Below the pieces are notes generated by a model. It was not told the origin of the DNA, searched no databases, and saw only the letters and a program-made list of their open reading frames with translations. A stretch of 64,000 bases of DNA from Candidatus Kryptoniota bacterium (lineage in GTDB: Bacteria > Bacteroidota > Ignavibacteria > Kryptoniales > JAKASW01): positions 1-64,000 of the forward strand of contig DATCTN010000031.1 in assembly GCA_036567965.1 (NCBI GenBank), written 5' to 3'. The translations under genes and the position numbers were made by a program. Shown here one piece after another: positions 1-64,000 of this stretch. Numbering within the stretch: the first letter of the stretch is position 1; each line of letters starts with the position of its first letter.

Positions 1-618
1 GTGCCGGATGCAGTTGAAATATACCGAAAAGTGTTGGCAAAGCAACCCGACCACAGCGTGGTTGTAGAGACGGAAGGCTTTTTGACAAACTTGGCGAATC
101 TACTGAAGTCCGGGCGGGACCAATACTCGCCTCTCTCAGGGAGAGAATTGATCAAGAGAAAGGTGAAACTGTTGGTCAGCATGGCGGGGAAATTTCCGTC
201 AGGGAAAGAATACAACTTATCGACCGATAGCGAATCATCGAAGATAGTGTTTAACAATTGGCCAACCCCAGTTGTGTTTGACGGTTTTGAGATTGGCGTT
301 GAGATTAAAACGGGCTTACCCTTGACAAAGGATGACAGAATAAAGAATGATCCGGTGAAAGATGTGTTTAGCATATGCATTCCAAAATCACCAGAAGACT
401 CTCTGGGCAGGATGAGTTGGGATGAAGTGGCAGCATTGGTCGCCGTGAAAGGGTACAGGCCGCTATTCAACTTGAGGAGCGGAAAGATAATTATTCATGA
501 CGACGGATCGAACGGCTGGGACTACAAAGGGCATGGACAGTATTATTTGACTCCGCGCGCAAGTGCAAAAGAGGTACAGGAGATAATCAACAAGTTGATG
601 ATGCACCAGCCAAACTAA
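1..618 (+). CDS. Nucleoside hydrolase, C-terminal part (5' end outside window)
   Basis: The reading frame is open from base 1, so the GTG at base 1 is probably not the start and the N-terminal half, including the usual DxDxxxDD calcium site, lies outside the window. The visible 205 residues match the C-terminal half of inosine/uridine-preferring nucleoside hydrolase-like enzymes, with the stretch TEGFLTNLANLL, a block containing KLLVSMAGKFPSG and the sequence PTPVVFDGFEIG. This family splits ribonucleosides into free base and ribose. A ribokinase at 2070 and a permease at 3331 on the same strand fit salvage of the released ribose. The family call is fairly secure; substrate and cell location are unknown because the N-terminus is missing. 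Confidence 0.75.
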   Translation: MPDAVEIYRKVLAKQPDHSVVVETEGFLTNLANLLKSGRDQYSPLSGRELIKRKVKLLVSMAGKFPSGKEYNLSTDSESSKIVFNNWPTPVVFDGFEIGVEIKTGLPLTKDDRIKNDPVKDVFSICIPKSPEDSLGRMSWDEVAALVAVKGYRPLFNLRSGKIIIHDDGSNGWDYKGHGQYYLTPRASAKEVQEIINKLMMHQPN

Positions 619-713
619 GCCGCACCTCTTTGTGCTTATGGAAGTCAAGTCTGATTGAAATGTTTCTTGTTGGCATAGGATTTTCGTTTCTTCTAGAGCG
701 AATTTTTAGATCG

Positions 714-2045
714 ATGATTAAACGAACCAAGTTCGCGGGCGAAATACTAGTTGTCTCCCTCCTGGTGACGGCCTCGATACTCCTTATCGGATCCGACGAT
801 GCACAAGAAGATGGAAGGAACACATCTAGTGTCGTTCTTGGAGCGGCCAGCGTTCTCGACGGATATCGGGTCACGAGCCTCGATGATGTAACAGCTGCAA
901 TGAGAGAGTACGCGGAGACCGGCTTTAATCAGGCAGTGATAAGGATGTCTGGTGATCAAACGAGGGACAGCTGGATACTGAAGGAATGCGAAGCCGACAG
1001 CATCAAATTGGTCGCTTGGTTGCCCTCCGGGTACTACGGGGGATCCGATGACAGCTTGGCGAAGCCCTTGGAATATTTGACGCGATCGACTGCATTTACT
1101 GGATTAATTATGAAGGATGAACCTTCTGCCGCTGATTTCAAGGAGCTTGCGGGGATAAAGAACGCCTGCGAGACAATCATGCCGGCCGGTAAATTCGCAA
1201 TAGCAAACCTGTTTCCTAACTATGCTACCACGGAGCAACTGGGCGTCAGCTCTTATGAACAATATGTATCTGAGTACGTTCGCATCGTGAGGCCGAAGGT
1301 ATTGTGCTACGACCATTATCCCATTACCCGGGCCGTCAGAAACTCAAGGAGCTCAAAGGACCTGTTCAGATTCATGTCTAATCTGTCCGTTATACGTCAG
1401 GCTGCGTACCGGGCTAAGATCCCGTTTTGGAATGTGATACAATCGTGGGGCTATTTGGATAAGCCGGCGCCAAACCTTTTCGAATATCGATGGATGATGA
1501 ACATGACTTTTGCGCTTGGTGGAAGAGGAGTAATAGCCTTTCCTTACAGGAATACGTATGATGAAGGTGAGGGTCCCGAGAAATGGAAAGACGCGCCAAT
1601 CGCGTCGGATGGGAAAAGGACCTTTGAATACAACGTGGTGAAACAATGCAACTTTGAAATGCACGCATTTGATGAGGCCTTCTCACAATTCGAAAATGTC
1701 GGCGTATTCCTGTATCACCCTCCTCGCTATGTTTTGGATGCTCTGAAGGGTGACTATGTGAGAACCGACTACTCTCCGCTCAAGAATATATCTGGAAATG
1801 GGAGTGTGGTAGTCGGTTGCATGGATAGTAAAGATGGGAAGGGTCTTTATGTTGCCAATGCAAGCTTCGGCAAGGGAGCCGACGTACGAATTGATATATA
1901 CGGTTCCCGGCAGTTCGAGATATGGGGCAAAACGGGCTTGGAGCAACGTGGCCTTGGAAATAAAGTGAATGTAAAACTTGAAAGAGGCGAGGCGAAGTTT
2001 ATCCGTTTCAATGACCAGTCTCGACTTAAACTCGAGAAATTCTAA
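714..2045 (+). CDS. Secreted putative glycoside hydrolase-like TIM-barrel protein
   Basis: The protein is 443 residues from the ATG at 714. I chose that start because it gives a short basic segment (MIKRTKF) followed by a hydrophobic stretch, as in an export signal or N-terminal anchor; ATGs at 630 and 660 are alternatives and none has a strong ribosome binding site. The body has features of bacterial glycosidase-like barrels: LIMKDEPS, a central CYDHYPI and a later GGRGVIAFPYRNTY. The last part (KGLYVANASFGKGADVRIDI) looks like the C-terminal beta domain of such proteins. The family is not identified. Its position between nucleoside hydrolase and ribokinase suggests sugar release outside the cytoplasm, which is inference. 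Confidence 0.55.
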   Translation: MIKRTKFAGEILVVSLLVTASILLIGSDDAQEDGRNTSSVVLGAASVLDGYRVTSLDDVTAAMREYAETGFNQAVIRMSGDQTRDSWILKECEADSIKLVAWLPSGYYGGSDDSLAKPLEYLTRSTAFTGLIMKDEPSAADFKELAGIKNACETIMPAGKFAIANLFPNYATTEQLGVSSYEQYVSEYVRIVRPKVLCYDHYPITRAVRNSRSSKDLFRFMSNLSVIRQAAYRAKIPFWNVIQSWGYLDKPAPNLFEYRWMMNMTFALGGRGVIAFPYRNTYDEGEGPEKWKDAPIASDGKRTFEYNVVKQCNFEMHAFDEAFSQFENVGVFLYHPPRYVLDALKGDYVRTDYSPLKNISGNGSVVVGCMDSKDGKGLYVANASFGKGADVRIDIYGSRQFEIWGKTGLEQRGLGNKVNVKLERGEAKFIRFNDQSRLKLEKF

Positions 2046-2069
2046 AAGGTAAATTCATCAGGTGAAGGT

Positions 2070-2990
2070 ATGCAGAAAGACAGCAGACGTTCGATAGTTG
2101 TAGTGGGCAGCACGAACACCGACATGGTGATCAAAGTGCGAAACTTACCGGCTCCCGGCCAGACTGTTCTCGGGGGCGAATTCTTCATGAATCCCGGAGG
2201 CAAAGGCGCCAACCAGGCCGTTGCTGCTGCTCGCTTGGGCGGCAATGTTACTTTCGTGTGCAAAACCGGCAACGATGTATTTGGGAACAAATCAGCGCAG
2301 CTTTTTAGGGACGAAGGAATCAATACCAGCAATGTCCTCTCAGATGCTGATAACCCGTCGGGAGTTGCGCTCATTCTTATTGACGAGAACGGACAGAACT
2401 GCATCGCGGTAGCTCCCGGGGCAAATGGCGCAATGACGACCGGCGATTTAGGTGATGCCGTTGACGCCATCAAGGCTGCAGCAATAGTTTTGCTCCAATT
2501 GGAGATTCCTATCAATGTGGTCGAACATGTAATCCGAGTTGCTAGCTCCAGCAGGGTGATGACGGTCCTGAATCCTGCGCCGGCCCACCCATTGACGGAT
2601 GAGCTTCTCAGGGCAACCTCAATTCTGACTCCGAATGAAACGGAAGCAGAGACTCTTACCGGTGTTCGTGTGGCAGACATCCAGTCGGCGGAGAAAGCCG
2701 CGCGGGTTCTTCATGATAGAGGGGTAAAGATCGTGATTATAACCTTGGGAGCCCAGGGCGCATTAGTTTTGGATCACGACAAGGTGGACTTAATTCCGGC
2801 CCCCAAAGTGACTGCTGTCGACACGACTGCAGCCGGAGACATATTCAACGGCGCGTTGGTAACGGCCTTGGCAGAGGGAAGTCCATTGAGAGATGCGGTC
2901 GCTTTCGCCTGTCGGGCGTCGGCCATTTCTGTAACGCGGTTAGGTGCTCAATCATCTGCACCGTATCGACGAGAGCTGAACGAACACTAA
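2070..2990 (+). CDS. rbsK: Ribokinase
   Basis: This 306-residue PfkB-family kinase phosphorylates D-ribose to ribose 5-phosphate in the cytoplasm. The sugar-binding motif GGKGAN is at residues 43-48, preceded by NPGG, and the C-terminal signature DTTAAGD is at 251-257, where D257 is the expected catalytic base. DTTAAGD rather than DTTGAGD is common in true ribokinases and separates them from fructokinases. Length is normal for the family. It starts 24 bases after the preceding gene with AGGTGAAGG before the ATG, so the two are probably co-transcribed. Together with the nucleoside hydrolase at the window start it forms a plausible ribose salvage route. Confidence 0.9.
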   Translation: MQKDSRRSIVVVGSTNTDMVIKVRNLPAPGQTVLGGEFFMNPGGKGANQAVAAARLGGNVTFVCKTGNDVFGNKSAQLFRDEGINTSNVLSDADNPSGVALILIDENGQNCIAVAPGANGAMTTGDLGDAVDAIKAAAIVLLQLEIPINVVEHVIRVASSSRVMTVLNPAPAHPLTDELLRATSILTPNETEAETLTGVRVADIQSAEKAARVLHDRGVKIVIITLGAQGALVLDHDKVDLIPAPKVTAVDTTAAGDIFNGALVTALAEGSPLRDAVAFACRASAISVTRLGAQSSAPYRRELNEH

Positions 2991-3330
2991 AACTTAGGAA
3001 CGCTCTAGGCTCCGGAGATCCTAACCTGCAGAATGTCAGTTACTTCGTTCTCAATGAGCTCGGGCAAGCGACAAGTGAAACTTCAAAAGGTAGCGGCGTT
3101 TTCCGTATTCTTGGTCTTACTCACCCAGGTCTGTAAATTAAATCCCTTCTCCAAGGGGGTAAGCACGGACTGACTTCACGGTTCTAGACACGACAATGCC
3201 CTTAAGGTCTACCAGTACCGTGTTAACCTAAAACGCAACGAGGAATTTCGTCCTTGCGAAACCATCTAATGACTTTCGAGCAATTATTCGGGTCCAGGTC
3301 CTTTCAAACCAAACTTGATGAGGTGGAAAA
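2991..3330. other. Intergenic stretch with one weak small ORF
   Basis: No confident gene lies here. A 46-codon ORF at 3033..3173 (plus strand) has a basic N-terminal part followed by a hydrophobic segment (VAAFSVFLVLLTQV), resembling an export signal, and could be the stump of a lost secreted protein. It has no clear ribosome binding site and I do not call it a gene. The segment before the permease at 3331 ends in GAGGTGG, a reasonable ribosome binding site for that gene. Confidence 0.3.
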
Positions 3331-4332
3331 ATGTACATTGTAGAGAGCTATCCCATTGCGATTCTTTTCTGCATAGTTACTATGCTATGTTGGGGTTCAT
3401 GGGCTAATACTCAAAAGTTAGCCGGCAAAACCTGGCGATTCGAGCTTTTCTATTGGGATTATGTCACAGGGATATTGCTGTTATCCATCATCTTTGCTTT
3501 CACTTTAGGCAGTATAGGAGGACAGGGTCGTCCTTTCCTTACGGATCTCTCGCAAGCGAGCCATTTGAATATCGGCAGTGCATTATTGGGTGGTATCATT
3601 TTTAATGCTGCGAACATTCTGTTCTCTGCTGCTATTGCAATCGCCGGTATGGCTGTAGCGTTCCCGGTAGCAATAGGCATAGCGTTAGTGTTAGGTGTCA
3701 TGATAAACTATTTTGCGGCAGAAAAAGGGGACCCCGTTTTACTGTTCGCTGGAGTTATCCTGGTAACAGTTGCGATCATACTTAATGCCATAGCTTACAG
3801 GAAGAAGAGCACCAATATTCAAAAAGCGTCTTCGAAAGGAATTACAATTTCGGTTGTCGCAGGATTGTTGATGGCTTTCTTCTACCGCTTTATAGCCGCA
3901 TCCATGGATTTGAATGATTTTGTAAATCCCGCTGCTGGTAAAATGACGCCTTACACGGCGGTCTTTGTCTTTTCAGTCGGAATCTTCTTGAGCAATTTTA
4001 TCTTCAACACCATTCTAATTAAGAAACCATTTGAAGGGGAACCAACAAGCTATACGGAATTCTTCAAAGGCAGATTCAAAATTCATATGGTTGGAGTGTT
4101 AGGCGGATTGATTTGGGGACTTGGCAATTCACTCAATCTTATCGCAGCAGGAAAAGCGGGGCCCGCAATCTCTTACGGCCTGGGACAAGGCGCAACCCTG
4201 GTTGCTGCTTTGTGGGGGGTCTTTATATGGAAGGAGTTCAGAAATGCTCCGCGAGGTACCAGCTCTCTAATCATAGCGATGTTTGTATTCTTCGCGTTTG
4301 GATTAGGATTATTGATGCTGGCTGGATCATAA
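3331..4332 (+). CDS. DMT-superfamily permease, sugar (RhaT/GRP) or ureide-permease type
   Basis: This 333-residue integral membrane protein has about ten hydrophobic segments with short loops, typical of drug/metabolite superfamily permeases. Its N-terminus (MYIVESYPIAILFCIVTMLC, then WGSWANTQK) and the pattern FYWDYVTGILL resemble bacterial relatives of RhaT/GRP sugar transporters and of plant ureide permeases. GAGGTGG precedes the ATG. It lies downstream of nucleoside hydrolase and ribokinase genes, so a nucleoside, nucleobase or sugar is the likely cargo. The sequence does not fix substrate or direction. I am confident of a permease, less so of the subfamily. Confidence 0.7.
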   Translation: MYIVESYPIAILFCIVTMLCWGSWANTQKLAGKTWRFELFYWDYVTGILLLSIIFAFTLGSIGGQGRPFLTDLSQASHLNIGSALLGGIIFNAANILFSAAIAIAGMAVAFPVAIGIALVLGVMINYFAAEKGDPVLLFAGVILVTVAIILNAIAYRKKSTNIQKASSKGITISVVAGLLMAFFYRFIAASMDLNDFVNPAAGKMTPYTAVFVFSVGIFLSNFIFNTILIKKPFEGEPTSYTEFFKGRFKIHMVGVLGGLIWGLGNSLNLIAAGKAGPAISYGLGQGATLVAALWGVFIWKEFRNAPRGTSSLIIAMFVFFAFGLGLLMLAGS

Positions 4333-4498
4333 ACGTCAAGCGATAATAGGATTCCTTTCCATTGAATTCATTGACGACGACATAGAGATTCCCACCATCT
4401 ACGGAACAGCTACGCCTTCGAAAAATTCTTGTCATTTGAGTCAAGCTCGAAGAGCGTCATTCCGCTTCATCATAAAAGGAAAAGGAGGGTCGAGACAA

Positions 4499-5920
4499 AT
4501 GCCAAAAGACAGTCTAAGCCTGCTTCCGCAAGGAAAGTCAAGGAGTGAATCCAGGAGAATGGGTTCGCGGCGACTTGCCATGACCATCCTTCTTTTGTTA
4601 TGCGCCTCGATTTCCTCCTATGCGCGGCAGAAGTCGGATGAAACTAATGCTGCCAAAGGTGTAAAGGATAAGTATATAGTGTTCTTCTTGACAAACACAC
4701 CTTATCGGCAGATGGACAAATCCAACCGCGGAAAAGATGCCGACATACGCTATAGTTACGTCAAAGAGTTGCGGCATTTATTTGGTCCAATAAAGAAGGA
4801 CAGCAGGTACAAGTATGCGATTGGACTTGTCGGTCCCATGCTCTTGACGCAGTCTGTCGCACAGATGCGAGACGAAGTCAATGCGGCTTTTGATGTAGCA
4901 GAAGCGAACGATGTCCCGTTGTATTTCCAAATTGATGATTGCAACAACTATACAAATTCGTTTGGCGATAGTGCGACTCCGAAATTCTACATGAACCCTG
5001 AATGGTGCGAATGGACAGCGTTTCCTAAAGACACTGAGAGCTGGGGAGGCGAGTCCAACGGGAGACTTGCCTATTTCTGGTTTAACTGGGGGCATTGGAC
5101 TCATGCGGAAGCATTTCCATGCTATCAGTCCCCGGGATTTCGGAATTTCGTGGTCAGTCAACTGCAGAACGGTGTGCTTGATCCGCTTGTGAAACGATAT
5201 AACAAGTTAATGGCGGAAGGCAAGGAATATCTTTTTGCGGGCATGGCGATTGGATGGGAAACCCACATACCTGATTATTCCTTAAACGACACTATACTGA
5301 AAGTGAAGCCCGGCAACTTACCTGTCGATGTGGTGACGGGCGATACGATGAAAGCCTGGGAAGCAACTGAATACGGTTACCATTCGTTGTACTTGAAGAG
5401 TTATACGACTTACAATCGTCTCGCTCTCGATACGGTAATCCACGATTACTCTGAACTTCTTGCAAGGACGGTCCACAATGCAGGAATACCGAAGCAGAAG
5501 ATATTCACACACATGGTTGGGTTTATGTCTTCTGATCGAAACCTTCACACAACATTTTCCCCCCCGATGTGGGCAGCCGTAAACAACTACAGTATTCCGG
5601 GTTTCACTTTATCACCTGTAACCTGCTGGTACAATTTAGACACACTGGTCTCAGATATCAGGAAAGCGGACAGTGGGCAGAGATATTTTGCCTGTGCAGA
5701 GGGATATGGCAGGGGGGTAGACAGCAGTTTCGGGCAGGCCTACAGTTATTTCAAATCGATGTTCGATCATGGGGCAGTCCTTCTAACTGTTTTTGGTTGG
5801 GGTATCGAAGGAAATCCAATATCCGGGTATTCCCCGTTTGCAGTCTCGCATAGTTCGAAGAGTCCGTTTGTCAGGGCTGCGAAGGAATGGATGGATTCAC
5901 AACACCATGGTCCGAAGTGA
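4499..5920 (+). CDS. Secreted putative glycoside hydrolase, family not recognised
   Basis: I start this 473-residue protein at 4499, where AAAGGAGGG sits about ten bases before the ATG; an upstream in-frame ATG at 4436 has no such site. A basic N-terminus followed by LAMTILLLLCASISS and a likely cleavage near YARQ gives an export signal. The mature part is rich in aromatic residues, with acidic-aromatic runs such as YFQIDDCNNY, WFNWGHWTHAEAF and GMAIGWETHIPDY that fit a glycosidase barrel. No named family is recognised and no catalytic pair can be assigned. It sits in the same transcription direction as the surrounding sugar genes, only a few bases before the next reading frame. Confidence 0.5.
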   Translation: MPKDSLSLLPQGKSRSESRRMGSRRLAMTILLLLCASISSYARQKSDETNAAKGVKDKYIVFFLTNTPYRQMDKSNRGKDADIRYSYVKELRHLFGPIKKDSRYKYAIGLVGPMLLTQSVAQMRDEVNAAFDVAEANDVPLYFQIDDCNNYTNSFGDSATPKFYMNPEWCEWTAFPKDTESWGGESNGRLAYFWFNWGHWTHAEAFPCYQSPGFRNFVVSQLQNGVLDPLVKRYNKLMAEGKEYLFAGMAIGWETHIPDYSLNDTILKVKPGNLPVDVVTGDTMKAWEATEYGYHSLYLKSYTTYNRLALDTVIHDYSELLARTVHNAGIPKQKIFTHMVGFMSSDRNLHTTFSPPMWAAVNNYSIPGFTLSPVTCWYNLDTLVSDIRKADSGQRYFACAEGYGRGVDSSFGQAYSYFKSMFDHGAVLLTVFGWGIEGNPISGYSPFAVSHSSKSPFVRAAKEWMDSQHHGPK

Positions 5921-5923
5921 GAG

Positions 5924-6118
5924 ATGAAACGTATCCTTGTCATGGTGTCTCTACTGTGTTTAGCTGCCCAGTATCCTTTTATGGGAGGGCGGGAAAACTC
6001 CAGGTGGTATTCCCAACTGGAATCAGGATTCAAGACTCCTCCTGATTCAGTTAAACCGCGAGTATTTTGGTATTGGCTTAGCAATATCATTTCTGCAGAA
6101 GGGGGCACGTCAGAATGA
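5924..6118 (+). pseudogene. N-terminal stump of a GH106-like (alpha-L-rhamnosidase type) enzyme
   Basis: This frame encodes only 64 residues: an export signal (MKRILVMVSLLCLAAQ) and then a segment ending FKTPPDSVKPRVFWYWLSN. That wording is what opens the mature region of large secreted GH106-like enzymes, where a phrase of the type 'PPDSARPWVYWFWMNGN' begins a protein of roughly 800-1100 residues. Here it stops immediately, and the TGA overlaps the ATG of the next gene (ATGA at 6115-6118). An internal deletion that fused the stump to the neighbouring gene is the simplest reading. It could still be translated and drive coupled translation of the downstream gene. The family assignment rests on about 20 residues. 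Confidence 0.55.
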
Positions 6119-7230
6119 ATTCCAAAGAACGGGTCTCAAGAGCTCTGAAAAAGAAAGACGGGCTTCCGGACAGGGTACCGATTGAATTTGACTTATGCAG
6201 GCAACTTACGCAGAGCTTCGGAAAGGAAATGGGGATGGAACCCGATTTCGCGCTGTCGTATTATGAGGATCTCACTTATAGAATATCCGCGAACGAAATC
6301 CGCACGAAATTAGGGAGTGATGTCGTGGTTGTCGGCGGAACAGTTGCAAGAGGTTATTCGCCTGAAATAATCGGAGATAATATTGCGAAAAACGAGTTTG
6401 GGCTCTATATGAAACCTACTCCGCTGTATGTCGAAGTAGTGAAATGTCCGCTGGATAATGCTGAGACAGTCGGCGATATAGACAGGTACCCGTTTCCAGA
6501 TCCATATGCTCCGGGAAGATTCGACAAGGCCAAGCGGGACATAGAACAGTACGGAGAGGATTATTTTGTCATTGGAGATGTGGAGATTACGCTATTCGAA
6601 ATGGCCTGGCATCTTACCGGATTGGAGAAGTATCTCATGGCGATGATATCTGAGGAACCTTGGGTGGATAGATTGAACGATCGCGTTGAAGCGTGGAGCA
6701 CGGGAATTGCAATACAATTGGTGAAAGCTGGTGTCGACGCCATCTGGCTTGGGGAGGATCTGGGGAGTCAGACATCAATGCTTATCGCTCCGGATATATG
6801 GAGACGCATGTTTAAGGGGCGTCACAAAAGGTTAATTGACAAATTAAAGAAAAAGAATCCGGATATTATTATCATCATGCATTCGGATGGAGCTGTCGCT
6901 CCACTGCTCGATGACTTCATAGAGATCGGCGTTGATGTTTACAATCCTGTGCAGCCGAATGTTCCCGGTTCCGATCCGAGAGAGCTGAAAGATAAATACG
7001 GTAACCGGATTTGTTTTTTTGGCGGGATTGATCAACAGGAATTGCTGCCAAGGGGCGATGTTGAAGAGATACGCAAGGAGATAAAACGCAGAATAGGAAT
7101 CCTTGGTGAAGGCAGAGGATATTTGCTTGCACCTGCTCATATTGTTCAGGCAGATGTGTCGACAGAAACGGTCAAAGAAATGATAAAGGCTGCAATGAAG
7201 TTCGGTTCATATGGAAGCCCCAATGGATAA
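6115..7230 (+). CDS. Uroporphyrinogen decarboxylase (URO-D) superfamily protein
   Basis: The 371-residue product begins MNSKERVSRALKKK, the usual opening of URO-D-like proteins found outside haem loci, and has the family's late motifs MHSDGAVAPLLDDFIEIGVD, YNPVQPNVPG and CFFGGIDQQ. These proteins share the URO-D barrel with corrinoid methyltransferases; most in sugar-catabolism clusters are uncharacterised. The ATG overlaps the stop of the GH106-like stump, and the gene end overlaps the isomerase-family gene at 7223, so the two cytoplasmic enzymes are probably translationally coupled. True haem-biosynthetic HemE is unlikely because the N-terminal substrate-binding sequence is not of HemE type and no other haem gene is near. 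Confidence 0.8.
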   Translation: MNSKERVSRALKKKDGLPDRVPIEFDLCRQLTQSFGKEMGMEPDFALSYYEDLTYRISANEIRTKLGSDVVVVGGTVARGYSPEIIGDNIAKNEFGLYMKPTPLYVEVVKCPLDNAETVGDIDRYPFPDPYAPGRFDKAKRDIEQYGEDYFVIGDVEITLFEMAWHLTGLEKYLMAMISEEPWVDRLNDRVEAWSTGIAIQLVKAGVDAIWLGEDLGSQTSMLIAPDIWRRMFKGRHKRLIDKLKKKNPDIIIIMHSDGAVAPLLDDFIEIGVDVYNPVQPNVPGSDPRELKDKYGNRICFFGGIDQQELLPRGDVEEIRKEIKRRIGILGEGRGYLLAPAHIVQADVSTETVKEMIKAAMKFGSYGSPNG

Positions 7231-8647
7231 TAAGACAAAAATCGCACTCTTCTCGGTGGGTCTAAGTACCTACTGGGCTCAGTTCCCAGGACTCTTGGCC
7301 AGACTTAACGGGTACCGAGAAACGATTTTGAATCGAATATCCTGTAACAAGGATGTCGCGGTTGTGGATGCTGGTATGGTAGATACCGTCGAAAAAGCAC
7401 GCTCTGCAGGTGAGCTCTTCAGAAAGGAGGACGTATCACTAATTTTCCTTCACGTATCTACGTATGCACTTTCATCTGTCGTGTTGCCTGCGGTGCTGAA
7501 TGCAAGGGTCCCGGTAATCATTCTGAATCTTCAACCTGTACCGGCAATTGATTATGTCGCCTTTAACCAAATGGGTGATCGCGGCAAGATGACAGGTGAA
7601 TGGCTGGCCCATTGTCAGGCTTGCTCAGTCCCGGAAATAGCCAGCGTATTCAATCGTTCGGGTATTCGTTACGAGTTTGTGTCCGGTTATTTGCAAGAGA
7701 AGTTTTCTTGGGACGAAATAACAGGTTGGATTGAAGCAGCCCGAGTGGCTGATGTTATGCGTACCAATAATCTCGGGATCCTTGGACACTACTACAACGG
7801 AATGCTTGATGTCTACACTGACCTGACCCAACAATCGTCCGCTTTTGGCACCCACATTGAACTTTTGGAAATGTGCGAACTGAAGAATTATCGCGACGAA
7901 ATTACTGAAGCGAAAGTCAAAGAAAAAACCGAGGAATTTCAAACAGAATTTGAGGTGTCACCAGAGTGCGGACTTGAAGAGCTTGAACGTGCGGCTCGCA
8001 CATCACTTGCACTCGATAAACTTGTGAGGGTTCATGGTCTCGGTTCCTTGGCATACTATTATGAAGGGACTTCCGGGAACGAATACGAAAAGATCGTGAC
8101 TTCCATGATTGCCGGGAATACCCTTCTAACCGGCAGGCATGTTCCCGTTGCCGGCGAATGTGAAGTGAAGAATGCTCAGGCTATGAAGATAATGGATGCG
8201 TTTGGTGTGGGAGGGTCGTTCTCTGAATTTTACGCCATGGATTTCAATGATGATATTGTATTGTTGGGTCATGATGGTCCAGCGCACTTTAATATTGCTG
8301 AAGGGCGCGTAAAGCTGGTTCCGCTGCCCGTGTACCACGGTAAACCTGGCAGAGGTTTATCGATTCAGATGACCGTGAAGAATGGACCAGTCACGCTATT
8401 GTCGTTAGTTGAAGGCAAAGACGGCCTTTTCCTGCTCGTTGCCGAAGGAGAATCGGTACCCGGCCCAGTGCTGGAGATTGGCAACACCAACAGTCGTTAT
8501 CGTTTCTCCATAGGAGCGCGGGAATTCATTAATCGATGGTCTAAGCAAGGACCCGCACATCATTGCGCGATCGGCATAGGGAATATCGCCGGAAGGATCG
8601 CGAAGTTAGGTATGTTGCTCGGACTTCCAGTTGTAAGAATTTGCTGA
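7223..8647 (+). CDS. L-arabinose/L-fucose isomerase family protein
   Basis: The product, 474 residues from the ATG at 7223, has the fold signature of AraA/FucI-type ketol isomerases. An early segment (STYALSSVVLPAVLNARVP) matches the first Rossmann-like domain. A block around GECEVKNAQAMKIM followed by GGSFSEFYAMDF and LGHDGPAHFN holds the acidic and His residues expected to bind the metal, and HHCAIGIGN near the C-terminus supplies the last conserved His. I prefer 7223 over 7211 because GGAAG lies just upstream of it; the gene then overlaps the URO-D gene by 8 bases. Substrate is not predictable; the context implies an intracellular sugar isomerase working with the URO-D-like protein. Confidence 0.75.
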   Translation: MDNKTKIALFSVGLSTYWAQFPGLLARLNGYRETILNRISCNKDVAVVDAGMVDTVEKARSAGELFRKEDVSLIFLHVSTYALSSVVLPAVLNARVPVIILNLQPVPAIDYVAFNQMGDRGKMTGEWLAHCQACSVPEIASVFNRSGIRYEFVSGYLQEKFSWDEITGWIEAARVADVMRTNNLGILGHYYNGMLDVYTDLTQQSSAFGTHIELLEMCELKNYRDEITEAKVKEKTEEFQTEFEVSPECGLEELERAARTSLALDKLVRVHGLGSLAYYYEGTSGNEYEKIVTSMIAGNTLLTGRHVPVAGECEVKNAQAMKIMDAFGVGGSFSEFYAMDFNDDIVLLGHDGPAHFNIAEGRVKLVPLPVYHGKPGRGLSIQMTVKNGPVTLLSLVEGKDGLFLLVAEGESVPGPVLEIGNTNSRYRFSIGAREFINRWSKQGPAHHCAIGIGNIAGRIAKLGMLLGLPVVRIC

Positions 8648-9304
8648 TTATTTGTAGATTCCAGGGCGCCAGATTGACGAAGTGATTTTTCGATCTGTTT
8701 TTCGAATTATGTCCTCTTCGAGAACGGCTTCATGACTGAAGACACAAGAGCACCCGGCCTCTTTAAATACCACCTCATTATTCCGAACTGCCTTGTGATC
8801 AAACCTTGGATGCATAAAGGAGTCGGTTTATGATCAGACATAAAGTCGCACTAAACTTCGGGTTACGTGAGGACAGTGCGAAGCGAAAGCCGAGGCGAGA
8901 ATTCATGAAGCAGATTGGAACCACAGTTGACGGAGCAGCGTGGAGGGTGGAGGCTTATCTCAAGGTTTGGGCGCTGACCAGACAGCGAGAAAATGGCGGA
9001 AATACACGGCGGGCGTTATGGAAACAAATCTTGGGTCATCCCCAGTCTCAATCCCTTTGGAGAGAGTCTGTCACATGGACTGAAGCCAGACATTGAACGT
9101 AGATTCCATTTTCTGTTAGGATCATTACGATGCGGGTTGATTCAATGCAAGAAGTGACGGATATGGCAGATCAACGCAAAGCCGATGTTGGGGCAGGACC
9201 GTGACGATACAGCAGTGGCGCTTTGCTTTCTTAACGTCTCATGTCTGGAGCGGTAAAACTCGCATATGCATTCACAAAACAACCTGAAGAAGGAGGACAA
9301 CACG
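8648..9304. other. Gene-poor junction before the accessory region
   Basis: Apart from the weak fragment at 8830..9096 I see no convincing coding sequence here. The right end contains the ribosome binding site AAGGAGGA (about 9290-9297) of the UpxY-like gene. Base use is more mixed than in the sugar locus to the left, consistent with decayed sequence. Confidence 0.4.
8830..9096 (+). pseudogene. Possible remnant of a Tat-exported protein
   Basis: The 88-codon frame contains KRKPRREFMKQIGTT, which fits the twin-arginine export motif (RRxFMK) found at the start of many secreted oxidoreductases and sulfatases. The hydrophobic segment that should follow is missing; the frame instead runs into charged, low-order sequence, and other frames there contain only short pieces. 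I read this as the eroded start of a lost Tat substrate, possibly once part of the sugar locus. It may equally be chance, because only about 12 residues are informative. Confidence 0.25.
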
Positions 9305-9913
9305 ATGTCGTCGGTCACAATGCCAATGCATTCTGATAAAGGTCTCCTCTGCAATTGCGAGGGAGAAAAATCGTGGAATGTAATTTACTTGAGGGCACAT
9401 CACGAGAAGCAAGCCCATGACTCGTTGACGAAATGGGGGGTTGAATCGTTTCTTCCACTCAGAAGGGAATTGCATCAATGGCGTGACAGGAAAAAATGGA
9501 TCGATGTTCCGCTTTTTAGCTCTTATGTCTTTGTGAACATCACTAGCAATCAGAGGGGCGTCATCTATCAATTAAACGGATTTGTGAGATTCCTGACGTC
9601 AAACGGAAAACCGAGTATTGTCCCCCGGTGGCAAATTGATGCAATTGGAAAAGTCACTGAGTATTATCCTGACAAAGTTGAGTCTCTTAGTTCGAGTTGC
9701 ATCGGTTTGAAGGGAAAAATAACTGGAGGCCCTCTTACTGGGGTGCGCGGCGAAATCGTTGACATATTAAACCAACGTCATTTCATAATTAGAATCGAAG
9801 GACTCGACCAAGTTTTGAAAGTTACAATTCCAGATTCTCTATTCGAGCCAATTGGTGCTTCAGAATCCTTAGATGGTTCTCTCTCAGCGTATTGCGAATC
9901 GTGTAAGATTTGA
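9305..9913 (+). CDS. UpxY-type NusG-like transcription antiterminator
   Basis: This protein has 202 residues. The start at 9305 is fixed by AAGGAGGA eight bases upstream. Residues about 24-110 form a NusG N-terminal (NGN) domain: SWNVIYLRAHHEKQAHDSL, then ESFLPLRRELHQW and VPLFSSYVFVN. The C-terminal part has KGKITGGPLTGVRGEIVDI, matching the KOW region that binds ribosome or Rho-pathway partners. Specialised NusG paralogues of this type (UpxY/RfaH-like) act on elongating RNA polymerase and usually open capsule or exopolysaccharide operons in Bacteroidota. Here no polysaccharide genes follow; a broken second copy lies at 11629..12072. The gene itself looks intact and is probably an orphan or relic regulator. 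Confidence 0.85.
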   Translation: MSSVTMPMHSDKGLLCNCEGEKSWNVIYLRAHHEKQAHDSLTKWGVESFLPLRRELHQWRDRKKWIDVPLFSSYVFVNITSNQRGVIYQLNGFVRFLTSNGKPSIVPRWQIDAIGKVTEYYPDKVESLSSSCIGLKGKITGGPLTGVRGEIVDILNQRHFIIRIEGLDQVLKVTIPDSLFEPIGASESLDGSLSAYCESCKI

Positions 9914-10489
9914 ACCACTGGTTCCCAGGAGTTGGAGACATTCCATGAGATTAGGTAACCTTGTACCCATACATGTAGATCTAACAAAACCCGGTTCAAT
10001 TTTCTGCCATGATATGAACGTACAGATATTAGCCTTCTGCGGAAATCGAATGAAGTCAGGCGGGCATTAGAGAGGTAGACTGGTTTAGTTTGGTATCGTA
10101 GTCTCGTTTATCAATGGAGATTTAGTAACACCTGCTGTATACCCATTGTTCTGTCGCACCAAGAATAGAACTCCCGATTTGAAGTCACGCTCGATTAAGA
10201 ATACATCCATCTAGAAATCGCTTTTGACTTACAGCCCCCCGAACTCACATAATCTACTGAACAGAGTGTGACCTTTTTTGGATCGACATATGCTCCTTCT
10301 GAGTGCAAGGAATTGCGCCTGCAACATCCGTCGACATACCGAGTGCCAGCACCGCCAAGTACAAGACGGTATTTAAGTTGCGGGCAATTCCTGCCTTAGA
10401 AGCATAGCAAACTGACAGCTTTTTGGCCTGAGTGAGGCTTCTGCCAAGAGATGGCTATTACGTTGCTGAGGACGGGTTGCATTCTCTTT
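9914..10489. other. Non-coding, AT-leaning stretch between UpxY gene and IS remnant
   Basis: No reading frame here is longer than background or resembles a known protein. It may include the leader of a lost operon once controlled by the UpxY protein, but I see no recognisable ops-like element or hairpin with a T tract. Confidence 0.35.
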
Positions 10490-10949
10490 TATCCCAAAGT
10501 GTGCTCGTATAGATCCTTTGCCCCGATCCAGTCAATCGGCGTCCTGCTCCTTGTTTCTGTCTTCTGTTGCATGAGCCCGGTGTCGCTTAACATCTCATCA
10601 TGTATATCCGGTTCAACCCAGCGGCCATTTAGATCTCGCCACGTGAGTTTTTTTAAAGCTGATGTTCTCTTTCACAAGCTCCGGTGTCAGTCGGCCATCT
10701 GATTTCAGCTTTTGCTTGAGACGCTCGTTTTCCTTTCCTCCGATGACATCTTGGTATTCTCTTTGACGGGAATATCTCCACCGCTCCTTCGAAGAGCTTC
10801 TTCTTCCTGTGGTAGAGGTCATTCACAGGGATCCCGTACTTCTCCGAAAGCTCGCTCAACGGTATCTGATTCTCCAGGTGTTCCCGGTGAATCTTCACCT
10901 TCTGTTCAAGACTGTAGTGCTTCCTCGTCTGATTCCCATTCTTCTCCAT
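10490..10949 (-). pseudogene. IS3-type transposase OrfA remnant (frameshifted)
   Basis: Read on the minus strand from 10949, the frame begins MEKNGNQTRKHYSLEQKVKI and continues HREHLENQIPLSELSEKYGI with VNDLYHRKKKLFEGAVEIF, the helix-turn-helix part of an IS3-type OrfA. The match then jumps frame to GKENERLKQKLKSDGRL and TPELVKENISFKK, and jumps again near a run of seven A to LTWRDLNGRWVEPDIHDEM and, after about 15 more residues, TPIDWIGAK. At least two frameshifts are therefore needed, and no catalytic DDE domain is visible. The shift at the A run goes +1, not the -1 used for IS3 programmed frameshifting, so this is decay. No terminal inverted repeats could be assigned. Confidence 0.7.
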
Positions 10950-11318
10950 CTAGTCATTCTAACAAAAAGACTTTCCAAATTGCTAGGTTTGGAATTTATT
11001 GAAAATCAAAGGTCGAGGTAAGTTGACAGAAGAAATGCTGACTCAAAATGAAGAGGAACGGGACCATGTAGACCATCTCTTCCACAAGTTCGTGGTATCG
11101 TTTCTCACCAGCACTTACGTGCTCCAGGGCAATCTCTTCAGGTACCTCAACCAGGCGTTCGCGGGATTTTCGGCTGGAAAATCGAGGAGATTATTGACAA
11201 GCTTGGCCCGATGGAACTCGCTCTACCTAAGGAGAGGGGCTTGCGGCAGAAGAATTGCTCCTTCTGCAGTGATAGATGGAGGCGGCCATCGGATCATCTG
11301 GTGTCCTTTCCTTCCGAT

Positions 11319-11512
11319 GGTCGCCTCCCGTTCTGTATCTCCCTGGAGTCTCTTCTTTCCTGCTTCAAGGAAGTCTCTGCTCCATTTGTAATAAACATTC
11401 GTGTTTTTCCCTTCTCTCCTTCAGAGCTCCGCTATCCCCGTCTCTCCTTTAAGTCCTTCCAATACTATCCGGATCTTCTCTTCACTCGAGTATTTCTTAC
11501 GGGTCCTCCGTT
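11319..11512 (-). pseudogene. Second IS3-type transposase OrfA remnant with an internal stop
   Basis: On the minus strand this segment reads RRTRKKYSSEEKIRIVLEGL, KGETGIAEL, a stop, then RREGKNTNVYYKWSRDFLEA and GKKRLQGDTEREAT. Intact relatives read 'IAELCRREG', so the stop (TGA, plus-strand 11421-11423) replaces the Cys codon. Similarity ends abruptly after EREAT; the leucine-zipper-like part and OrfB are missing. It differs from the remnant at 10490..10949, so two different elements decayed side by side between the two UpxY copies. Confidence 0.75.
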
Positions 11513-11628
11513 ATCTCCCGTACTAAACTTCCTGCTTCTTCTTTCTCTCCCATGGCCCTTCTCCTTTCCTGCCTAATCTACTCAATTCCATCTCCTAATT
11601 TTACCCCCGCTTCTGTATGGCAGGCTCT

Positions 11629-12072
11629 GAAGTCTAACAGCACCAATGGAGTGACAGGAGAAAATGAGTCTGGGTACCCCTATTCAGCTCATATCTGTTC
11701 GTGAAACTTACACAGGGTCAGAGAAACCTCGTTTACCAGTTGAATGGATTAGTTAAGTTCCTTAATTCAGGCGGAAAACCAAGCGTCGTGCCGCAATGGC
11801 AAATCGATGCAATTCGAAAAGTCACTGACGTTTGCCCCGACAAAGTCGGCATCCTATCTTCCGCCCAAATCGGACTGAAGGGTATAATAACTGTTGGTCC
11901 CTTGGCGGGATTGGTAGGGGAGCTTGTCGAGGTACTTAATCAGAAGTACTTCATAATTAGGCTTGAAGGCTTAGACAAGATATTGAGAGTCGCTATTCCG
12001 GAGGCGGCTTTTGACCCCTTGCAAGGATCAGCTGACATGAAGGCATCACCCCAAAAGACCGATGTTGTTTAG
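11629..12072 (+). pseudogene. Broken second UpxY/NusG-like copy
   Basis: This is a degraded paralogue of the gene at 9305. In frame before the apparent start at 11701 the sequence reads HQWSDRRK, stop, VWVPLFSSYLFVK, aligned with HQWRDRKKWIDVPLFSSYVF of the intact copy; the stop (11665-11667) replaces the conserved Trp through TGG to TGA. Downstream, 124 codons from 11701 keep the KOW half (YQLNGLVKFLNSGGKPSVVP, QIGLKGIITVGPLAGLVGEL). Upstream of about 11640 the frame is also disrupted and the N-terminal half of the NGN domain is lost. A truncated KOW-only protein from GTG 11701 is possible but has no good ribosome binding site. Confidence 0.8.
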
Positions 12073-13447
12073 TTAATTACCTACATACATTGATTTTACT
12101 CTGGCCCCGTCTCGAGAAATCGTGGCGGGACTTTTTTGTTTTGGGTAGTTCACGGTAAGAGTCTTATGATGTGGTGATAAAGAAGAATGCCCAATTGATT
12201 GAGGGAGCACTGATTTCTTTCTACGATATTGTTATCGTGGGCGTATTCGGCTCGAGAACCACACTCACCTCTAACGGTCTCTCCCAAGCTTAAGTAATGA
12301 TGGCTGCGCATGTCCTTGTCTTCACATTTGAGAACAGTCAGAAAGTGAATAGGGTCTTGCCATTGTTGTTGATGGTCTCCGTGTTTGGTTACACCGTTTC
12401 CACGACCTAGCTGATCGCTGGGCCCTAACTCTGACCTGCCCTGATTGATGCACCGGCGTCAATTTCGTTACTAGATGAGGCGGTAATATCTAAGTTCGAG
12501 ATTTGGTCTCTATCTTTTCCACCACATACTTGCAGCCATAGAGTTCCGTCGAATCCAGTTTCCTTCGTCTAGTCCAAGTAACAACAGTTGAATAAGGCAT
12601 TCTGCTCTTATTAGCGAAGGCCCTGAAGGTATACCAGACTCTGCCCTCTAGAGTGACAGTTTCCGGATGTAATCCTAGCGTTTCTATGACGAAATCACCG
12701 TTTGGTGGTGTCTGCCTAGCTTCCATTCCGGTTCTCCGCCCGACGGGGCGTACATTAGTTCGTTGATTCTGACGGACCGGGAAAAACATACACCCGTCAT
12801 TGAACATGCGAAAAGAAAAATTCTTAGCTTCATACCCGCCATCCGTATTCTAATTTACCCGGCTCTCCTTGCAGTACTCCCTGCTCCTGACGTAAGAAAA
12901 ATAGGAATGGATTTTCAAATGTCAAAATGATGGTACAGGGATTTGTAGCTGCCTGAGAAATTGTGCCCGCCTCTCTTACCAGAAGAACCTGAAAAAAAAA
13001 CGACGGGGGAGAAAGCGCGGAGAGGGCAGAAGCGGAATGAGCGGATGAGTGGTTCGTCTAACCCGTGCTGAGACATGTCGACAAATTTCCACCAAGGAAC
13101 ACAAGGACTGCAGGAAGACCTTGTAATCGTAAGTTTGTACGCGTTTACGAATTTCAAGGCTGCAGATTAGCAAGAAACTGACCGCGATCTCTTGTTAGGT
13201 TTTCTCGCCGGGGGAGTACGGTTGGTTCTGGTTTGCCCTTAAAATCTTAAGAATGGACGAAAAATTCGGGGCTTCACTTCACATTTTAAGGAAAGCACCA
13301 GATATGTCGTCGAAATTAGTTGACAAAATCGGACGCTCGGACTTAATTAGTATTGTAAATTGGCTATAATTGATTAATTAATATGGTAATAAGGCCTATT
13401 ATCTTTATAGATTTTCAATCAGCTAAAACCAACAAAAGAGGCGACAA
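12073..13447. other. Long gene-poor stretch; promoter region for the 13.4-kb module at its right end
   Basis: Only one weak ORF (12490..12807, minus) is noted here. The last 130 bases are AT-rich and contain TATAAT at 13365-13370 and TTGACA at 13320-13325, but the two are not correctly spaced as one promoter. AGAGG before 13448 is the ribosome binding site of the leader ORF. The rest shows no recognised feature. Confidence 0.4.
12490..12807 (-). CDS. Doubtful small protein with an excisionase-like HTH segment
   Basis: The frame encodes 105 residues. The C-terminal part, YTFRAFANKSRMPYSTVVTW followed by TRRRKLDSTELYGCKYVV, has the spacing of a MerR/excisionase-type DNA-binding helix-turn-helix ('tvkEfAelsgvs.sTVrrWirrGkLda'). 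The N-terminal part resembles nothing I know. No ribosome binding site is evident and the surroundings are decayed, so it may be a remnant of a mobile-element control gene. Confidence 0.3.
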   Translation of the reverse strand: MFNDGCMFFPVRQNQRTNVRPVGRRTGMEARQTPPNGDFVIETLGLHPETVTLEGRVWYTFRAFANKSRMPYSTVVTWTRRRKLDSTELYGCKYVVEKIETKSRT

Positions 13448-13537
13448 ATGGAGAAAACCGAGGGTACAGCTAAACCTCAGTCGATAGAGAATGTCTTCGA
13501 ATCAAGAACCGAGCAATCGGTGAGGAGCGCTGTATGA
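13448..13537 (+). CDS. 29-codon leader ORF overlapping the porin start
   Basis: A short frame begins at the ATG at 13448, preceded by AGAGGCGAC, and encodes the hydrophilic peptide MEKTEGTAKPQSIENVFESR followed by TEQSVRSAV. Its TGA (13535-13537) overlaps the ATG of the porin gene in an ATGA junction. The good ribosome binding site and exact overlap suggest translational coupling: ribosomes finishing the leader would re-start on the porin, which has no strong site of its own apart from GAGGAGCG inside the leader. Whether the peptide itself has a function is unknown. Confidence 0.4.
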   Translation: MEKTEGTAKPQSIENVFESRTEQSVRSAV

Positions 13538-14682
13538 CTAGAAGGCCAACCTCTCTCGCCAAGAAATATTTCGAAAAACTAATTTGCGGGTTCGCACTGG
13601 CCATCTCGTTCCTTCCCATGAGACTGGAAGCCGCGGATTCAACGACTACGACTACTCCGAAGATAACATGGAACGCACTGGTGGATGTCTATTACTCAAA
13701 GAACTTCAACAGCCCCGCCAACCAGCTAAACAATTTCAGGAACTTCGACATATATGACAACCAGCTGGGTCTCAGTCTGGCAAAACTGACCGTCCAGGAG
13801 CAAGCCCAGCCCGTCGGGTTCCGTGTAGACGTCGGATTCGGTACGGCCAACGACATAGTCCAGGGACTTACGAACCCTCTTACAGGAGCGACGGGAGCGG
13901 CCACAAGCACGCTTAACCTGGTCGAGCAAGCTTACCTGACGGCCGTTCTGCCGATCGGGTCGGGGCTAACGGTGGACCTTGGCAAGTTTGTAACTATGAT
14001 GGGGAACGAGGTTATAGAGTCGAACGGTAACTGGAACTACAGCCGGTCATATCTTTTCGCGTTCGCTATTCCATACTACCACACGGGAATGCGACTCACC
14101 TACCCGGTATCAAGCACATTCACCGTCGCGCTTCATATCGTTAATAGTTGGAATACTACAATAGACAACAATCATTCGAAGTCTGTCGGATTGGGACTAA
14201 CCTACAGCCCGTCATCGAGCACGAGCATAATCTTGAGCGGCATGAGCGGGTTCGAACAACCCTTCGGAGCTCCATACGGCAAGAAAGATGTCGGAGAGAT
14301 AATCATAGGCCAAGCGCTCGGAGATAATCTCTCCCTGGCAGTAGACGCAGATTACGGACAGGAGCGAGTAGGAGGCTTCCTCAATCTCTGGAAGGGAGTG
14401 GCGATATACGCCAAATACGCTCTCGATGCAAAATCGGATGTCGCAGCCAGAGGGGAAGTCTATTATGACCCGTTCGATTACACTACCGGCGTCTTCTTGC
14501 CGAAAGCAACATTCAAGGAAGTGACCCTGACGTACGAATACCGTCCATGGGGTCCGCTCATGTTGAGGATAGAGGCGCGTGACGATTTCGCGAACGGAAA
14601 AGCATTCGTCTCGGCAAGCACGCCATTCCCGAACAGGAATTCCCAGCCCACTCTCACGGTCGGCGTGGTGACGTCATTCTGA
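13534..14682 (+). CDS. Outer-membrane beta-barrel porin, BBP2/OmpL-like
   Basis: The 382-residue protein starts with a basic segment and a hydrophobic export signal ending near LEAADS. The mature part alternates short amphipathic strands (ITWNALVDVYYSKNF, VGFRVDVGFGTANDI, AYLTAVLPIGSGLTVDLGKF) and ends in Phe, as expected for a barrel inserted by BamA. The pattern is that of the putative beta-barrel porin-2 family. It heads a same-strand run with an APC permease 59 bases downstream, so it may supply the same amino compound across the outer membrane. Translation may be coupled to the leader ORF at 13448. Confidence 0.75.
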   Translation: MTRRPTSLAKKYFEKLICGFALAISFLPMRLEAADSTTTTTPKITWNALVDVYYSKNFNSPANQLNNFRNFDIYDNQLGLSLAKLTVQEQAQPVGFRVDVGFGTANDIVQGLTNPLTGATGAATSTLNLVEQAYLTAVLPIGSGLTVDLGKFVTMMGNEVIESNGNWNYSRSYLFAFAIPYYHTGMRLTYPVSSTFTVALHIVNSWNTTIDNNHSKSVGLGLTYSPSSSTSIILSGMSGFEQPFGAPYGKKDVGEIIIGQALGDNLSLAVDADYGQERVGGFLNLWKGVAIYAKYALDAKSDVAARGEVYYDPFDYTTGVFLPKATFKEVTLTYEYRPWGPLMLRIEARDDFANGKAFVSASTPFPNRNSQPTLTVGVVTSF

Positions 14683-14741
14683 TTTACGAGAAGGTTTCAA
14701 GATAAGTGATTTGATAATTAATACAACCTAGGGAGGAAAAG

Positions 14742-16280
14742 ATGGCAGAAACTAAACCTACGATGAAGAAGACACTCGGCCTCACGGGCGTAACAGTGAA
14801 CGCGATGGCGCTAATTGCTCCGGGCGCGTTTCTCTGGATAACGTATCAGGTTCAGGCTTCAAATACAGGCGGCGCGACCGATATGTGGAGCGGTATCTTT
14901 GTCGCGCTGATCATTGCCTTCTTAACGGCTATCGCTTTTTCTGAGCTGGCAAGAAAATACCCGGAAGCAGGCGCGGGAGGATCTTACTATTTCGCCGAGA
15001 AGGCTTTTCTAGATCGAGAAAAAAAATCTCACCAGAGATTTGCCAGGATTGCAAAATTCCTTACAGGCTGGGCGGCACACCTGTTCTATTGGGTCTATAC
15101 GGGAGTGATGGTCGCTATGATGTCCGTCCTGGTCACTTACATATTCAGCCAGTTCAATGTCAATCTTTCAATCCCGATGCAGATCGCGGTTGCGGTGGTC
15201 TTCGCTATTCTGGTCGGGATAATTGCAGTTCGCGGAATAACCGGATCGACGAATGTCGCGATCGCTATAAATGTCATTCAACTTGTCTCGCTCATCGGGT
15301 TCAGCATACTCGCGATAATGTTTCGCCTCACGAATCCGCTCCATGCTACCCACTGGGCTTACAGCAACGGTCCGTCGGTGATTCTACCTCACAATTTTTC
15401 AGCAATGTTGTTTCAGTCTACGATTGCAATTCTAATTCTTGTGGGATTTGAGTCCTCCACTTCGCTCGCGGGCGAGGCGATCGATCCCAAGCGTCATATT
15501 CCGAAAGCTGTCATCCTCGCTCTTGTCATCCAGGGATTATTTGCGTACCTCTTCGAATACTTCGCCGCTAACTACGCAGTTTCCGAGAAACTCGCGTACG
15601 TCGGAGCAGATGGGACGAAGCTTTTTGGAATGGATGCGGCAGCTGCTTCGGGCGCTCCGATTGGAGATCTTACGCGTCAAATCGGCGACGCCATGCTTGG
15701 AGGAAACGGGTTCGCACTCATGATTATCGTGGCGATCACCGTCGCACTTGCCGTTCTGGGTACTACACTTGCCGCAATGAACACGGCAGTTCGAATAAGT
15801 TTTGCGATGGCACAGGATAAAGAAATGCCCGGTCCTATAGGAGCGCTTCACGGCAAGTATGCAACGCCGCACGTCGCTGTCTGGGTGCTTGTCGGGGTCT
15901 CGGCAGTCATCGGAGCGATCGGCGTCCTGAATGTTACGGCGTTGACCGGAATAACGCTCGCATCCAATATCGGGACCTTCGCACTGTATGCCCTCATTTG
16001 TGCGCTCACTTTCGTGTCGTTTGTGGGACGGAATGAATTCCACAAGATCAAACATGGAATGATTCCTTTCCTTGGTTTGATCGGAAACATCGGAATGCTT
16101 GTGGCAGTTGTGGTGATCGGACTTACTACTCCCGGTATATCGGCAGACGCTACCAAAATAGCTTTGTGGATCGCAGGCGGTTGGGGAGGGGTGAGTGCTT
16201 TCTACCTGGTCTGGAACAGCCGAAGAGTCGGCAGGGCAATCTTGCCAAGCATGTTAGAACAGCAAACATCCGCAAAGTAA
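14742..16280 (+). CDS. APC-superfamily amino acid permease
   Basis: This 512-residue inner-membrane protein has about twelve to thirteen hydrophobic segments and the family's first-helix region (GLTGVTVNAMALIAPGAFLW), followed by AFLTAIAFSELARKYPEAG, the helix 2 signature of APC carriers, and ILILVGFESSTSLAGEAIDP. GGGAGG precedes the ATG. The substrate is probably an amino acid or amine. The porin upstream and two glutamine synthetases downstream suggest uptake of a nitrogen compound that is amidated or gamma-glutamylated. Confidence 0.85.
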   Translation: MAETKPTMKKTLGLTGVTVNAMALIAPGAFLWITYQVQASNTGGATDMWSGIFVALIIAFLTAIAFSELARKYPEAGAGGSYYFAEKAFLDREKKSHQRFARIAKFLTGWAAHLFYWVYTGVMVAMMSVLVTYIFSQFNVNLSIPMQIAVAVVFAILVGIIAVRGITGSTNVAIAINVIQLVSLIGFSILAIMFRLTNPLHATHWAYSNGPSVILPHNFSAMLFQSTIAILILVGFESSTSLAGEAIDPKRHIPKAVILALVIQGLFAYLFEYFAANYAVSEKLAYVGADGTKLFGMDAAAASGAPIGDLTRQIGDAMLGGNGFALMIIVAITVALAVLGTTLAAMNTAVRISFAMAQDKEMPGPIGALHGKYATPHVAVWVLVGVSAVIGAIGVLNVTALTGITLASNIGTFALYALICALTFVSFVGRNEFHKIKHGMIPFLGLIGNIGMLVAVVVIGLTTPGISADATKIALWIAGGWGGVSAFYLVWNSRRVGRAILPSMLEQQTSAK

Positions 16281-16353
16281 ATAAAAGAAACCCGGCCCGG
16301 GAGGAGATCCTTCCACAGGTCTCTTCCCTTTTCGGTCGGGGCAAGCGATCCAG

Positions 16354-17184
16354 ATGTCCCCTGCCGAGGAGAATGTAATAGATTCGTACAGTCTAAGTCA
16401 CACGGGAAAAGTCCGCGAAGACAACCAGGACGCCGTAAGGCTGTGCGATTCCGAAGACCCGCGCCTCACCGGTGTGTACGGACACCTTTATGGTGTCGCA
16501 GATGGAATGGGAGGCTACGCCCATGGAGGAGTTGCCAGCACGCTCGCGCTTGAAACTTTTTTCGAAACTTTCTACGCCACGAACGGCATATCACCTCTGC
16601 AGAAATTTCGGGTCAGCATTCAAAACGCGAATCTCAGTGTTTATCAGGCGGCTCAGCGAATGGCCGCGGGACGGATGGGAACCACTCTAACCGCCATCAA
16701 TATCGTCGGGCGAGATCTTTACGTCGGACACGTCGGCGACAGCCGCGCGTATCTGATACGGAAGAACGAAGCCAGGTGTCTTACCAATGACCACACGCGC
16801 GTCGGCGAGATGGTACGCATGAAAGTCCTGTCGCCTGATAAGGTTCGGACTCACAGCCAGCGCTCTGTTCTGAGCAAGAGTCTTGGACTCGGTCTTTTCG
16901 TCCAACCGGATATTTCTAAGGTCGCGGTACACGAGGAGGACACAATACTACTTTGCACTGACGGAATTTGGTCGGTGATTGAAGATCACGAGTTCGCCGA
17001 TTTGTCAAAGTCATCACCGGGGCCTGAAGCGTTGAGCAGGAGGATAATTGATCTTGCGCTTGATCGGAACAGCGACGACAATCTTTCGATTGTCACCGTC
17101 TTCCTCCGCCGCCTTTCAGCAAATACCGAGATTAGCTCTTCGAAGTGGTCATTTCCGAAATTCATTCGGCGAATTGTGAAATGA
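16354..17184 (+). CDS. PP2C-type Ser/Thr protein phosphatase
   Basis: The 276-residue protein shows the PP2C motifs in order: SHTGKVREDNQDAV near residue 13, GVADGMGGYAHGG at about 45-57, GHVGDSRAYLI, LCTDGIWSVI and DDNLSIV near the C-terminus. The Asp residues bind two metal ions that activate water to remove phosphate from Ser/Thr. There is no membrane segment, so it is cytoplasmic. It lies between the permease and the first glutamine synthetase, with a Ser/Thr kinase at 19080, so the pair probably sets the phosphorylation state of a shared target. No strong ribosome binding site precedes the ATG. Confidence 0.9.
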   Translation: MSPAEENVIDSYSLSHTGKVREDNQDAVRLCDSEDPRLTGVYGHLYGVADGMGGYAHGGVASTLALETFFETFYATNGISPLQKFRVSIQNANLSVYQAAQRMAAGRMGTTLTAINIVGRDLYVGHVGDSRAYLIRKNEARCLTNDHTRVGEMVRMKVLSPDKVRTHSQRSVLSKSLGLGLFVQPDISKVAVHEEDTILLCTDGIWSVIEDHEFADLSKSSPGPEALSRRIIDLALDRNSDDNLSIVTVFLRRLSANTEISSSKWSFPKFIRRIVK

Positions 17185-17342
17185 AGAAGACAGGAAATCT
17201 TGCTTCGACTATTATAGTCCGGGGCGAGGACGTACGAAGAATATACAAGGAGAACCGGTCTCGACTGTTTCCAAAAGCGTGACCCGCGGGGGAAGAGCCG
17301 GACGGGTTGAGTAGTCAAATTCATCAAACATTGGAGGAAAAA

Positions 17343-18782
17343 ATGCCAACAGCAACAAAGACAGCCGGCTCCAAGGCCGCGAAGCTCTTGAGTTTTATCA
17401 AAGATTCCGATGTGGAAATAATCGATCTGAGGTTCACCGATATTCCCGGCCAATGGCAGCACTTCTCTATCCTGCCATCTGAACTTGGAGAGAACTCGTT
17501 CGACGAAGGAATTGGATTCGACGGATCGAGTATCCGCGGATTCCAGAACATTTCCGAAAGCGATATGGTCCTGATCCCCGACGCGGAGAGATACTTCATC
17601 GATCCCTTCACGACACACAAGACGATCGATATCGTCTGCGACGTGAAAGATCCGGTAACGGGCGAACCTTACCGCCGTGATCCGCGATTCGTCGCGCATA
17701 AGGCGGAAGCTTACGTTAAATCAACCCGTCTTGCAGACACCGCCTTCTTCGGTCCGGAGGCGGAGTTCTTTATCTTCGACAACGTAAGATTCGACCAGAC
17801 GGTGAACTCGGGATTTTATGAGGTCGATTCGGAAGAGGGGATGTGGAACAGCGGAAGGAACGACAAGCAAAATCTCGGCTATCGTCCACGAACCAAAGAA
17901 GGTTATTTTCCAGTCGCACCGATAGACAGCTTGCAGGATATCAGGTCGGAGATGGTGCTGACAATGGAGAAAGTCGGAATCGATGTGGAGGTGCATCACC
18001 ACGAAGTGGCCACGGCTGGGCAGACTGAAATCGACATGCGGTTCTCTTCGCTTCTTGCGATGGCAGATAACCTGATGACGTATAAATACATTACCAAGAA
18101 TGTCGCCGCCAAGTTCAAAAAGTCGGTCACATTCATGCCGAAGCCCCTTTTCGGAGACAACGGTTCCGGGATGCACGTGCACCAGAGCCTGTGGAAAGAC
18201 GGGAAGCCGCTGTTTTACGGAAACGGTTATGCGAACCTCAGCGAGATGGCGCTTTATTACATCGGCGGCTTATTGAAACACGCGCCTGCAATTTGCGCGA
18301 TCACAAATCCGACCACGAATTCATACCACAGGTTGGTGCCCGGGTTCGAAGCTCCCGTAAATCTCGCGTACAGTCAGCGAAACAGATCTGCTTCGGTGCG
18401 AATTCCGATGTACTCGAAGAGTCCGAAGGCAAAGCGGGTTGAATTTCGCGTGCCGGATCCGTCGACGAATCCTTATCTCGCGTTTTCCGCTCTTCTCATG
18501 GCGGGACTCGACGGGATCGCGAACAAAATCGATCCGGGAGAGCCGCTCGATAAAGACATTTACGACCTGTCGCCGGAAGAACTCAAGAACGTTCCGTCAA
18601 CTCCAGGATCTCTGGAAGAATCCCTGAAGGCGCTCGAGCACGATCACGAGTTTCTCCTGCGCGGCGATGTGTTCACCGAAGAGCTGATCGAACTCTGGAT
18701 CGAGTACAAGATGATGAAAGAGGTAAAGCAGGTAGCACTTCGTCCGCATCCTTACGAGTTCATACTTTATTACGACATTTAA
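17343..18782 (+). CDS. glnA: Glutamine synthetase, type I (beta-like)
   Basis: The 479-residue enzyme would make glutamine from glutamate, ammonia and ATP. The start at 17343 is supported by GGAGG nine bases upstream. Motifs are [19 protein letters not shown] (metal-binding Glu), [49 protein letters not shown] and [10 protein letters not shown]. The C-terminal region contains DIYDLSPEE, matching the loop of GSI-beta enzymes whose Tyr is adenylylated, and ends [11 protein letters not shown] like the enterobacterial enzyme. It lies between phosphatase and kinase genes of the same cluster, so control by Ser/Thr phosphorylation is an attractive inference. Confidence 0.93.
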
Positions 18783-18806
18783 TCTTGAACATTTTCCGAA
18801 CCGTTC

Positions 18807-18829
18807 GCGGCTGCTATTCCGGCAGCCGC
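18807..18829 (+). terminator. GC-rich hairpin after glnA (possible attenuator or terminator)
   Basis: GCGGCTGC (18807-18814) and GCAGCCGC (18822-18829) form a perfect 8-bp stem with a 7-base loop, 25 bases after the glnA stop. It is followed by AAAGTTT rather than a long T run, so termination would be partial. It may lower expression of the downstream kinase and second synthetase relative to glnA. Confidence 0.4.
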
Positions 18830-18887
18830 AAAGTTTCACCCGAAGATTTGGACACGCGCTTATTCATTTCAACAGATAGGAGAGTGA

Positions 18888-19043
18888 ATGAATTTTCTCG
18901 AAGTTGCCGCTCGCATTATCGGGAAAACGCTTCATTTGACGGAATTTTGCTTTTCAGCGCTTTGTTTAGTAGACTTGTGGGAATTGTTTCAACCGCAAGT
19001 TACAGGCAAGCGAAATCTGCACCAAGCACCAAATTTATTTTGA
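18888..19043 (+). CDS. Possible 51-residue small protein
   Basis: Between glnA and the kinase gene, AGGAGAG precedes an ATG at 18888 that opens a 51-codon frame (MNFLEVAARIIGKTLHLTEF, then CFSALCLVDLWELFQPQVTG). It has a moderately hydrophobic middle and no recognised family. The ribosome binding site and position inside a regulated operon make it worth recording, but it may be only a spacer or upstream ORF. Confidence 0.3.
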   Translation: MNFLEVAARIIGKTLHLTEFCFSALCLVDLWELFQPQVTGKRNLHQAPNLF

Positions 19044-19079
19044 AAAAACTTTTAGCGGCAAAACATTCATGAGTGGAAA

Positions 19080-20084
19080 ATGAAACTTGCGGAAACTGTG
19101 TTGGGATTATCAATGCTCCAAATCGGCGACCAATTCGACCACTTTCAAATCCGCGCACACATAGCGAAGGGCGGGATGAGCGATATTTATCGCGCATACG
19201 ATCTGTTGAGCGGAAATGAGGTCGTCCTGAAAATTCCCGACACTATGTCGATCGGCGACCCGGCACAGTACGAGCGCTTCCAGCGGGAACTTGAAGTCAT
19301 GCGCACGCTGAACCATCCGGCGATACAGAGGGGACTCGGTTCGGGAAACTTCAACAACACTCCTTATCTTGTCACCGAATTGATCGACGGACAGTCTATG
19401 CGCGACCTTATTTCGAATTCGGCACCGATGTCTCCAGAAAACTCTCTGAGATTGATCAGAAAGATCGCCGACGGGCTGGCGCATTGTCACGATCACGGAA
19501 TAATCCACCGCGATCTGAAGCCGGATAATATTCTTATTACACCAGAAGGCCAGCCAGTCGTGCTCGATTTCGGACTGGCACTTACGAGAGGTGCGCACCG
19601 GGTAACATACGCGAACCTCAGCAGCGCAGCCGGAACGCCGGATTACATGTCACCCGAACAGATCGAAGGACATCGCGGCGACCAGCGCACGGATGTATAC
19701 GCCATCGGTATAATGTTCTACGAGCTTTTAACGGGAGCTCCTCCATTCAGCGGCGATAATACGCTCGCGGTCATGGCACAACACCTGAAAGGTGGCATTC
19801 CTCGAATGGACCGAAAGTTTCCGGGGATCTCGCCGCAGATCGCCGCGGTCGTTGCGCGATGTCTACAGCTCGATCCTGATGACCGGTATTCAGACATGCA
19901 TGCCCTCCTTCGCGATATCGATCATCTCGACGCGGTGGATATCTCTATCCTTGATCGCTCGACCGGTCCAGCTGCGGCTGCGCCGGTCTGGCGGTCTCCA
20001 ACCGTGTTGGCCATCGGGTCAGCCATATTGCTACTCGTCGCAATGACTATCCTCGCATTTATTTTGCAGACATTTCACAAATGA
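19080..20084 (+). CDS. Ser/Thr protein kinase (Hanks type) with C-terminal membrane anchor
   Basis: The 334-residue kinase has the glycine loop AKGGMSDIYRAY (29-40), the ATP-binding Lys in VVLKIP (K51), the catalytic loop HRDLKPDN (143-150) and DFG (163-165), followed by GTPDYMSPEQ and RTDVYAIGIMFYELLTG. After the catalytic domain a single hydrophobic helix (about 309-332, VLAIGSAILLLVAMTILAFI) anchors it with the kinase domain inside the cell; no extracellular sensor domain follows. An alternative start is 19113. Its stop overlaps the next ATG (ATGA at 20081-20084), so it is translationally coupled to the second glutamine synthetase. Confidence 0.92.
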   Translation: MKLAETVLGLSMLQIGDQFDHFQIRAHIAKGGMSDIYRAYDLLSGNEVVLKIPDTMSIGDPAQYERFQRELEVMRTLNHPAIQRGLGSGNFNNTPYLVTELIDGQSMRDLISNSAPMSPENSLRLIRKIADGLAHCHDHGIIHRDLKPDNILITPEGQPVVLDFGLALTRGAHRVTYANLSSAAGTPDYMSPEQIEGHRGDQRTDVYAIGIMFYELLTGAPPFSGDNTLAVMAQHLKGGIPRMDRKFPGISPQIAAVVARCLQLDPDDRYSDMHALLRDIDHLDAVDISILDRSTGPAAAAPVWRSPTVLAIGSAILLLVAMTILAFILQTFHK

Positions 20085-21433
20085 CAAAACAGTCTAAGAG
20101 TTTTTCAGCCGAGCAGCTGCTGGCTCAAGTAAAAGAGCGCAGCGTTAAGTTTATCGACCTCCAGTTTACAGACGTAGTCGGGGCAGTTAAGAATGTCACG
20201 ATCCCCGTCCAGGAGCTTGAGGCTACACTAAATCACGGGATATGGTTCGACGGATCTTCGATTGAGGGTTTTGCTCGAATTGCCGAGAGCGATATGTATC
20301 TCGTACCGGATATGTCGACGTTCGCAGTGCTTCCGTGGTTGGCGGGGAACGAAGCGACTGCCCGTTTGATCTGCAATGTTTTCACTCCTGACGGTCAGCC
20401 TTTCATCGGCGATCCGCGCGCTGTCCTTGCAAGGGTTCTCGGCGAAGCGGAAAAAATGGGATTCATTTATAATACGGGACCGGAACTGGAATTCTTCCTC
20501 CTCAGGCCCGCGCCTGACGGTAGTCTTGTTCCGCCCAATCCGCAGGACAGTGCGAGCTACTTCGATCAGCCGGTCGACATGGTTGCGACCAGTCTGTGGC
20601 GGCAGATAACCGACGCGCTTTACGAATTCGGCATCGAAGCGGAAGCGATGCACCATGAAGTCGCCACCGGTCAGCATGAAATTGATTTCAGATATTCAAA
20701 CGCACTTAAGACCGCGGACAATGCGGTGACGTTCCGCGTGCTCGTGAAAATACTTGCGCAGCAAAAAGGTTTGTATGCGACATTCATGCCGAAGCCGATG
20801 CGCGGAATAAACGGCAGCGGCATGCATGTTCACCAGAGCCTGACTTATAAAGCGAACGGTTCCAACGCGTTCTCCGATCCTGGTGATCCTCACGGACTTT
20901 CGAAGATGGCAAAACATTTTATTGCCGGTCAGCTTGCACATGCGAGGGGAATGTCGGCCGTACTCGCCCCGCTTGTCAATTCGTACAAGCGATTGGTCGC
21001 CGGTTACGAAGCTCCGGTTTACATAAGCTGGGGTCGGATAAACCGGTCGGCACTTATCAGGATTCCGCGCGCCCACACTCACGAGTCAACAAGGATCGAG
21101 CTTCGTTGCCCTGATCCGAGCTGCAATCCATATCTTGCATTCGCAGTCATGCTTGCGGCTGGCCTCGATGGTATCAGGAAAGAGTTGAAGGTCCCGGAGG
21201 CTACCGAAGAAGATTTATATCTGATAGCGAACACGCAGCGCGGAGCGAAGCTGAGCGTGCTCCCCGGATCGCTTGAAGAGGCGATCGCCGAACTTGAGAA
21301 AGATACGGTCATCCGCGAAGCGCTGGGCGCCCACACATACGATCGATTCGTCAACGCCAAACGACTCGAATGGGACGACTATCGCCTTGAAGTGACTCCA
21401 TGGGAACTCGGAAAATATCTTTCCAATTACTAA
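20081..21433 (+). CDS. Second glutamine synthetase-family enzyme, type I (alpha-like)
   Basis: The 450-residue protein has the type I motifs [65 protein letters not shown] and NRSALIRIPR. Length, and R66 in GFARI (the position of the feedback-control Arg of Bacillus-type enzymes), point to the GSI-alpha group. The C-terminus ends WELGKYLSNY instead of the usual E-F-x-x-Y(F) ending, and the adenylylation-loop Tyr context is changed to DLYLIANTQRG. A glutamate-amine ligase (gamma-glutamylpolyamine or similar) remains possible. The gene is coupled to the kinase by a 4-base overlap. Confidence 0.88.
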   Translation: MTKQSKSFSAEQLLAQVKERSVKFIDLQFTDVVGAVKNVTIPVQELEATLNHGIWFDGSSIEGFARIAESDMYLVPDMSTFAVLPWLAGNEATARLICNVFTPDGQPFIGDPRAVLARVLGEAEKMGFIYNTGPELEFFLLRPAPDGSLVPPNPQDSASYFDQPVDMVATSLWRQITDALYEFGIEAEAMHHEVATGQHEIDFRYSNALKTADNAVTFRVLVKILAQQKGLYATFMPKPMRGINGSGMHVHQSLTYKANGSNAFSDPGDPHGLSKMAKHFIAGQLAHARGMSAVLAPLVNSYKRLVAGYEAPVYISWGRINRSALIRIPRAHTHESTRIELRCPDPSCNPYLAFAVMLAAGLDGIRKELKVPEATEEDLYLIANTQRGAKLSVLPGSLEEAIAELEKDTVIREALGAHTYDRFVNAKRLEWDDYRLEVTPWELGKYLSNY

Positions 21434-21452
21434 GAGAGGGGATTTATTCGCC

Positions 21453-21469
21453 CTTCTGAGATTCAGAAG
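21453..21469. terminator. Hairpin between convergent operons
   Basis: CTTCTGA (21453-21459) and TCAGAAG (21463-21469) form a perfect 7-bp stem with a 3-base loop, 20 bases after the second synthetase stop. A CTTTTTG stretch follows about ten bases later on the plus strand. It probably ends plus-strand transcription facing the minus-strand sensor kinase gene. Confidence 0.45.
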
Positions 21470-21661
21470 CCCTTCGATCTTTTTGCCCGCCTTTTCTGCT
21501 TTGAATCCGTTTTAATAACGAGGCCGGTCATGGAAGTGATGGGAATCGCGGAGTCACGTCGTCGAATGGAATCAACGTGTCTGCTTCGACGGCCCTGTTG
21601 ACGGGAATGGGGAAATCCAGCAGAAGGATGAATGCCTGGAATTGAAAAGAGATAGGGATAC

Positions 21662-24600
21662 TTACGCCAGCTCTTCAGCAACAAGGTTGAAGATCGCCGT
21701 AAGGTTGTACGGCTTCATAATCATCTTCACGTCGAGATTCGACATCGCGCTGTCGGCCATAGGGGTGAGATAGCCAGTCGCGAGAACGCATTTCACCTCA
21801 GGACGCGCAGATCTTATCTTCACTATTAATTTGTCGCCAGGCATCTTGGGCAGACCGAGGTCTGTCAGCACCAGCGATATCTCGGGATGGTTCGTGAAGG
21901 TCCTGAATGCTTCGTCTCCGTCCGCCGCACTTATCACGTTGAATCCCTTGTCGGATAGAAACTCGCACACAAGCTCCCTGAGTGCCAGCTCGTCCTCGAC
22001 CACGAGAACGGTTTTGCTTCCGGCTAATCTGGCTGCGTCTCCCATCTCGACCGGCACCGTTTCTCCGGGACGAACATCCTTCTCGCTCATCGGGAGATAA
22101 ATGAAGAATGTGGTTCCTGCACCTTTGTGGCTGTTCACTTCTATGAAACCGTTATGCGCTGATATTATCGTCTGTACGATCGACAAGCCAAGGCCGGTCC
22201 CCTTTCCGAGGTCCTTTGTCGTATAGAACGGGTCGAATATTTTTTCAAGCTTGTCTGCTTCGATTCCCTGGCCTGTATCCTGGAACATCAACAGCACGTA
22301 GCGGCCGGCGGGTGTGCCGCCGAGTTTCTTCTCGATCTGTTTCCTGTCGGCTGTTGTCAGAGAAATCGTGAGCGTTCCGCCGTCGGGCATCGCATCCTGC
22401 GCGTTCTTGGCGAGGTTGATCAGCACTTGCTGGATGTCACCTGCGGAACCATACACGGTCGCGTCATTGACTATGAATTCTGTTTGAACGATGAAATTCT
22501 CTTCGAATGTGTGCTTGATAATTGATACCGTTTCTTCAATGATTTGTCTGACGGAGAAATCCTTGAATGTTTCGGGGGAGTATCTCACGAATTGAAGAAG
22601 TCTTTTCGCAACCTCCGACCCGCGGATGGCGCTTGAGAGCGCTCGCTGTGAGTTTTCCTGGACGACGTTCAGGTTGTCCGCTTTTCTCATCATCATCTGG
22701 AGGCTGGCAATAATTATCCCCAGCACATTATTGAAATCGTGTGCGATCCCGCCGGCGAGCCTGCCAAGGAGTTCGGTTCTCTGAAGCCGTTTGATTGTCT
22801 CCTCCTTTTCTTCGCGCTGGGTGATGTCGCGGAAGACTCCAACCCGACCGAGGTAACTGCCGTCTGAGTCGACAATGGGGAGTGCGCTGCGGTCAACGAT
22901 CAGTCCATCCGCAAACTCGAGCCTGTCGCTTCTGACATATTCCTTGTTTTCGACGTTCTTCGACGCTCGCTTTACGAATTCTTCCGGATATTTTGTTCGG
23001 TTCGCGGCAAGGGCAAGAATTTCTTTCGAAGGCTTGCCGATGAGGTGCAGCGGGCTATCGAAGCCGAATATCCTGCAAAACTCTGCGTTTGCGAATTCAA
23101 TCATCCCATCGGGTCCCTGGAACAAAATTCCTTCTTCGAGATTTTGAAGAAGAGTGCTCAGCCGGATTTTCTCTCTTTCCTGCATCGCGGCTTCGCGGGC
23201 AAGATTTCCTTCGAGCTTCTTGCGGTCCTCCAGAGAAACGAACGCGATCTGGATAGCATCTCTTCCTTCATAGATCACCGGACGTGAAAGAACGAGAACG
23301 TGAATGACCGTTCCATCTTTCTTCACGAACCGCTCCTCGAGCGGCGGGGCGGGGAGGTGGTCTTCTACTGCACGCTTCACTCTTTGACCAACAACGGCAA
23401 GATCCTCCGGATGAATCACGCTTAGAACATTGAGGCCGATCAGCTCATCAGGACTTTCATACCCCAGGAGTGTGACGGCAGCGTCGTTAATCCTTGTTAC
23501 CTTGAAATTCTCATACATTGCGAGGCCGATAGGAGCGCTCCTGAAGAGATCTTCGAACAGCTGTTTCTGAGCAGTTAGCTCCGTCAGGTCGTGGAGAATC
23601 CCAATAGTGCTGGTTCTTCCCTCAAGCTGGACTTGTGTGAGGCTCACTTCGACCGGAATTTTCTTGCGGTCCTTCGACTGCGCCACAAACCCGAACCGAT
23701 TGTCCGTCTGTTCCCCGCGGCTTATTTTCCTCTCCCACTCTGCGATCGTGTCCTTGCTTTCGGGCGCGACAAGATTGGAGAAGTCCATTCGCGAAAACTC
23801 TTCGGGCGTGTACCCGAGCATCTCCTGCAATTTTTTATTTGTGAACACCATCCTGTCTTCCGATAAGACATAGATGCCGTCGTTTGAATTCTTTATCAGG
23901 ACTTCATATTGTCCCCGCAGTCCCGCGACCTGTTCCAGGTTAAGCATGTGCTGACGTTCAAGCGCATTCTTCCTCTGCCCGTAAAACGCGAGGCTGAGAA
24001 TGACCACGAGAAGAACTATTCCGCAAGACATAAGGATCAGCGAACCCTTGAGGTAAGAGATCACCGATGCCTGTACCGGTCCGCGGTCCGCACTCACGAC
24101 GACATACCAGAGACTGTCCTGCATCTTGAGCTTCGTTGAGCTCAGAGGGGAGGACGACCAGAGGAATTCGCCGCTTGCCGGTTGCGGCATTTCCGACTTC
24201 ACCAGTCCTGTACCAAGTTGTGTGGTTCCGCCGAGGATCGAGTATATATCACCCTGTCTGTGACACGAAGAGCATGCCGGTCGACCTTTCAGCTGAAGCG
24301 CACGCACGCTCTGCTTGTTCCATATCGAGTCATTCGACCAGAGATGAATGAAAGGAAATCCGGATCTGCTGAGTACACCGATGGCGATTCTCATTGTCGT
24401 GTCCGGAAAGCCGGTGGGACCTGTGGCGGGAGGTGGTACAACCTGGAACTGGTCTATTAGAAACGCGATTGCGCCGTCAAGTTTCACAGAACCGTTCTTC
24501 ACAGGCGAAAAGATCGGCGACCCGATCAAGATTCTATTTGTGGTATCGGAGCTTCCCACGAAAGGTAATACCGGATATAATTCTTCTTTTGGATTCGAGA

Positions 24601-25105
24601 GAAGCTCGGATGAAACGCTGCTCTTCGTGGTCCTGACATAATTCCAGAAATTTGTTTCCGAGAAATCGCGCCCCGAGTATTGCTTGCTGGTTGAATAAGT
24701 TATTACTCCGTCGGGGGAAAGAAGGACGATCGCTACCACGTGTTGTGTCCTGACATACTCGAAGTAGCCGTCTATGTCTTCGACTTTCTTTGCAGGGGAA
24801 GTTTCCGATGCAAGCACTCCCGTAAGGGAGCGAACTCCGTTCGCGCGGCTCTCGAGGTAATCCCCGAAATGAGACGCGGTCGTCGTGGAGACGAGACTGT
24901 TCGTTCTGAAAAATGTCTCGAGCAATCTTCGCTCAAGGTCTTTGGAGGCGAGGATGGTTCCCACCGACAGACCGGCAATCGCAAGTATCGTGACGGCAAT
25001 TACGACCAGGTTCGCGTGGGACGACAACTTCCCAAGCAGCCGCTTTAGTGCGCCGGCGTCTTTGCCGACACGTCTCTCTCCCTTCGTTATGTTCGGATTG
25101 TCCAT
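21662..25105 (-). CDS. Hybrid sensor histidine kinase with periplasmic haem-c motif, three PAS domains and a receiver
   Basis: The 1147-residue protein has a transmembrane helix at about 32-53, a periplasmic sensor region to about 350 and a second helix at about 352-376. The sensor region contains CSSCH at 278-282, a c-type haem attachment motif. PAS domains follow at about 400-510, 515-630 and 650-765. The histidine kinase core has H789 in GGIAHDFNN, N-box residues N897 and N901, and GQGI/GKGTGLGLS ATP-lid motifs. The C-terminal receiver has its phospho-acceptor at D1082 (TDLGLPKMPG). Phosphate should move from H789 to D1082; no DNA-binding output or response regulator is adjacent. A redox or gas signal is a reasonable inference. 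Confidence 0.9.
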   Translation of the reverse strand: MDNPNITKGERRVGKDAGALKRLLGKLSSHANLVVIAVTILAIAGLSVGTILASKDLERRLLETFFRTNSLVSTTTASHFGDYLESRANGVRSLTGVLASETSPAKKVEDIDGYFEYVRTQHVVAIVLLSPDGVITYSTSKQYSGRDFSETNFWNYVRTTKSSVSSELLSNPKEELYPVLPFVGSSDTTNRILIGSPIFSPVKNGSVKLDGAIAFLIDQFQVVPPPATGPTGFPDTTMRIAIGVLSRSGFPFIHLWSNDSIWNKQSVRALQLKGRPACSSCHRQGDIYSILGGTTQLGTGLVKSEMPQPASGEFLWSSSPLSSTKLKMQDSLWYVVVSADRGPVQASVISYLKGSLILMSCGIVLLVVILSLAFYGQRKNALERQHMLNLEQVAGLRGQYEVLIKNSNDGIYVLSEDRMVFTNKKLQEMLGYTPEEFSRMDFSNLVAPESKDTIAEWERKISRGEQTDNRFGFVAQSKDRKKIPVEVSLTQVQLEGRTSTIGILHDLTELTAQKQLFEDLFRSAPIGLAMYENFKVTRINDAAVTLLGYESPDELIGLNVLSVIHPEDLAVVGQRVKRAVEDHLPAPPLEERFVKKDGTVIHVLVLSRPVIYEGRDAIQIAFVSLEDRKKLEGNLAREAAMQEREKIRLSTLLQNLEEGILFQGPDGMIEFANAEFCRIFGFDSPLHLIGKPSKEILALAANRTKYPEEFVKRASKNVENKEYVRSDRLEFADGLIVDRSALPIVDSDGSYLGRVGVFRDITQREEKEETIKRLQRTELLGRLAGGIAHDFNNVLGIIIASLQMMMRKADNLNVVQENSQRALSSAIRGSEVAKRLLQFVRYSPETFKDFSVRQIIEETVSIIKHTFEENFIVQTEFIVNDATVYGSAGDIQQVLINLAKNAQDAMPDGGTLTISLTTADRKQIEKKLGGTPAGRYVLLMFQDTGQGIEADKLEKIFDPFYTTKDLGKGTGLGLSIVQTIISAHNGFIEVNSHKGAGTTFFIYLPMSEKDVRPGETVPVEMGDAARLAGSKTVLVVEDELALRELVCEFLSDKGFNVISAADGDEAFRTFTNHPEISLVLTDLGLPKMPGDKLIVKIRSARPEVKCVLATGYLTPMADSAMSNLDVKMIMKPYNLTAIFNLVAEELA

Positions 25106-25247
25106 TCCAGGCCAGTTGATCGACTTGTTTCAGAAGCGCTTCATGGCGCGCCTTCCAAAATGCCACTCTGGAAAATCATTTCCAAACATACGGTAGATAA
25201 CGGATTTAGCGGGTTGTAGGCCGGCATGTCAAGCTCCGGCGGGAAAA

Positions 25248-26504
25248 TCAGAAACTGCTTATGTCCCTGCCGAACACTGAAGCTTTTAGCCAGTCGAACA
25301 GGACGAGGACCTTGTTTTTTAAACTGACCAGCCTTGTCAGATAAGCAGATCTCCAGAAGAGAAACGCACCGAACCCTCTCCCCTTCACGTTGGGTAAATC
25401 CGCCAGCGCCCGCCTGCTGCCTATATATGCGAGCATACCGAGGTGGCGGTATTCAAATGGCGACGGAGGTTTGCCCTTCGCGATGTTGTTCAGCTGCGCC
25501 GCGAGATATTTTCCCTCCTGCTGCGCCGCCTGAGCAGTGGCTGGTATGCTCTGGCTCGCAGGAGTTGCGCAGTCTCCAGCCGTAAAAATATTTCTCGCTT
25601 CTCCGACTCTCAAATAGTCGTCTGTCAACAAGCGTGATCCGCGTCCTTTCCGAAAAGGGAGAGACTGAATGAGGTCTGTGGGTCCTATTCCCGTCGACCA
25701 CACCACCATCCCGCAACTAATTGAGGTTCCGTCCTGAAGGATTATCGAATCTTTCGTCACTTCTTTCACCGGAGAGTTGAACCGTAGATCGATGCTCTGG
25801 CGGCGAAATATCTTCATTGCGTACTCGCCGAGTCGCGAGTCGAACGCGCTGAGAATTTGTTTTGTTCCCTCGAGGAGTGTGATCTCAACATCCTGAACGA
25901 GTCGGGGGTACCATTTAATCAAGTCTTCGCGGACCAAGTCGTTCAGCTCCGCAGCAAACTCGACGCCTGTGGGACCGCCGCCGACAACGATGAAACGAAG
26001 AAGCCTCTTCCGTTCTTCCAGAGATACAGTGGGACTGCTTGCTTCCTCGAAGTTCTGTATTATCCGTCCGCGGATGACGCGGGCGTCCGATAGCTCTTTA
26101 AGAAACAGTGCATGCTCCGTCACGCCCGGGATTCCAAATGTGTTGTTCACAGCGCCTACCGCGATCACCAGGTAATCGTAATCCAATTTGAACTTCTCCC
26201 TATTCTGGACACTCTCGCATTCAATGGTATTTTCAGACGGAGACACCGAGGTACAGTTTGCCTGGTAAAAATTGCCGGACGACTTATCGTCTGCCCTGAC
26301 ATTCTTTGCGGTTCTGACCGGCTCGATGATGCTTCTGAATTCGATCGTTCCGACGGTTGTGCTCGGCAAGAGGGGAGTGAAAAGGAAATGGTTTCTCGGG
26401 CTCACAACTGACACTTCAAAAAAACGTGGATCTATTCTTTTCACGATGCTTAGCGCAGCGAAACCGCTGCCAAGTACGATTATTTTCTTCTTTCTCTCTT
26501 TCAT
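25248..26504 (-). CDS. ndh: Type II NADH dehydrogenase (NDH-2)
   Basis: From the ATG at 26504 the protein has 418 residues. It opens with the FAD-binding fold KKIIVLGSGFAALSIVKRID, has a second Rossmann motif for NADH (FIVVGGGPTGVEFAAEL) and the late FAD contact IFTAGDCA, followed by QAAQQEGKYLAAQL, characteristic of NDH-2. It passes electrons from NADH to quinone without pumping protons, at the inner face of the membrane; the C-terminal stretch (FGAFLFWRSAYLTRLVSLKN) is the amphipathic membrane-binding end. An upstream ATG at 26543 is possible, but 26504 begins just before the FAD motif as in the family. It stands alone between spacers. Confidence 0.88.
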   Translation of the reverse strand: MKERKKKIIVLGSGFAALSIVKRIDPRFFEVSVVSPRNHFLFTPLLPSTTVGTIEFRSIIEPVRTAKNVRADDKSSGNFYQANCTSVSPSENTIECESVQNREKFKLDYDYLVIAVGAVNNTFGIPGVTEHALFLKELSDARVIRGRIIQNFEEASSPTVSLEERKRLLRFIVVGGGPTGVEFAAELNDLVREDLIKWYPRLVQDVEITLLEGTKQILSAFDSRLGEYAMKIFRRQSIDLRFNSPVKEVTKDSIILQDGTSISCGMVVWSTGIGPTDLIQSLPFRKGRGSRLLTDDYLRVGEARNIFTAGDCATPASQSIPATAQAAQQEGKYLAAQLNNIAKGKPPSPFEYRHLGMLAYIGSRRALADLPNVKGRGFGAFLFWRSAYLTRLVSLKNKVLVLFDWLKASVFGRDISSF

Positions 26505-26736
26505 GATGTTAATATCTCTTTTCGCATTGTGCCGCTGAATCAAATAACAAAACGAAACTCTATTAGGTTTAATAATCAGATCGATGCATTCGTCCTGGAT
26601 TGTGATTGCCGTACAGAGTGAACAGCTAAGGCAGCGAACAGGCGGGTAAAACAGGGGCGACTTCTATGGAATCCAACGAGGTCCCTGCATCATGGCACGC
26701 CCCGAGACTGACACGTCGTACTACAGGCGAGAGGTT

Positions 26737-27189
26737 TTAGTAAGTGCCCGCGAAGAGTGACCGTAAATCGAGCGATGTGGCTTTTGATTTGCTGGCGAGT
26801 GCAACGTAAGTCCGACCGAGCATATCTTTACCTGCGCCGAGGACTGTGCTGACGAGACCTATCGCCTCGCCATAATCCGCGGGTGGAAGGTTCTTCATGA
26901 TAAATTTCCATGTCGCTTCTTCGAGCACGTTGAACGCGGTCTGCACTTCCGAGAGGTCGAACCCCTCGCGGAAGCGTTCGCGGGCTACTTCTTCGGAATG
27001 GGACAGCATTGGTCCGAGGTTCTTCTCCGAGATCGCGCGGACCGTAAGCACGAAGAGCGCTTTCAATTTTTGCCGGTTGTGTTCTTCGCCGGCTTTCTCA
27101 TAGTGGGTGAGATGCGCCCTTGAGAGCGAAGCTTCGGCTTCGGTGAGAATTTCGTTCATTCTTTCGTGAAGCAACTGGCCCAGGTTCAT
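26737..27189 (-). CDS. RsbRD N-terminal-domain-like protein
   Basis: This 150-residue soluble, mostly helical protein begins MNLGQLLHERMNEILTEAEA and contains REGFDLSEVQTAFNVLEEAT, resembling the N-terminal helical bundle of RsbRD/RsbR stressosome proteins. Those proteins usually add a STAS domain; here it is missing, so it is a stand-alone bundle. A role in stress or signal sensing is inferred from the family only. The ilvD gene lies upstream on the same strand, but a functional link is not obvious. Confidence 0.5.
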   Translation of the reverse strand: MNLGQLLHERMNEILTEAEASLSRAHLTHYEKAGEEHNRQKLKALFVLTVRAISEKNLGPMLSHSEEVARERFREGFDLSEVQTAFNVLEEATWKFIMKNLPPADYGEAIGLVSTVLGAGKDMLGRTYVALASKSKATSLDLRSLFAGTY

Positions 27190-27283
27190 GGCAATACTCG
27201 CAAATTTAGTTCAGACGCCGCTGAACAAAATGGAGATCTCTGACAAATCATTTTCCGGATGATCATACGGCCGACCCTAACAA

Positions 27284-28966
27284 TTAAATGCCGTCCGTTA
27301 CACATCCTTCGGACGCAGACGAAACATTTTTGATGTATTTATAGAGCATTCCGCTCGTCGCCCGATACGGCGGAGCGTTCCACCTCCGCAGTCTTTCCGC
27401 TATCACGTGCTCGGGGACATCGAGCACGATCGTATTCTTCTCGGCGTCTATTGTAATCCGATCGCCGTTTTCCACCACTGCGAGGACTCCGCCGGTCTGA
27501 GCTTCGGGAGTTATGTGGCCGACGACGAATCCGTGCGTGCCTCCCGAAAATCTTCCGTCGGTGATTAGTGCGACGCTTTGTCCCAGTCCGGCGCCCATTA
27601 TGGCAGAAGTTATCGTGAGCATCTCACGCATTCCCGGCCCACCCTTCGGTCCTTCGTATCGGATAACGACGACGTCGCCTCCGGCGATCTTCTTTGCCTC
27701 GAGAGCTTTCAAAGTCTCCTCTTCCGAATCGAAAACCTTTGCCGGTCCGGAGAACCTGACCCCCTCCTTGCCCGTAATTTTTGCGACCGCGCCTTCCTTT
27801 GCAAGATTGCCGTAAAGGATTTGTAAATGCCCGGTCTTCTTTATCGGGTCCGAAATCGGATGAATAATTTTCTGTCCGGCTTTGAGATCCGCGACCTTCT
27901 CTATATTTTCTCCGAGAGTTCTCCCAGTTACGGTGATGCAATTACCGTCGAGGAGGCCCTCCTTGAGAAGCATCTTCTGAACTGCGGGTACTCCCCCAAT
28001 GTCGCTGATGTCTTCCATGACGAATTTGCCGCTCGGTTTCAGCTCTGCAATATAGGGAACGCGGTTACTTATCATCTGGAAATCATCTATGTTCAACTTT
28101 ACGCCTACGGATTTTGCCATGGCGATGAGATGAAGCACGGCATTAGTGGACCCGCCCAAGGCGGTGACGAGTGTAATCGCGTTCAGGAATGCCTGTCTTG
28201 TCATGATGTCGCGGGGCTTCAGATCCTTCTCGAGGAGATTGAGGACAGCTTTACCGGCGGCCAGGCACTCTTTTCTCTTCGCATCGCTGTCGGCCGGGAG
28301 TGAAGAGCTGAAAGGCAAAGACATCCCCAGCGTTTCGATCGCAGTTGCCATTGTGTTTGCGGTATACATTCCGCCGCAGGCTCCGGGACCGGGGCAGGCG
28401 TGTTTCACTACTTCGTACATTTCCGACTCTTTGAGATTTCCGGCGATGTACTTACCATAAGATTCAAAAACCGAAACTATATCCAGCTTCTGCCCGTTCA
28501 GATGGCCAGCCCTGATCGTCCCGCCGTAAACCATGAGGCTCGGTCGATTGAGTCTTCCCATGGCTATCAAAGAGCCGGGCATATTCTTGTCGCATCCCGG
28601 GATCGAAATGTTTGCGTCGTACCACTGTGCGCGCATTACCGCCTCAATGGAGTCCGCGATGATTTCTCTCGAGGGAAGGGACGACTTCATTCCCTCGGTG
28701 CCCATCGCAATCCCGTCGCTGACACCGATCGTGTGAAAGATGAGACCAACCATTCCTGCGTCTCGTACGCCTTCCTTCACGACTTTGGCCAACTCGTTCA
28801 GGTGCATGTTGCAGGTGTTACCTTCCCAGCCCATGCTCGCGATGCCGACCTGCGGCTTGCTCATGTCCTCATCCTTCAGGCCGATTCCGTACAACATTGC
28901 CTGTGAAGCGACCTGTGAAATTCTTTGAGTAAGATGCGAGCTATATTTATTCAAGCCGATTTTCAT
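27284..28966 (-). CDS. ilvD: Dihydroxy-acid dehydratase
   Basis: The 560-residue enzyme makes 2-oxoacids from 2,3-dihydroxy acids in valine, isoleucine and pantothenate synthesis. The iron-sulfur ligands are visible at C52 (EGNTCNMH), C125 (PGCDKNMPG) and C197 ([17 protein letters not shown]), and the C-terminal active-site region reads [17 protein letters not shown] followed by PEAQTGG. Length is normal for the family. It is the only branched-chain biosynthesis gene in the window and has no ilv or leu neighbour. No attenuator-type leader peptide was seen in the 158 bases upstream. Confidence 0.95.
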
Positions 28967-29124
28967 TTCAATTTCTCCTGACGTGAAGTGCTGAATTCAT
29001 CTGTGATAAAATATAAACAATAAGAGGGGTGTTTGCACGGAGACGAGCCGGCGCAGACGGAAATCAGTCCGACATTCCGGCGACCAGCCGCGGAATGTCC
29101 GTCACCAGTCGTGAGGTACCCGCT

Positions 29125-29472
29125 TCAACGCTTGCTTTCGTCCAGGTGGAACTTGTGGATGAACCTGTGAAGGACGGGCGCGAACAGAATCCCTGCCGTG
29201 ACGAGGAAGATTATTCCCGAGAATAGTGCATAAGCGGCGGCAAACAATTTCCCAGCGTCGGTGCGCAGTTCGTTCACGGGGCCCATTCCCCCGAGAATCA
29301 TTGCGGCATTCACAATCGCGTCGATCCAGCCGAGCCCTTCAAGAAAATGATAGCCGAGAATACCCAGCACGAGAGACACTATGACAACGGCAAGTGCAAT
29401 AAGTCCGTGCCGGGCGACCCTTCGAAGGAACGTTCGGAATGGAGCGAGTGGTTCGCTTTTGTGCTCATACAT
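29125..29472 (-). CDS. Small membrane protein with two to three helices
   Basis: The 115-residue protein has hydrophobic segments at about 23-44 (HGLIALAVVIVSLVLGILGY), a weaker one at about 53-67, and another at about 78-100 (AAAYALFSGIIFLVTAGILF), and ends in a basic, His-containing tail HRFIHKFHLDESK. The layout recalls a two-helix channel-like protein, but there is no K+ selectivity signature, so I do not assign a function. It lies between ilvD and the divergent polysaccharide-export gene. Confidence 0.6.
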   Translation of the reverse strand: MYEHKSEPLAPFRTFLRRVARHGLIALAVVIVSLVLGILGYHFLEGLGWIDAIVNAAMILGGMGPVNELRTDAGKLFAAAYALFSGIIFLVTAGILFAPVLHRFIHKFHLDESKR

Positions 29473-29607
29473 GATTATTCGGTCCTCGATGCGATCAATT
29501 TACCAATAATTCTCTTTCCGGTAAAACGATCTCATTAACTTGGATGTCACTTGAGTAAACCGATTTTCTTTCTTACTATTATTCATATTCAATTATGATC
29601 GTGTATA

Positions 29608-31356
29608 ATGCCCAATATGAAAAATCCGTTTAGGCCTGAACGCTTCGGGCTGGCAGCGCTCGTTTTCTATCTGACCGCCGCTTCTTCGTTTGCCCAGTTG
29701 CTGCCCCAGCAGCAACAGCAAACCTCCACGAATCCTCTCCAACAAGGAACGTCGTCGACGCAAATCCCCTCGATGACCTCAAATATGTTCACGTCGAGCG
29801 CGGACTATTTTCGAAGCCTGCAGAGCCAGGCTATGGTGGTACAGCCGCCGCCGTACGACGCACCTGTCGATACAATGAGTTACGTGTTAGGTCCGGGCGA
29901 TGTAACGAATGTCGGGATATGGGGGGCGACACCGCTCTCTTATAATCTCAGTGTGACACCGGAAGGATCGTTGATAATTCCGGGATATGGAGTCATTCGA
30001 GTAGGGGGGAGAACACTGGCCGATGCGAAGAGTAATCTGAGAACCGCCTTGAGCAAGCAATTCAGGAATTCATCCGTCACGCTGACGCTTATCTATCCGC
30101 GCTCATTTTATGTGATGGTGACCGGGAAGGTGAAGGTGCCGGGAAGGTACACCGTCACGTCTTTTGACCGTGTTGACCGTGCGTTCATGCTCGCCAACAT
30201 GCCCAAGAGCAGTGCGGACACGAGCACCGTTTTGCCGGAGTTCTCGCTCAGGAACATTCGACTGATTCACAGAGACGGGACATCGGAGAACGTCGATCTC
30301 CTCAAATGTTACGATGCCGGTGATGTGTCAAGGGATCCCTACTTGCAGAACGGCGATGCCATTGTTGTGTCAAGGGAAAACCTCGAAGCTGGGAGCATCA
30401 GCATTTCGGGCGAGGTGAAGATGGCTGGCAACTTCGAGTACGTTCCCGGCGATAGAGTGAAGGACCTCATCGAATTGTCACAAGGGCTGACCGCGTTGGC
30501 CGATAGCGGACATGGTGAGGTCATAACGATGAATGGCTCGTCATTTGATTATCATACGGTCGACCTGCGGGACTCTTCGGTACTAGAGCAGCCGCTGCCC
30601 GTCAACAGCCGTGTGGTGGTTCCAGTAGTTCGAACCAAGATCAACGATTATTTCGTCTGGGTGTTGGGCGAAGTGAATAAGCCCGGTCTTTATCCGATAT
30701 CCCGTGACTCGACGCGGCTGACCACGTTAGTAGATCTTGCCGGCGGATTCACTCGACATGCTTTACTGAGCGGGGCGCGTTTGTTCAGAGGTGTGGTTAA
30801 ACTCGGAAGTACGAATGTCCCCGCTCAAGTGGACACGGTCTCCATGCTCTTCAGGGCGAGCAATCTGTATTCGGAAGATCTTCCATATCTGTTGCAGGAG
30901 GCGCAGGCCTTCGCCAGTAACGCTGGCGTGTCAGTAGAGTTTGTTAAACTATTTGTTGATCACGAAACGAAGTATGACGTGATCATGAGGTCAGGTGACA
31001 TCGTTTACGTTCCCCCCGACAAGAATTCAATATACATTTTCGGGCAAGTCGCTTCTCCCGGTTACATCGACTTTGATCCGACTTGGAGAATTGACGACTA
31101 CATACGCGCAGCCGGGGGCTTTACCGAAGGGGCCGAGAATGGCGAAGTAAAAGTGATATCCGTCGGAACATTCGAGTGGTTTACCCCTTCTGAGACCAAA
31201 GTGGAGTCCGGCGATTTTATATTCGTGCCTCGCAAACCTATTTTCTCGCGTGATCATACCTGGGACATCACCAGAGATATTATCGGTACGATTGGCGCAG
31301 TTGCTTCGGTAGCGGCGACCGTCTTCCTCGTCATACGAACTGTGCAGGGTAAATAG
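29608..31356 (+). CDS. Polysaccharide export protein with SLBB domains (Wza-like)
   Basis: The 582-residue protein carries an export signal (LAALVFYLTAASSFAQ) and a Gln-rich spacer. A polysaccharide-export domain starts near YVLGPGDVTNVGIWGATPLS, and three SLBB-type segments follow (SISGEVKMAGNFEYVPGDRV, VLGEVNKPGLYPISRD, IFGQVASPGYIDFDPTWRID). It ends in a hydrophobic helix and a short basic tail (VFLVIRTVQGK). Such proteins form the outer-membrane channel for capsule or exopolysaccharide. No glycosyltransferases or Wzc-type gene are adjacent, unusual for this family. TATAAT at 29604-29609 overlaps the annotated ATG, so the ATG at 29617 may be the real start. Confidence 0.85.
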   Translation: MPNMKNPFRPERFGLAALVFYLTAASSFAQLLPQQQQQTSTNPLQQGTSSTQIPSMTSNMFTSSADYFRSLQSQAMVVQPPPYDAPVDTMSYVLGPGDVTNVGIWGATPLSYNLSVTPEGSLIIPGYGVIRVGGRTLADAKSNLRTALSKQFRNSSVTLTLIYPRSFYVMVTGKVKVPGRYTVTSFDRVDRAFMLANMPKSSADTSTVLPEFSLRNIRLIHRDGTSENVDLLKCYDAGDVSRDPYLQNGDAIVVSRENLEAGSISISGEVKMAGNFEYVPGDRVKDLIELSQGLTALADSGHGEVITMNGSSFDYHTVDLRDSSVLEQPLPVNSRVVVPVVRTKINDYFVWVLGEVNKPGLYPISRDSTRLTTLVDLAGGFTRHALLSGARLFRGVVKLGSTNVPAQVDTVSMLFRASNLYSEDLPYLLQEAQAFASNAGVSVEFVKLFVDHETKYDVIMRSGDIVYVPPDKNSIYIFGQVASPGYIDFDPTWRIDDYIRAAGGFTEGAENGEVKVISVGTFEWFTPSETKVESGDFIFVPRKPIFSRDHTWDITRDIIGTIGAVASVAATVFLVIRTVQGK

Positions 31357-31432
31357 GAAACCGATTCGGCCCTTAGGCGGTTTGAACCACAGACAGGCTG
31401 AGGGCGTACTGGCGGGTGTACCTTCGGACAAA

Positions 31433-32473
31433 TTACTTTGCAGGAGCGACTTCCAGAACCACGAAAGAATTCGGCTTCATGGAAGGTCTCGGGCGCGGGT
31501 TGTCCGCGGTCGCCTGCGGCGGTGGGTTGAAGTCGGCTGCCGAGAGGTACAGATGATGTGTAACCGGATCTATCGTTACTGTTCTCGCACTGACTTGTGT
31601 CTGAAGATTCTGGATTACCGTGAAGCTGTCAGGACTTACTTCCTGGACAACGGTGAGAGTCCCTTCGCCGTTTGAGCTGAAGGTGCGCATGAGCTCTGGG
31701 TCGAACGCAGCTCCGTCAACCCGTCCATCGATCGGAAGCGCGGTAATGACTTTCCCGTCAAGCGCGTTCAACACCACCATCTCTTTATTGTGGCACACGG
31801 AGAAGAGCCGGTGGTTCTTCGCGTCTAAAGCAAGCCCGCTCGGGCTTTCCCCCGGCGCCAGCGGCCAGACATGCTCAACTTTCATCGCGGCGGGATCGAT
31901 GGCGTCGATTTCGCTCTTGTCCTCGATGTTGATGTATATCATTCCCGCTCCATCTGATGCGCAGAACTCGGGTCCGCCACTCAGGGGTATCGTCCCGATG
32001 ACTTTGTCGGTCTTCGCGTCGATAACGGTAGAGTTCGACGACCTGCCGTTGCAGGTGAACACGCGATGTGTGAACGGATCATAGAGTATTGCGTCAGGGT
32101 CGCGCCCGGTCACCGCTATCTTTTCGATTACCGATAGAGTCTTCATGTCGAAAACGGTGACAGACGAATCGGCACCGTCGCTCACAAATCCTTTATCGAG
32201 ATCGGCGGCGAGAGCTATGCCGTGGACACCTTTCGTGTCTGGAATTGTGCCGACAAGTTTTTTGCTGTTGATGTTTACGACCTGTACCATTGTACCGCGT
32301 GAAACATAAAGATTTCCGGAAGCAGGATCGATATTCAAATAATCCCAGAAGGTTTCACCAGGTAAATGGATCCTGTCGACCACGCTGTAAGTCGATTGTG
32401 ATGTTTGTGCGTAAACGGATGCTGTAAAGATGAACATCATGACGACGGTCTGGAAAGTAGAAGGCTTTTTCAT
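31433..32473 (-). CDS. Secreted YncE-like beta-propeller protein
   Basis: The 346-residue protein has an export signal (TVVMMFIFTASVYAQ) and about seven repeats of the YVTN/YncE type, each with a pattern such as LYVSRGTMVQVVNINSKKLV, GFVSDGADSSVTVFDMKTL or VFTCNGRSSNSTVIDAKTDK. It probably folds as a seven-bladed propeller in the periplasm or on the surface. These proteins bind metals, DNA or partner proteins; no specific role can be given. It converges on the SLBB gene with a 76-base gap that holds a weak AAACCG/CGGTTT hairpin. Confidence 0.8.
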   Translation of the reverse strand: MKKPSTFQTVVMMFIFTASVYAQTSQSTYSVVDRIHLPGETFWDYLNIDPASGNLYVSRGTMVQVVNINSKKLVGTIPDTKGVHGIALAADLDKGFVSDGADSSVTVFDMKTLSVIEKIAVTGRDPDAILYDPFTHRVFTCNGRSSNSTVIDAKTDKVIGTIPLSGGPEFCASDGAGMIYINIEDKSEIDAIDPAAMKVEHVWPLAPGESPSGLALDAKNHRLFSVCHNKEMVVLNALDGKVITALPIDGRVDGAAFDPELMRTFSSNGEGTLTVVQEVSPDSFTVIQNLQTQVSARTVTIDPVTHHLYLSAADFNPPPQATADNPRPRPSMKPNSFVVLEVAPAK

Positions 32474-32847
32474 TTAGATACTCCTCTGGTTCTTATATCG
32501 AATCTCTGTTTCGTCTTGCGACGAATTCGTTTACGAATATATGTTATGCCACGGCACGCTGCAATTAGAGAAGCAAATTGCCCGGACGTTTTTCTTTGTC
32601 TTAAGTGGATCCTCTGATTTTGTCTTGTCGATTACCGATTAAGAGATTTGACGATGGAACGAGATTGCACGGGGGATGAAAATTTCAGCAAAAGTAAAAA
32701 TCGAATTGACTTTTTAGAGAGTCAAATTTAGTTTCATAATGAGATAGCAAAACGGGTCGTGCGGAAGAAACCGGATTGGGCACTGGGAGGACACGGATGA
32801 GATCGGTTTCCGGAAAGAACGCTGGCCGAAAACAAAAGGAGGGTTAG
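32474..32847. promoter_or_regulatory. Divergent promoter region with a small inverted repeat
   Basis: This 374-base region separates the divergent YncE-like and DUF3276 genes and must hold promoters for both. TTGACT (32706-32711) and AGTCAA (32720-32725) form a 6-bp inverted repeat about 125 bases before the DUF3276 gene; it could be an operator half-site pair. GGAGGG precedes the ATG at 32848. No other gene is visible. Confidence 0.4.
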
Positions 32848-33078
32848 ATGGGTAAAGAAGAATCGGACGGGATCAGGATTCCCGCCGGAAATGGGAGGAT
32901 GTACTTTCTCGATGTGAAGGAAGCTAAGACCGGATCGAAGTACTTGATTTTCTCCGAGAGCAAGAAGAACAAGGAGGGGAAATTCGACAGGCAGAGGATA
33001 ATGGTCTTTGCAGACCACTTCAGGGAAGTATACGACGCGTTGAAGAAGGTCGCGTCCGAATTCGGGATCGGGCCGTAG
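32848..33078 (+). CDS. DUF3276 / PUR-alpha-like small nucleic-acid-binding protein
   Basis: The 76-residue protein has one PUR-type repeat: YFLDVKEAKTGSKYLIFSES then KKNKEGKFDRQRIMVFADHF. This family is widespread in Bacteroidota and relatives and is thought to bind single-stranded DNA or RNA through a beta-beta-beta-beta-alpha unit. AAAGGAGGG lies before the ATG. It precedes the ssb gene on the same strand, which fits a role with single-stranded nucleic acid, though the 214-base gap makes co-transcription uncertain. Confidence 0.8.
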   Translation: MGKEESDGIRIPAGNGRMYFLDVKEAKTGSKYLIFSESKKNKEGKFDRQRIMVFADHFREVYDALKKVASEFGIGP

Positions 33079-33292
33079 ATTGATCGACAGGGGAGATGTC
33101 GCTGAAAAGGTGAGGCAATTCTGGTCCGGAGGGTTGAGGGGAAAAAACATGGACCGACAGGCACACGACGCAATCCTTCGGGATCGGATTGAAATAGACA
33201 TCCTCCCCTGTTAATTTCACTTTAGTTCAGAATCAAGTTTGTCCACGGAATGCTTGCGAAAAGTGATTCCGGAGGCCAGGAAAGGAGTGAAG

Positions 33293-33706
33293 ATGGCAGG
33301 AAAGAGCGTAAACAAAGTCATTCTGATTGGGAATCTAGGGAAAGATCCGGAGCTGAGATACGCTCCCAGCGGATCAGCGGTCGCCACATTCAGTGTTGCA
33401 ACAAACGAGCAATGGAAAGACCAGCAGGGGAACCCACAGGAGCGGACGACGTGGCATAACATAGTAGTCTGGGGAAAACTTGCGGAGATCGCGGCCGAAT
33501 ATTTGAAGAAAGGACGGAAAGTCTACCTCGAAGGGAGAATTCAGTACAGGGATTACGAGGACAAAAGCGGGAACAAGCGATATGTCACGGAGATCGTGGT
33601 CAACGATCTTGTAATGCTTGGATCACGTCCCGAAGGTGAGAAAGAAGAAACCATCCAGAACGAGCAGCCGTCCGCTGCAGAGACCAAGGACGACCTTCCT
33701 TTCTGA
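33293..33706 (+). CDS. ssb: Single-stranded DNA-binding protein
   Basis: From the ATG at 33293, with AAAGGAGTG just upstream, the protein has 137 residues; an upstream in-frame start at 33239 would only add unrelated residues. The OB-fold shows [51 protein letters not shown] and [20 protein letters not shown] short acidic linker leads to the C-terminal tip KDDLPF, the docking tail for replication and repair proteins. It would coat single-stranded DNA in replication. A strong terminator follows at 33736. Confidence 0.95.
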
Positions 33707-33735
33707 CTAATCATCCGACATTCCGATAAGATTCG

Positions 33736-33763
33736 CGGTCGCCGGATTCCGGCGACCGTTTTT
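33736..33763 (+). terminator. Rho-independent terminator after ssb
   Basis: CGGTCGCCGG (33736-33745) and CCGGCGACCG (33749-33758) make a perfect 10-bp GC-rich stem with a 3-base loop, followed directly by TTTTT. It ends ssb transcription. Confidence 0.9.
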
Positions 33764-33839
33764 GTATTCACGCCTGCATAGACATTCGTTCCGAAATTCT
33801 TTAAATTTTTTTGCCTGTCCCTAAACAAGAGAGGAATCA

Positions 33840-34247
33840 ATGAGTTTTCTGAGGATAAGTCACATTGCAATTGCGGTAGACGACCTTGAAACCGCTAAGC
33901 GGGCGTTCGAGACTCTCGTTGGGAATAAGGTCGAGCAAACCGAGGAGGTCCCCGATCAGAAGGTCCGTGTGGGCATGATCCCGGTGGGAGAATCGCGTCT
34001 CGAGCTGGCAGGCCCGACGGATCCATCGTCGACGATCGCGAACTTTATCAGAAAACGCGGAGAAGGAATCCATCACATTTGTTTCGAAGTCGCTGACATC
34101 AAATCGGAACTTGCGCGGCTGAAGCGCGAAGGCTTCCAGCTCATCGACGAGCGGCCCAGACTCGGAGCTGACGGCCACCTGATCGCGTTCGTTCACCCGA
34201 GAACGACGGGAGGAGTACTCGTTGAGCTGAGCGAAAAACTAAAGTAA
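33840..34247 (+). CDS. mce: Methylmalonyl-CoA epimerase
   Basis: The 135-residue protein belongs to the glyoxalase/VOC fold. It begins LRISHIAIAVDDLETAKRAF and has the metal-site segments SRLELAGPTDPSS, GIHHICFEVADI and FVHPRTTGGVLVELSE, with His and Glu ligands typical of the epimerase that interconverts (R)- and (S)-methylmalonyl-CoA. It would link propionyl-CoA with succinyl-CoA. The mutase and carboxylase genes are not in the window. Length and motif order fit the family well. Confidence 0.88.
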   Translation: MSFLRISHIAIAVDDLETAKRAFETLVGNKVEQTEEVPDQKVRVGMIPVGESRLELAGPTDPSSTIANFIRKRGEGIHHICFEVADIKSELARLKREGFQLIDERPRLGADGHLIAFVHPRTTGGVLVELSEKLK

Positions 34248-34360
34248 TTCAAGGATCAAAAACCGAATGCCAAAACTACAACTCAAAAGCCAAATCCACA
34301 ATCGGCCATATGGACTTTTTATTCTAGACTTTTACTTTTTCTCTTGACGTTTGTGGTTTG
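34248..34360. repeat. A-rich then T-rich low-complexity spacer before uvrC
   Basis: The spacer begins with repeated phrases of the type CAAAA/CCAAA (for example CCAAAACTACAACTCAAAAG) and, after a short centre, turns into the opposite strand's flavour (CTTTTACTTTTTCTCTTGAC, TTTGTGGTTTGGGTTT). The two arms are related in composition but not exact complements. The T-rich arm runs up to the uvrC start codons. Confidence 0.45.
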
Positions 34361-34369
34361 GGTTTCCCC

Positions 34370-36256
34370 ATGACTATTCCTACCGAAGACATAAAAGTAA
34401 ACGACATTGGTTTCGAGTTGAAGGAAAAACTTGACAGTCTCCCGCGGCTGCCCGGCGTCTACCAGTTCAAGAACGCAGATGGGAAAGTCATTTACGTCGG
34501 GAAGGCAAAGATCCTCAGGAACCGTGTCCGCTCCTATTTCCAGGTGGGGCATGACCACGATCCGAAGACAAAGGCAATGGTCTCGAAGGCGGCGGATCTC
34601 GAGGTAATCGTTACGGACACGGAGATGGAGGCCCTGATACTTGAAAACACTCTTATCAAGAAACTGAAACCGCGATACAACATCGATCTCCGCGACGACA
34701 AAAGTTATCCGTACATTGTCGTCACGAACGAGCCGTTCCCGAGAGTTTTCGTCACGAGGAAAATCAGGCAGGATGGATCGAGATATTACGGACCGTACAC
34801 GGACGTTAAGACGATGCGCTTCGCACTGAAATCTGTGCGCGACATTTTCCAGATCCGGAGCTGCAGGTTACCGCTGACGGAAGAGGGCGTCCGGAAAAAG
34901 AAATGGAAAGTATGTCTCGATTATCACATCGGCAAATGCGGCGGACCGTGTGAAGGCCTGGTGACCCGCGAAGAGTACCACGAGATGATAACACAGGTCG
35001 AGAAACTCCTCAAAGGTAAGACACGCGATCTGATGGCCCAACTGACCGAGGACATGAAGGGATATTCCGAAAGACTCGAATTCGAAAAAGCGGGCGAGGC
35101 CAAGAAGAAGCTTGACGCGATCACGGTATACACGGAAAAGCAGAAGATGGTTTCGCTGGAGCTCATAGAACGCGACATAATCGCGACAGTAAGCGAAGAC
35201 GATGACGGCTGCGGAGTGATCTTCAAAGTTCGCGACGGCAAGCTGATCGGTAAACAGCACTTCTATCTGTCGAATGTCTCCGGGCGTTCGGAGTCTGAGA
35301 TGATCGAAACCCTCATCGAGAGGTACTACATCAAGGCAGAATACGTTCCGCCGGAAGTGTACCTGTCGGCTGAACCGTCCGACCCCGAGCTCGTCGAAGG
35401 TCTTCTCAGGGAGAAAAGAGGGAGCGCGGTGACCGTCATGGTCCCGGTTGAGGGCGAAGATCTCAAGCTTGTCAGGATGTGCAGGGCAAACGCGAAGTTC
35501 ATGCTCGACGAGCTGAAGATTCAGAAGGAGAAAGGAAAGGAAACGATACCCCACACACTTCAGGCGCTGCAGCGCGAACTTCACCTTCCGGCGGCACCGA
35601 GACGAATTGAGTGTTTCGATAATTCAAACATTCAAGGGAGCGATCCGGTAGCTTCGATGGTCGTATTTGTGGACGGCAAACCTCGCAAAAGCGATTACCG
35701 GAAATTCAAAATAAAAACCGTCGTCGGGCCGGACGACTTCGCGAGCATGGAAGAAGTCATCGAGCGGCGGTACACGCGGACGATCCGGGAAGGAGGTCAG
35801 CTGCCGGACCTTGTCGTCGTTGACGGTGGTAAGGGTCAGTTGTCGTCCGCCGTTGAAGTGCTTAGAAGGATCGGACTTCCAAACCAGCCGATCATCGGAC
35901 TCGCCAAGCGCCTCGAGGAGGTTTTCGTTCCGGGTGAAAGCGAATCCATACTCCTCCCGAAGACCACATCAGCGCTCAAGCTGCTCCAGCATGTTCGCGA
36001 TGAAGCGCACAGGTTCGCGATAACCTTTCATCGTTCGCTCCGCGAGAAGCGGGTTATCTCGACTCAGCTTACGGATATCCGAGGTGTCGGTGAAACTAAG
36101 GCAGCCAGGCTCCTGAGGGAATTCGGATCTGTAAAAAATGTACGTGACGCGTCAGTCGAAGAAATCGCAAAAATTGTCGGGGAGAAAGCGGCGAAAAACA
36201 TTAAATCATATCTGAGCAAAACGGACAGCAAGCAAAAAGTGAAAAGTGAAAAGTGA
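34370..36256 (+). CDS. uvrC: UvrABC system protein C (excinuclease)
   Basis: The 628-residue nuclease makes both incisions in nucleotide excision repair. The GIY-YIG domain is at the start (LPGVYQFKNADGKVIYVGKA, then LRNRVRSYFQ). A Cys-containing segment (CLDYHIGKCGGPCEG), a UVR domain (about residues 200-240), the RNase H-like C-terminal nuclease (CFDNSNIQGSDPVASMVVFV, VVDGGKGQLSSA) and a helix-hairpin-helix end (LTDIRGVGETKAARLLREFG) follow in order. A start at 34358 would add four residues. The last residues (KQKVKSEK) are encoded by a heptamer repeat at 36235. Confidence 0.95.
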   Translation: MTIPTEDIKVNDIGFELKEKLDSLPRLPGVYQFKNADGKVIYVGKAKILRNRVRSYFQVGHDHDPKTKAMVSKAADLEVIVTDTEMEALILENTLIKKLKPRYNIDLRDDKSYPYIVVTNEPFPRVFVTRKIRQDGSRYYGPYTDVKTMRFALKSVRDIFQIRSCRLPLTEEGVRKKKWKVCLDYHIGKCGGPCEGLVTREEYHEMITQVEKLLKGKTRDLMAQLTEDMKGYSERLEFEKAGEAKKKLDAITVYTEKQKMVSLELIERDIIATVSEDDDGCGVIFKVRDGKLIGKQHFYLSNVSGRSESEMIETLIERYYIKAEYVPPEVYLSAEPSDPELVEGLLREKRGSAVTVMVPVEGEDLKLVRMCRANAKFMLDELKIQKEKGKETIPHTLQALQRELHLPAAPRRIECFDNSNIQGSDPVASMVVFVDGKPRKSDYRKFKIKTVVGPDDFASMEEVIERRYTRTIREGGQLPDLVVVDGGKGQLSSAVEVLRRIGLPNQPIIGLAKRLEEVFVPGESESILLPKTTSALKLLQHVRDEAHRFAITFHRSLREKRVISTQLTDIRGVGETKAARLLREFGSVKNVRDASVEEIAKIVGEKAAKNIKSYLSKTDSKQKVKSEK

Positions 36257-36262
36257 GAAGTG
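36235..36262 (+). repeat. Tandem AAAAGTG heptamers at the uvrC stop
   Basis: Three perfect AAAAGTG units and a fourth, AGAAGTG, run head to tail at 36235-36262. They encode the last residues of UvrC and supply its TGA. Further purine-rich words continue towards the SCO1-like gene at 36322. Confidence 0.75.
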
Positions 36263-36321
36263 CAGAACAGTAAAGATGCGAAAAGGACTAACGAGAAAGA
36301 CGTGGAAAGGTAAAAGGTGAA

Positions 36322-36918
36322 ATGGCGAATAAGCTTCTACGTCTATCCTGTCTACTGGTTCCCACGCTTTTCCTCCTTCTTGCCGGATGCAGCAGGCTGC
36401 CGGTCATTTCCGACCTTAGCGGAAGGGACTACGCATTCCTCAACCAGGACAGCACGCGCGTCGAATTTCCATCAGCTTACAAAGGAAATATCGTTGTGAT
36501 GTCTTTTGTCTATACACACTGCCCCGACGTTTGCCCGCTGACGACGAACAATATTCAGCATCTCCAGGATACACTTTCATTGAGCGGGATCAGCGGCGTG
36601 AAATTCGTGACGATGACATTCGATCCGGAGAGGGACAGGCCGCGGGTCCTGAAAGAGTATGCCGAAATACGTGGAATCAAGTTCCACGACTGGAATTTCC
36701 TCTGGGGGACGAAGGCGAACATAGATTCTGTCCTGGACGAAGTAGACTTTAGATATTTCCCCGGTGACTCATCGTACACCAAGTCGGGATTGGTATATTA
36801 CATAACGCATTCGAACAAGATCGTCCTGGTCGACCAGGATGGGCGTGATCGGGCCGAGTACAATGGAAGCGAGCTGGACTTCCAGCAGATCGTCAAGGAC
36901 ATAAGAGAACTGGAGTAG
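36322..36918 (+). CDS. SCO1/SenC-family copper chaperone lipoprotein
   Basis: The 198-residue protein has a lipoprotein signal ending LLLAGC, so C23 is the lipidated Cys. The thioredoxin-like domain carries the copper-binding CPDVC (C67 and C71) after VVMSFVYTH, and a conserved His (H163, in YYITHSNKI) completes the copper site. SCO proteins deliver copper to the CuA centre of cytochrome oxidase or act as thiol reductants on the periplasmic side of the membrane. The PCuAC protein follows after 5 bases, a common pairing for CuA assembly. AAAGGTG precedes the ATG. Confidence 0.88.
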   Translation: MANKLLRLSCLLVPTLFLLLAGCSRLPVISDLSGRDYAFLNQDSTRVEFPSAYKGNIVVMSFVYTHCPDVCPLTTNNIQHLQDTLSLSGISGVKFVTMTFDPERDRPRVLKEYAEIRGIKFHDWNFLWGTKANIDSVLDEVDFRYFPGDSSYTKSGLVYYITHSNKIVLVDQDGRDRAEYNGSELDFQQIVKDIRELE

Positions 36919-36923
36919 TAGAA

Positions 36924-37427
36924 ATGAGGAAAGGAGACAGACCGCCGAAGGCACCTCCGGGGCGAAGACAGGAAACAGAACACCGGCGGCAACAAGCGGG
37001 ATCGCGAATTTTCTTCGCGGCATTGCTCGCAGCAGTTGTCTGCATTCACACCTCTGATTCCTTTGCTCAGAGCAAGGTAAGAATCGAAGACGCTTACGTC
37101 CGAACGGCGGCCCAGCTCATGACGAGTGCGGCGTACTTTAAGATCGTCAACAACTCAGCCTTTGCCGATACGCTTTATGATGTCGAGGCGCCGTTCGCCG
37201 AGATGTCGCATCTCCACGAGACATATACTGAAAACTCCATGAGCGGGATGCGAAGCGTTGCAAGGATAATAATTGCGGCGCATTCGGACTTCGAATTGAA
37301 ACCCGGCAGTTACCATGTGATGTTAATGAACGTAAAGAAGGAGCTGAAGGCGGGGGAGAAAGTCCAATTCAAATTGTACTTCAAGCGGAGCGGTGTCATC
37401 AGGGTAAAAGCAGTAGTGCAGAAATGA
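36924..37427 (+). CDS. PCuAC-type periplasmic copper chaperone
   Basis: The 167-residue protein has an N-terminal export signal (FFAALLAAVVCIHTSDSFAQ) after an unusual Arg/Pro/Gln-rich leader of about 28 residues encoded by purine-rich DNA. The mature domain begins VRIEDAYVRTAAQLMTSAAY and holds the His/Met copper site (EMSHLHE, SGMRSV, AAHSDFELKPGSYHVMLM). It binds Cu(I) and passes it, together with SCO1, to the oxidase CuA site. Its TGA overlaps the trpF ATG. A start within the leader would give a more normal signal, but no other candidate has a clear ribosome binding site. Confidence 0.85.
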   Translation: MRKGDRPPKAPPGRRQETEHRRQQAGSRIFFAALLAAVVCIHTSDSFAQSKVRIEDAYVRTAAQLMTSAAYFKIVNNSAFADTLYDVEAPFAEMSHLHETYTENSMSGMRSVARIIIAAHSDFELKPGSYHVMLMNVKKELKAGEKVQFKLYFKRSGVIRVKAVVQK

Positions 37428-38152
37428 AGAGCGACGATAGGAGACGGGAGACAGGAAGCAGGACGCGTGTGAAGATCTGCTGTATAGCCAACCCTGAGGA
37501 AGCTCGCACCGCGATCGGCTTCGGAGCGGACGCTATCGGGCTCGTCGGGAAAATGCCGAGCGGTCCGGGTGTCATAGGCGATTCAGTGATCAGGGAAATT
37601 GCCGCGCTCGCGCCTCCTGCTGTAGAGACTTTTCTTCTTACAAGCGAAACGGAAGCCGATGATATCATCAGCCATTACAGACGCACTCTTACCACCGCGA
37701 TTCAGATCGTCGACTATGTGGAAGAGAACGTTTACGAGAAACTGAGACGCGAGATTCCCTCGACCAAAATTGTGCAGGTCATACATGTCGAAGACGAAAG
37801 CTGTATCGACCGCGCAATGAGAGTAAAAGATTTCGTCAACGGCATCTTGCTCGACTCCGGAAGGCCGAACGCGAACACGAAGATACTTGGAGGGACCGGA
37901 ATAACTCACAACTGGGAAATCAGCGGGGAGATAGTAGAAAGAACGGGAGTTCCGGTATTTCTCGCGGGCGGCATTACACCTGAGAACATCGGCGCTGCAG
38001 TCATGTCGGTACGCCCATTCGGAATAGACGCGTGTACCGGCGTGCGGACCGCTGGTATACTGGATCGAGACAAACTGAAGAGATTGTTCGAAGAGATAGC
38101 GCGCGTTGACCGCGCTACCGTGGAACAGCCCGTCAGGGTTTCAAGTAAATAA
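37424..38152 (+). CDS. trpF: Phosphoribosylanthranilate isomerase-like protein
   Basis: The 242-residue protein resembles TrpF: TRVKICCIANPEEARTAIGF contains the catalytic-Cys region (KICGI in typical enzymes), and GILLDSG holds the catalytic Asp, followed by GGTGITHNWEI and FLAGGITPENIGAAV. TrpF performs the Amadori rearrangement in tryptophan synthesis. The second Cys of KICC, replacing Gly, and the weaker ending (FGIDACTGVRTAG, normally DVSSGVE) suggest a divergent, possibly non-tryptophan member. It overlaps the PCuAC gene by 4 bases, an unusual partner, and no other trp gene is near. The first 14 residues come from purine-rich filler sequence. Confidence 0.75.
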   Translation: MKSDDRRRETGSRTRVKICCIANPEEARTAIGFGADAIGLVGKMPSGPGVIGDSVIREIAALAPPAVETFLLTSETEADDIISHYRRTLTTAIQIVDYVEENVYEKLRREIPSTKIVQVIHVEDESCIDRAMRVKDFVNGILLDSGRPNANTKILGGTGITHNWEISGEIVERTGVPVFLAGGITPENIGAAVMSVRPFGIDACTGVRTAGILDRDKLKRLFEEIARVDRATVEQPVRVSSK

Positions 38153-38174
38153 GAACAGGAGAGCAGGAAAAAAC

Positions 38175-38699
38175 ATGGAAGATCTAAGTTATCCGATCGG
38201 GCGGTTCAAGCCCGAGGCGGCACTTACAGACGCAGGTCGGAACACACTGATTGACGAGATCGCACTGGCGCCGGCCGCACTCGGGCTGGCCGTTAAGGAT
38301 CTCACGAACGAGCAGCTCGATACACCTTACAGGCCTGGGGGATGGACGGCTCGGCAGGTCGCGCACCACTTACCGGACAGTCACATCAACGCATATGTGA
38401 GGTTCAAGCTTTCATTGACTGAGAACGAGCCGACGATAAAGCCGTACGATCAGAAGTTGTGGGCAGAGCTGCCGGACTCAAGGACCGCCGACGTCAGAAT
38501 GTCGGTGGAACTGCTTGAAGCGCTCCACAAAAGATGGGTGTCGCTCCTCAGAAGCATGAAGCCGGAAGACTTCAAGCGGACTTACCGGCATCCCGAAGGC
38601 GGGATCAGCGTACTTGAACATGTCCTCCAGATGTATGCCTGGCACGGCAAGCACCATGTCGCACATATCACGTCACTTAGAAAAAGAATGGGGTGGTAG
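38175..38699 (+). CDS. DinB/YfiT-family metal-dependent protein (bacillithiol transferase-like)
   Basis: The 174-residue protein, with AGGAGAGCAGG before the ATG, has the four-helix DinB fold with three metal-binding His: GGWTARQVAHHLPDSH, then MYAWHGKHHVAH near the C-terminus. The family includes YfiT/BstA enzymes that add a thiol (bacillithiol in Bacillus) to electrophiles for detoxification. It closes the SCO1-PCuAC-TrpF run with a 22-base gap. Thiol and substrate cannot be read from sequence. Confidence 0.8.
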   Translation: MEDLSYPIGRFKPEAALTDAGRNTLIDEIALAPAALGLAVKDLTNEQLDTPYRPGGWTARQVAHHLPDSHINAYVRFKLSLTENEPTIKPYDQKLWAELPDSRTADVRMSVELLEALHKRWVSLLRSMKPEDFKRTYRHPEGGISVLEHVLQMYAWHGKHHVAHITSLRKRMGW

Positions 38700-38952
38700 G
38701 GACCCATCTGAGATTCCTGGCGCTCCGTCAGCCGGGGCGCCGGATTCCTCTCTCGTTTGATTCTCCATATGCTTCGTGTCGAGGGGTTGCGGCAGATCAG
38801 CGCTGCGTTCACATTCTCGCGCTACGTGAAGTTATAATCTGGTTTATTTCAGAAAGATTCTCTTTGTTGACGAATGCGCAGGCTCCCGCATCCCTGGCTG
38901 CTTCACGCAAGTGCGGCTCGTTCGCGACCTAACCTCCTCAGCAGCGGGGATT

Positions 38953-39936
38953 TTATTTTCTCGCGGTGAATCTCACGACCTGGTTGTGAACCGGCGGAAG
39001 GCTCATTAAGTACGAGTAAATCGCTCCGAGATCTCCTTCTGTCATTCCGGCAAATGAGGTAATGGGCATCACGGTATTATACTGGTTTTCTCCAACCGGA
39101 ATGTTGCGCGAACTGTCGGACGAGAAGCTCTTGAAGAATGCGATGAACTGTGCTTTGCTCCAGTTTCCGATGCCGGTTTGTTTGTCCGGGGTAATGTTTC
39201 CAGATTTCACGACGCCGGCGGGCAGAGTGAAGCTCATTCCCCCCGCGAACTCCATGCCTTTGATCGGTTCTCCCTTGTCGAGCTGCGTGTGACATCCGCT
39301 GCAGGAAGCAATCGTCGTGAGATACTCCCCGTACGCGACCGTGTCCGACTGGCTTATCGGTGGGCCGGGGTTATAACTGCTGAAGGGAATCATCTTCACC
39401 ATCATGTTCATAGGGAAATCGAGATGTCTCGCGGGAATCTTGTTCTCGACCGGTTTGAGTGTCCGAATGTAAGCGACAATGGAATAAAGATCTTCCTGTC
39501 TCAAATAATTTAGATCGCCATAAGGCATTATCGGAAAGAGTGCGCTTCCGTCTCTCGAGACGCCGGTTGTTATTGCCCTTATCAGCTCGCCGTCGGACCA
39601 GTCTCCGATACCTGCTGGGGTAATATTTCTAGCGTAGACGGCTCCCGGCACCCCAGCGGTCTCTTCATCGAACACTTCGCCGCCCATTCCCAGCGTACCC
39701 GGCTTGACGGGGCCGCCATACTTGGTCCAATCGCGCTCGGAATGGCAATCCAAACAGCCGGCGACGTGGCCGACAAGATATTCGCCGCGCGCTAATCTCT
39801 CCGGCGAAGCGGCTACTTTGATGGCGGGAACCGGTTCCGCTTTTGGATAGACGGAATTGAAATATATAAGTCCGGCAATCAGCAGAATGGCGATCGATCC
39901 AACTACTATCCCGGCAATCTTGAAGAATTTTTTCAT
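38953..39936 (-). CDS. Membrane-anchored dihaem c-type cytochrome
   Basis: The 327-residue protein has an N-terminal membrane helix (about 8-26) and two cytochrome c domains, each with a haem attachment motif: CLDCH at 61-65 and CSGCH at 212-216. Likely Met ligands lie in MPYGDLNYL and in MPITSFAGM, one per domain. The layout matches dihaem subunits of alcohol/aldehyde dehydrogenases or thiosulfate-type electron carriers. No dehydrogenase is adjacent. It would move electrons in the periplasm, perhaps to the oxidase served by the SCO1/PCuAC pair nearby. Confidence 0.85.
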   Translation of the reverse strand: MKKFFKIAGIVVGSIAILLIAGLIYFNSVYPKAEPVPAIKVAASPERLARGEYLVGHVAGCLDCHSERDWTKYGGPVKPGTLGMGGEVFDEETAGVPGAVYARNITPAGIGDWSDGELIRAITTGVSRDGSALFPIMPYGDLNYLRQEDLYSIVAYIRTLKPVENKIPARHLDFPMNMMVKMIPFSSYNPGPPISQSDTVAYGEYLTTIASCSGCHTQLDKGEPIKGMEFAGGMSFTLPAGVVKSGNITPDKQTGIGNWSKAQFIAFFKSFSSDSSRNIPVGENQYNTVMPITSFAGMTEGDLGAIYSYLMSLPPVHNQVVRFTARK

Positions 39937-40119
39937 CCGGACCTCATCTCTGGTTGATTGATATTAGATACGATCGCAACCTGCGAATCGCACTGAGAGA
40001 ATGAAAATGTTCGAGCAGTACAAGAGCACGTGGCGAGGTCATGGAACCTCGCCTGCCGCCGCTCATTCAGCGAACCGGACACGTTTTCCAGGAAAACGTC
40101 ATTGCCGAGAACGCGCGCG

Positions 40120-42990
40120 TCATTTTAAGAGAATCAGTTTCTTGATCGAAGTGAATTGGTCGCCGGTGCTTCCTTGCGCGCTGATCCTGTAGAAATACAT
40201 TCCGCTCGAGAACTCGCCGAGACTTAAATTCTCTTCATATCGTCCCGCGTTCATCGTTCCGTAATTTTGTTCAAATACTTTTTGTCCGAGCGCATTATAA
40301 ACCTCGAGAGTTACAGTTGACATCTCTTTAAGGTCGAACCGAATCGTCGTACTCGGGTTGAACGGGTTCGGATAATTCTGGTAGAGCGCATAATTTTCCG
40401 GGATGTCCACGGTGACCTTGAGGAGCCCGAGTTGTGCCGACCTTCCGTTCAGGTCCAGAGACTCGATCTTGTAGTAATAAGTTTTTCCGCTCTGGGCAGA
40501 ATTGTCCACGAAGTGGTAGGACGCGCCGCGCGACGATGATCCGGTCGCGGCAAGAGACTTATTACTCGAATAACTACCGAGGAGAGTATACGGTCCGGCC
40601 GAAGCACTGGACCTGTAGAGATTGAAGCCTGCCACACCCACTTCTGTCGCCGTTTTCCAATTTAAAGTCACGGCGCCTTTGGTCGATTGCGCGTCAAAGG
40701 AGATGAGTTGCACAGGCAGGGACGCATCTGAGGGATTTGTCACCGCAGCGAAGTATGGCTGACTTGCTCCCAGGACCTGGCTTTCACTCCCTCCGAAGAA
40801 GACCTCCTGGTGCTTGTCCGATATCGCGATGCATTGGACGTACTGGGTAGCATCCAGATTCAGATTCCAGCTCTCCGGGTTCCCGTTTGTCTTGTCGACC
40901 GCTCCGATCGAGTTGAACGGTTGACCGCCGATGGTCTGGAAGTATCCGCCCATGTATATGAATGATCCGGAAACGGCAAACCCGTCAGCGGAGCTGGAAA
41001 GATCCGGATCCCAGGGAAGCAGCGATCCGGTCGATACGATATCGACTGCGGCGGCATAATTTCTCGTCACTGAGTTCATCGTCGTGAACGAACCTCCGAT
41101 GTAGACGGTCGAACCGTCTGCGGCGATCGAGTAAATAAAATCGTTCGAGTTTGCAATTATCGGATTCCATGCGGTTGCGAGGCCGGTCACAGTATCGACC
41201 GAACCGAGGTTCACTCTTGCAGAGTCGCCCAGGTCAGCGAATGCTCCGCCGATGTAGAGACTTCCTCCCCCCGCGTCCAGTGCAAGCACAGACGGCTGGG
41301 CGCCGCCGTTCACGTTCGCGTTCCATGATTTGAGCGAGCCAGTGTTAACATCAAAAGCAGCGATATTGTTTCTTGGAAGTCGGAGACCGCTTCCCGCGCT
41401 GTCGAACTGGCCGGCCACGTAAATAGTTCCTCCGTAAATCTTAAGAGCTATCACATCAGCCTGACCCGAGTAATACGACCACGGTGCAGGTGCAAGGTTC
41501 GCGTCGAAGGAGGTGACATCGCCGGTGTTCGCACTGACCGTGACAAATCCGTCTCGCGCATTTCCGCCCACGGATTGGAACACGCCGCCCACGAAGAGAG
41601 TCGTGTCATGGAGTGCCAGCGCACTGACCTGGGGGGAATTGTCATCAAACGCAACCTTCAAGCCGGTCGGCTGGCCGGTTATTTCGCTCAATGCTGCGAC
41701 GTCCTGACGCAGCACTCCTCCGAAGCTGTACATATCCCCGCCGGCAAAAACTTTTCCACTGTAATAAAGGAGGGCTGATGCGTAATCGCTTGCGGACGCG
41801 TTCCAGCTTTGAAGAGTCCCGTTGGTATCGACATCCGCGAAACGTGTACGGGTTTGTCCCTGAACGGAAGAGAAGTCGCCGGAGAAATATATCTGGGCCC
41901 CGTTGTTGGTAATTGTCTGGATACTGCTCCCCTGAAGAAGTCCGGCATCCCAACGGGTTGGTAGCGCGCTGGCTGTGTCAACTGAGGCGATTGAGTACCT
42001 GGTAGAGTCGCCGATTGCGTCGAAGGATCCGCCGAAGAAAACATTCCCACCGATGACTTTCACGCACTGACAATATGGAATCCCGCTGATGGAAACATCC
42101 TGCGTGTTCCAGCTTGTGGCGTTGCCGTCGGTCGTGTCAAGTTCCGCGAGGGCTTCCACAGACTGGGAGCCGATACTGGAGAAACTTCCCGCAACATAAA
42201 TGTATCCGTTAGCTGCGTCCAGTCCGCCTATAGAGCCGAAATCACCCGATGGACTTGGATTCCATGCCCTCACGTTGCCGTCAAGATCGAGCGATGCGAG
42301 TTGATTTCTCGAGGAATCACCGACTGTTGAAAAGTAGCCTCCGATGTAGATCCTGTTACCGTAAACAAGTATAGTTGCGACACTGTTGTCCAAATTCGGT
42401 TTCGTCCACGTCGGATCTACATTTCCTGTCGTGACGCTCACAGACGACAGGTCTGCGTCTGCCTGGCCGCCGATATTGGAAAAGTATCCACCGACAATCA
42501 GTGAGTTGCCATTCAGCGCGAGGGAACTCACCCCGTCATCCGGATTAGGGTTCCATGTGTTGTCCACAGAACCGTCGGACAGGATGTGCGCGAGATTGTT
42601 TATCGAAACATTTCCGACTTTCGAGAAGAAGCCTCCTATGAAGAGGCCGCCCGCGCCATCAGAGATGACCGCGTTGACATTACCCGACATACTGGATACT
42701 TTCGGAAAGCTACTGTTGATTGAGCCGGTGGTCGGGTCGAGCGCAGCGAAGTTGCCTGTGATCGGCCCCAGATAATCGAAGTCGCCTCCGATGTAAACAA
42801 GATCGTGAGCATCGTCGACTATAATTGAATTGACCGTGTTGTTCGGGACCCAGTATTTAGAATCAAGGGTCTGCGAGCTTGATGCGATCGTGAAAATCGA
42901 CATGACAATCGCGAGACCGAACAACCCTCGCGAAGCATATTTGAAACAGGTGTTAATTAAAGACGGCATCTCTCCTCCTTTTGTAGCCAT
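40120..42990 (-). CDS. T9SS-exported surface protein with propeller repeats
   Basis: The 956-residue protein has an export signal (about 14-38) and some 15-20 repeats of about 45 residues with the pattern VYIGGDFDYLGPITGNFAAL, each one 'GG.F...' strand followed by N-x-x-A/S-x-D. These delta-60-like repeats fold as beta propellers. A fibronectin-like part (VTLNWKTATEVGVAGFNLYR) leads to the C-terminal sorting domain: YQNYPNPFNPSTTIRFDL, TLEVYNALGQKVF and a Lys-ending tail. That domain sends the protein through the type IX system and to the cell surface. Function is likely adhesive or structural, as inference. A double palindrome lies 145 bases upstream. Confidence 0.85.
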   Translation of the reverse strand: MATKGGEMPSLINTCFKYASRGLFGLAIVMSIFTIASSSQTLDSKYWVPNNTVNSIIVDDAHDLVYIGGDFDYLGPITGNFAALDPTTGSINSSFPKVSSMSGNVNAVISDGAGGLFIGGFFSKVGNVSINNLAHILSDGSVDNTWNPNPDDGVSSLALNGNSLIVGGYFSNIGGQADADLSSVSVTTGNVDPTWTKPNLDNSVATILVYGNRIYIGGYFSTVGDSSRNQLASLDLDGNVRAWNPSPSGDFGSIGGLDAANGYIYVAGSFSSIGSQSVEALAELDTTDGNATSWNTQDVSISGIPYCQCVKVIGGNVFFGGSFDAIGDSTRYSIASVDTASALPTRWDAGLLQGSSIQTITNNGAQIYFSGDFSSVQGQTRTRFADVDTNGTLQSWNASASDYASALLYYSGKVFAGGDMYSFGGVLRQDVAALSEITGQPTGLKVAFDDNSPQVSALALHDTTLFVGGVFQSVGGNARDGFVTVSANTGDVTSFDANLAPAPWSYYSGQADVIALKIYGGTIYVAGQFDSAGSGLRLPRNNIAAFDVNTGSLKSWNANVNGGAQPSVLALDAGGGSLYIGGAFADLGDSARVNLGSVDTVTGLATAWNPIIANSNDFIYSIAADGSTVYIGGSFTTMNSVTRNYAAAVDIVSTGSLLPWDPDLSSSADGFAVSGSFIYMGGYFQTIGGQPFNSIGAVDKTNGNPESWNLNLDATQYVQCIAISDKHQEVFFGGSESQVLGASQPYFAAVTNPSDASLPVQLISFDAQSTKGAVTLNWKTATEVGVAGFNLYRSSASAGPYTLLGSYSSNKSLAATGSSSRGASYHFVDNSAQSGKTYYYKIESLDLNGRSAQLGLLKVTVDIPENYALYQNYPNPFNPSTTIRFDLKEMSTVTLEVYNALGQKVFEQNYGTMNAGRYEENLSLGEFSSGMYFYRISAQGSTGDQFTSIKKLILLK

Positions 42991-43134
42991 AAGATTATCG
43001 TAAAATGAGCTTCCAGTCGGAAGACTGTCTTCCGCAGAGTGTTATGATTCCTTGGTGTTATCAGCGGATTATAAATCTAAAAAACGGACTTTGAGTTCTA
43101 AGAGTTCCCATTTAGAGTGCGATGCGAGTATTAT

Positions 43135-43163
43135 GTGACCGTCACTTTGAAAGTGACAGTCAC
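43135..43163. promoter_or_regulatory. Double GTGACNGTCAC palindrome, possible operator or hairpin
   Basis: Two 11-base palindromes, GTGACCGTCAC (43135-43145) and GTGACAGTCAC (43153-43163), are separated by TTTGAAA; the whole 29-base unit is itself a palindrome with one mismatch, and the two centres are 18 bases apart. It sits about 145 bases before the T9SS-sorted gene. Either it binds a dimeric regulator on two sites or it forms a strong hairpin in RNA. Confidence 0.5.
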
Positions 43164-43229
43164 CGCCACATTTACTTCACCAAAGCCAATTCCTTGATCG
43201 ACATATATCTTTCTGCGTTGATTCCGACA

Positions 43230-43568
43230 AGGGGGGTTATATTTGCAGAGACCATCGGCAGAGGTTCAAACGCACAGCATCCCCTCGCGATCTACTATCA
43301 ATCTGATGACATAGTTTCCCGACGAGGACGTGAAGTCTGAAAGTCCGTTCTTGAGAACTTTAAATGAATAGCTGTCGTACCGGCCAAGCCAGTCCTCAGT
43401 CCCGAACCACAGGAAACCCTCTTTGTCCTGAGTTATCGAATATGCCGATGACTGCGAAAGCCCCCGCTGAAGGGAAATATGTTCAAATCTCAGGGATTGT
43501 GCGTAAGCGACAACTGCGCCGACGCACAGTAGAACTGTTGTTGTTAACGTGCTCCTGTAGCTCTCCAA
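43230..43568 (-). pseudogene. N-terminal fragment of a Reg_prop two-component sensor
   Basis: The minus-strand frame begins with an export signal and then FEHISLQRGLSQSSAYSITQ, DKEGFLWFGTEDWLGRYDSY, the first propeller blade of hybrid sensors with two-component-regulator propeller domains (normally over 1000 residues). It stops at 43266-43268 in DREGMLCV-stop; beyond the stop the same frame continues TSADGLCKYNPP, exactly what should follow in 'LWVGTSADGLCKYNP'. A Gly codon has thus become TGA, and after about 43230 similarity is lost. It is a truncated relic; a short secreted peptide could still be made. Confidence 0.75.
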
Positions 43569-43650
43569 CGGAATTTACAACAGTTCGCGCGGGCTTAAGA
43601 TTCCGGATGTGTAGAAAAGTAGAACGTCTCCCTGATATGGCAGGGAGTAA

Positions 43651-43950
43651 TCAGACAATCCGTTCGAGGGGTACCTGGAATAATCTGATATGGTCGTCGG
43701 GTCGAGGGATGTCTTTGTTGGTCGCATTTATTCCGTCGACAAGTTTCTCGAGAGATGCTTCCTGTTCAAACGCGATCATGTATACGACGTTAGTACCGGG
43801 AAAGCTTCTCGTGTCGAGGTGGGGATCCGTGCCGTGGCCTTTGCCTTTGACATGCTCCCACTTCGTATAGTAATCGATGCGAGCGCCCTCGAGGAGCTTC
43901 ATCACTCGCGGGGAAATGACATCGTTACTGACAAGGAATGCTATCTTCAT
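43651..43950 (-). CDS. PII-like protein associated with RND transporter (PG0541-type)
   Basis: The 99-residue protein begins MKIAFLVSNDVISPRVMKLL and ends DDHIRLFQVPLERIV; the size and alternating beta-alpha pattern fit a PII-like ferredoxin fold. Such small PII relatives occur next to RND efflux pumps in Bacteroidota and are thought to gauge a small molecule or metal for the pump. It follows the RND gene by 99 bases on the same strand, as the last gene of the TolC-MFP-RND operon. A His-containing stretch (WEHVKGKGHGTDPHLDTRS) could bind metal. Family membership is moderately sure; ligand is unknown. Confidence 0.6.
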   Translation of the reverse strand: MKIAFLVSNDVISPRVMKLLEGARIDYYTKWEHVKGKGHGTDPHLDTRSFPGTNVVYMIAFEQEASLEKLVDGINATNKDIPRPDDHIRLFQVPLERIV

Positions 43951-44049
43951 ATTGCACCCTTTCTAAGAATAAGGACACTGATAGGACATGAGGGGTGGAT
44001 TTTCACGGATTGTATTCTAGCTCATTACGAACCATTAATGTCTGAGTAA

Positions 44050-47000
44050 TCAGACTTCTGCCTGACTTCTCTTGCTCTTCCCAACAAGACCGAACATTCT
44101 TTTGAACGACAGATCGTCGAGTATGGAATAGACCACAGGGACTACGAACAAAGTCAGCAGTGTCGACGTGATCAGTCCGCCGATCACCGCCTGGCCCATA
44201 GGAGCACGGAATTCGCTCCCTTCGCTCACCGCGAATGCTACCGGCACCATACCGAATATCATGGCGAACGTTGTCATGAGTATCGGTCGCAGCCTCGTTG
44301 CGCCGGCATTGATTAGCGCCTCGGTCCTCTCCTGACCCCTGTCGCGGAGAACGTTCGCATAATCGACGAGCAGAATTCCGTTCTTTGTGACAAGCCCCAT
44401 CAGCATTATTACGCCGATGAGTGACATCATCGATACCGAGCTTCCGAACACGATCAACCCGAGAGTTGCCCCGATCAGAGACATCGGCAGCGCCAGCATG
44501 ATCGCGAAAGGATATGTGAAACTTTCGAACTGTGCGGCAAGCACTATATAGACGAACACGATCGCCAGACCGAGGACGAGAAAAATATTTGCGAACGACT
44601 CGGCCTGCATCTGGCCCTGGCCTACGACTCCTACGTTGTACCCGGGAGGCAAATCGAGTCGGTTCGTCTTTTTTTGTATGTCGCCGAGGACTTCTCCAAG
44701 GAGCCGTCCCGACAGGTTCGCATCGACACGGATCTCCCGCTGTCGGTCGAACCTGTTGATCTGCGACGGTCCCGAGCTCTGTTGGATGTCGGCGACGTAA
44801 CTGACCGGAACGAGAAGGTTCTGATTGTTCCCCATACTCTTGTTACTCTTGACCGTGAGATTGTTGACGTTTTCGAATGAGGTGCGGTCTTCCTTCCTCA
44901 GCTGTACGCGCACGTCGAACTGTTCGTCGCCTTCCTGGTATTTTGTCGCCACATAACCGTCGACAAGCGCCCTGGCGGTAGTGGCGATCTGTGCCACGTT
45001 GACTCCGAGATCGGACGCTTTCTCGCGGTCGATTCTGATTCTCACCTCGGGCTTCGTCGTCTCGAGACTATTCTCAATGTCCACTGCGCCGGTAGTATTA
45101 CGAACGATGCTTTCCACGCGGTCTGCCACGAGTTTCAGTGTAGACATGTCGTCGCCTCGCACGCTCATGATTACCGGCTTCTGGTTCCCGCCCGGTCCGC
45201 TTTGTGTCCCGAGTGAAAGGTTAACGCCTGCCACTGCCCGCAGCTCTCTGCGAAGGTCGCTCATTACCTGCGCGATGCCGCGCTTGCGTTGGTTCTTCTT
45301 CACCAGTTTTACAAGTATGTTTCCCGTTGTCACAGGATCGTTTCCGGCTCCAATAGTCGTAAGAACATTGATCACTTCGGGCTGTCTCCTCAGCACGCTT
45401 TCAATCTGTGCCGAGATATCGCTTGTCTGTTGCAGCGAGCTCCCGGGTGCGGCGTGAACAGTGATGTTGAACTCGCTTTCGTCGGTCTCGGGGAAGAAGG
45501 ATGTGCCCAGCATGCCCATTATGAAAACGCTCGCCACGAAGATTGCAACCGATCCGAAGACTACAGTTTTCCGATGACCGAGACACCATCTTATTCCTTT
45601 TCTGTATCGCTCGCTGAGGATCTGGAAAAAGTGGTTGAAATAGAAAAGTATTTTCCTGAGGACAGAGCCTTCGTTGGTGAGTTCCTCATCGGCCTTGCTC
45701 AACCAGCGGGAGGAGAGCATTGGCGTAAGGGTAAACGCTACAAACAGGGATACCAGCACCGCGACAGAAACTGTAATTCCGAACTGGTAGAAGAACCGCC
45801 CGACGAGACCCGGCGTAAATGCTATCGGGATAAACACGGCAACGATCGTAAAAGTAGTGGCCATGACAGCGAGCCCGATTTCGGCGGTGGCAGCCTTTGC
45901 GGCCTCTATCGGTGTCTCGCCCTGCTGCATATGCCTGAATATGTTTTCTATAACCACGATCGCGTCGTCTATCAGAAGTCCGACCGCGAGCGAAAGCGCG
46001 AGAAGCGAGACCATGTTCAATGTAAAACTCAACGCGTACATGATTATGAAGCTCGCGATAATTGAAGTCGGAAGCGCAATTGCGCTGATAAGTGTCGATC
46101 GGAAGTTCGCCAGGAACAAATAGACCACTATGATGGCGAGAAGTCCGCCGTAGAGGATGTCGAAGAGTACGTCATTCACTTCTTCCACGATGAACGTGCT
46201 GTTGTCTCGTGCGATAGTGATCTTCAGGTCGGGCGGGATTTCTTTCTGCAGGCTGACGAGTTGTTTCTGGATCGCCTCCGCTACGCGCACCGTATTGCTT
46301 CCGGATTGCCGGATGATGCTGAGACCAACCGCAATTTTTCCGTTTACCCGTGTCAGACTTGTTTGCTCTTTCACGCCGTCGATAACCTCGGCGACGTCCG
46401 AGAGATGGACGACCTTTCCGCCGGGCGTCGCAACGATCACCTTGTTGAAGTCTGCGACGTTGGTGTATTTGCCCATCGTTCGGAGAAGAAGTTGCCGCGG
46501 TCCCTGAATCAGATTTCCCGCGGGGACTTCCATGTTCGACGCGGCCACACCCTGTATGACATCCTGTATTGAAAGGTTGTACGCCTGAAGCTTTGAGGCG
46601 TCCGTTTCGATTTGAATCTCGCGCTCCGCTCCCCCGACGAGGTCAACGCGTCCGACTCCGGGAACATTTTCGAGGCGCTTCTTGATCACGTTCTTCGTGA
46701 ATGTGGTGATGTCTTTTTGCGATCTCGGACCTGACACGGTAAGTGTGAACATCGGCTGGCTCGCAGGATCGATTCTCTGGATAACAGGATCTTCGAGATC
46801 TGTAGGTAAATCCGCACGTATAGCCGCGATCTTCTCGCGCACGTCCTGGGCGGCCTGTTTACCTTCTACCTCGAGTTTGAACTGGATTATCACGAACGAC
46901 ACACCTTCCCGCGAGATCGAAGTTATATGGTCGATCCCGCCGATGGTGTTGACGGCGTCCTCGATTTCTTTCGTGACATCGGTCTCCATCTGCTCAGGCC

Positions 47001-47163
47001 CCGCGCCGGGGAGGACACTTGTCACGGTGATGTAAGGGAAGTCGATGTCGGGGAACTGGTCGATGTTCAGCTTGACGAAAGAGAACAATCCGAGCACTAT
47101 AAGTGCAAGGATCATCATCGTGGCAAACACGGGTCGTTCTATCGATGTATCAGCAAGTTTCAT
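44050..47163 (-). CDS. RND efflux pump, inner-membrane transporter (HAE1/AcrB type)
   Basis: The 1037-residue protein begins MKLADTSIERPVFATMMILA and has twelve membrane helices in two halves, each with a large periplasmic loop. Helix 4 has the proton-relay residues in AVGLLIDDAIVVIEN, and IALPTSIIASFI and GATLGLIVFGSS are other transmembrane landmarks. The HAE1 type exports drugs or amphiphiles; nothing suggests the heavy-metal HME type, which would have a Met-rich signature. The adaptor and TolC genes lie upstream in the same operon at 111- and 104-base gaps. Confidence 0.93.
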   Translation of the reverse strand: MKLADTSIERPVFATMMILALIVLGLFSFVKLNIDQFPDIDFPYITVTSVLPGAGPEQMETDVTKEIEDAVNTIGGIDHITSISREGVSFVIIQFKLEVEGKQAAQDVREKIAAIRADLPTDLEDPVIQRIDPASQPMFTLTVSGPRSQKDITTFTKNVIKKRLENVPGVGRVDLVGGAEREIQIETDASKLQAYNLSIQDVIQGVAASNMEVPAGNLIQGPRQLLLRTMGKYTNVADFNKVIVATPGGKVVHLSDVAEVIDGVKEQTSLTRVNGKIAVGLSIIRQSGSNTVRVAEAIQKQLVSLQKEIPPDLKITIARDNSTFIVEEVNDVLFDILYGGLLAIIVVYLFLANFRSTLISAIALPTSIIASFIIMYALSFTLNMVSLLALSLAVGLLIDDAIVVIENIFRHMQQGETPIEAAKAATAEIGLAVMATTFTIVAVFIPIAFTPGLVGRFFYQFGITVSVAVLVSLFVAFTLTPMLSSRWLSKADEELTNEGSVLRKILFYFNHFFQILSERYRKGIRWCLGHRKTVVFGSVAIFVASVFIMGMLGTSFFPETDESEFNITVHAAPGSSLQQTSDISAQIESVLRRQPEVINVLTTIGAGNDPVTTGNILVKLVKKNQRKRGIAQVMSDLRRELRAVAGVNLSLGTQSGPGGNQKPVIMSVRGDDMSTLKLVADRVESIVRNTTGAVDIENSLETTKPEVRIRIDREKASDLGVNVAQIATTARALVDGYVATKYQEGDEQFDVRVQLRKEDRTSFENVNNLTVKSNKSMGNNQNLLVPVSYVADIQQSSGPSQINRFDRQREIRVDANLSGRLLGEVLGDIQKKTNRLDLPPGYNVGVVGQGQMQAESFANIFLVLGLAIVFVYIVLAAQFESFTYPFAIMLALPMSLIGATLGLIVFGSSVSMMSLIGVIMLMGLVTKNGILLVDYANVLRDRGQERTEALINAGATRLRPILMTTFAMIFGMVPVAFAVSEGSEFRAPMGQAVIGGLITSTLLTLFVVPVVYSILDDLSFKRMFGLVGKSKRSQAEV

Positions 47164-47274
47164 GAAGTTAATCCCTTATGGATAAGAATCGCTCCTCTGG
47201 ATCATTCTCATAATACCGGTCGGTCGGATTCACGGTATTGATACATATGAAATTGTTTCATCCGTGTCGTATTT

Positions 47275-48336
47275 CTATTTGTTCGATATGTTCACATAGC
47301 CGCTGTCGCGAGCGTTTGTCGCGCCGGTAGTGATTACCGTGTCGTGATCCGAAAGTCCCTCGAGGATCTCGAAATACTTTCCGTCGGTTATCCCGGGATT
47401 GACGACCTGCTGGAAGGATCTTCCTCCTCGCACGACAAACACACGCGTGGTTATTCCGTCGCTCTGGACAGCTGCTGCAGGAACAACGAGCGTTCTTGCC
47501 CGGGATGAAAGCGACACATTCACCCGGCAGAACATCCCCGGCCTGAACCAGTTGTCCTTCGTATTGTCGAATTCCGCTTTCAGCTGGAACGTGCGCGACC
47601 TTACATCCGCCGATTTGGAAACCTGGACCACTTGTCCTGTAACGTTCACATCCGGTCTGGCTTCGGAATAGACCTGTATTGAATATCCGACCGACAGACT
47701 CGACACGTCGACCTCGTTGACGTCAAAATCGACTTTCATCTTGCCGATCTTTGCGACTGTGATCAGGACTCCCCCCGGAGTCGAGAGGTCGCCGACACTC
47801 ACGTTAACAGCGGTGACAACTCCCGGTATCGGAGTCGTGAGTTCGACAGCGCTCTTTGCCGCCTCGAAGTTTGCTTTCGAAACCTCATACGCTGTCTGTG
47901 CGCCATCGAGCGACTGCAGCGAAATTGCTCCCTCGTTATACAGGGCTTTCATTCGATCGTATGTTTTCTGCGCGTTGTTGAATCCTGCCTGCGCCTGATA
48001 GAACTGGGAAGATGCGCCGCTCTTATCAAGCTCGATCAACACCCGGCCCGCCTTCACTGCGTCTCCTACATGCACGCCTATCGAAGTTATTCTCTCAGAA
48101 ATCTTCGCGACTATATTTGCCTGTTCCTCGCCCTCGAGCGTTCCGGAGAATTGCTTGACGACGGATATTGTCTGACGCTGAACCTCGGCAACGTCCACAG
48201 GAATTGCCGAGGCGGAACCTGCATTCAGCGACTGGTCGTCTTTTTGAGACTTCCTGCACCCGGAAGCCATCATGGCTGTGAGAAGGAGTATTATCGAAAT
48301 GCTTTTTGAGTAGTCTGTTCTTCTCGTCAAGTTCAA
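47275..48336 (-). CDS. RND periplasmic adaptor (membrane fusion protein), lipoprotein
   Basis: The 353-residue protein has a lipoprotein signal with the lipidated Cys at C27 (AMMASGCRKS). It shows the adaptor order: barrel-sandwich half (VKQFSGTLEGEEQANIVAKI), a helical hairpin (FNNAQKTYDRMKALYNEGAI), the second lipoyl half (TTPIPGVVTAVNVSVGDLST) and a beta-barrel/membrane-proximal part (FRPGMFCRVNVSLSSR). It bridges the RND transporter at 44050 and the TolC protein at 48441. Order TolC, adaptor, pump in transcription direction is common in Bacteroidota. Confidence 0.92.
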   Translation of the reverse strand: MNLTRRTDYSKSISIILLLTAMMASGCRKSQKDDQSLNAGSASAIPVDVAEVQRQTISVVKQFSGTLEGEEQANIVAKISERITSIGVHVGDAVKAGRVLIELDKSGASSQFYQAQAGFNNAQKTYDRMKALYNEGAISLQSLDGAQTAYEVSKANFEAAKSAVELTTPIPGVVTAVNVSVGDLSTPGGVLITVAKIGKMKVDFDVNEVDVSSLSVGYSIQVYSEARPDVNVTGQVVQVSKSADVRSRTFQLKAEFDNTKDNWFRPGMFCRVNVSLSSRARTLVVPAAAVQSDGITTRVFVVRGGRSFQQVVNPGITDGKYFEILEGLSDHDTVITTGATNARDSGYVNISNK

Positions 48337-48440
48337 CCTCCTGTATCTCGGTTCGAATAGTTGTAGCTCGATGATCTATTCATGGTTCGACTTAAACTAA
48401 TTGCACTCACGCTCATCTGACCTGTCTTCTTGTGGAAGGT

Positions 48441-49790
48441 TCATTTGCTCTTACCGATTGCGAAATCCCAATCAGCCTTCGCGACCAGGTAATCGTAAAT
48501 CGCCTGCGCGTAATTCGTTTCTGCGAGCGTCATGGCGACCTGCGTGTCTAGGAGTTCCAATTGTGTCCCGACTCCGCTCTTGAATCTCGTCTGCGCGATG
48601 CTCACAGCTTTTTTCGCCTGCTCGATGTTCTTCTCCTGCCCTTCGATTCGTCTCTTCGATTCATCCATCTTCAACCGGGCCGATTGGATCTGAATTGCAA
48701 GCCCTTCCTGCGCTTTCAGTTTGGTGTACCGGATCTTCTTCAACTCAACTCGTGCCTGCTCAACACGAGCGGGCGTAGCGAGCCCGTCGAATATCGACCA
48801 CGATACAGTGACGCCGACGTTAAAAATCTTTGCCCAGAGGTAATTACTGAATTGAAAAGTATTATCCTGGGACTGGAACTGGTAGGAGCCGAAGGCAAAT
48901 ACGGAAGGGAAGTAAGCCGCCTGCTCGACGCTAACGTTCTCATCCAGCATCGCCTCCTGGAAAGAAAGCTCCTGCAGCATGGGATTTGTCGTCACCGCCT
49001 CGCGTTCGCCCTCGTCGAGAACCTGTTGCGGCACTTCCGCGAATGTAAAGTCGCCTTCTATCACGACGTTGCTGTCGAGGGGCAGCGAGAGGAGGCTCTT
49101 GAGTCCGTTGACCGAAAGGAGGAGGTTGTTTTCGGCGGAGATCACGGCCGGCTCCGTGTTTGCCACTTGTACTTCCGCGCGAAGCAAATCGAACTCCGCT
49201 GCGTTGCCGTGATTGTACAGCGCCTGGACATTCTGGTAGTTCGCCTTGACCACATCGAGTCCCTGCTTGTTTGCTTCGACCAGCTTCTGCATCAGGAGGA
49301 CGCCGTAAAAAGCTTTCTTCACCTGGAGAACTACCGATTGTTTCGCCTCGTCGAAAGATGCCTCTGAGAAATCCTTGTAATTGCTTGCGATGTCGAGGGC
49401 GACTCCGATCTGCCGGCTGAAAAGCGCCTGAGTCAAGGTGGCACCGGTTTGGTAGGAATTGTTTGATCCAATCGCAAATGAAATGGTGGAACTTGTCGGA
49501 TTGAACGGCGGCGAGTTTGCCGGAAGAAATATGACCGGGAGATTGATGTTCCGCATGTACTGCGCGGAGACCGAAAGGTGAGGGAATGCACCCGATCTTG
49601 CCTCTGCAACCTGCGCGTCCGCTTTGTACCGCTCCTGGTCGGCAATCAAAACATCCCTGTTCTTCTCGAGCGCAATCGCGACAGCTTTATCGAGAGTCAG
49701 GACGAATTTTTCCTGAGCGCTCACTGTACTTGTCGCCCAAATCAGGAGCGCAATCTGGATCACAATACGACTTGAGCTCGAGGTTCTCAT
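48441..49790 (-). CDS. TolC-family outer-membrane channel
   Basis: The 449-residue protein has an export signal (IVIQIALLIWATSTVSAQ) and two internally similar halves with long helices rich in Ala, Glu and Leu, such as TLDKAVAIALEKNRDVLIAD, KKAFYGVLLMQKLVEANKQG and VSIAQTRFKSGVGTQLELLD. Those are TolC/OEP signatures; trimers form the exit duct. It is the first gene of the efflux operon, reading away from the sce7726 cassette. No regulator (TetR or MarR) is adjacent. Confidence 0.92.
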   Translation of the reverse strand: MRTSSSSRIVIQIALLIWATSTVSAQEKFVLTLDKAVAIALEKNRDVLIADQERYKADAQVAEARSGAFPHLSVSAQYMRNINLPVIFLPANSPPFNPTSSTISFAIGSNNSYQTGATLTQALFSRQIGVALDIASNYKDFSEASFDEAKQSVVLQVKKAFYGVLLMQKLVEANKQGLDVVKANYQNVQALYNHGNAAEFDLLRAEVQVANTEPAVISAENNLLLSVNGLKSLLSLPLDSNVVIEGDFTFAEVPQQVLDEGEREAVTTNPMLQELSFQEAMLDENVSVEQAAYFPSVFAFGSYQFQSQDNTFQFSNYLWAKIFNVGVTVSWSIFDGLATPARVEQARVELKKIRYTKLKAQEGLAIQIQSARLKMDESKRRIEGQEKNIEQAKKAVSIAQTRFKSGVGTQLELLDTQVAMTLAETNYAQAIYDYLVAKADWDFAIGKSK

Positions 49791-50098
49791 CGCTGATAGG
49801 TCCCTATATAATGATTTACAGATGAGGGCGCAACTTTATTGAAAAGAAAGAGGGCGAATCAATTTTGACTGATTTCCGCCACCTGACCGGCCGCCCTGAG
49901 TTCTTGAACGGTCGCACGGAGACCGTCTGCGTGACAAGTTACCGGGCTCAGGATTTAGTTGCAAGGATACGGAGAAGAGGGGACGATCAGTGAGAAAACA
50001 CTCTAAGTTTGCAAGTGAAATTTGCTCAGCCTAAATTGTGGCAGCAATCGGAGTAAAGGCATGCTAACTGTCCATACCAAAAGACTTCTGTTGGTTTC
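49791..50098. promoter_or_regulatory. Divergent intergenic region between efflux operon and sce7726 cassette
   Basis: The 308 bases hold the promoters of the efflux operon (minus) and the three-gene cassette (plus). I see no classical -35/-10 pair or operator repeat. The base composition turns AT-rich near 50000, about where the cassette begins. This is a plausible left boundary of an inserted island. Confidence 0.35.
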
Positions 50099-51022
50099 AT
50101 GCCCATAAGAGTTTTGAAAATCAAAAGTGGCAAAGGGCGCTTGAGACAGATTAAGCGAGACGCCGACCGGCTTAGGAGTTACGCGATCATCTTATCTAAT
50201 TCCACGTTCGATAAACTTGTCAGAGCCGGGGACAAGAACTACGTTGTTTCAAAGTGGAAAAAGTACGATTCAACGCTTGACAACCATGGGAACAGCCCTA
50301 CTTTTAGACAATACTTTGCTCATGTTTACAATACCTTGAAGAGCGCATATAGGAGCGAGTACGTTTACAAGAACATTATTGCGAATGAGATTCTCTTGGG
50401 GAAATATAGCGTGAATTCAACTACGCTTTTGAATGAATTCCGAGTAGGCAGATCGATAGCTGACATTGTGTTGCTTAACGGCACGAGCAGAGTTTTCGAG
50501 ATCAAAACGGAATTGGATAGTCCGACCAAGATTTCACACCAGCTAGCCGACTATAGAAAGGTGTTCAAGGAAACTTATCTAGTAACGCACTATAGCCTGA
50601 AAGATAGATACCTTAGAATAATTGGTGAGGACGTGGGCTTAATCGTGTTGACGAAGGACTTCAAGTTGGTTACCATTCGTAAGGCAAAAGAGAGTTGCCA
50701 TTTAGACCAGCATACCATGATGAAGTGTCTTCGAAAAGATGAATTCACGAACATTGTGAAAAAATACTACCATTTTGTCCCGGCTACTTCAGCTATACGT
50801 TATTATAGGACGTGTCAGGATCTTATACTCAAAATTCCAATTGATAAGCTGCATGACTTGGTTATCGGTGAGCTCAAGAAGCGAACGATAAAACAAAAGT
50901 CTTATTTCATCTCGCGAAGTCTGCCTCCACAACTCAAGTACATCGGGTGGTGTCTGGATTTTGATGAGGAAGAGTACTTGAGATTGCACGACGTTCTTCG
51001 GGAGAAAATCAACCTTAACTGA
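50099..51022 (+). CDS. sce7726-family protein, PD-(D/E)XK nuclease-like
   Basis: The 307-residue protein matches the sce7726 family in its central block: NEFRVGRSIADIVLLNGTSR, then VFEIKTELDSPTKISHQLAD and YLVTHYS. E113, D122 and the E134-x-K136 pair have the spacing of a PD-(D/E)XK nuclease core. There is no signal or membrane segment, so it is cytoplasmic. The sce7725-like gene follows after 6 bases and an RES gene after it. The gene is AT-richer than its neighbours, suggesting acquisition. Activity is inferred from the motif; no biochemical function of the family is known to me. Confidence 0.75.
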   Translation: MPIRVLKIKSGKGRLRQIKRDADRLRSYAIILSNSTFDKLVRAGDKNYVVSKWKKYDSTLDNHGNSPTFRQYFAHVYNTLKSAYRSEYVYKNIIANEILLGKYSVNSTTLLNEFRVGRSIADIVLLNGTSRVFEIKTELDSPTKISHQLADYRKVFKETYLVTHYSLKDRYLRIIGEDVGLIVLTKDFKLVTIRKAKESCHLDQHTMMKCLRKDEFTNIVKKYYHFVPATSAIRYYRTCQDLILKIPIDKLHDLVIGELKKRTIKQKSYFISRSLPPQLKYIGWCLDFDEEEYLRLHDVLREKINLN

Positions 51023-51028
51023 AGATTA

Positions 51029-51970
51029 ATGTACTTTCCGTACCTACGGGGTAAACAATATGAACTAATAGCTTTGAGAGATCTCGGGGGTCCCCTCAAA
51101 TCTGAGGGTTTTATATCGCCGATAATTGAGCCGGTTAAGAACTCGTTCACCCTAATCAAAACGATAGAATCATTGCGGGATTGTGGGCACAATTTCAACC
51201 TTATACTGAATCCTCAAGTTGGTGAGTTTAACGGCATAAAGGAAGTGATTGCAGCAGTCGTTAGTCCTTGTCTGAGCTCATATCGGAATTACCAACCGGC
51301 CCTCGTAATAAATGGGAAGACTCGGTTTAATGAGGCGCTTTCTATGATTGGGCAAATGAAGACCGATGGCTTCACTATTATCTGTGACGGACTTCCTCAG
51401 CGAGAAGAGGACTTTTTCACTCTTATAGGTAAGATAGAAGTTAAGTATGTGGTTCTTAGCGACTCCATAACTAGTAAGAGATTCATTCGGGAAATAAAGA
51501 AAGCAAAGCTTCCCATAGCGACCCTCTCTGACCCATTCAGGGTTCAGAGAACCAACGCTGATTACTTGGCTGAGCCAGACGAATTTTTTAGTGATGAGCA
51601 TCTCTTCTACGTTGAGGAAGGATATGCGGGATTTTCAGACTTTGTCACGATCGGAAGAGAATTCAGTGAATCTGGATTTTTGCCGTATGCTGTAGCAATA
51701 CATCTGACGTATAAGAACAAGGAAGATGAGTTTCGGATTCGTCATTTTGTCTCAGACAGTAACGAGGACACAACTGATGTGCCCGGAAAATTCGGAGAAG
51801 CTTTGGAGAAACTAGTGACTTTCATAGACCGCGTTCAACTTAGGACAGCAGCTTGTCAGGAGTTCCGGAGGCTGCGCAGAAATGAGGATTACCCCGGATT
51901 AGGAAGTGTCAAGAAGTTGTCAATCCAAAATCATTTTGAACTCGTGTACGACTATCTAAGTACTACCTAG
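51029..51970 (+). CDS. sce7725-family protein (partner of sce7726)
   Basis: The 313-residue protein starts MYFPYLRGKQYELIALR, the opening phrase of sce7725-family proteins, which usually sit next to sce7726. It continues with GFISPIIEPVKNS and a beta-alpha pattern that might be a barrel; relation to the phage T4 beta-protein family is possible but unverified. No catalytic motif is visible. Spacing of 6 bases from the upstream gene and 2 bases to the downstream one shows a tight operon. Function is unknown; the constant pairing suggests a complex with the nuclease-like partner. Confidence 0.75.
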   Translation: MYFPYLRGKQYELIALRDLGGPLKSEGFISPIIEPVKNSFTLIKTIESLRDCGHNFNLILNPQVGEFNGIKEVIAAVVSPCLSSYRNYQPALVINGKTRFNEALSMIGQMKTDGFTIICDGLPQREEDFFTLIGKIEVKYVVLSDSITSKRFIREIKKAKLPIATLSDPFRVQRTNADYLAEPDEFFSDEHLFYVEEGYAGFSDFVTIGREFSESGFLPYAVAIHLTYKNKEDEFRIRHFVSDSNEDTTDVPGKFGEALEKLVTFIDRVQLRTAACQEFRRLRRNEDYPGLGSVKKLSIQNHFELVYDYLSTT

Positions 51971-51972
51971 GG

Positions 51973-52986
51973 ATGCACTGCTGCCCCAATTGCTTTCAGG
52001 ATATCCTGCTTCGTTCTCACGTTGAGTACAACTCAACCGAAAGCGGCGACTGCGACTATTGTAACTCAAAAAGCGTGAAACTCATCGATGTGAGAGAGCT
52101 TGCCGAGAAATTTCAGCCATTGGTTAACCTCTATCAACCCGACTCAGGAGGGAGCGCACTTCTAGGCAAGTCCATTCAGGCTGATTGGAATACGTTTAGT
52201 TTGCCCGGCGATGGGGCTCAAGAACTGCTAAGAGGTATCTTCTCTGGAGAGGCGGTAACCGCGGGAATTTTTGATGGTGCGGTAATAAATAAGGCGAGGA
52301 TTGGTGACGGTTCCCGCACTTTGCTGGATACGTGGAAGAATTTTAAGAGTGAAATAGTAAACCAAAACAGATTTTTTATTCGCAGCAACATTGATGTTGA
52401 CCTCTTAAATGAAATTCTACAAAACAAATCCCATACCTACTCCACGGGAAAAATATTCTACAGGGCGCGGATTTCTACTAACAAGGGTTTTTCGGCATCA
52501 GATATGGGCAAACCGCCGAGTGAACAGTCCAAAGCAGGGCGTGCTAATCCGAAAGGAATTCCGTATCTGTATCTAGCGACCGACGAAAAGACAACCGTCT
52601 ACGAAGTAAGAGCCTCTTACCTCGACTTTGTCACCTTGGCAGAATTCAAGTTGAAGGAAGACATCAAGGTGATTAGACTCAGACAAACCAAGGGTGTCAG
52701 CCCATTCGAGATACCCGATCCTATGAAGTATGTGCTATACGAGAAATTTCTTCAGGAGCTAGAAAAGGAGTTGTCAAAGCCAATTAGAAGATACGATTCA
52801 GAACTTGACTATCTCCCATCACAGTATATTTGCGAATTCATAAAGTCAAAGGGCTACAATGGAGTGGAGTATGCGAGCTCACTCAACGTGGGCGGAATAA
52901 ACTTAGCGATATTTGATGAGACTAAACTGCAGTGCACCGATGTGAGGGTAGCGGAAATAAAAGAAGTTGGAATCACCTATTCATAG
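51973..52986 (+). CDS. RES-domain protein with N-terminal zinc ribbon
   Basis: The 337-residue protein opens with a likely zinc ribbon: CPNC (C4, C7) and CDYC (C27, C30). The RES domain follows from about residue 160: FYRARIS with R164, then MGKPPSEQSKAGRANPKGIP and TTVYEVRAS with E211, and later YICEFIKSKGYNGVEYASS. RES proteins of toxin-antitoxin pairs degrade NAD+ by phosphorolysis or hydrolysis using conserved Arg and Glu residues. No Xre-type antitoxin is adjacent; instead it is the third gene of the sce7726-sce7725 operon, 2 bases after the previous stop. It may be an effector controlled by those partners, which is inference. Confidence 0.8.
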   Translation: MHCCPNCFQDILLRSHVEYNSTESGDCDYCNSKSVKLIDVRELAEKFQPLVNLYQPDSGGSALLGKSIQADWNTFSLPGDGAQELLRGIFSGEAVTAGIFDGAVINKARIGDGSRTLLDTWKNFKSEIVNQNRFFIRSNIDVDLLNEILQNKSHTYSTGKIFYRARISTNKGFSASDMGKPPSEQSKAGRANPKGIPYLYLATDEKTTVYEVRASYLDFVTLAEFKLKEDIKVIRLRQTKGVSPFEIPDPMKYVLYEKFLQELEKELSKPIRRYDSELDYLPSQYICEFIKSKGYNGVEYASSLNVGGINLAIFDETKLQCTDVRVAEIKEVGITYS

Positions 52987-53356
52987 GGCCATCACTCTTA
53001 GCTTCACGGCGGAATTGGGGGAACGCTACCGAATTGGTAGTGAATTAAGTTGAAAGCGGCCGCAATACCAAATGTATCCCATTATCGTCCATGAGTGCGC
53101 GCAAGAGGGTTAGGAGACGAGCCCCGCCTTCCGACTTCTTGGTTTGCCGTGGAAGCGGCTGAAAATGCTGAAACCGTACAACTAGGGTGGGCGGAGCTTC
53201 TAACCCCAATTATTTTCTATGCCCAGAACAATAGTCAGGTAGCAGTCGAGCTCACTTCCTTCAGCTTGAAGAGCCCGCGTGCCTTTTAGTGTACTCGAAT
53301 CTTCCAGTCCGAGCTGTTACCCGCAAAATACCGGTCCTTCACCTTTGTACCTGATG
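52987..53356. other. Non-coding stretch after the cassette
   Basis: No convincing gene is visible in these 370 bases. Near 53022 the sequence CTACC...GGTAG can make a small 5-bp hairpin, without a T run. The cassette on the plus strand and the HTH gene on the minus strand converge here. No tRNA or obvious direct repeat marks an island boundary. Confidence 0.35.
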
Positions 53357-53611
53357 TTATCGATTTTCAGCCTTGTCTTTTCTCTCGAGGACGGCTTTGG
53401 ATACTATCTGCCCAAACTTCTCATCTATATGCTGGTTGAACCATTCGTCGATGACAGACTTTTTGAATCGCCACTCTTTCCCGAGTTTCGCAGCCGGAAT
53501 TTTCTTCTCCTGTGCCCACGTATAGATAGTTTGAGGCGTCAGCTTCAAATACCGCGCGACGTCTTCCAATGTCATTATTTCCTCGTCAGGCACGGTCAAC
53601 CCTTTCGACAT
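53357..53611 (-). CDS. Excisionase-type helix-turn-helix protein
   Basis: The 84-residue protein carries one HTH of the MerR/excisionase type: MTLEDVARYLKLTPQTIYTW followed by AQEKKIPAAKLGKEWRFKK and VIDEWFNQH. It probably binds DNA as a small regulator; despite the family name, no integrase gene is near. It starts one base after the stop of the membrane protein at 53613, so both are made from one transcript. A role in controlling that membrane protein is possible. Confidence 0.85.
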   Translation of the reverse strand: MSKGLTVPDEEIMTLEDVARYLKLTPQTIYTWAQEKKIPAAKLGKEWRFKKSVIDEWFNQHIDEKFGQIVSKAVLERKDKAENR

Positions 53612-53612
53612 T

Positions 53613-54365
53613 TTATTTAACTGCTTTTGTGGTGTCAGGGAAGTAATGTCCGTTCGGTTCCGGGGACACCTTCCCGGTCTCCGACGAATTAGTCAGCTGT
53701 TGTAACGAGTAAATCACCGCGGTGTAGAAATTTCCCTTGTACTTTCTGAACAGGTTGTATCCTTCTGTCTTCTCCGCGAGAAATGGTTGAAGGTTCCATG
53801 CGAGCTGAATCCCGACAAATGCGAGAATCACAACCCAGAATCTGAATACAACAACACCCGTCTTCGGATAAATATTTTTTTGTTCGCACGAAAACTTCAA
53901 CGCGTCCAAGACCATCTTCATTCCAAATATTCCTGAGAGCGAGAAAATGGTGACGTGTAAAAGTTGAAGAAAATAATAATTGCCGCCCGTAAGCACGAAC
54001 AGGATCACAATTGGTGTGAACGATACCATGATCGCACCCATGAGGACATATCCGGACAGGATGATGACAGTCATGTGCGACAGCCTCATCGTGGAACCCA
54101 TTATGAATTGCAGGACAAAGAAAGCCGGAAAACAAATCAAGAGCGATAGGAGGAACATCGCAGGGACCTTGATTCCCGCCGTTAGCGCCTGGAGAGGTCC
54201 GCTGTAGCAGCCCATCACGACGCCGTAGAAAAATGTAAGTACGATGAAAAGCAAGGTAAGACTAAATATCCGGCCCCATGGATGTGACTCATGGAAGATC
54301 CGGTCGAAGAACTCATCCTTGTTCTGAAGCCCGGGAAGAATGTCGGCAAAAACGATTCTTGACAT
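53613..54365 (-). CDS. Integral membrane protein, Yip1-like
   Basis: The 250-residue protein has five to six hydrophobic segments, for example IFSLTLLFIVLTFFYGVVMG, VPAMFLLSLLICFPAFFVLQ, VIILSGYVLMGAIMVSFTPI and VVVFRFWVVILAFVGIQLAW. The layout resembles Yip1/DUF1282-type inner-membrane proteins, but no motif is diagnostic. The soluble tail of about 50 residues contains YKGNFYTAVIYSLQQL. Function is unknown. It is followed after one base by the HTH gene. Confidence 0.6.
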   Translation of the reverse strand: MSRIVFADILPGLQNKDEFFDRIFHESHPWGRIFSLTLLFIVLTFFYGVVMGCYSGPLQALTAGIKVPAMFLLSLLICFPAFFVLQFIMGSTMRLSHMTVIILSGYVLMGAIMVSFTPIVILFVLTGGNYYFLQLLHVTIFSLSGIFGMKMVLDALKFSCEQKNIYPKTGVVVFRFWVVILAFVGIQLAWNLQPFLAEKTEGYNLFRKYKGNFYTAVIYSLQQLTNSSETGKVSPEPNGHYFPDTTKAVK

Positions 54366-54805
54366 GACACGACTCCTTTCTTGCTAAGCTGCCAATGCCA
54401 CGCAGGTAAGATAAGGGTTTTCTAATGTTAAGTCAAGTTTCTTCCTGTTTCTTAATGTTTAGTAACGAGCAAATTTCTCCTTAAATAGTGGCGGGTAGGT
54501 AAGAAATGGGGATAATGCGCGCTTTTCACATACGCTGGAGTTTATTCGCAGCATATTCGCGTACGGTTTCCCGATTCCGCCGAGCGGTCGTAACCAAATT
54601 GGACATGCTGAGACTTGGAAAATGGAGAGAAGTATGCTATGCGAAGGCTGTGGAGAACGACTCGTCGGGCGGATCCGCACGCCGCCATGGTCGCTCCCGG
54701 AGATCGGCAATCACCGGCTAGGTTACTGATAAAATTTCAGAGAGGCAAAAAATATCGGGATTCATCCACCGTAATCCTTGCGGGGTTCCTAGTCCATTAG
54801 TGATT
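54366..54805. other. Non-coding spacer
   Basis: This 440-base gap separates two minus-strand genes. Its first 110 bases (54366-54480) are AT-rich and hold the upstream region of the membrane protein gene. I found no reading frame with protein-like sequence on either strand, and no tRNA-like fold. Confidence 0.35.
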
Positions 54806-55540
54806 TCATCTGTGTTGCGGCGGCGCGAAGAGGGAATCGGGAAGTGCGCCGTTCACTTCCACACTCTTAAACCTGATCTTCTGACTCCGTGCGGTTCCGG
54901 GAGTGTCCGAGTCAATCGCAAAGGCGATCATGATGCCTTTGATGTTCCTGTAGTCTTTGAAATAAGACTCGACCTTGTATCTTTTCCCGTCCGACAGGAC
55001 GTTCCCCTCCCATTTGAGCTCAAGAAATGTATTACAGTCTATCAAATCGCTCCGCTCGGAGCCGTCTTTCATGGTCACGTTCAGACGGTACGCGTCGTGG
55101 CCCTTTACGTTCTCGCGCCCCGCAAGTTTTATGCTCGTTCCTATTTCTTTATAGTTGAGAAAAGGGCCGTCAAGTTCGGCACTGCTTGCGGAATTCTTCA
55201 CCTCATCCTTTGTCATGGGCCTGACCGTGTCGCCCTGGAACGGATTTATGATCCACCCGGACACACCATCCGCGGCGCTTATGAAATCTTTCCCGTTAAA
55301 TTCAATACGCTGCCTTATTCTGCCCGGACGCTTCAGATCAACTTCGAAGACGTTTTCCCTTTGAGTGCCGAAAGATATAGTCCCTGCGAGTTTTTCCGTT
55401 TGGACTCCGCTTATTGTTGCCGCTCCTCCCCGTGCCATGATTGCATTCGAGACGATATCATCTACAGTCTGCGCCCGTAACGCAAACGGGAATATCAATG
55501 CAACTAGCACGGTTTGGATAACAACATCCAACCTCCTCAT
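54806..55540 (-). CDS. LolA-like outer-membrane lipoprotein-sorting family protein
   Basis: I start this 244-residue protein at 55540, where GAGGAGAGG precedes the ATG; the frame is open to 55675 but that extension is not protein-like. A signal (VVIQTVLVALIFPFALRAQ) is followed by the pattern of LolA/LolB-like proteins from Bacteroidota: VDDIVSNAIMARGGAATISG, PGRIRQRIEFNGKDFISAAD, GVSGWIINPFQGD and LKWEGNVLSDGKRYKVESYF. It should form an open half-barrel that holds lipid or lipoprotein acyl chains in the periplasm. Canonical LolA is shorter, so it is a paralogue. Confidence 0.65.
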   Translation of the reverse strand: MRRLDVVIQTVLVALIFPFALRAQTVDDIVSNAIMARGGAATISGVQTEKLAGTISFGTQRENVFEVDLKRPGRIRQRIEFNGKDFISAADGVSGWIINPFQGDTVRPMTKDEVKNSASSAELDGPFLNYKEIGTSIKLAGRENVKGHDAYRLNVTMKDGSERSDLIDCNTFLELKWEGNVLSDGKRYKVESYFKDYRNIKGIMIAFAIDSDTPGTARSQKIRFKSVEVNGALPDSLFAPPQHR

Positions 55541-55900
55541 ACGACCTCTCCTCGTGTTTCTGATTTCCAGTTCACCCTGCGGATTGCATAGTATACCGCG
55601 TCGCAGATTCCAGCGCGCTCCATTGCCGTCGCTTATCAACTTTCCGGACATTCGTCGGGTCTCTGAATTACTCATCTTGAAGTTTTTTCACGTTGAACTT
55701 CAGCGGCTCTTGAGATAACTTCTCAGCATTGTGGAACCTACTCCGGCCGCATGCCAATATCGTTTATTGCTTCGACCGAATCAATCGGGAGTCACGCAGG
55801 GGTACAGTGATCGCAAAAGCAAAAGGGGCCGATTCCGCGTTATGAATTATGCGACTTCAGATCCGTTTCATTGCATGCTCACCCAAAACGGATAACGAAT
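55541..55900. promoter_or_regulatory. Divergent promoter region without recognised elements
   Basis: The 360 bases separate the divergent LolA-like and DUF4380 genes. The open frame upstream of 55540 on the minus strand shows no protein-like sequence. No operator repeat or riboswitch fold was recognised. Confidence 0.35.
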
Positions 55901-56842
55901 ATGAGAAACCGGACGTGTTTCACTGCAGCAACCATTTTCGTTGCCGCAAGTCAACTATTTGCTCAGTCACATGGAGCTGCGGTTGTGTCATCAGATAAGG
56001 GCCATTACAACATAGTCTCGGGCCCCGTCAGCATTACGATCGATCCAACAGTCGGTGGAAGAACGGTATCTTTCAAACTTGCCGACTATGAGTTTCTCAC
56101 CGGCAAGGATGTTCATCCGGAAAATTACGGCTCCACTTTATGGCCGAGTCCACAATCGATATGGAACTGGCCTCCGCCGGCAGCGCTCGACAACCTGCCG
56201 TATGCAGTCGTATCGTCCGGAGATTCGATTTTGCTTTCAAGCGGGATGGATCCTCAGACGCGTCTGCAATTCAAAAAAAGTATTACCGCAGGTGGGAGCG
56301 GAAAATTAGTTATGACATACTGGATGCTCAATGAGTCCGATTCGAATATCAGTGTCGCGCCTTGGGAGGTTACGAGGGTTCACAAAGGAGGGACGTTCTT
56401 CTTTCCGATAGGTGAAGGAGGGATCGGGAGAAAGCACTTCAGTCCTGCACCGACTCAGGAGAAAGACGGGATTGTGTGGTACAAAGATGAGCTGAAACGT
56501 CCCGATGAGAACGAACTTAGTATTGCCGATGGCTCGGAAGGCTGGATGGCGTACGTGTTGGACGGAAGAGTTTTCGCAAAGAGATTTAAGGACACGAAGC
56601 CACGTGATCACGCGCCCGGAGAAGCGGAGATTTCAGTATACGTGAGCGCTGTTGCTGATTATGTTGAAATTGAAACACAGGGCAAATACGAGCCGATTGC
56701 TCCTGGACGTGCGAACGTTTGGAGGACGGAGTGGATGGCCGCGGACCTTCCCAAAGATATTTCCGCGTCGGTTGCGAGCGGTCGGCTTGTCGAGTTCGTG
56801 CGTAAATTAGTTCGTACAAACAGCGCACTTACCTCTGACTGA
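55901..56842 (+). CDS. Secreted DUF4380-like protein
   Basis: The 313-residue protein, from the ATG at 55901, has an export signal (CFTAATIFVAASQLFAQ). The mature part resembles the galactose-mutarotase-like DUF4380 family: VSITIDPTVGGRTVSFKLAD, YGSTLWPSPQSIWNWPPPAA, MTYWMLNESDSNISVAPWEV and VEIETQGKYEPIAPG. Members are found in secreted sugar-related proteins; activity is unknown. An alternative start at 55871 adds ten residues before the signal. It stands alone, divergent from the LolA-like gene. Confidence 0.7.
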   Translation: MRNRTCFTAATIFVAASQLFAQSHGAAVVSSDKGHYNIVSGPVSITIDPTVGGRTVSFKLADYEFLTGKDVHPENYGSTLWPSPQSIWNWPPPAALDNLPYAVVSSGDSILLSSGMDPQTRLQFKKSITAGGSGKLVMTYWMLNESDSNISVAPWEVTRVHKGGTFFFPIGEGGIGRKHFSPAPTQEKDGIVWYKDELKRPDENELSIADGSEGWMAYVLDGRVFAKRFKDTKPRDHAPGEAEISVYVSAVADYVEIETQGKYEPIAPGRANVWRTEWMAADLPKDISASVASGRLVEFVRKLVRTNSALTSD

Positions 56843-57102
56843 CAGCGGCCTAAAGCAATTATTGCCATTTCCGATTGTCGCATTTCTCAGGCGACCTGGT
56901 ACACCTCGCCAAGGATGTGCCGGGTTCGTTGACTCCGAAAGTGCCTGACCAACGTGACGCGCGTTTGTGAGTGAAATTTTGGTCGACTAAATTTACCTGG
57001 GACGGCGGGCTAATTGCGCGAAAGAAGTCTCTCCGGCGCATGATCGAGTGATAGCTCGCATGTTTTACCCGCTGCATAATGGAGGAATTGAAAGGAGGAC
57101 AA

Positions 57103-57646
57103 ATGCAGTACGAGGAACAAAAGGCGATCATGCCGTTCCTTCTATCCACGGAGAGTATAGTATGGACAGGGAAACCGCAGAGAGGATTCCTCCTCAGGAA
57201 ATCTGATGCTTACCTCATCCCTTTCAGTTTGACATGGGGAGGGTTCGCATTCTTCTGGGAGTATACGGCTTATAAGGGAGGCGCGCCCGCTTTCTTCCTG
57301 GGGTTCGGTGGAATCTTTGTTGTTCTCGGAATCTATTTGATATTCGGACGTTTTGATCAGGAAGAAAACCGTCTGCGCGTTGACAGATCAGCGCGTACTC
57401 ATACTGACCGGATTCGGCGGGCAATCATTGAAGGCCCTGAACCTGAAAAGCCTTCCCGAAATGTCCCTGGACTTATACGGCGACCATCGTGGTACAATCA
57501 CTTTCGGTGTGAATCCCGGCATGCCTTACATAAATCGTCCGTTGTGGGGAATGAGCAGAATAAACTTATTCGCGCTCGAGAGAATCGAGAATGCTAACGA
57601 AGTATATAACATGGTACAGTCGGCACAAAATAAGGTTGCAAAATGA
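57103..57646 (+). pseudogene. PH-domain-like membrane protein, frame broken at a T run
   Basis: From 57103, with AAAGGAGG upstream, the frame encodes a membrane-spanning region (LIPFSLTWGGFAFFWEY, PAFFLGFGGIFVVLGIYLIF) up to GRF at about 57354. The expected C-terminal bacterial PH domain (KKTVCALTDQRVLILTGFGG, SLKALNLKSLPEMSLDLYGD) continues in the +1 frame to 57646. Adding one T to the TTTT at 57351-57354 restores GRFLIRKK and joins the frames into one protein of about 180 residues. So there is a one-base deletion, in the organism or in the sequence. The end overlaps the lipoprotein gene by 4 bases (ATGA). Confidence 0.75.
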
Positions 57647-58170
57647 AGAAAGAGATTGTGGTGGCAGCAATTGCGATTCTCGTCGTCGGCTCGTGCAGCA
57701 ATCCTGTGCAGAGGATTGAGTACGGCTCAGGCGATGAGTACGGGATTTACGCGGCGGTTCTACAGGGCGACTCTGCTTCTTCGAGTTATTTGTTGATCCT
57801 CCGCGATTCCACTTATACCTCTCTCGTAAACATCGACAGTGTCAGGATGGCTTATATCAAGAATTGTATCCCGTCAATGCTCGAAGGGGCGCTCACCAAT
57901 TTCGTTGCCGTCAACCGGAATAATGTCGGAATGAAACATATACCCGGCGTGAACAACCTGGAAATAGCGGGCGACGGCCAGAAACTCTCCGGGAGAGATA
58001 CCGTCTTTATCACTCTATCGAGGGTCGGTTATGACAATTCGAGGACTCAGGCTCTTCTTGAGGTGGGTGAGTCGGTTGGGCCGTTGGCAGGGAGCGGAAG
58101 TCTCATCCTCCTTGAAAAAGTAGACGGCAGGTGGCAAATAAAAGCGAGATGCATGACGTGGATATCGTGA
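57643..58170 (+). CDS. Lipoprotein of unknown function
   Basis: The 175-residue protein has a lipoprotein signal, MKKEIVVAAIAILVVGSC, with the lipidated Cys at C18. The rest (GIYAAVLQGDSASSSYLLIL, VFITLSRVGYDNSRTQALLE and a final GRWQIKARCMTWIS) resembles small periplasmic proteins with an NTF2-like or 'function unknown' fold found in this group, but no family is recognised. Its ATG overlaps the stop of the PH-like gene, so the two belong to one operon. Confidence 0.65.
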   Translation: MKKEIVVAAIAILVVGSCSNPVQRIEYGSGDEYGIYAAVLQGDSASSSYLLILRDSTYTSLVNIDSVRMAYIKNCIPSMLEGALTNFVAVNRNNVGMKHIPGVNNLEIAGDGQKLSGRDTVFITLSRVGYDNSRTQALLEVGESVGPLAGSGSLILLEKVDGRWQIKARCMTWIS

Positions 58171-58273
58171 TCGCATGAATATGGGAAAACGCATCATGAG
58201 GAACGCACAGAGTTGATTGGGTATTCAGTTTTTGAATCTGATCATAAACCTCACGCAAATGAGGAGAAGGCAT

Positions 58274-58639
58274 GTGAATTTGAATGAGATGATCGGATTT
58301 TGCGGACTGGACTGCAGTGCATGTCCGATTCATCTGGCCGCATTCGAGAAGAACGAGGATAAAAAGCAGCTGGTGAGAATCGACATGGCTCGTGCAATTC
58401 TCGAGCATTACGGGCTTAATGTTTCTCCGGCAGACATCACCGACTGCGACGGCTGCCGGTCAGAAAGCGGCAGGATATTCTCTCGGTGTTCAACGTGTGA
58501 GATCAGGAAATGCGCGACGGGGAAAAATCTGGAGAGCTGCGCTTTTTGTTCGGAGTACGCGTGTACGAAACTCAGTAAATTCTTTGCGGCCGATGAAGGC
58601 GCACGGACCAGACTGGAATTAATCAGGAGATCACGATAG
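58274..58639 (+). CDS. DUF3795 Cys-rich protein
   Basis: The 121-residue protein is read from the GTG at 58274, which has GAGGAGAAGG upstream; the ATG at 58289 is an alternative. It is Cys-rich, opening MIGFCGLDCSACPIHLA and continuing CDGC, CSTCEIRKCA and SCAFCSEYACTKLSKFF. This is the DUF3795 pattern, probably binding zinc or an iron-sulfur cluster. The function of the family is unknown. It follows the lipoprotein with a 103-base gap. Confidence 0.8.
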   Translation: MNLNEMIGFCGLDCSACPIHLAAFEKNEDKKQLVRIDMARAILEHYGLNVSPADITDCDGCRSESGRIFSRCSTCEIRKCATGKNLESCAFCSEYACTKLSKFFAADEGARTRLELIRRSR

Positions 58640-58846
58640 GACATGGTGGATGCGCGGCTTCCCGAGATGGAGCCGCTAACGCGCAGGTCGATCGATGAAA
58701 TTCGTGCGCTCAGGTTGCACTTCAGATGTTGAACGGATAAATTTCTCCGGTTAACGAGTCTCATCTTTCTTAATTCGCGGCGGAAGATTGGTGCCACAAT
58801 CCAGATGGACTCTATCTCTCAAAATAAAACCAACCGGGAGGGGAAA

Positions 58847-60661
58847 ATGAGGAATATTATTCCCAGGTCTTTTAATTTAATCGGATTAATTCTGCTCGGG
58901 CTGCTCTCAACCGCGATGCCAGTGGTCAGCCAAACAAAGGAGGGCGGTTGGGCGCATCTGAAATATTCAATCTTCTTCACCTCCCGTGATGTGGACTCAC
59001 TTCTTGCGGATCCCGCGCAATTCAAGAAGACGATGGAGTATTTCGGACCGGTAAAGCCCGTAAGGGTTTATCTTGACGCCGTCGAGCGCGGAGGAAAAGT
59101 CGATGTGCCGCTCCTCCAGGACATCGCCTCGAGATTCCGCGACATGGGAATAGAAGCGGACGGTGCGATGGTCCCAACAGCGCGCTTCGGGCCGTCCACA
59201 TACAACAATCCCGAAGATCTCGCATCCCTCAAACAGCGCATGCAGGGACTCGCGAAAGTGTTCGACAAGATCATTCTCGATGACTGGCTCTTTACGAATG
59301 CTACCGATCCGCAAAGTGTTGCAGATCGTGGTGCGATGACTTGGGCCGAGTACCGCACTAAACTTCTCCTCGAGCAGTCGAAGAAATATATCATCGACCC
59401 GGCGAAAGAAGTGAACCCTAATGTCCAGGTAATCATAAAATTTCCAAACTGGTATGAAGGGTTCGGCGAAAACGGCTACGACGTCTACAACGAAGTCCAC
59501 CAGTTCGACAAAATGGCGACCGGAATTGAGACTCGTATCCCAGAGACCCAGCATCAACACATTCCGGTGTACAGCGGCTACATTTTACAGAAATGGGAAT
59601 CAAGCGTCGACCTTACGAAGTGGGTAGGCTCCTGGCTCGACAATTACGACATGAAAGGAGCATACAACGATTACAATGCCCAGGTGTGGCAGGCCGTGCT
59701 CGCCAGGACTCCCGAAATAATTCTCTGGTGCGCGGGTCAACTCTGGCCGACGAATCCTTCGAGCGACGTATATCCGCATTTTACCGATATGCTTCCCGAA
59801 TTCGACAGGGTGGCAGGATTAATAAAAGGTGATTCACGCGGGGTGCCGATCTACCTGCCGCAAGGTTCAGTCGGTGAGTATAATATTTTTGGATGTCTCG
59901 GCATGGCGGGAATCCCGCTCGAACCGGTAGGAAAATTTCCTTCCGAAAGTCAAAGTGCGATATTCTGTCTCAACTCGCTAAAGGACACAAGTCTGGCGAC
60001 GGAGATGCTCGATCGGCTGCGTGACGGCAAGGATGTGTTTATGACTTTCTCACTATGGAGGAGACTTGGTAGAACAGAATTCAGGAACGCCATCAATCTC
60101 CTGGACTATCGCGGCTCGGTGACCTCTTCCGATTTCGGTCTCCTCGAATATGGATTCCGAGAAAGAACTGTGAAGGCGGACAGGCCATTCACATTCCCCG
60201 GTGTCGAAGCATCAACCTGGCCGGAATCCCGTGACGTAACCATCTCAAGAGAGGATTACGATTTCTCTGTGCTGATGAGAGTCCCATACCTCAAAGGAAC
60301 GATTTACATTCTCAACATGCCTGAGAACAGTTACGATCTACTCGAACTTCCGCCCGATGTTCTTAACTCCATCAGGAGGTCGTTCGACCAGGATCTCGGA
60401 TTCGAGCTGGAGGGACAGGGAAAAGTCGGAATGTACCTCTTCGGCGACAACCAGTATGTGCTTTACAATATGGGCGACAAGGACGCTCCCATGACATTGA
60501 GGTTCATGAAGAAAGAAACAAGCGGCTGGAAGGAGATGGTGAGCGACAAAAGTCTTGACGTCAAACAGGATAATGAATTCGTAAGATTCGGCGGACCGTC
60601 GATAACTGAGGTTTCGTTGACCGTGAAACCGTTCGAGATTGCAATCATACAGGCACCATAA
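58847..60661 (+). CDS. Large secreted TIM-barrel-like protein, probable glycosidase
   Basis: GGGAGGGG just before the ATG at 58847 fixes the start; the protein has 604 residues. A signal (LIGLILLGLLSTAMPVVSQ) is followed by a barrel-like region (VRVYLDAVERGGKVDVPLLQ, FDKIILDDWLFTNATDPQ, VNPNVQVIIKFPNWYEGFGE, MKGAYNDYNAQVWQAVLA) and a beta-rich C-terminal part (GKVGMYLFGDNQYVLYNMGD). It resembles the proteins at 714 and 4499 in style, but I cannot name a family. DD in LDDW and an Asp/Glu-rich loop are candidate catalytic residues only. Confidence 0.5.
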   Translation: MRNIIPRSFNLIGLILLGLLSTAMPVVSQTKEGGWAHLKYSIFFTSRDVDSLLADPAQFKKTMEYFGPVKPVRVYLDAVERGGKVDVPLLQDIASRFRDMGIEADGAMVPTARFGPSTYNNPEDLASLKQRMQGLAKVFDKIILDDWLFTNATDPQSVADRGAMTWAEYRTKLLLEQSKKYIIDPAKEVNPNVQVIIKFPNWYEGFGENGYDVYNEVHQFDKMATGIETRIPETQHQHIPVYSGYILQKWESSVDLTKWVGSWLDNYDMKGAYNDYNAQVWQAVLARTPEIILWCAGQLWPTNPSSDVYPHFTDMLPEFDRVAGLIKGDSRGVPIYLPQGSVGEYNIFGCLGMAGIPLEPVGKFPSESQSAIFCLNSLKDTSLATEMLDRLRDGKDVFMTFSLWRRLGRTEFRNAINLLDYRGSVTSSDFGLLEYGFRERTVKADRPFTFPGVEASTWPESRDVTISREDYDFSVLMRVPYLKGTIYILNMPENSYDLLELPPDVLNSIRRSFDQDLGFELEGQGKVGMYLFGDNQYVLYNMGDKDAPMTLRFMKKETSGWKEMVSDKSLDVKQDNEFVRFGGPSITEVSLTVKPFEIAIIQAP

Positions 60662-60673
60662 ATAATTTAAACA

Positions 60674-60700
60674 GGGGCGAAAATTCTTTCGCCCCCTTTT
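60674..60700 (+). terminator. Rho-independent terminator
   Basis: GGGGCGAAA (60674-60682) and TTTCGCCCC (60687-60695) form a perfect 9-bp stem with a 4-base loop, followed by CCTTTT. It lies 13 bases after the stop of the secreted protein gene. Confidence 0.88.
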
Positions 60701-60798
60701 CCTCGTCAACATTTCATTGTTCGGGTAAATCCATCGGTTGAGAGGCGACCGGTCCATGCAGGGATAGACACGGGAAGAGAATCGGGAGGAGGAGAGGA

Positions 60799-61491
60799 AT
60801 GAAGACCATAGGTTTGATAGGCGGGACGAGTTGGGTCTCGACTGTCGAATATTACAGGGTAATAAATAAGCAAATCAACAAGCGTCTGGGCGGACTCAAC
60901 TCCGCAAAAATTCTTCTTTACTCGCAGAACCAGGAAGAACACAAACCGCCTTCGGATGAAGCTGGCTGGATAGAACAGGCTGGATTCCTTATCGGCATAT
61001 CGAGGCAGCTCGAGGATGCCGGGGCGGAATGTATACTTCTCTGTGCAAACACGCCGCACATGATTGCCGACAAACTTCAACTTGGCATCCATGTTCCTCT
61101 CATACATATTGCAGACGCGACCGCCAGGGAAATTCTGAAATTTGGTTTGAAAAGAGTCGCGCTTCTCGGGACGAAAGTCACCATGGAACAGTCATTTTAC
61201 AGGGACCGACTCGCGAAGTTCGGGATAGCTGCTCTCACGCCGGATCAGGGCGAACGAGATTTCATAGATACCACGATATTTTCTGAGCTCGACAAAGAAA
61301 TCTTCAAGGATGAAACGAGGAAGAAATACCTGGCGATCATCGAGCGCCTGAAAGGTGACGGGGCGGAAGGAGTCATATTCGGATGCACGGAGATCCCTCT
61401 TCTCATCAAGCAATCCGACTGCACCATTCCCGCTTTCGATACCACCACGATCCACGCGCTCGCTGCGGCCGAGTTTGCTCTCGGCGATTAG
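60799..61491 (+). CDS. Aspartate/glutamate racemase family protein
   Basis: The 230-residue protein begins MKTIGLIGGTSWVSTVEYYR, typical of the YgeA/aspartate racemase group. The two catalytic Cys are visible: one in LLCANTPHMIADKL, the other in VIFGCTEIPLLI. It would interconvert D- and L-aspartate or glutamate without a cofactor, in the cytoplasm. A ribosome binding site GGAGGAGAGG precedes the ATG. It is flanked by terminator and an outer-membrane protein gene, so no operon partner hints at the substrate. Confidence 0.88.
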   Translation: MKTIGLIGGTSWVSTVEYYRVINKQINKRLGGLNSAKILLYSQNQEEHKPPSDEAGWIEQAGFLIGISRQLEDAGAECILLCANTPHMIADKLQLGIHVPLIHIADATAREILKFGLKRVALLGTKVTMEQSFYRDRLAKFGIAALTPDQGERDFIDTTIFSELDKEIFKDETRKKYLAIIERLKGDGAEGVIFGCTEIPLLIKQSDCTIPAFDTTTIHALAAAEFALGD

Positions 61492-61538
61492 AAAGAAAAT
61501 TGAACCGCTCAAGAACCCGAAACGACAGAGATGCAACT

Positions 61539-62351
61539 ATGCCACGACGAATGCTTGTGCCTATGAGGCGATGTCTGTTGAGTACGAAAACAATTTTCGT
61601 GTCGGCACTAGCGATGATCTCGTTTGAAGCAACCGCCTTCGGTCAGGACAACTATGAAATCCAGGTTTATCCGTCAGAGACCGTTTCGGAAGGGATAACG
61701 ATGCTTGAGCTCCACAGTAATTATACACCGGACGGCCAGACGTTTACCGACGGCGTGCGGCCGACTCAGAACGCGGACCACGAGACGGTCGAAATCACGC
61801 ACGGGTTCAATCCGTGGTTTGAAGTCGGGTTCTACATCTTCACCAACATTCACTCGGGCTATGGCTGGCAGTGGGTCGGCGATCACATCCGACCGCGCGT
61901 GCGTGTGCCTGATGATTGGTGCTGGCCAGTCGGTGCCAGCCTATCCGCCGAGGTCGGCTATCAGCGTCCCGAGTATTCGTCTGACACGTGGACACTCGAG
62001 CTCCGGCCGATCATCGACAAAGACTTTACGTTCGCGTATCTCTCGTTCAATCCCACTTTCGGGCTTTCATTCAAGGGTGAAAATCAGAATCGCGGTTTCG
62101 ATTTTGAGCCGAACGTGAAAATCGCCCTTCACATCAGCCCGTTAATCGATCTCGGGGGAGAATATTACGGGGTTACCGGTCCGGTTTTCTCGCCCGATCC
62201 GGGGAACGAACAGTCTCACGCGATATTCGCGGTGATCGATCTCAATTTTTCCCCCGACTGGGAATTCAACTTCGGGCCTGGATGGGGTCTCACGAAATCA
62301 ACCGATGGACTCGTGATAAAAATGATCCTCGGGCGACGGTTCGGAAGTTAG
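61539..62351 (+). CDS. Outer-membrane beta-barrel protein of unknown function
   Basis: From the ATG at 61539 the protein has 270 residues, with an export signal (TIFVSALAMISFEATAFGQ). The mature part is a series of short amphipathic strands (NYEIQVYPSETVSEGITMLE, FEVGFYIFTNIHSGYG, ASLSAEVGYQRPEYSSDTWT, FAYLSFNPTFGLSFKG) with aromatic girdle residues, as in transporter-like barrels of FCB bacteria. The frame is open to 61383 but the extension overlaps the racemase gene and is not protein-like. Cargo is unknown. Confidence 0.65.
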   Translation: MPRRMLVPMRRCLLSTKTIFVSALAMISFEATAFGQDNYEIQVYPSETVSEGITMLELHSNYTPDGQTFTDGVRPTQNADHETVEITHGFNPWFEVGFYIFTNIHSGYGWQWVGDHIRPRVRVPDDWCWPVGASLSAEVGYQRPEYSSDTWTLELRPIIDKDFTFAYLSFNPTFGLSFKGENQNRGFDFEPNVKIALHISPLIDLGGEYYGVTGPVFSPDPGNEQSHAIFAVIDLNFSPDWEFNFGPGWGLTKSTDGLVIKMILGRRFGS

Positions 62352-62422
62352 TCTGAAACAAGTTCGGCAGTCAAGGGACGAACTGTTATCTCGCTCCGAA
62401 TAGAATCCGGCTCACCTAAAGT

Positions 62423-64000
62423 TTATCTTATTCCCGTCACTGGAAAGTCGACGGGATACTCGATTGAGAAAGCGAGTCTCAATTCTCTTTTTTCCTGCGG
62501 CTTGAGATTCAAATTCCACGTGACGACGCCCTGTTCGTCCGGTTTGATCTGCGAAGGATCTGGAGACTCCACTTCGACCACAACCTTTTCGTCATTCGGT
62601 ACCGGGATCTGGTCCTTCACAGCGAGATCGATCGGGACTTTCTTCTCATTCTCCACCGTGATGAGATACTCGAAAGATCTTTTTGTCTTTTTGGTAAGAA
62701 GTCCGGTGGACTCGGTGAAGTCTCGCACCAACTTTCTGTCGACTTTCACACCGGCGTCGGTCCCGAGGTATGAGCTGAATTCCTCGTTCGGAAAAACCGC
62801 TTTCATCGTCGTCGTCGCTACGAAGGAATTATCGAGAAACACGCTTGCAGTCCCGACGAGGAACGGATATTCCGTCGTGTTCTCGGCGCTCGCCGTAAGA
62901 TATGTGTCGCCTGAGAGTTTCGGAACGGAAGTGTACGATAACTTCACGGCTATATTTGCCATAGCGATTGTAACCTTGTGCGGATTGTTATCGCTCGGAA
63001 TGTCTGCCGGTGCAGCGATCGTGAACGTTGCGGAACTGATCCGGCTCTCAACAACCGAAGCGGGGACGGCGACGGCTGACACCGCAGAAGTCCAAGCTTT
63101 CTCAATCGTTGGTCGCTCAGATGTGATATACACTGCGCTTGCTTGAACGGTGGACTGACCGAGCATGTAGTCGGATCTGACGCCTGAAGATGAGTTCACT
63201 TCAAAACTTGGCGATGTGATCTGGTTGTAACCGACGTAAGTCACCCTTGCTTCATATGTCCCGCTTGGCACCCGGGAGATCAAATACTCGCCGTTGAGAT
63301 CGGTCGATGCGCCGAGATATGTGCCGAGAAGCGAGACCGTAGCTCCAACCAGAGGTTCTCCGGTTTCTCTGTCGAAGACACGCCCCCGAACGGAATTTCC
63401 AAGACCCTGCTCCCAGTGGATGGGGACCGCAATCGACATTTCGGTTTTCTTATAATCTTCCACAAGACCCTGCTGCATCCCGAGAGCGGGCGCAGGTGTC
63501 AACTTCTGGTACGCACCGATCTGCCACGGCGCCAAGTCGGGAGGTGCTCCGATCACGGATGGCTGAGCTGTCGAAAGAGTCACGGCAACTCCGAGCCAGT
63601 CTTCACCCGTCACCTGCCGGACCATTCCGGAATAAGTGACCGAGATTTCCTTTTCTCCTGTTGCAGCGCGCACCTCGTAGATCGGCGTCCAGCTAGCGCC
63701 GCCGAGGAGATATGAAAGCTCCAGCGTCGAAGTCCCCGCTTTGTCCGACGAAAGAGTTACGATCACATGCTTCTCAGATCTGCGGGGATATCCCTGTGTC
63801 TGCCTGATTTCTGATTGTATCGATCCGATCCTGCTCCTGGTGTCCCTGAGCTTGGAGTCCGTTTCGAGAGTTGCGTCATTAATTTCGTTCATGTTCTTTT
63901 CAAGGAATCCGACCATCTTTCCCCAGTCATCGAACGAGCTCTTCGTTGCACCGCTCGCCGCGCTTCGTGCAAAGTAAATCCTTAATGAATCGATGAAGTT
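62423..64000 (-). CDS. DUF4139 protein with inserted carboxypeptidase-regulatory-like domain (N-terminus outside window)
   Basis: The frame stays open past the ATG at 63916 to the window end (SLRIYFARSAASGATKSSFD), so the N-terminus is outside. The visible part, about 525 residues, has a coiled-coil segment, then DUF4139 sequence (ASWTPIYEVRAATGEKEISV, QVTGEDWLGVAVTLSTAQPS). A carboxypeptidase-regulatory-like beta-sandwich (VRGRVFDRETGEPLVGATVS, STDLNGEYLISRVPSGTYEA) and a plug-like remnant (VQASAVYITSERPTIEK) are inserted before the rest of DUF4139 (GTDAGVKVDRKLVRDF). Related MuiA-type proteins are periplasmic or surface-linked; function is uncertain. Confidence 0.75.
   Translation of the reverse strand, partial: NFIDSLRIYFARSAASGATKSSFDDWGKMVGFLEKNMNEINDATLETDSKLRDTRSRIGSIQSEIRQTQGYPRRSEKHVIVTLSSDKAGTSTLELSYLLGGASWTPIYEVRAATGEKEISVTYSGMVRQVTGEDWLGVAVTLSTAQPSVIGAPPDLAPWQIGAYQKLTPAPALGMQQGLVEDYKKTEMSIAVPIHWEQGLGNSVRGRVFDRETGEPLVGATVSLLGTYLGASTDLNGEYLISRVPSGTYEARVTYVGYNQITSPSFEVNSSSGVRSDYMLGQSTVQASAVYITSERPTIEKAWTSAVSAVAVPASVVESRISSATFTIAAPADIPSDNNPHKVTIAMANIAVKLSYTSVPKLSGDTYLTASAENTTEYPFLVGTASVFLDNSFVATTTMKAVFPNEEFSSYLGTDAGVKVDRKLVRDFTESTGLLTKKTKRSFEYLITVENEKKVPIDLAVKDQIPVPNDEKVVVEVESPDPSQIKPDEQGVVTWNLNLKPQEKRELRLAFSIEYPVDFPVTGIR

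Follow-up and report, generated by a model that had tools for sequence, protein, structure and literature searches.

The 64,000-nucleotide stretch analysed here (positions 1 to 64,000 of contig DATCTN010000031.1 of a Candidatus Kryptoniota bacterium, further called the window) harbors a cassette of three genes, which encode proteins of the sce7726, sce7725 and RES families (Table 1). On balance, we favour the reading that this cassette is a mobile abortive-infection system of the toxin-antitoxin-like type, related by descent to the gop-beta-cII system of P4, in which a putative RES NAD+ phosphorylase occupies the slot of Gop. This reading is preferred because the first two proteins are homologs of cII and, remotely, of beta, because the nuclease and RES residues are invariant, and because the genes are inherited together, are mobile and have neighbors of defence type.

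The three open reading frames are intact and co-directional and are separated by spacers of 6 nt and 2 nt, in agreement with the initial annotation, which had described a packed three-gene cassette between unrelated operons. Upstream lies an efflux operon and downstream are genes for a helix-turn-helix (HTH) and a Yip1-like protein; all of these are on the minus strand and unrelated to the cassette. The cassette had also been called richer in AT than its surroundings, and indeed its GC content is 43.4% versus a window mean of 50.3%, the minimum among 245 segments of cassette size. The reported lack of an Xre-type antitoxin was confirmed, as no gene for an antitoxin of the Xre, MbcA or ParS type is found in the operon or adjacent to it. 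The closest gene for an HTH protein, at 53357-53611 on the minus strand, was considered as an antitoxin gene and rejected on the basis of synteny, since it is kept in congeners that do not possess the cassette. Promoter and terminator scans gave results at or near chance level.

Table 1. Positions of the cassette genes, conserved residues and related loci. Positions are those of the window, except for loci with an L number, which are from other sequences.
Feature	Position	Strand	Length	Basis
sce7726-family gene	50099..51022	+	307 aa	
sce7725-family gene	51029..51970	+	313 aa	
RES-domain gene	51973..52986	+	337 aa	
sce7726 nuclease active-site block (E113, D122, E134-x-K136, Q148)	50435..50542	+		Conserved in aligned relatives
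Zinc-ribbon cysteines of the RES N terminus (C4, C7, C27, C30)	51982..52062	+		66 relatives
RES catalytic residues (R164, E211, S302)	52462..52878	+		Conservation
Strain-specific segment	49706..53402	none		blastn against syntenic loci of congeners, and congener gene order
sce7726-sce7725 pairs without RES	L122:7129-8912; L141:4986-6839 (near-copies L142-L151); L120, L125, L127, L128, L137, L140, L152, L156			

The proposal that the cassette is acquired DNA is supported by its distribution, with sce7725 present in only one of 13 genomes of the genus. In blastn comparisons with the syntenic loci of the congeners, nucleotide homology extends to a point within tolC and is found again only from within the HTH gene. 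Two congeners (L237 and L238) have, in the place of the cassette between tolC and the HTH/Yip1 genes, a gene that appears from its sequence to encode an Asp/Glu-racemase-like protein; in the window this gene is located at 60799-61491, and the region is rearranged. In another congener (L236:750-3139) apparent genes for a DUF3800 protein and for a REP-associated transposase are found beside the HTH/Yip1 genes, for which reason we regard the site as a variable spot. Neither flanking repeats of the att type nor a tRNA gene could be convincingly identified at the insertion.

The sce7726 protein matches NCBIfam model NF033832 with E=1.8e-49 (168 bits, curated cut-off 70) and the PADLOC cll model with E=7.8e-14; the latter is matched by all 59 sce7726 proteins that were scanned. 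P4 cII itself belongs to this family, as it matches the NCBI sce7726 model with E=2.5e-44, and hhalign of the sce7726 profile against P4 cII gave E=6e-19. The active site was compared in an alignment of trio copies (86-89 aligned of 90), 15 copies from loci with only the sce7726-sce7725 pair and 31 copies linked to beta. Residues D122, E134-x-K136 and Q148 are identical in all aligned copies, whether these have RES, beta or neither of them as a partner, and E113 is replaced only once, by Q in one pair-only copy. This pattern of conservation is that of a working PD-(D/E)XK nuclease.

The sce7725 protein matches NCBIfam model NF033831 with E=2.7e-87 (293 bits, curated cut-off 60). P4 beta is a member of the Pfam family Beta_protein (PF14350), the model of which matches 23 of 70 sce7725 family members (best E=8.9e-6), and hhalign aligned the sce7725 and beta profiles over 233 columns with E=1e-5 and a probability of 82%. 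These profile comparisons indicate a remote relationship between sce7725 and P4 beta. The window protein itself gave no Pfam match at E<=1 and no match to the PADLOC models, including that for beta. An iterated beta HMM drew in sce7725 members and was perhaps contaminated by one of them; the link to beta is therefore based here on hhalign and on the Pfam model, which is curated. The AF2 model of the protein (pLDDT 94.7) has weak matches to several TIM barrels, and the modelled fold looks like one of TIM-barrel type. Among viral models Foldseek returned one strong match, to an uncharacterized protein of Gordonia phage Powerball (E=5.7e-9), for which no connection to beta was found and which is not counted as evidence here. 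Both family assignments of the initial annotation thus hold, as does its emphasis on E134 of sce7726. Its view of the two families as uncharacterized neighbors is only partly upheld: both proteins score far above the curated NCBIfam cut-offs, and the family names indeed refer to neighbors only, giving no function and stating no link to P4 defence or to RES, but homology to cII and beta ties the pair to a proven defence system.

The third protein matches the RES domain of Pfam (PF08808) with E=6.9e-15 and 55.9 bits (cut-off 23.2), and its N-terminal domain scores 24.7 bits with HEPN_RES_NTD1 (PF18870), below the cut-off of 27.4. Among 66 relatives, zinc-ribbon cysteines C4, C7 and C27 are always present and C30 almost always; the catalytic residues R164, E211 and S302 are invariant in the same 66 relatives and in all aligned trio copies. 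The AF2 model (pLDDT 92.6) has as its top Foldseek match the Xre-RES toxin of P. putida (9r35), with 6gw6 and ParT (6d0h) within the top ten, and PARP folds are matched as well. The scores are moderate because the protein has only its C-terminal half in common with the Xre-RES and ParT toxins. The zinc ribbon, the RES assignment and the importance of R164 and E211 had all been put forward in the initial annotation and are borne out here, and the structure model, recommended there for the active site, has a fold like that of the Xre-RES and ParT toxins with the R/E/S residues intact. The protein is a candidate NAD+-consuming effector; the known NAD+ phosphorylases include RES enzymes, for example NatT (PMC11535050). 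No model of PADLOC 2023 matches the sce7725 or the RES protein, and searches of PDB sequences with all three proteins and their alignments returned nothing usable.

Among systems with established activity, the gop-beta-cII system of P4 is related to the cassette through two of its proteins. In E. coli it confers protection from lambda and P1, and its Gop component is reported to be toxic when beta is missing (PMC9122126). Both systems combine a sce7726-family protein with a toxic third gene and mobile carriage, the toxicity of RES being putative, and sce7725 is remotely related to beta. However, gop is absent from the cassette, as none of the three proteins matches the PADLOC gop model, and RES takes its place; moreover, beta and cII are convergent in P4, whereas all three cassette genes are on the plus strand. 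Because of the absence of gop and the different gene order the cassette is not a member of the gop-beta-cII group. A survey of 349 Pseudomonadota genomes gave nine sce7726 genes over the cut-off, three in trios with sce7725 and RES and six convergent with beta, and viral sce7726 loci mostly have one of these two arrangements, with a few lacking a recognizable partner.

PD-lambda-2 is likewise a toxin-antitoxin-like defence system of three components, one of which is related to beta. This third component, a relative of a P4 antitoxin, is needed for defence but does not neutralize the toxin (PMC9519451); the PADLOC PD-Lambda-2_C model matches P4 beta. Unlike the cassette, PD-lambda-2 has a toxin part composed of HigB and a HigA-peptidase, and no sce7726 gene is described for it. 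No HigB toxin or HigA-peptidase gene upstream of a beta relative was found in the gene content of the window or by PADLOC matching. With the Xre-RES, MbcTA, ParST and NatRT pairs the cassette shares the RES domain, its fold and the R/E/S residues. In contrast to these pairs, its RES protein of ca. 337 amino acids carries an N-terminal zinc ribbon and is encoded by the last gene of a three-gene operon, behind the genes for a nuclease-like and a TIM-barrel-like protein, and since an Xre-type antitoxin is absent, the cassette is not an Xre-RES system.

The three genes are transmitted as a unit. Scans of genome and viral collections, supplemented with searches of plasmids, phages and genomes, yielded a total of 123 sce7725 loci, 107 of which are complete trios with the same gene order and with median gaps, counted to the first start codon, of 3 nt and 1 nt. 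After addition of later loci and removal of near-copies, 108 non-redundant loci were left, and in 91 of them RES is the next gene downstream, a fraction that is biased upwards because the 80 genome loci are the best matches to a mostly trio-derived alignment. An unbiased search for family members in 297 genomes of the phylum of the window gave seven hits over the cut-off, of which six are full trios. The trees of the three genes resemble each other, as their distance matrices correlate with r=0.91-0.92 over 83 trios, and none of 999 permutations reached such values. Trio hosts belong to many phyla, which are mixed along the sce7725 tree, with Pasteurella inside a Bacteroidota clade and Psychrobacter beside Prolixibacteraceae. 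The tree correlation and the mixed hosts show that the trio moves between hosts as one unit. Examples occur on plasmids of Moraxella, Rhizobium, Shinella and Pseudorhizobium, next to genes of an integrating-conjugative element (ICE) in Salmonella houtenae, and on phage and prophage contigs; most of the loci found are not on annotated plasmids. No fusion, that is a single open reading frame matched by two of the trio models, was found.

The initial annotation had named two findings that would count against it, namely RES genes occurring mostly without the pair, and a trio without a link to defence or mobile genes. Neither was observed. For the former, a profile of trio RES proteins was searched against the 297 and 349 genomes mentioned above. 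Full-length RES proteins of the trio type (>350 bits) number six in the phylum of the window and three in Pseudomonadota, and all nine are encoded beside the pair. The next scores are from a broken gene (256 bits), which has no pair in the sequence available around it, and from a fragment at a contig edge (209 bits). Other RES types score at most 167 bits, a gap that is partly expected because the profile was built from trio members; the ones inspected, from the first sample, do not have the pair. An apparently intact RES gene of the trio type without the sce772x pair is present next to IS6100 on a Glutamicibacter plasmid (L015:5202-7202), which means that RES without its pair is not always lethal, unless the gene is silent there. 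As to the second finding, the plasmid, ICE and prophage carriage described above is accompanied by neighbors of defence type. The 144 genes adjacent to trios matched 104 PADLOC models (E<=1e-10) and 143 random genes matched 23; as the PADLOC models are redundant and the control is small, these counts support an enrichment without measuring it. The matches include BrxP, PglX, type I methylase and specificity subunits, capP and a DRT reverse transcriptase, and integrase, RteC and GmrSD domains also occur beside trios.

Several loci deviate from the trio. Pairs of sce7726 and sce7725 without RES (Table 1) are found on phage and prophage contigs, often beside an integrase or repressor gene; the pair of L122 adjoins a P4-like primase gene. 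Such pairs may be two-gene defence units or may serve counter-defence as a stolen antitoxin. In four loci (L022:4453-6796, L167:4788-7845, L220:2-2106 and L221:2-2013) beta is convergent with sce7726 (cII) and is preceded by a gene for an ImmA/IrrE-like peptidase. This arrangement is reminiscent of PD-lambda-2, and cII may be an unrecognized partner of PD-lambda-2-like systems. The phage loci L173:3242-4727 and L176:5549-7046 have, upstream of beta, a gene for a gop-like small coiled-coil or membrane protein. The order is swapped in L154:3897-5684, where sce7725 precedes sce7726 downstream of genes for an Xre protein and an ImmA/IrrE-like peptidase. On an Enterococcus plasmid (L011:7306-9513) sce7725 is found without RES and is followed by a GNAT acetyltransferase gene; the gene before it encodes a different protein without a Pfam match, by eye possibly another type of nuclease.

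The initial annotation, according to which the nuclease-like pair may sense or restrain the RES effector and so give abortive-infection behaviour, is partly supported. In the mechanism that we envisage, sce7725, as the relative of beta, would keep RES inactive in the resting cell. During infection the sce7726 nuclease, as the relative of cII, would act on or detect a product such as phage nucleic acid, and this signal would alter the sce7726-sce7725 complex in such a way that RES is set free. Free RES would destroy NAD+, and the infected cell would stop before the phage matures. The antitoxin role of sce7725 is uncertain because the beta-like subunit of PD-lambda-2 is not a neutralizer. It is possible, though we would not expect it, that sce7725 is instead an infection-sensing or licensing subunit and that sce7726 or the N-terminal domain of RES quiets the toxin. 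The requirement of PD-lambda-2C for defence rather than neutralization (PMC9519451) and the match of its PADLOC model to P4 beta agree with such a role, whereas P4 beta does counteract the toxicity of Gop (PMC9122126). With the remaining logic unchanged, RES could also act by ADP-ribosylation of one particular target, in the way that ParT modifies Prs, rather than drain NAD+. This is somewhat less probable again: ParT and PARP folds are among the Foldseek matches of the model, but the Xre-RES toxin of P. putida ranks first, and RES enzymes of the NatT type are NAD+ phosphorylases (PMC11535050).

The role of RES within the cassette might also be smaller than proposed, with sce7726-sce7725 being a complete nuclease-based defence unit and RES a back-up suicide arm. 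Pairs without RES, on phages and on one P4-like satellite contig, and the invariant nuclease motif in these pairs fit such an arrangement, which we nevertheless consider unlikely, as RES accompanies almost all cellular copies and its tree follows that of the pair. Least probable in our judgement is a selfish addiction module that stabilizes plasmids and ICEs without any immune role, RES killing cells that lose the pair. The trio does occur on plasmids and an ICE, and some plasmids are reported to be stabilized by RES toxins (PMC7301842). Against this stand the many loci outside annotated plasmids, the strict conservation of the nuclease active site even in copies without RES, and the homology of the pair to cII and beta of a proven defence system. 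The preferred reading, a RES-armed relative of gop-beta-cII, has its own counterevidence in the different gene order and toxin of P4, the remoteness of the homology between sce7725 and beta, the Glutamicibacter RES without a pair, and a RES system of P. aeruginosa for which no phage phenotype was seen (PMC11535050).

A description of the trio was not found in the literature searched, which did not extend to preprints or to most subscription papers. RES enzymes form a large toxin family; according to a paper of 2024, a part in immunity had not been assigned to any RES toxin-antitoxin system, and known NAD-targeting immunity makes use of TIR and SIR2 (PMC11535050). Speculatively, TIM-barrel-like proteins of the beta superfamily and cII/sce7726 nucleases might constitute a general infection-sensing module with swappable toxins (Gop, RES and perhaps HigB plus HigA-peptidase), RES would be a third class of NAD+-destroying immunity effectors beside TIR and SIR2, and the phage and satellite pairs without RES would be stolen antitoxins used in counter-defence. 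The widespread trio ties a RES enzyme to homologs of a proven phage defence system and thereby makes the question of RES immunity directly testable, and it provides a hypothesis on function for two NCBI families that have been named only as neighbors.
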